Origin: Candidatus Altarchaeota archaeon
GTDB taxonomy: Archaea; SpSt-1190
NCBI GenBank assembly: GCA_030590165.1
Contig: JAUUZA010000022.1
Location: forward strand, 1-10,355
DNA length: 10,355 nt
Reading direction: 5' to 3'
The notes below the pieces were generated by a model that did no database searches, was not told the origin of the DNA, and saw only the letters and a list, made by a program, of their open reading frames with translations. Shown here piece by piece: positions 1 to 10,355 of this stretch (its first letter is position 1; each line of letters begins with the position of its first letter). A program made the translations under genes and the position numbers.

Positions 1-1
1 A

Positions 2-1090
2 ACTGTGGAGAAAGTCATAAATTTTGTTACGTCCTCTCCTGCAAAAACAAATATTGTTGAATTCAGTGGTGGTGAACCTCTTTTGAATTTTGAGGTTTTG
101 AAGGCTGCGGTAAAGTTTGCAAAAAAAATTTCAGATGAAAAAAACAAAAAAGTTGGGTTTGCAATGATTCATAATGGGACTAATTGGGATGAGGAAAAAA
201 TGAAATTTTTTATTGGTGAAAAAGTAGGCATTTGTTTTTCACTTGATGGGCCTAAAGATTTACATAATAAACACAGACCTTTTCTTAATGGGGAAGGAAC
301 TTATGAAGAGGTTTCAAAGTGGATTGGCAAGTTTAGAAAAGTGAGATTCAAGGGTTTGAATGCCATTCCAGTTATAACTAAATATTCTCTTTTAAGGGGG
401 AAGGAAATTGTGGATGAATATCTTTCACAAGGATTTAGAGTTATTCGTTTCAAATACCTTTCATATTTTGGTAGGGCTGCATCTATTTGGGATGAAATAG
501 GATATACTTCTGAAGAATTTTTGAAAGCATGGAAAGAAGTTATTGAGTATATGTTTGAATTAAACAAAAGGGGAATTCTAGTTATTGAAGGTGTTACGCA
601 AGTATTGGCTCAAAAGATTTTTTGGAATCGCGACCCAGGATTCTGTGAATTACATATGCCTTGTGGGGCTGGGCTTGAACAGCTTGCCTATGCCCCAAAT
701 GGTGATGTTTATACTTGTGATGAAGGAAGGATGTTTGAAGAATTTAAGATAGGTGATGTTAATCAAAAATATTCTGAGGTGATGAAAAATTCTCTCTTGA
801 GAGAAATGAGTATTGCTTCAAGTGGTTTTTTGAATTCATGCGATAATTGTGTTTTCAAGCCCTTTTGTGGAACTTGTCCACTGGAATCGTACAAAATTCA
901 AGGGAGTATTTATTCAAAAATACCGCTCGATAGACGATGCAAAATTCACAAGGGTATGCTTGAATATCTTTTCAATAGAATGTTGGAAGATAATAAATTC
1001 AAGAAAATGATAAAAAACTGGGCAGAGACAAAGAATTTGATTGAATTGAAAAGAAAAAAAGGATTTATGAGTTCCTCAATGCTTTATTAA
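2..1090 (+). CDS. hxsB: HxsB-like radical SAM/SPASM peptide maturase (5' end outside window)
   Basis: This is the C-terminal 361 or so residues of a radical SAM peptide-modifying enzyme. The frame is open to the window edge, and the GTG at 5 is not a credible start because the CxxxCxxC cluster motif must lie upstream, probably about 80-100 residues away. Numbering from that GTG, the SAM-binding GGEP motif is at 22-25, followed by SLDGP (79-83). A complete SPASM set follows: Cys220 in CGAG, Cys238 in YTCDEGRM, Cys279/282/288/291 in CDNCVFKPFCGTC, and Cys312. SPASM domains bind auxiliary iron-sulfur clusters used in ribosomal peptide modification. The order of EFSGGEPLLNF, EIVDEYLSQGF, GYTSEEFL and DVYTCDEGRM matches my memory of His-Xaa-Ser maturase HxsB, and the next gene encodes His-x-Ser repeats. 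The rSAM/SPASM class is near certain; the HxsB assignment is likely but from memory. Confidence 0.85.
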   Translation, partial: TVEKVINFVTSSPAKTNIVEFSGGEPLLNFEVLKAAVKFAKKISDEKNKKVGFAMIHNGTNWDEEKMKFFIGEKVGICFSLDGPKDLHNKHRPFLNGEGTYEEVSKWIGKFRKVRFKGLNAIPVITKYSLLRGKEIVDEYLSQGFRVIRFKYLSYFGRAASIWDEIGYTSEEFLKAWKEVIEYMFELNKRGILVIEGVTQVLAQKIFWNRDPGFCELHMPCGAGLEQLAYAPNGDVYTCDEGRMFEEFKIGDVNQKYSEVMKNSLLREMSIASSGFLNSCDNCVFKPFCGTCPLESYKIQGSIYSKIPLDRRCKIHKGMLEYLFNRMLEDNKFKKMIKNWAETKNLIELKRKKGFMSSSMLY

Positions 1091-1095
1091 TAAAT

Positions 1096-1105
1096 CTTAT
1101 ATAAG
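1096..1105 (+). promoter_or_regulatory. Archaeal TATA-like box for the precursor gene
   Basis: The perfect 10-bp palindrome CTTATATAAG lies in the 34-bp gap after the upstream stop codon. Its centre is about 25 bp before the GTG start of the precursor. In archaea transcription starts about 25 bp after the TATA box, so the transcript would be leaderless or nearly so, and the precursor could be expressed separately from the upstream maturase. No start site has been mapped. Confidence 0.6.
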
Positions 1106-1124
1106 ATGAAAAGGTTAAGTTATT

Positions 1125-1469
1125 GTGAAAGTTTCAAAAAAACTCAAGAGGTTTTTCAAGGAAGAAAAAGCGTTTTTTGATAAAAATAAAATTGTGACTG
1201 CGGTTTCTTTAATTTCCATAGCGTCAATGACTTTATTGCCTTCAAAGGCGATAGTTGGTGAGTATGATGTAGGGACTAATGTGATTTCTACTTCTCACTC
1301 TCATCACGGTTCTCATAGCACTCACGCCACTCATGGTTCTCCCGGCTCTCATGCTACTCACAGCTCTCATGCTACTCACAGCTCTCATGCTACTCACAGC
1401 TCTCATGCTACTCACAGCACACATAATACCTGTTCATGTGGTTGTGTTGGTCGAATTGGATCGGCATAG
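1125..1469 (+). CDS. HxsA-like His-x-Ser/Thr repeat precursor peptide, exported
   Basis: This 114-residue protein is the probable substrate of the neighbouring rSAM enzymes. Residues 1-22 are Lys-rich. Residues 23-38 are a hydrophobic signal segment, and Ser40-Lys41-Ala42 fits a signal peptidase site, leaving about 72 mature residues. From His58 to His100 a histidine recurs every third residue, 14 times in 15 positions (only residue 73 is Pro), with Ser or Thr usually in third place. The chain ends with Cys103, Cys105 and Cys107 (CSCGC) then VGRIGSA. The GTG start at 1125 is preceded by AGGT at 1112-1115 with a 9-nt spacer and by a TATA box. The architecture matches HxsA of the His-Xaa-Ser system, next to HxsB-like and SPASM enzymes. 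The Cys tail is not something I recall for HxsA. Metal binding is possible but inferred from composition only. Confidence 0.85.
   Translation: MKVSKKLKRFFKEEKAFFDKNKIVTAVSLISIASMTLLPSKAIVGEYDVGTNVISTSHSHHGSHSTHATHGSPGSHATHSSHATHSSHATHSSHATHSTHNTCSCGCVGRIGSA
1345..1416 (+). repeat. Four perfect 18-bp tandem repeats in the His-rich core
   Basis: The unit GCTCTCATGCTACTCACA occurs four times without a mismatch, at 1345, 1363, 1381 and 1399. Each unit encodes six residues (two His-x-x triplets), so gain or loss of a unit keeps the reading frame. Perfect identity, including at synonymous positions, points to recent slippage or unequal crossover. The tract is also much richer in C than the surrounding coding DNA. 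Confidence 0.97.
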
Positions 1470-1486
1470 CTGTTGAGATTATGGTT

Positions 1487-2548
1487 ATGAATTTTGATAT
1501 TAAATCGCTGAGTTTTTGCTTGACTGATTCATGTAATCTTAATTGTAAATTTTGTTATGCCGATGCTAAAAAAAAAGGAAGTTTTCTTGATTATGTGAAG
1601 GCCAAAAAATTTTTGGAATTTTTTTCTAAATTTGCAATTCCGCGCGTTTCAATAAATTTCATTGGAGGCGAACCAACTCTTTATCCACAATTATTGGACC
1701 TTATTGATTTTGCAAATGAAAATTTAATAGACCCATTTATACAAATATCAACTAATGGTGTTATTTCTTTGGAGAAACTTAACAAACTTTTAGAAAAAAA
1801 AGTTTATTTTTATTTGAGTTTTGAGGGTCTTCCTGAATTTCAAGATTTTGAAAGACCTTTTCATGATTCCAGAGGTTCAAGTGAAATAGTAATTAAAACA
1901 ATTAAAACTATAATTTCTAATGACCCCGATAAACTTTGGCTTAGAATTAATTATTCTACAAATAAAATTGGGAAAGAAAAAAAAATAGCTGAATTTATAA
2001 AATCTCTTGGAGTTAAAAATGTGTCACTTGGAGTTCTCAACACTCTTGGTAGGGGAAAAGCTTATGAAAATGTTAATGTTACTAAATGTTCAGAGGAAGT
2101 ACCAAAACTTGCGGACGCTTTGTTGAAGGAAGGAGTTAATGTGAAGTTGGCAAGACTTTATCCGTATGCAGAAGTTTGTCGTCCTTCTTGTAAGGCGGGT
2201 ATTTCTTCTTTCTCTATAACTGTTGATGGGAAAGTTGCCACTTGTCATAAAATTATTTCTACGTCAGACATTGATAAAAATCACAAAATTTTTGTGATTG
2301 GGGATATTAACAACGAGGTAAAAATTGACCAAATTCGTTTGAAGGTGTTTAATGATTTTGCAAAAATACTTCCTGAAAAATGTATTTCTTGTGATATTTC
2401 CATTCATTGTGGAGGTTGTCCATTTGAAAAAATATTCGTTAAAGAAAAAGTAGTTATGAGTAAGTGGTTTTGTGATTTCAAATATATTGGGACGAAAGCA
2501 TTTAAGAAATATTTTCCATTGGGATTGAAGAGAAATATAAAGAATTAA
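1487..2548 (+). CDS. Radical SAM/SPASM peptide maturase, first of a tandem pair
   Basis: This is a 353-residue radical SAM enzyme with a C-terminal SPASM domain. From Met at 1487, the [4Fe-4S] cysteines are Cys16, Cys20 and Cys23 (CNLNCKFC) and GGEP is at 60-63. SPASM cysteines are 235 (CKAG), 253, 299/302/308/311 (CISCDISIHCGGC) and 329. It begins 17 bp after the precursor stop, so co-transcription and action on the His-rich peptide are likely. The frame is open back to an ATG at 1436, but that would overlap the precursor and add an improbable Trp/Cys-rich lead. I prefer 1487, with GAG at 1475-1477 as a weak ribosome site; ATG 1481 is also possible. The protein is a paralogue of the next gene, with a short stretch of near-identical DNA. 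The exact reaction (thioether, epimerisation or ring formation) cannot be read from the sequence. Confidence 0.93.
   Translation: MNFDIKSLSFCLTDSCNLNCKFCYADAKKKGSFLDYVKAKKFLEFFSKFAIPRVSINFIGGEPTLYPQLLDLIDFANENLIDPFIQISTNGVISLEKLNKLLEKKVYFYLSFEGLPEFQDFERPFHDSRGSSEIVIKTIKTIISNDPDKLWLRINYSTNKIGKEKKIAEFIKSLGVKNVSLGVLNTLGRGKAYENVNVTKCSEEVPKLADALLKEGVNVKLARLYPYAEVCRPSCKAGISSFSITVDGKVATCHKIISTSDIDKNHKIFVIGDINNEVKIDQIRLKVFNDFAKILPEKCISCDISIHCGGCPFEKIFVKEKVVMSKWFCDFKYIGTKAFKKYFPLGLKRNIKN
1817..1907 (+). repeat. 91-bp block shared with the downstream paralogue (copy 1)
   Basis: This stretch matches 2902-2992 at 90 of 91 positions; the first 70 bp are identical and the one difference is T1887 versus C2972. 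It encodes a segment of the radical SAM barrel that includes SFEGLPEFQDF and FHDSRGSSE. DNA on both sides differs at many synonymous positions, so the block looks like recent gene conversion or recombination. Confidence 0.95.
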
Positions 2549-2550
2549 AT

Positions 2551-3609
2551 GTGGAATTGATGTTTGGTATGTTGAATCATGAGGTGCAATGGCTTGGAAT
2601 ATCTTTAGTTGATTTTTGTAATTTGAATTGTAAATATTGTTCTGTAAATGCTAATCAGAAAGGGGAGGTTCTTGAGTTTTCTAAAATTGAAAGTTTTTTG
2701 GTTTTCTTTTCAGAATATGCATGTCCGGGAACAAGAATTTTATTAACAGGGGGAGAGCCTACACTCCATCCTCACTTATTGAGAATAATTGATTTAATTG
2801 AAGATTATTTTATAGACCCGTTAATTCAAATTGGTACTAATGGCGTAATTTCTCCTGAAACTCTTGATGCCCTCTTAGATAAACGAGTTAGTTTTTACTT
2901 AAGTTTTGAGGGTCTTCCTGAATTTCAAGATTTTGAAAGACCTTTTCATGATTCCAGAGGTTCAAGTGAAACAGTAATTAAAACAATTAAAAAAATAATT
3001 TCCAGAGACCCGAATAAATTAGTGATTAGGATTAACCATTCCACAAATAAAATAGGGAAAGAAAAAGAAATGATTTTATTTTTGAAATCTCTTGGTGTCA
3101 AAAAAATATCGTTGGGAGTTCTTTCTCCTGATGGAAGGGGGGAGAATTATCCATTTGTTGATTTTGTGAGATGTTCTAGTTTTATTCCTTCATTTACTAA
3201 ACTGTTAGATGAAGAAAATTTTAGTATTTGGTTTTCTAAGTTTTCTCCTAGAAAAAAAAATTGGCCCTCTTGTGGTGCCGGAATTGAGTCTTTTTTTCTT
3301 TCAGTAGATGGTAAAATTGTTACATGTCAAAATATTTTGCGTGCATCAGACCTTGACAAAAATCACAAAATTTTTGTGGTTGGGGATGTAAATGAAGGGG
3401 TGAAAATTGATTCAGTCCGCCTGAAAAAATTTAATGACTTTTCTAAAATGATTCCTGAAAAATGTGTTTCTTGTAAGATTATGAATTATTGTGGGGGTTG
3501 TCCATTTGAAAAAGTCATAATTGAAGGAAAGTCTATTATGAATAAGGAATTTTGTGAGGCAAGTAAACTATTAATTGATGGTTTGTTGAAACTTTATCCT
3601 AAAAAGTAG
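2551..3609 (+). CDS. Radical SAM/SPASM peptide maturase, second of a tandem pair
   Basis: This is a 352-residue paralogue of the preceding enzyme, starting 2 bp after its stop, so the two are surely co-transcribed. Cys23, Cys27 and Cys30 (CNLNCKYC) bind the catalytic cluster and GGEP is at 67-70. SPASM cysteines are 241 (CGAG), 259, 305/308/314/317 (CVSCKIMNYCGGC) and 335. The two proteins align without large gaps, so this is a tandem duplication that has kept all cluster ligands; both copies appear active. Divergence is greatest between the barrel and the SPASM domain (about residues 190-240), where substrate choice may lie (inference). The start is uncertain: GTG 2551 is closest to the upstream stop, but ATG 2560 or ATG 2569 would give an N-terminus closer to the paralogue's. 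Confidence 0.93.
   Translation: MELMFGMLNHEVQWLGISLVDFCNLNCKYCSVNANQKGEVLEFSKIESFLVFFSEYACPGTRILLTGGEPTLHPHLLRIIDLIEDYFIDPLIQIGTNGVISPETLDALLDKRVSFYLSFEGLPEFQDFERPFHDSRGSSETVIKTIKKIISRDPNKLVIRINHSTNKIGKEKEMILFLKSLGVKKISLGVLSPDGRGENYPFVDFVRCSSFIPSFTKLLDEENFSIWFSKFSPRKKNWPSCGAGIESFFLSVDGKIVTCQNILRASDLDKNHKIFVVGDVNEGVKIDSVRLKKFNDFSKMIPEKCVSCKIMNYCGGCPFEKVIIEGKSIMNKEFCEASKLLIDGLLKLYPKK
2902..2992 (+). repeat. 91-bp block shared with the upstream paralogue (copy 2)
   Basis: This is the partner of 1817-1907, at a constant offset of 1085 bp. The two copies are in the same frame and encode the same protein segment, apart from one Ile-to-Thr change caused by the single mismatch. Shorter exact matches recur further on, for example around 2280-2300 and 3360-3380, but with more substitutions between them. 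Confidence 0.95.
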
Positions 3610-3625
3610 AAATGTATAAAATTCA

Positions 3626-3630
3626 GAGGG
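3626..3630 (+). promoter_or_regulatory. Shine-Dalgarno site for the gene at 3637
   Basis: GAGGG lies 6 nt before the ATG at 3637, in the 27-bp gap after the second SPASM enzyme. It supports that start and suggests translation from a longer transcript that includes the upstream enzymes. Confidence 0.6.
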
Positions 3631-3636
3631 ATATAT

Positions 3637-4326
3637 ATGAATGTGAAGAAATATTTGTTTTTGTTATTAATTCCTTTCTTGGTTGTTGGTTTTTTAAAAA
3701 TTACTCAAAAGTCAGCAGATGATATAATAATTAAAGTGTATGAAGAAAAAATAAATGAAGGATTCAAAGAGTATTTTGATGAATTTGGCACTGATGTTTC
3801 TTCTGAAAATATAGAATATGCTTGGATTCTAGAAGATTATGGAATTGATTTTACAATATATCCTGACCTTGGGGGTTCCAAAATTCTAAAATATTGGGAT
3901 TATATTGGAAATTATAGTAAAGATTTGAATTGTAGTAAATATATAGGACCTGAATACATAAGGTGTATTACAATGAGGCTCAAAGCTGGAGCAGACAGTG
4001 AAACTTTATTTGAAGATCTTTCTAATGTAAACCCATCTTCATATTATGAGATGCATTTAATGACATATGCGGTTGCTTTGAAAGCCCCATCTGGAGATTT
4101 TGTTACTGCTTCCCAAATTATTTGTGAGAAATTCTCAGAATTTTATTCTGAGGAGGAACCTGAAGAGTTGTGTGAATATGTTCGAAAATCAAATTTACTC
4201 TGGCTCTGCTTTAAAAATGATTTAGGGTTTCGTGGTATCGCATACAGTGAACCCAAAAATCTTGAGGAATTTACTTGTTATTACAGAGCTTATAAAAATT
4301 TTAAGCATACAAAATTTGTAGAATAA
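3637..4326 (+). CDS. Unknown membrane-anchored or secreted protein with six cysteines
   Basis: I do not recognise this 229-residue protein. Residues 1-5 are basic (MNVKK) and residues 6-20 are strongly hydrophobic, giving an uncleaved N-terminal anchor or a signal peptide. There is no clear signal peptidase site, so an anchor is slightly preferred. The rest is soluble, acidic and rich in aromatic residues, with Tyr in many places. Cys99, 110, 163, 179, 191 and 214 could form three disulfides outside the cell. No metal-binding or catalytic motif stands out. It sits 27 bp after the tandem SPASM enzymes on the same strand with a good ribosome site, so it probably belongs to the same transcript. 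It could help export or bind the modified His-rich peptide, but that rests on position alone. Confidence 0.8.
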   Translation: MNVKKYLFLLLIPFLVVGFLKITQKSADDIIIKVYEEKINEGFKEYFDEFGTDVSSENIEYAWILEDYGIDFTIYPDLGGSKILKYWDYIGNYSKDLNCSKYIGPEYIRCITMRLKAGADSETLFEDLSNVNPSSYYEMHLMTYAVALKAPSGDFVTASQIICEKFSEFYSEEEPEELCEYVRKSNLLWLCFKNDLGFRGIAYSEPKNLEEFTCYYRAYKNFKHTKFVE

Positions 4327-4328
4327 TT

Positions 4329-4345
4329 AAAGAGGTCAAAGAGGT
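4329..4345 (+). repeat. Two direct copies of AAAGAGGT upstream of a promoter
   Basis: AAAGAGGT occurs at 4329-4336 and again at 4338-4345, 9 bp apart, just before the TATA-like box at 4351. A purine-rich stretch here could be part of the TFB recognition element or a regulator site. With only two short copies, chance is a real alternative. Confidence 0.35.
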
Positions 4346-4350
4346 AAGGA

Positions 4351-4360
4351 TTATTTTAAA
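4351..4360 (+). promoter_or_regulatory. TATA-like box for the gene at 4382
   Basis: TTATTTTAAA is centred about 26 bp before the ATG at 4382, which would place the transcript start at or next to the start codon. No Shine-Dalgarno sequence lies at a usable distance (GGTGGG at 4361 is about 15 nt away), so a leaderless message fits best. This would begin a new transcription unit after the unknown secreted protein. Confidence 0.5.
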
Positions 4361-4381
4361 GGTGGGTCCTAAACTAAAATA

Positions 4382-5335
4382 ATGCGACGTCTTGATTTAA
4401 AAGTTGGTTATGCTTGTAATCTGCGTTGTAGACATTGCGTTCAGGGAAATAAAAGGGAGCTTTTTCCTAGTAAGTCGATTGAGCAAATAAAGAGTGATTT
4501 GAAAGAGGTATTTTCAAAAGGCGTTGTTGAAGTAGTATTTACGGGAGGCGAGCCAACAGTCCACAAGAATATTCTTGAAGCTGTGAAGTTTGCCCGTGAT
4601 TTGGGTTTCAAACTTATACAAATACAGACTAATGGTCGCATGTTTTCTTCTAAGAATTTTACTGAGAAAATGGTAGAGGCAGGGATGACTGAATTTTCAC
4701 CTGCTTTGAATGGGCACATTCCAAGTCTCCACGATTATTTAGCTAGTGTTCCTGGTGCTTGGAAACAAACAGTTAGGGGCATTATGAATGTTAAAGAATA
4801 TGGGTTAAACATAATTTCAAATTCTGTTGTTAGTAAACCAAATTATAGATTTTTAAATAAACTTGCGACCCTCTTGGTTAAACTTGGTGTTGACCAATAT
4901 CAATTAGCATTTGTTCACGCTGGAGGAAGGGCGTGGGAAAATTTTGACTCAATTGTTCCAAGAGTTTCGTTGGCGGCGCCTCACATCCATAGGGGATTAC
5001 AAATTGGTATTGACGCTGGACTTCCTGTTATGGCGGAGGCAATGCCATATTGTTTAATGCGGAATTATGAAAAATATGTTTCAGAATTATACATACCTTC
5101 ATCAGCCGTGTACGAAGTTGGTTTCAGAACTGAAAATTATGAAAAATGGAGAGTTAATGAAGGAAAGTGGAAAGGGGAGAGGTGTAAATCCTGCGCTTTT
5201 TTTAATATTTGTGAAGGTCCGTGGAAGGAATATGTTGAAAGAATAGGGCCTGAAGAGTTTATTCCCATTCCTGGAAAGAAAAAAACGAAGGCAGATATTT
5301 TAGGATTTAATAGCAAGGACAATTTCACCAAGTAA
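4382..5335 (+). CDS. Radical SAM enzyme, HxsC-like C-terminal signature
   Basis: This 317-residue radical SAM protein has Cys12, Cys16 and Cys19 (CNLRCRHC), GGEP at 55-58 and QTNGRMF at 82-88. Near the middle it has HDYLASVPGAW (117-127), a pattern seen in the COG0535 maturase group. The C-terminus holds Cys224 (MPYC) and Cys268/271/277 (CKSCAFFNICEGP) followed by Tyr284, Gly289 and a PIP end. These four cysteines are the right number for one auxiliary [4Fe-4S] cluster in a shortened SPASM-like or twitch domain, instead of the seven of full SPASM. The CxxCxxxxxCxG tail and HD...PG motif recall HxsC, but I am not certain. Three other genes to the right share the layout. Its 3' end overlaps the convergent gene at 5300 by 36 bp. 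The substrate is unknown; the His-rich peptide is the obvious candidate. Confidence 0.88.
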   Translation: MRRLDLKVGYACNLRCRHCVQGNKRELFPSKSIEQIKSDLKEVFSKGVVEVVFTGGEPTVHKNILEAVKFARDLGFKLIQIQTNGRMFSSKNFTEKMVEAGMTEFSPALNGHIPSLHDYLASVPGAWKQTVRGIMNVKEYGLNIISNSVVSKPNYRFLNKLATLLVKLGVDQYQLAFVHAGGRAWENFDSIVPRVSLAAPHIHRGLQIGIDAGLPVMAEAMPYCLMRNYEKYVSELYIPSSAVYEVGFRTENYEKWRVNEGKWKGERCKSCAFFNICEGPWKEYVERIGPEEFIPIPGKKKTKADILGFNSKDNFTK

Positions 5336-5716
5336 TTCTGAAGCAAAGAAAGGGGTATCTGAATTTTCTTGAAGATTGTCACATATTTCATATTGATATT
5401 TTTGACCTTCAAATGGGAGAGGGATTGATACATATTCTTCCACTTCTGCTTTTTCTTTCTCACTTAAATTTTTTGAACAAACAACGATAGCAAAAGTGAA
5501 ATCTTTGTTCAGGTAAATTTTAGTACACATATTTGAAAGAGGTTCCGCAACTAAGAAGTTAAAACTACCTATTTTTGTACCTGGTGGAAATTTGTTAAGA
5601 ATAAAAGTGTGTGGGGTTTCTATTTCAGATTTTGGACTGTAATTGTAAAACATTGTTAACCCTGAAATCAAAATCAAGGGAACCAAAATAAGCAAAATTT
5701 CTTTTAAATGTTTCAC
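5300..5716 (-). CDS. Small single-pass membrane protein, unknown function
   Basis: This minus-strand gene fills the gap between two rSAM genes. From a GTG at 5716 it encodes 138 residues: MKHLKE, a transmembrane helix at about 7-24 (ILLILVPLILISGLTMFY), then an outside domain of about 110 residues with Cys64, Cys80 and Cys112. The frame stays open to an ATG at 5764, but that start would overlap the divergent rSAM gene and add a polar 16-residue lead, so I prefer 5716. GGGTGA upstream is rather distant (13 nt), while TTATTAAA on this strand at 5743-5736 fits a leaderless start. The hydrophobic helix and normal composition argue that this is real coding DNA. Its 3' end overlaps the upstream rSAM gene by 36 bp. 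I recognise no family. Confidence 0.68.
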   Translation of the reverse strand: MKHLKEILLILVPLILISGLTMFYNYSPKSEIETPHTFILNKFPPGTKIGSFNFLVAEPLSNMCTKIYLNKDFTFAIVVCSKNLSEKEKAEVEEYVSIPLPFEGQKYQYEICDNLQENSDTPFFASELLGEIVLAIKS

Positions 5717-5722
5717 ATAATT

Positions 5723-5730
5723 CTTATATT
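5723..5730 (+). promoter_or_regulatory. TATA-like box for the rSAM pair at 5752
   Basis: CTTATATT is centred about 25 bp before the ATG at 5752. No ribosome site precedes that ATG, so a leaderless transcript for the two coupled rSAM genes is likely. The box lies within 10 bp of a TATA-like element on the other strand. Confidence 0.5.
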
Positions 5731-5735
5731 CACCC

Positions 5736-5743
5736 TTTAATAA
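5736..5743 (-). promoter_or_regulatory. Possible divergent TATA-like box for the small membrane protein
   Basis: On the minus strand this reads TTATTAAA and is centred about 24 bp before the GTG at 5716. If real, it and the plus-strand box at 5723-5730 form a very compact divergent promoter in which the two initiation complexes would compete for the same DNA. In AT-rich DNA such matches also occur by chance. Confidence 0.3.
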
Positions 5744-5751
5744 TTCTTTCG

Positions 5752-6681
5752 ATGAAGAATGCATATCTAGAAATTATTGAAAATTGTAATTTAAAATGTT
5801 CTTTTTGTTCTAGGGGTGACAGAAAAGGCATTTACGATAAAAAGTTTTTAGAAGGCATAATGAAAATGTATTATGATAAAGGATTTAAAAAATTAATTTT
5901 TACTGGTGGTGAACCGCTACTTCATCCTGATTTAGATGAATTAATTAGTTTTGCAAGGCAGTTTGAATTTGAACTTGCAATGCAAACTAATGGTATTTTG
6001 TTGACAAAAAATAGAGTAAAGGAACTTAAAAAAGCAGGACTTGACCAAATTTTAATATCCATTCATTCACATCTTTCTTTTGTAGAAGATGAAATAATGT
6101 CTGGAAAGAATGTTTTGGAGAAACAATTGAAGGGGCTTGTTAATGCAAATGAGGAAGGAATCACTTGTTTTTTAACTTTAGTCATTACTAAACATAATTA
6201 TAAGAAATTTCCTGATTTTTGTGAATTTATGATTTCAAAATATCCTTTTGTCAAACATTTTTCGTTTAATTTTGTTGATCCTGTTGGGAGAGCCAAAGGA
6301 AATAAAAATGAAGTCCCAAAATATGTTGATATTGAAGTGCCTTTGGGTAGGGCACTTTTCAAATTAAAAAAAGCTAATAAAACGTTTAGGGTGGAGAGGG
6401 TTCCATTGTGTTATATGCTGGAGTTTGCAGAATATTCAACCGAACTTAGAAGAATTATTACTAAAGAACCTTCAATAGTTTATAGAGAAGAAGGGCGAAT
6501 TCATTATGTTGGGGATTACTTTAAAGCTGAATATATGAAAGGAAAGGCGTGCGAAGCATGTTGGCTTAATAGAATTTGTCCGGGAGTAAATAAAAAATAT
6601 GTAAATATTTATGGGATGAGTGAAGTTTATCCAATTTTTATTAAACCAGATAAGATTGTTGAAAAAGCAGGTGTTGATTAG
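5752..6681 (+). CDS. Radical SAM enzyme, first of a translationally coupled pair
   Basis: This is a 309-residue radical SAM protein. Cys12, Cys16 and Cys19 (CNLKCSFC) form the catalytic cluster site and GGEP is at 52-55. Its C-terminus has Cys220 in VPLC and Cys267/270/276 (CEACWLNRICPG), then Tyr283, Gly288 and Pro294. This is the same four-cysteine auxiliary layout as the genes at 4382, 6681 and 8140. Residues 173-191 (FNFVDPVGRAKG to VPKY) match the minus-strand enzyme (FNLFDPIGQAEK to LPKY) closely, making those two the nearest relatives here. Unlike the other three it lacks the HD-x-L-x(3)-PG motif in the middle of the barrel, having MSGKNVLEK instead, which may mean another substrate. 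Its stop TAG shares one base with the next start. The ATG at 5752 is chosen because it gives the usual distance to the first cysteine. Confidence 0.9.
   Translation: MKNAYLEIIENCNLKCSFCSRGDRKGIYDKKFLEGIMKMYYDKGFKKLIFTGGEPLLHPDLDELISFARQFEFELAMQTNGILLTKNRVKELKKAGLDQILISIHSHLSFVEDEIMSGKNVLEKQLKGLVNANEEGITCFLTLVITKHNYKKFPDFCEFMISKYPFVKHFSFNFVDPVGRAKGNKNEVPKYVDIEVPLGRALFKLKKANKTFRVERVPLCYMLEFAEYSTELRRIITKEPSIVYREEGRIHYVGDYFKAEYMKGKACEACWLNRICPGVNKKYVNIYGMSEVYPIFIKPDKIVEKAGVD
6669..6673 (+). promoter_or_regulatory. Shine-Dalgarno site inside the upstream gene, for the GTG at 6681
   Basis: AGGTG lies within the last codons of the preceding rSAM gene, 7 nt before the GTG at 6681. It decides the start of the next gene and, with the TAGTG overlap of stop and start, indicates translational coupling. 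Confidence 0.65.
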
Positions 6682-8177
6682 TGGAAGAAAGATTTTTCAA
6701 GAAAGCAATAATACTTACAGGTTTTGGTTGTAATCTTCATTGTATATTTTGTCTTCAGGAAAAAAGAACACCTGCATTTTTTACTAAAGAAAAGATATTA
6801 AAAGAAATTTTGCAGAGAAGGCAGGAAGGTGCTGATTGGTTAATATTAACGGGAGGTGAAGCTACCATTCACCCAAATTTTTTTGACTTCATCGCTTTTG
6901 GAAAAAAAATTGGATACGAGAGGATACAAGTAATAACAAATGGTAGGATGTTTTCAAGTGAAAGATTTGCTAGTATAGCGGCGATAGCTGGACTTACTGA
7001 AGAAACAGTAAGTTTTCACGGTTCCACTCCTCAAAAACATGATGCCTTGACGAGAGTTCCTGGAAGTTTTGAAGATGCAAAAAAAGGAGTAAAAAATTGT
7101 AATAAATATGGAATTAAGCTTAGTTTCAATACGGCAATAAATAAGCTCAATAGTTTAGACCTAGGGAATATTGTAAAGTTTATTCACAATGACCTTGGGT
7201 TTGAGCATGTTGATTATGATATAATTGGGACGGCTCCAAGTGGTGGTGCTTGGAAACATAAACTCCTCCCAAAACATGATGACGTAAAACAGGGGATAAA
7301 ACAAGCGTGTGAATTTGGGGAAAGGAACAATATTGTAATTTGGGTTACAAGAACTCCAATTCAAGATATGCCCAAGGGATATGAATATCATAAAGAACCG
7401 TGGGAAGTAATAACTCATGACACACTTGCTATGTGGGATATTATATGGCGAGAGGACAGAATTTGTGATTTGTTGAAGTGTGAATTTTGTGAGGCAGGTC
7501 CCTTCTGTTTTCACCTAAAAAATATTGTTAAAAATAAGAATGCAGGAAAATTGGATTATGTTCAAGGTAAGAATATGTTTCCTATTTCAAAGAAATGGAC
7601 AAAAAAGTTTCGTGTCGAAACACTAGAAGAAATAAAAGAAGTTAAGAAAGAAGGGTTTATTCCCTTTGTGAGGGTTGTTTTTGATGGTCTTAATAATAAA
7701 TGGGAGGAGGTAGTAAAAAAGATTGAAGATTTTGAAAAAACAGGAATTGATGTTGAACTTGAGTTTCAAATTAATAAAAAGTCAATAGAGAGGATTGAAG
7801 ATGCAAAAAAATATAAGGTTTTATTTTCTCCCACAAATCCATACAAATATGTTAAGTATAGTTTTGAAACTTCAAATATACTTCATGACACAACAGATTC
7901 ACTACTTCCTTTATGTAAGATTTTTGAATTAGTGAAGGGTCCTTGGATTAATGTTCCTCTTTGTTTGAAGGAGGGAAAATCAAAGGAGTATTGGGTGAAT
8001 CTTGATGATTTTAATAAGGAAGGAAAACCAATTCCAAGAGAGGTTGTTAATAGAATGGTTGAAGACGTAAGAGTTTATCCTTGGGAGTGTGACAAATGTT
8101 CACTTAAAGATAACTGTCCTGGTTTCTTTGGGGATTATGTCAAACTTTTTGGTTTCGATAAAGTTTTCGTTCGTTAA
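6681..8177 (+). CDS. Enlarged radical SAM enzyme with two C-terminal cysteine clusters
   Basis: At 498 residues this is about 190 longer than its three relatives. Cys17, Cys21 and Cys24 (CNLHCIFC) bind the catalytic cluster; the SAM motif is GGEA (58-61) instead of GGEP. HDALTRVPGSF is at 120-130. A first cysteine group follows at Cys262, 267, 270 and 276 (CEFCEAGPFC). An inserted region of about 130 residues without recognised motifs leads to a second group, Cys428 (VPLC) with Cys470/473/479 (CDKCSLKDNCPGFF), and the usual Tyr486/Gly491 tail. So it could carry three iron-sulfur clusters in total. The N-terminal barrel is complete and the C-terminal half lacks a CxxxCxxC, so this is an extension or partial domain duplication and not two full enzymes. 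The start is fixed by AGGTG and coupling to the previous gene. The 3' end overlaps the convergent gene by 38 bp. Confidence 0.9.
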   Translation: MEERFFKKAIILTGFGCNLHCIFCLQEKRTPAFFTKEKILKEILQRRQEGADWLILTGGEATIHPNFFDFIAFGKKIGYERIQVITNGRMFSSERFASIAAIAGLTEETVSFHGSTPQKHDALTRVPGSFEDAKKGVKNCNKYGIKLSFNTAINKLNSLDLGNIVKFIHNDLGFEHVDYDIIGTAPSGGAWKHKLLPKHDDVKQGIKQACEFGERNNIVIWVTRTPIQDMPKGYEYHKEPWEVITHDTLAMWDIIWREDRICDLLKCEFCEAGPFCFHLKNIVKNKNAGKLDYVQGKNMFPISKKWTKKFRVETLEEIKEVKKEGFIPFVRVVFDGLNNKWEEVVKKIEDFEKTGIDVELEFQINKKSIERIEDAKKYKVLFSPTNPYKYVKYSFETSNILHDTTDSLLPLCKIFELVKGPWINVPLCLKEGKSKEYWVNLDDFNKEGKPIPREVVNRMVEDVRVYPWECDKCSLKDNCPGFFGDYVKLFGFDKVFVR

Positions 8178-9069
8178 GTAATGAAGAATCAGTTATAGGC
8201 ATAATTTCTTCATCTCCGTAAATACTGAGGTATTTTTCCCAAATACCGTCACATTCTTCTTTTGCTATACATTTCTCACATCTTTTAAGGAAGATTTTTC
8301 CCCTTCTTATTTCTTCCTTATTTGGAATTTCCTTCTGATTTAAAATTATGAGTTCATAGTTCCCGGCATATTTTTTCAAAGAATTGCGTAGTATACATAG
8401 AGGTATTGAGATGATGCAGTTAGGAAGATTTTTTGAGTTTTGAATTCCTTTATTAAAATATTTTTCAACGTCTGTGTATTTTGGTAAAAGTATTTTGGCT
8501 TTTTTTTCTGCTTGCCCAATTGGGTCAAATAAATTGAATACGATTTGATCAACGTTTAATTTTGAAAAAAGCTGAAGCATTTCAGGAATATTTTTGTAAT
8601 TTTGTTTAGTAATTGTTGTTTGTGTGTCTAATCCAATATTTTTTATTTCTCTTATTTTTTTTACGATTATTAAACCTGATAGAACTTGTTTGAAACTTCC
8701 GGGAGTTCGAGTGAGTGAATCATGGGTGAAAGCGTCAGCTCCGTGAATTGAAATTTTAAATTTAGTGAGACCTGCATTCACTAATTTCTTGGCATAATTA
8801 GGAAGTGAGAGCATTCTTCCATTCGTCGTTATTTCAATATTTTTAAATCCAACTTTTTTTGCCATGGCAATCATTTCAAATAATTTAGGATTGAGAGTTG
8901 GTTCCCCAAGTGAAAAATCAATAATATCATAGGTTTTTGAAGCTTTTTTAAAATCTTGGAGGGTATGTTTAATTTTAGGTCGCTTTTGAGTTTCCATACA
9001 AAAAATACAATTATTATTACACCCTATTCCAGTTTGAACTGTAAATACTTTTTTTCGTTCATTCTTCAT
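8140..9069 (-). CDS. Radical SAM enzyme coupled to a surface protein gene
   Basis: This 309-residue radical SAM protein lies on the minus strand. Cys17, Cys21 and Cys24 (CNNNCIFC) are the catalytic cluster ligands. The GGEP motif is altered to SLGEP (53-57), losing one glycine. HDSLTRTPGSF is at 116-126. The C-terminal group is Cys225 (IPLC) with Cys264/267/273 (CEKCIAKEECDG), then Tyr280, Gly285 and a PI end, as in the genes at 4382, 5752 and 6681. The ATG at 9069 follows the TAG stop of the surface protein gene with no gap, so the two are co-transcribed and probably coupled. This suggests the surface protein or a peptide encoded upstream as its partner, or that the whole region forms one system with two arms. 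The 3' end overlaps the large convergent rSAM gene by 38 bp. Confidence 0.88.
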   Translation of the reverse strand: MKNERKKVFTVQTGIGCNNNCIFCMETQKRPKIKHTLQDFKKASKTYDIIDFSLGEPTLNPKLFEMIAMAKKVGFKNIEITTNGRMLSLPNYAKKLVNAGLTKFKISIHGADAFTHDSLTRTPGSFKQVLSGLIIVKKIREIKNIGLDTQTTITKQNYKNIPEMLQLFSKLNVDQIVFNLFDPIGQAEKKAKILLPKYTDVEKYFNKGIQNSKNLPNCIISIPLCILRNSLKKYAGNYELIILNQKEIPNKEEIRRGKIFLKRCEKCIAKEECDGIWEKYLSIYGDEEIMPITDSSLLNERKLYRNQKV

Positions 9070-10355
9070 CTAAATCATCTTTTCATCGAGAATAACCCCA
9101 AGTCCCATGAGTGCTGCGATGATTAAAAGGTCAATGAAAATTCGTCCAATTGTTAATCCTTGACCGATACTTTTTATTAAAGATTCGACTGTTTCTTCAA
9201 CAGTAAGTCCACCATAAGAAAGACGAACTGTAAATTCTTTTTGAGAAGGAGTGAAAGTGAATTTACCAAATGTATTTGTTGTATAATTCTCAATAGTACC
9301 GTCTTCATAAATTACTGAAACAATAAGGTCTTCAATTGGACCTAAGAGTGTTGAATTCACTAATACTATATATTCATCTTCAAATAATTCAACACTAAGA
9401 ATTATTTCTTCGATTGCGTTTTCTGCTTCGTCTGAACTTGCATTAATTCCTTTTATTGGTACTGTTGAACATTTATTTACTCCGTCTACTTTGGCACAAA
9501 GTGAGACGTCCCATTCATCTATTTTTAGTGGGCAAAAACTGAAATCGATATTAAGTTTACCTCCGACATTTAGATTATGAGGGAAGTTTATGTCTGATAA
9601 AAGTGAATAAGTAAGTTCTGAGAGAGAAAAACCTGATGCACTTGCGGCAGTAATTGGAGCAACAATTGAACCTGTATTTTCAACAGTAAATCTTACATCA
9701 CCACAGCTTCCGACATTGATTTCCTTTGAATTAGGAGCAGTTAGTGAAACAACTACGCTTTGTGGGGTAGCTGGTGGGGTGGTTGTTGTTGTGTCGTCAT
9801 CGTCGTCAGTGGTGGTGTCTTCTATAGTAACTTCTCTAATTTCAAATGCAACACCACTAATCCATTCTGCATCCGAAATGACTGAATCAGAATCTTCAAT
9901 TGTGAAAGTGTGGGGTTCAACACCTGCTGATCCACATTCACCTGAAGTTTTCCAAGTTTCAAGACATTCTTGATTTCCTGACAAATTGAAGTCTTCACAA
10001 ACATAAAGACAAAGTTTTTGTGAAGTACCGACACCTGTACCGCCTTCAAATTCTATACTAGCTGGTACTCCTGTTACTGAAAAATTGAAAGCAAATAAAT
10101 CTGTAACTGGTTCTGACCCCGGCATTTCATGGTATAAATAAGTAGTAATGTCTTTAGGGGTGCCTTTACCGTCTGCGCTGCCTTCGTAAAAGAAAGTGAT
10201 ACTTGGTTTATATGTTGAAATAGTTAGATTATGTTTAATATACCATTGATCAACTTGGAAGGTTGGCGTTTCAATTTCAATATTATAAGGGGCTGAAGTA
10301 GTTATTTTTTCCATACCCGAATCTTGATTTCTTGAATAGAAATCATCATCAGTAT
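9070..10355 (-). CDS. Surface protein with acidic/Thr linker and C-terminal membrane anchor (5' end outside window)
   Basis: The frame on the minus strand is open for 13 further codons beyond the ATG at 10314 to the window edge, and no ribosome site or signal peptide precedes that ATG, so the gene very likely starts outside. Counting from that Met, residues 1-160 are beta-rich with Cys102, 106, 117 and 127. A low-complexity linker of Thr and Asp follows (about 163-181, with a run of five Asp). Residues 185-290 resemble a CARDB or Ig-like fold (the NTGSIVAP segment is typical) with Cys204, 261, 273 and 282. A further beta domain (305-375) contains an NYT sequon, and a transmembrane helix lies at 391-408 before a short charged tail. 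Even cysteine numbers fit disulfides outside the cell. It is probably an archaeal cell-surface protein; a binding partner cannot be named. Confidence 0.85.
   Translation of the reverse strand, partial: TDDDFYSRNQDSGMEKITTSAPYNIEIETPTFQVDQWYIKHNLTISTYKPSITFFYEGSADGKGTPKDITTYLYHEMPGSEPVTDLFAFNFSVTGVPASIEFEGGTGVGTSQKLCLYVCEDFNLSGNQECLETWKTSGECGSAGVEPHTFTIEDSDSVISDAEWISGVAFEIREVTIEDTTTDDDDDTTTTTPPATPQSVVVSLTAPNSKEINVGSCGDVRFTVENTGSIVAPITAASASGFSLSELTYSLLSDINFPHNLNVGGKLNIDFSFCPLKIDEWDVSLCAKVDGVNKCSTVPIKGINASSDEAENAIEEIILSVELFEDEYIVLVNSTLLGPIEDLIVSVIYEDGTIENYTTNTFGKFTFTPSQKEFTVRLSYGGLTVEETVESLIKSIGQGLTIGRIFIDLLIIAALMGLGVILDEKMI

Follow-up and report, generated by a model that had tools for sequence, protein, structure and literature searches.

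The locus described here raises the question of whether a small peptide with histidine on a three-residue period, encoded among radical SAM (rSAM) genes, belongs to an HXS-type system, and whether such a system is truly archaeal. The HXS system (Haft and Basu, cited in PMC9062424) consists of HxsA, HxsB, HxsC and HxsD. The NCBIfam models for the system include TIGR03978 (HxsB), TIGR03977 (HxsC) and TIGR03976 (HxsD). The window analysed is an entire contig of 10,355 bp from a 724-kb genome (G000, 88% complete), which was compared with G001, G002 and G005, representing three other genera that are sister members of its archaeal family. Seven rSAM genes, the HxsB-like gene included, lie within the 10 kb, and the cassette is largely syntenic in the sister genera (Table 1). 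The G005 locus has the gene order of the window but a single PapB-like copy and no minus-strand HxsC-like gene, and in G002 a short contig holds part of the locus. An Rfam scan of the window gave no matches, and the G000 assembly contains no 16S rRNA.

Table 1 Features of the 10,355-bp window and the basis of each assignment
Position	Strand	Feature	Basis
2..1090	+	HxsB-like radical SAM/SPASM enzyme, 5' end missing at contig edge	TIGR03978
1125..1469	+	114-aa HxsA-like precursor made up of a leader with hydrophobic segment, an H-x-[S/T] repeat and a Cys tail	ORF; weak HxsA3/HxsA4 matches; conserved in G001, G002, G005
1125..1250	+	HxsA-like leader (residues 1-42) with basic N-terminus, KNK, a hydrophobic segment at 23-38 and PSKA as candidate cleavage motif	
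1296..1430	+	H-x-[S/T] repeat of 15 slots (residues 58-102; Pro in slot 73)	
1431..1466	+	C-terminal tail of HxsA-like peptide, three Cys (CSCGCVGRIGSA)	Read from sequence
1481..2548	+	Radical SAM/SPASM enzyme, PapB-like copy 1	NF047865; Pfam rSAM + SPASM
2551..3609	+	Radical SAM enzyme, PapB-like copy 2	NF047865; paralogy to copy 1
3637..4326	+	229-aa protein with N-terminal membrane segment, no family	
4382..5335	+	HxsC-like radical SAM enzyme; the one of the set that archaeal HXS loci share	NF038332 (HxsC4)
5300..5764	-	154-aa protein with N-terminal membrane segment	Same position in G002, G005
5752..6681	+	Radical SAM enzyme, general MoaA/HxsC-like	Orthologues in G002, G005
6681..8177	+	498-aa HxsC-like radical SAM enzyme with C-terminal extension	HxsC4; orthologue in G005
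8140..9069	-	HxsC-like radical SAM enzyme	HxsC4, HxsC; absent from G005 locus
9070..10353	-	C-terminal part of large Thr-rich surface-like protein, C-terminal membrane segment, N-terminus off contig	G005 homologue

The enzyme encoded immediately upstream of the peptide had been taken for HxsB in an initial annotation made from the sequence, and the NCBIfam search supports this. The protein matched TIGR03978 with an E value of 8.8e-92 and 308.3 bits over model positions 118-466 (349 of 466), a margin of 179 bits over the next model (129.5 bits), so that assignment to an unrelated SPASM family was not borne out. Its score lies below the curated cut-off of 370 bits, and its N-terminus is missing because the contig starts there; the missing part was not found elsewhere in G000. 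Full-length orthologues scored 370.5 bits in G001, over the cut-off, and 348.9 bits in G005, under it, and the window protein is 60% identical to the latter. Both orthologues contain the CxxxCxxC motif, which in the window would fall beyond the contig edge. In the HxsB tree, the family forms one clade (support 100) among archaeal sequences. The nearest solved sequences, 5wgg (a peptide-type rSAM enzyme) and anaerobic sulfatase-maturating enzymes, are in line with a predicted radical chemistry on peptide side chains. The hxsA start lies 34 nt past the hxsB stop, and hxsA directly follows hxsB in all four family genomes that have HxsB. A small HxsD-like gene is found upstream of hxsB in most loci, including G005, where the match appeared after iterative search; the gene at this position in G001 gave no significant match, and the corresponding position in the window is off the contig.

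The peptide gene itself starts with GTG. Its product matched HxsA3 (NF038309) with E 1.1e-4 and 21.9 bits (cut-off 65) and HxsA4 (NF038313) with E 0.003 and 18.4 bits (cut-off 55), and thus lies under every curated HxsA cut-off, while the G005 orthologue reached 50.0 bits against HxsA4 (E 4e-13). Like HxsA, the product is also a small protein with tandem His-Xaa-Ser/Thr repeats encoded beside hxsB. Together these matches support the earlier view of the peptide as HxsA-like, at scores short of formal membership.

Histidine occurs at residues 58, 60, 61, 64, 67, 70, 76, 79, 82, 85, 88, 91, 94, 97 and 100. Fourteen of these share one phase, as the initial annotation had described, with H60 as an extra, out-of-phase residue; the sole empty slot is residue 73, where the triplet reads Pro-Gly-Ser (CCC GGC TCT). 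The same annotation had noted Ser or Thr two residues past nearly all repeat histidines, and we counted 13 of 14 (8 Thr and 5 Ser), H58 having His at +2. When residues 55-114 were shuffled 200,000 times, no shuffle placed 14 His in one phase and one contained a run of nine His at +3. A pattern search of the 724-kb genome found no other HxS/T array of four triplets. Recent tandem duplication has produced some of the array, in which several copies of an 18-nt unit encoding HATHSS are identical at the DNA level; the comparison between genera is therefore the stronger evidence for selection. Histidine fills 14 of 15 in-phase slots in G000, 20 of 20 in G001, 21 of 21 in G002 and 19 of 19 in G005. 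Across the four genera, CAT and CAC are mixed at the His positions, and TCN, AGY and ACN codons all occur at +2. G001, G002 and G005 retain the H-x-[S/T] register with codons that differ, TCN/AGY serine switches included. As read from these codons, the register is under protein-level selection.

Ahead of the repeat, hydrophobicity peaks at residues 23-38 (Kyte-Doolittle mean 2.08, 15-residue window). The stretch is followed by PSKA, with Ile after the candidate cut; in the sister genera this position is taken by PGRA, PSWG and PSHA. All four family members share a DExAFFxKNKLV motif, a hydrophobic segment and then P[SG]x[AG]. Hydropathy and the sister-genus motifs thus favour the earlier proposal of a signal-like leader with a Ser-x-Ala site, the site being a candidate predicted from sequence. 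The leader plan resembles that of HxsA3 and HxsA4 (a basic stretch with an acidic pair, a hydrophobic segment and a small-residue site), but the motif differs, DExAFFxKNK in the window against FLxxEEGxISK. With repeats removed, hhalign of the family leader against 32 HxsA3/A4 leaders gave a probability of 91.5, and block shuffling gave 2 of 1000 for the window. A plain leader HMM search against all ORFs was not significant for the window (6.5 bits, E 3.3), so homology to the HxsA3/A4 leaders is called suggestive only. Elsewhere, three proteins of 500-550 aa (L044, 4104-5741; L056, 8676-10241; L066, 3311-4825) start with an HxsA3/A4 leader and have other or mixed cores, which suggests that this leader may be reused on varied substrates.

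Downstream of the peptide, the two PapB-like enzymes are 55% identical at the protein level. The best NCBIfam model for both is NF047865 (PapB), with 94.4 bits for 1481-2548 and 74.7 bits for 2551-3609 against a cut-off of 340; in the second copy Pfam SPASM is below its cut-off. An orthologue of 1481-2548 adjoins hxsA in G002 and G005. The two paralogues share about 99% DNA identity over about 75 nt (1826-1900 and a stretch near 2911-2985), which looks as if produced by recent gene conversion.

Three further rSAM enzymes have HxsC4 as their best model, just as HxsA3 and HxsA4 are best for the peptide. HxsC4 scores were 141 bits for 4382-5335, 120 bits for 6681-8177 and 192.7 bits for 8140-9069 (cut-off 500), the last also scoring 98.8 bits against HxsC (cut-off 267.9), so that no enzyme of the window reached a curated HxsC or HxsC4 score. 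The product of 4382-5335 shows 46-63% identity to genes beside hxsB in G002, G005, G007 and G089, and that of 6681-8177 is 53% identical to its G005 orthologue. The 229-aa protein has homologues in G002 and G005 only and matches no NCBIfam or Pfam family; its single-sequence AlphaFold model was poor (pLDDT 55). At the far edge, the partial protein encoded by 9070-10353 has a 1471-aa counterpart, 37% identical, at the corresponding end of the locus in G005. Thr-rich and surface-like, this large protein carries a C-terminal membrane segment and flanks the cluster in two genera (window 9070-10353; L026, 2-4417); it could be a partner or a display scaffold.

The archaeal origin of the system was confirmed through the syntenic G005 locus, whose contig carries aCPSF1 (over its cut-off), archaeal-type Rad50/Mre11 and ribosomal proteins L1 and L10. 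These housekeeping genes make the HXS-type system archaeal in this family and rule out bacterial contamination for the family. HxsB of at least 249 bits was found in 14 of 150 related genomes searched (that of the window included), eight of them over the curated cut-off. When named genomes were scanned, 80 loci were obtained, spread over Aenigmatarchaeota, Diapherotrites, Woesearchaeota, Nanoarchaeota and many bacterial phyla. In many of these archaea and bacteria, the surroundings of hxsB encode HxsA-like peptides that combine a leader, a hydrophobic segment and an A-x-A-like site; bacterial HxsA, too, commonly begin with signal-peptide-like segments, and a Woesearchaeota HxsA exceeds the NCBI HxsA4 cut-off (66.1 against 55 bits). 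The initial annotation had regarded HXS as essentially bacterial, a view that is not supported, given HxsB and HxsA with signal-like leaders in many DPANN archaea. Its claim that an exported archaeal precursor would be new likewise finds no support at the level of sequence databases, since such leaders are widespread. In the literature searched we found no paper describing archaeal HXS.

HxsC-like genes cluster with hxsB across phyla, and several of them surround hxsB in other archaea and bacteria as well, so the expansion is a theme and not unique to the window. Among the other archaeal loci (L034/L046, L038, L042, L045, L049, L067 and L074, from the four archaeal groups named above), all of which have HxsB, most encode an HxsA-type precursor with a signal-like leader, and several an HxsC-like orthologue of 4382-5335; L034 (G089) and L046 carry the same HxsA. 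Unlike these loci, the window has a duplicated PapB-like gene, two small membrane proteins and an rSAM order so far specific to its family. In addition, L117-L121 (IMG/VR, classed as viral) contain HxsA/HxsB/HxsC-like cassettes, near-identical Bacteroidales ones among them, and L101 (Prevotellaceae) has three HxsA-like precursors around one HxsB (5237-5986 and 8608-8844).

Compared with the HXS plan, the window agrees in an HxsB-like enzyme adjoining a peptide rich in His-Xaa-Ser/Thr, in HxsC-like partners and, in its relatives, in an HxsD-like gene upstream of hxsB. It departs from that plan in having up to four HxsC-like and two PapB-like genes, in HxsA and HxsC scores below curated cut-offs (at best 193 of 500 bits for HxsC4), and in a peptide with Thr as frequent as Ser at +2 and a Cys tail. 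The observation is real and archaeal, and it follows the HXS plan, although by score the HxsA, HxsC and PapB cut-offs are formally not reached; its distinctive part is the cassette of seven rSAM genes in 10 kb together with the C-terminal Cys tail.

Other HxsA members of the family also end in Cys-containing tails. For 41 peptides the downstream sequence was long enough to be scored: of the 15 with a Cys tail, 11 were directly followed by a further HxsB/PapB-like rSAM gene, as were 3 of the 26 without (Fisher p 1e-4 over loci). The association was tested on the very data from which it had been suspected. After related HxsB were collapsed at 60% or 50% identity, p was about 0.02; at 45% identity or below, at most four clusters were left and the test had no power. 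G002 was scored negative only because its ORF start had been placed too early, and the exceptions are L036, L041 and L117, and L054, L094 and L112. Several of the extra enzymes have no clear Pfam SPASM match. On the strength of this association we propose that the tail would be the substrate of the extra enzyme, a concrete and testable assignment. PapB, a ranthipeptide maturase, forms Cys-Asp/Glu thioethers (PMC9413430). The peptide of the window contains no Cys-x3-Asp/Glu motif and its tail has neither Asp nor Glu; the PapB reaction in its exact form is accordingly not expected.

From these arrangements we infer, with a probability of roughly two in three, that this small-genome archaeon has a divergent HXS-type system, in which an exported ribosomal precursor would be modified by HxsB, HxsC-like and PapB-like enzymes. 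The ORF at 1125-1469 would encode the precursor, whose first 42 or so residues may have two roles, as the leader that the modifying enzymes recognize and as the export signal. In the cytoplasm, HxsB, with the HxsD-like helper found upstream in relatives and with HxsC-like partners, would modify the His and/or the Ser/Thr of each H-x-[S/T] unit, and one or both PapB-like enzymes might act on the Cys-containing tail. The modified product would then be exported, cut near Ala42, and end at the cell surface or outside. It may be that only some of the seven rSAM enzymes work on this peptide. A bolder version, a two-zone archaeal RiPP in which HxsB and several HxsC-like enzymes process the H-x-[S/T] array, dedicated duplicated PapB-like enzymes process the Cys tail, and Cys tail plus extra rSAM form a recurrent second HXS module in archaea and bacteria, is conceivable, but we hold it as a tentative and rather doubtful extension.

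Other explanations draw on the same features. The peptide might be an exported His-rich protein that binds zinc or copper without modification, the nearby rSAM genes serving something else. His-rich arrays bind metals, and there are very weak matches to CopL (E 0.06, window) and ZrgA (E 0.07, G005 orthologue); metal binding alone, however, does not explain why the Ser/Thr at +2 is kept nearly as strictly as the His through codon switches, and the adjacency to hxsB extends from all four family genomes with HxsB to distant phyla, which makes this explanation unlikely. HXS-type modification could alternatively involve HxsB and one HxsC-like enzyme only, the remaining rSAM genes forming a second pathway such as surface-protein maturation. 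Many HXS loci do have one HxsB and one HxsC-like gene, and the large surface-like protein borders the cluster in both the window and G005. Yet a PapB-like gene immediately follows hxsA, most of the rSAM genes have syntenic copies in G002 and G005, and clusters with several HxsC-like genes recur around hxsB elsewhere; we give a separate pathway a small chance.

If slippage had simply expanded a low-complexity sequence that serves no particular function, the identical 18-nt copies and the one slot decayed to Pro would be accounted for. Such an origin sits badly with an array unique in its genome whose register and Ser/Thr are kept in four genera with different codons. A slippage-only origin was rejected on the codon switches between genera, and a functionless repeat is very improbable.

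The divergent HXS-type system proposed here belongs to a wider group, as HXS is widespread in small-genome archaea and archaeal HxsB are diverse. Judging from the literature searched, the chemistry of HXS has yet to be solved: the papers searched contained no HXS product structure and no chemistry of HxsA or HxsB. Compact archaeal loci with many rSAM genes and a clean triplet substrate would be good material for this problem. If the seven rSAM genes of this locus serve one exported peptide, that peptide probably matters at the cell surface or in contact with a host.
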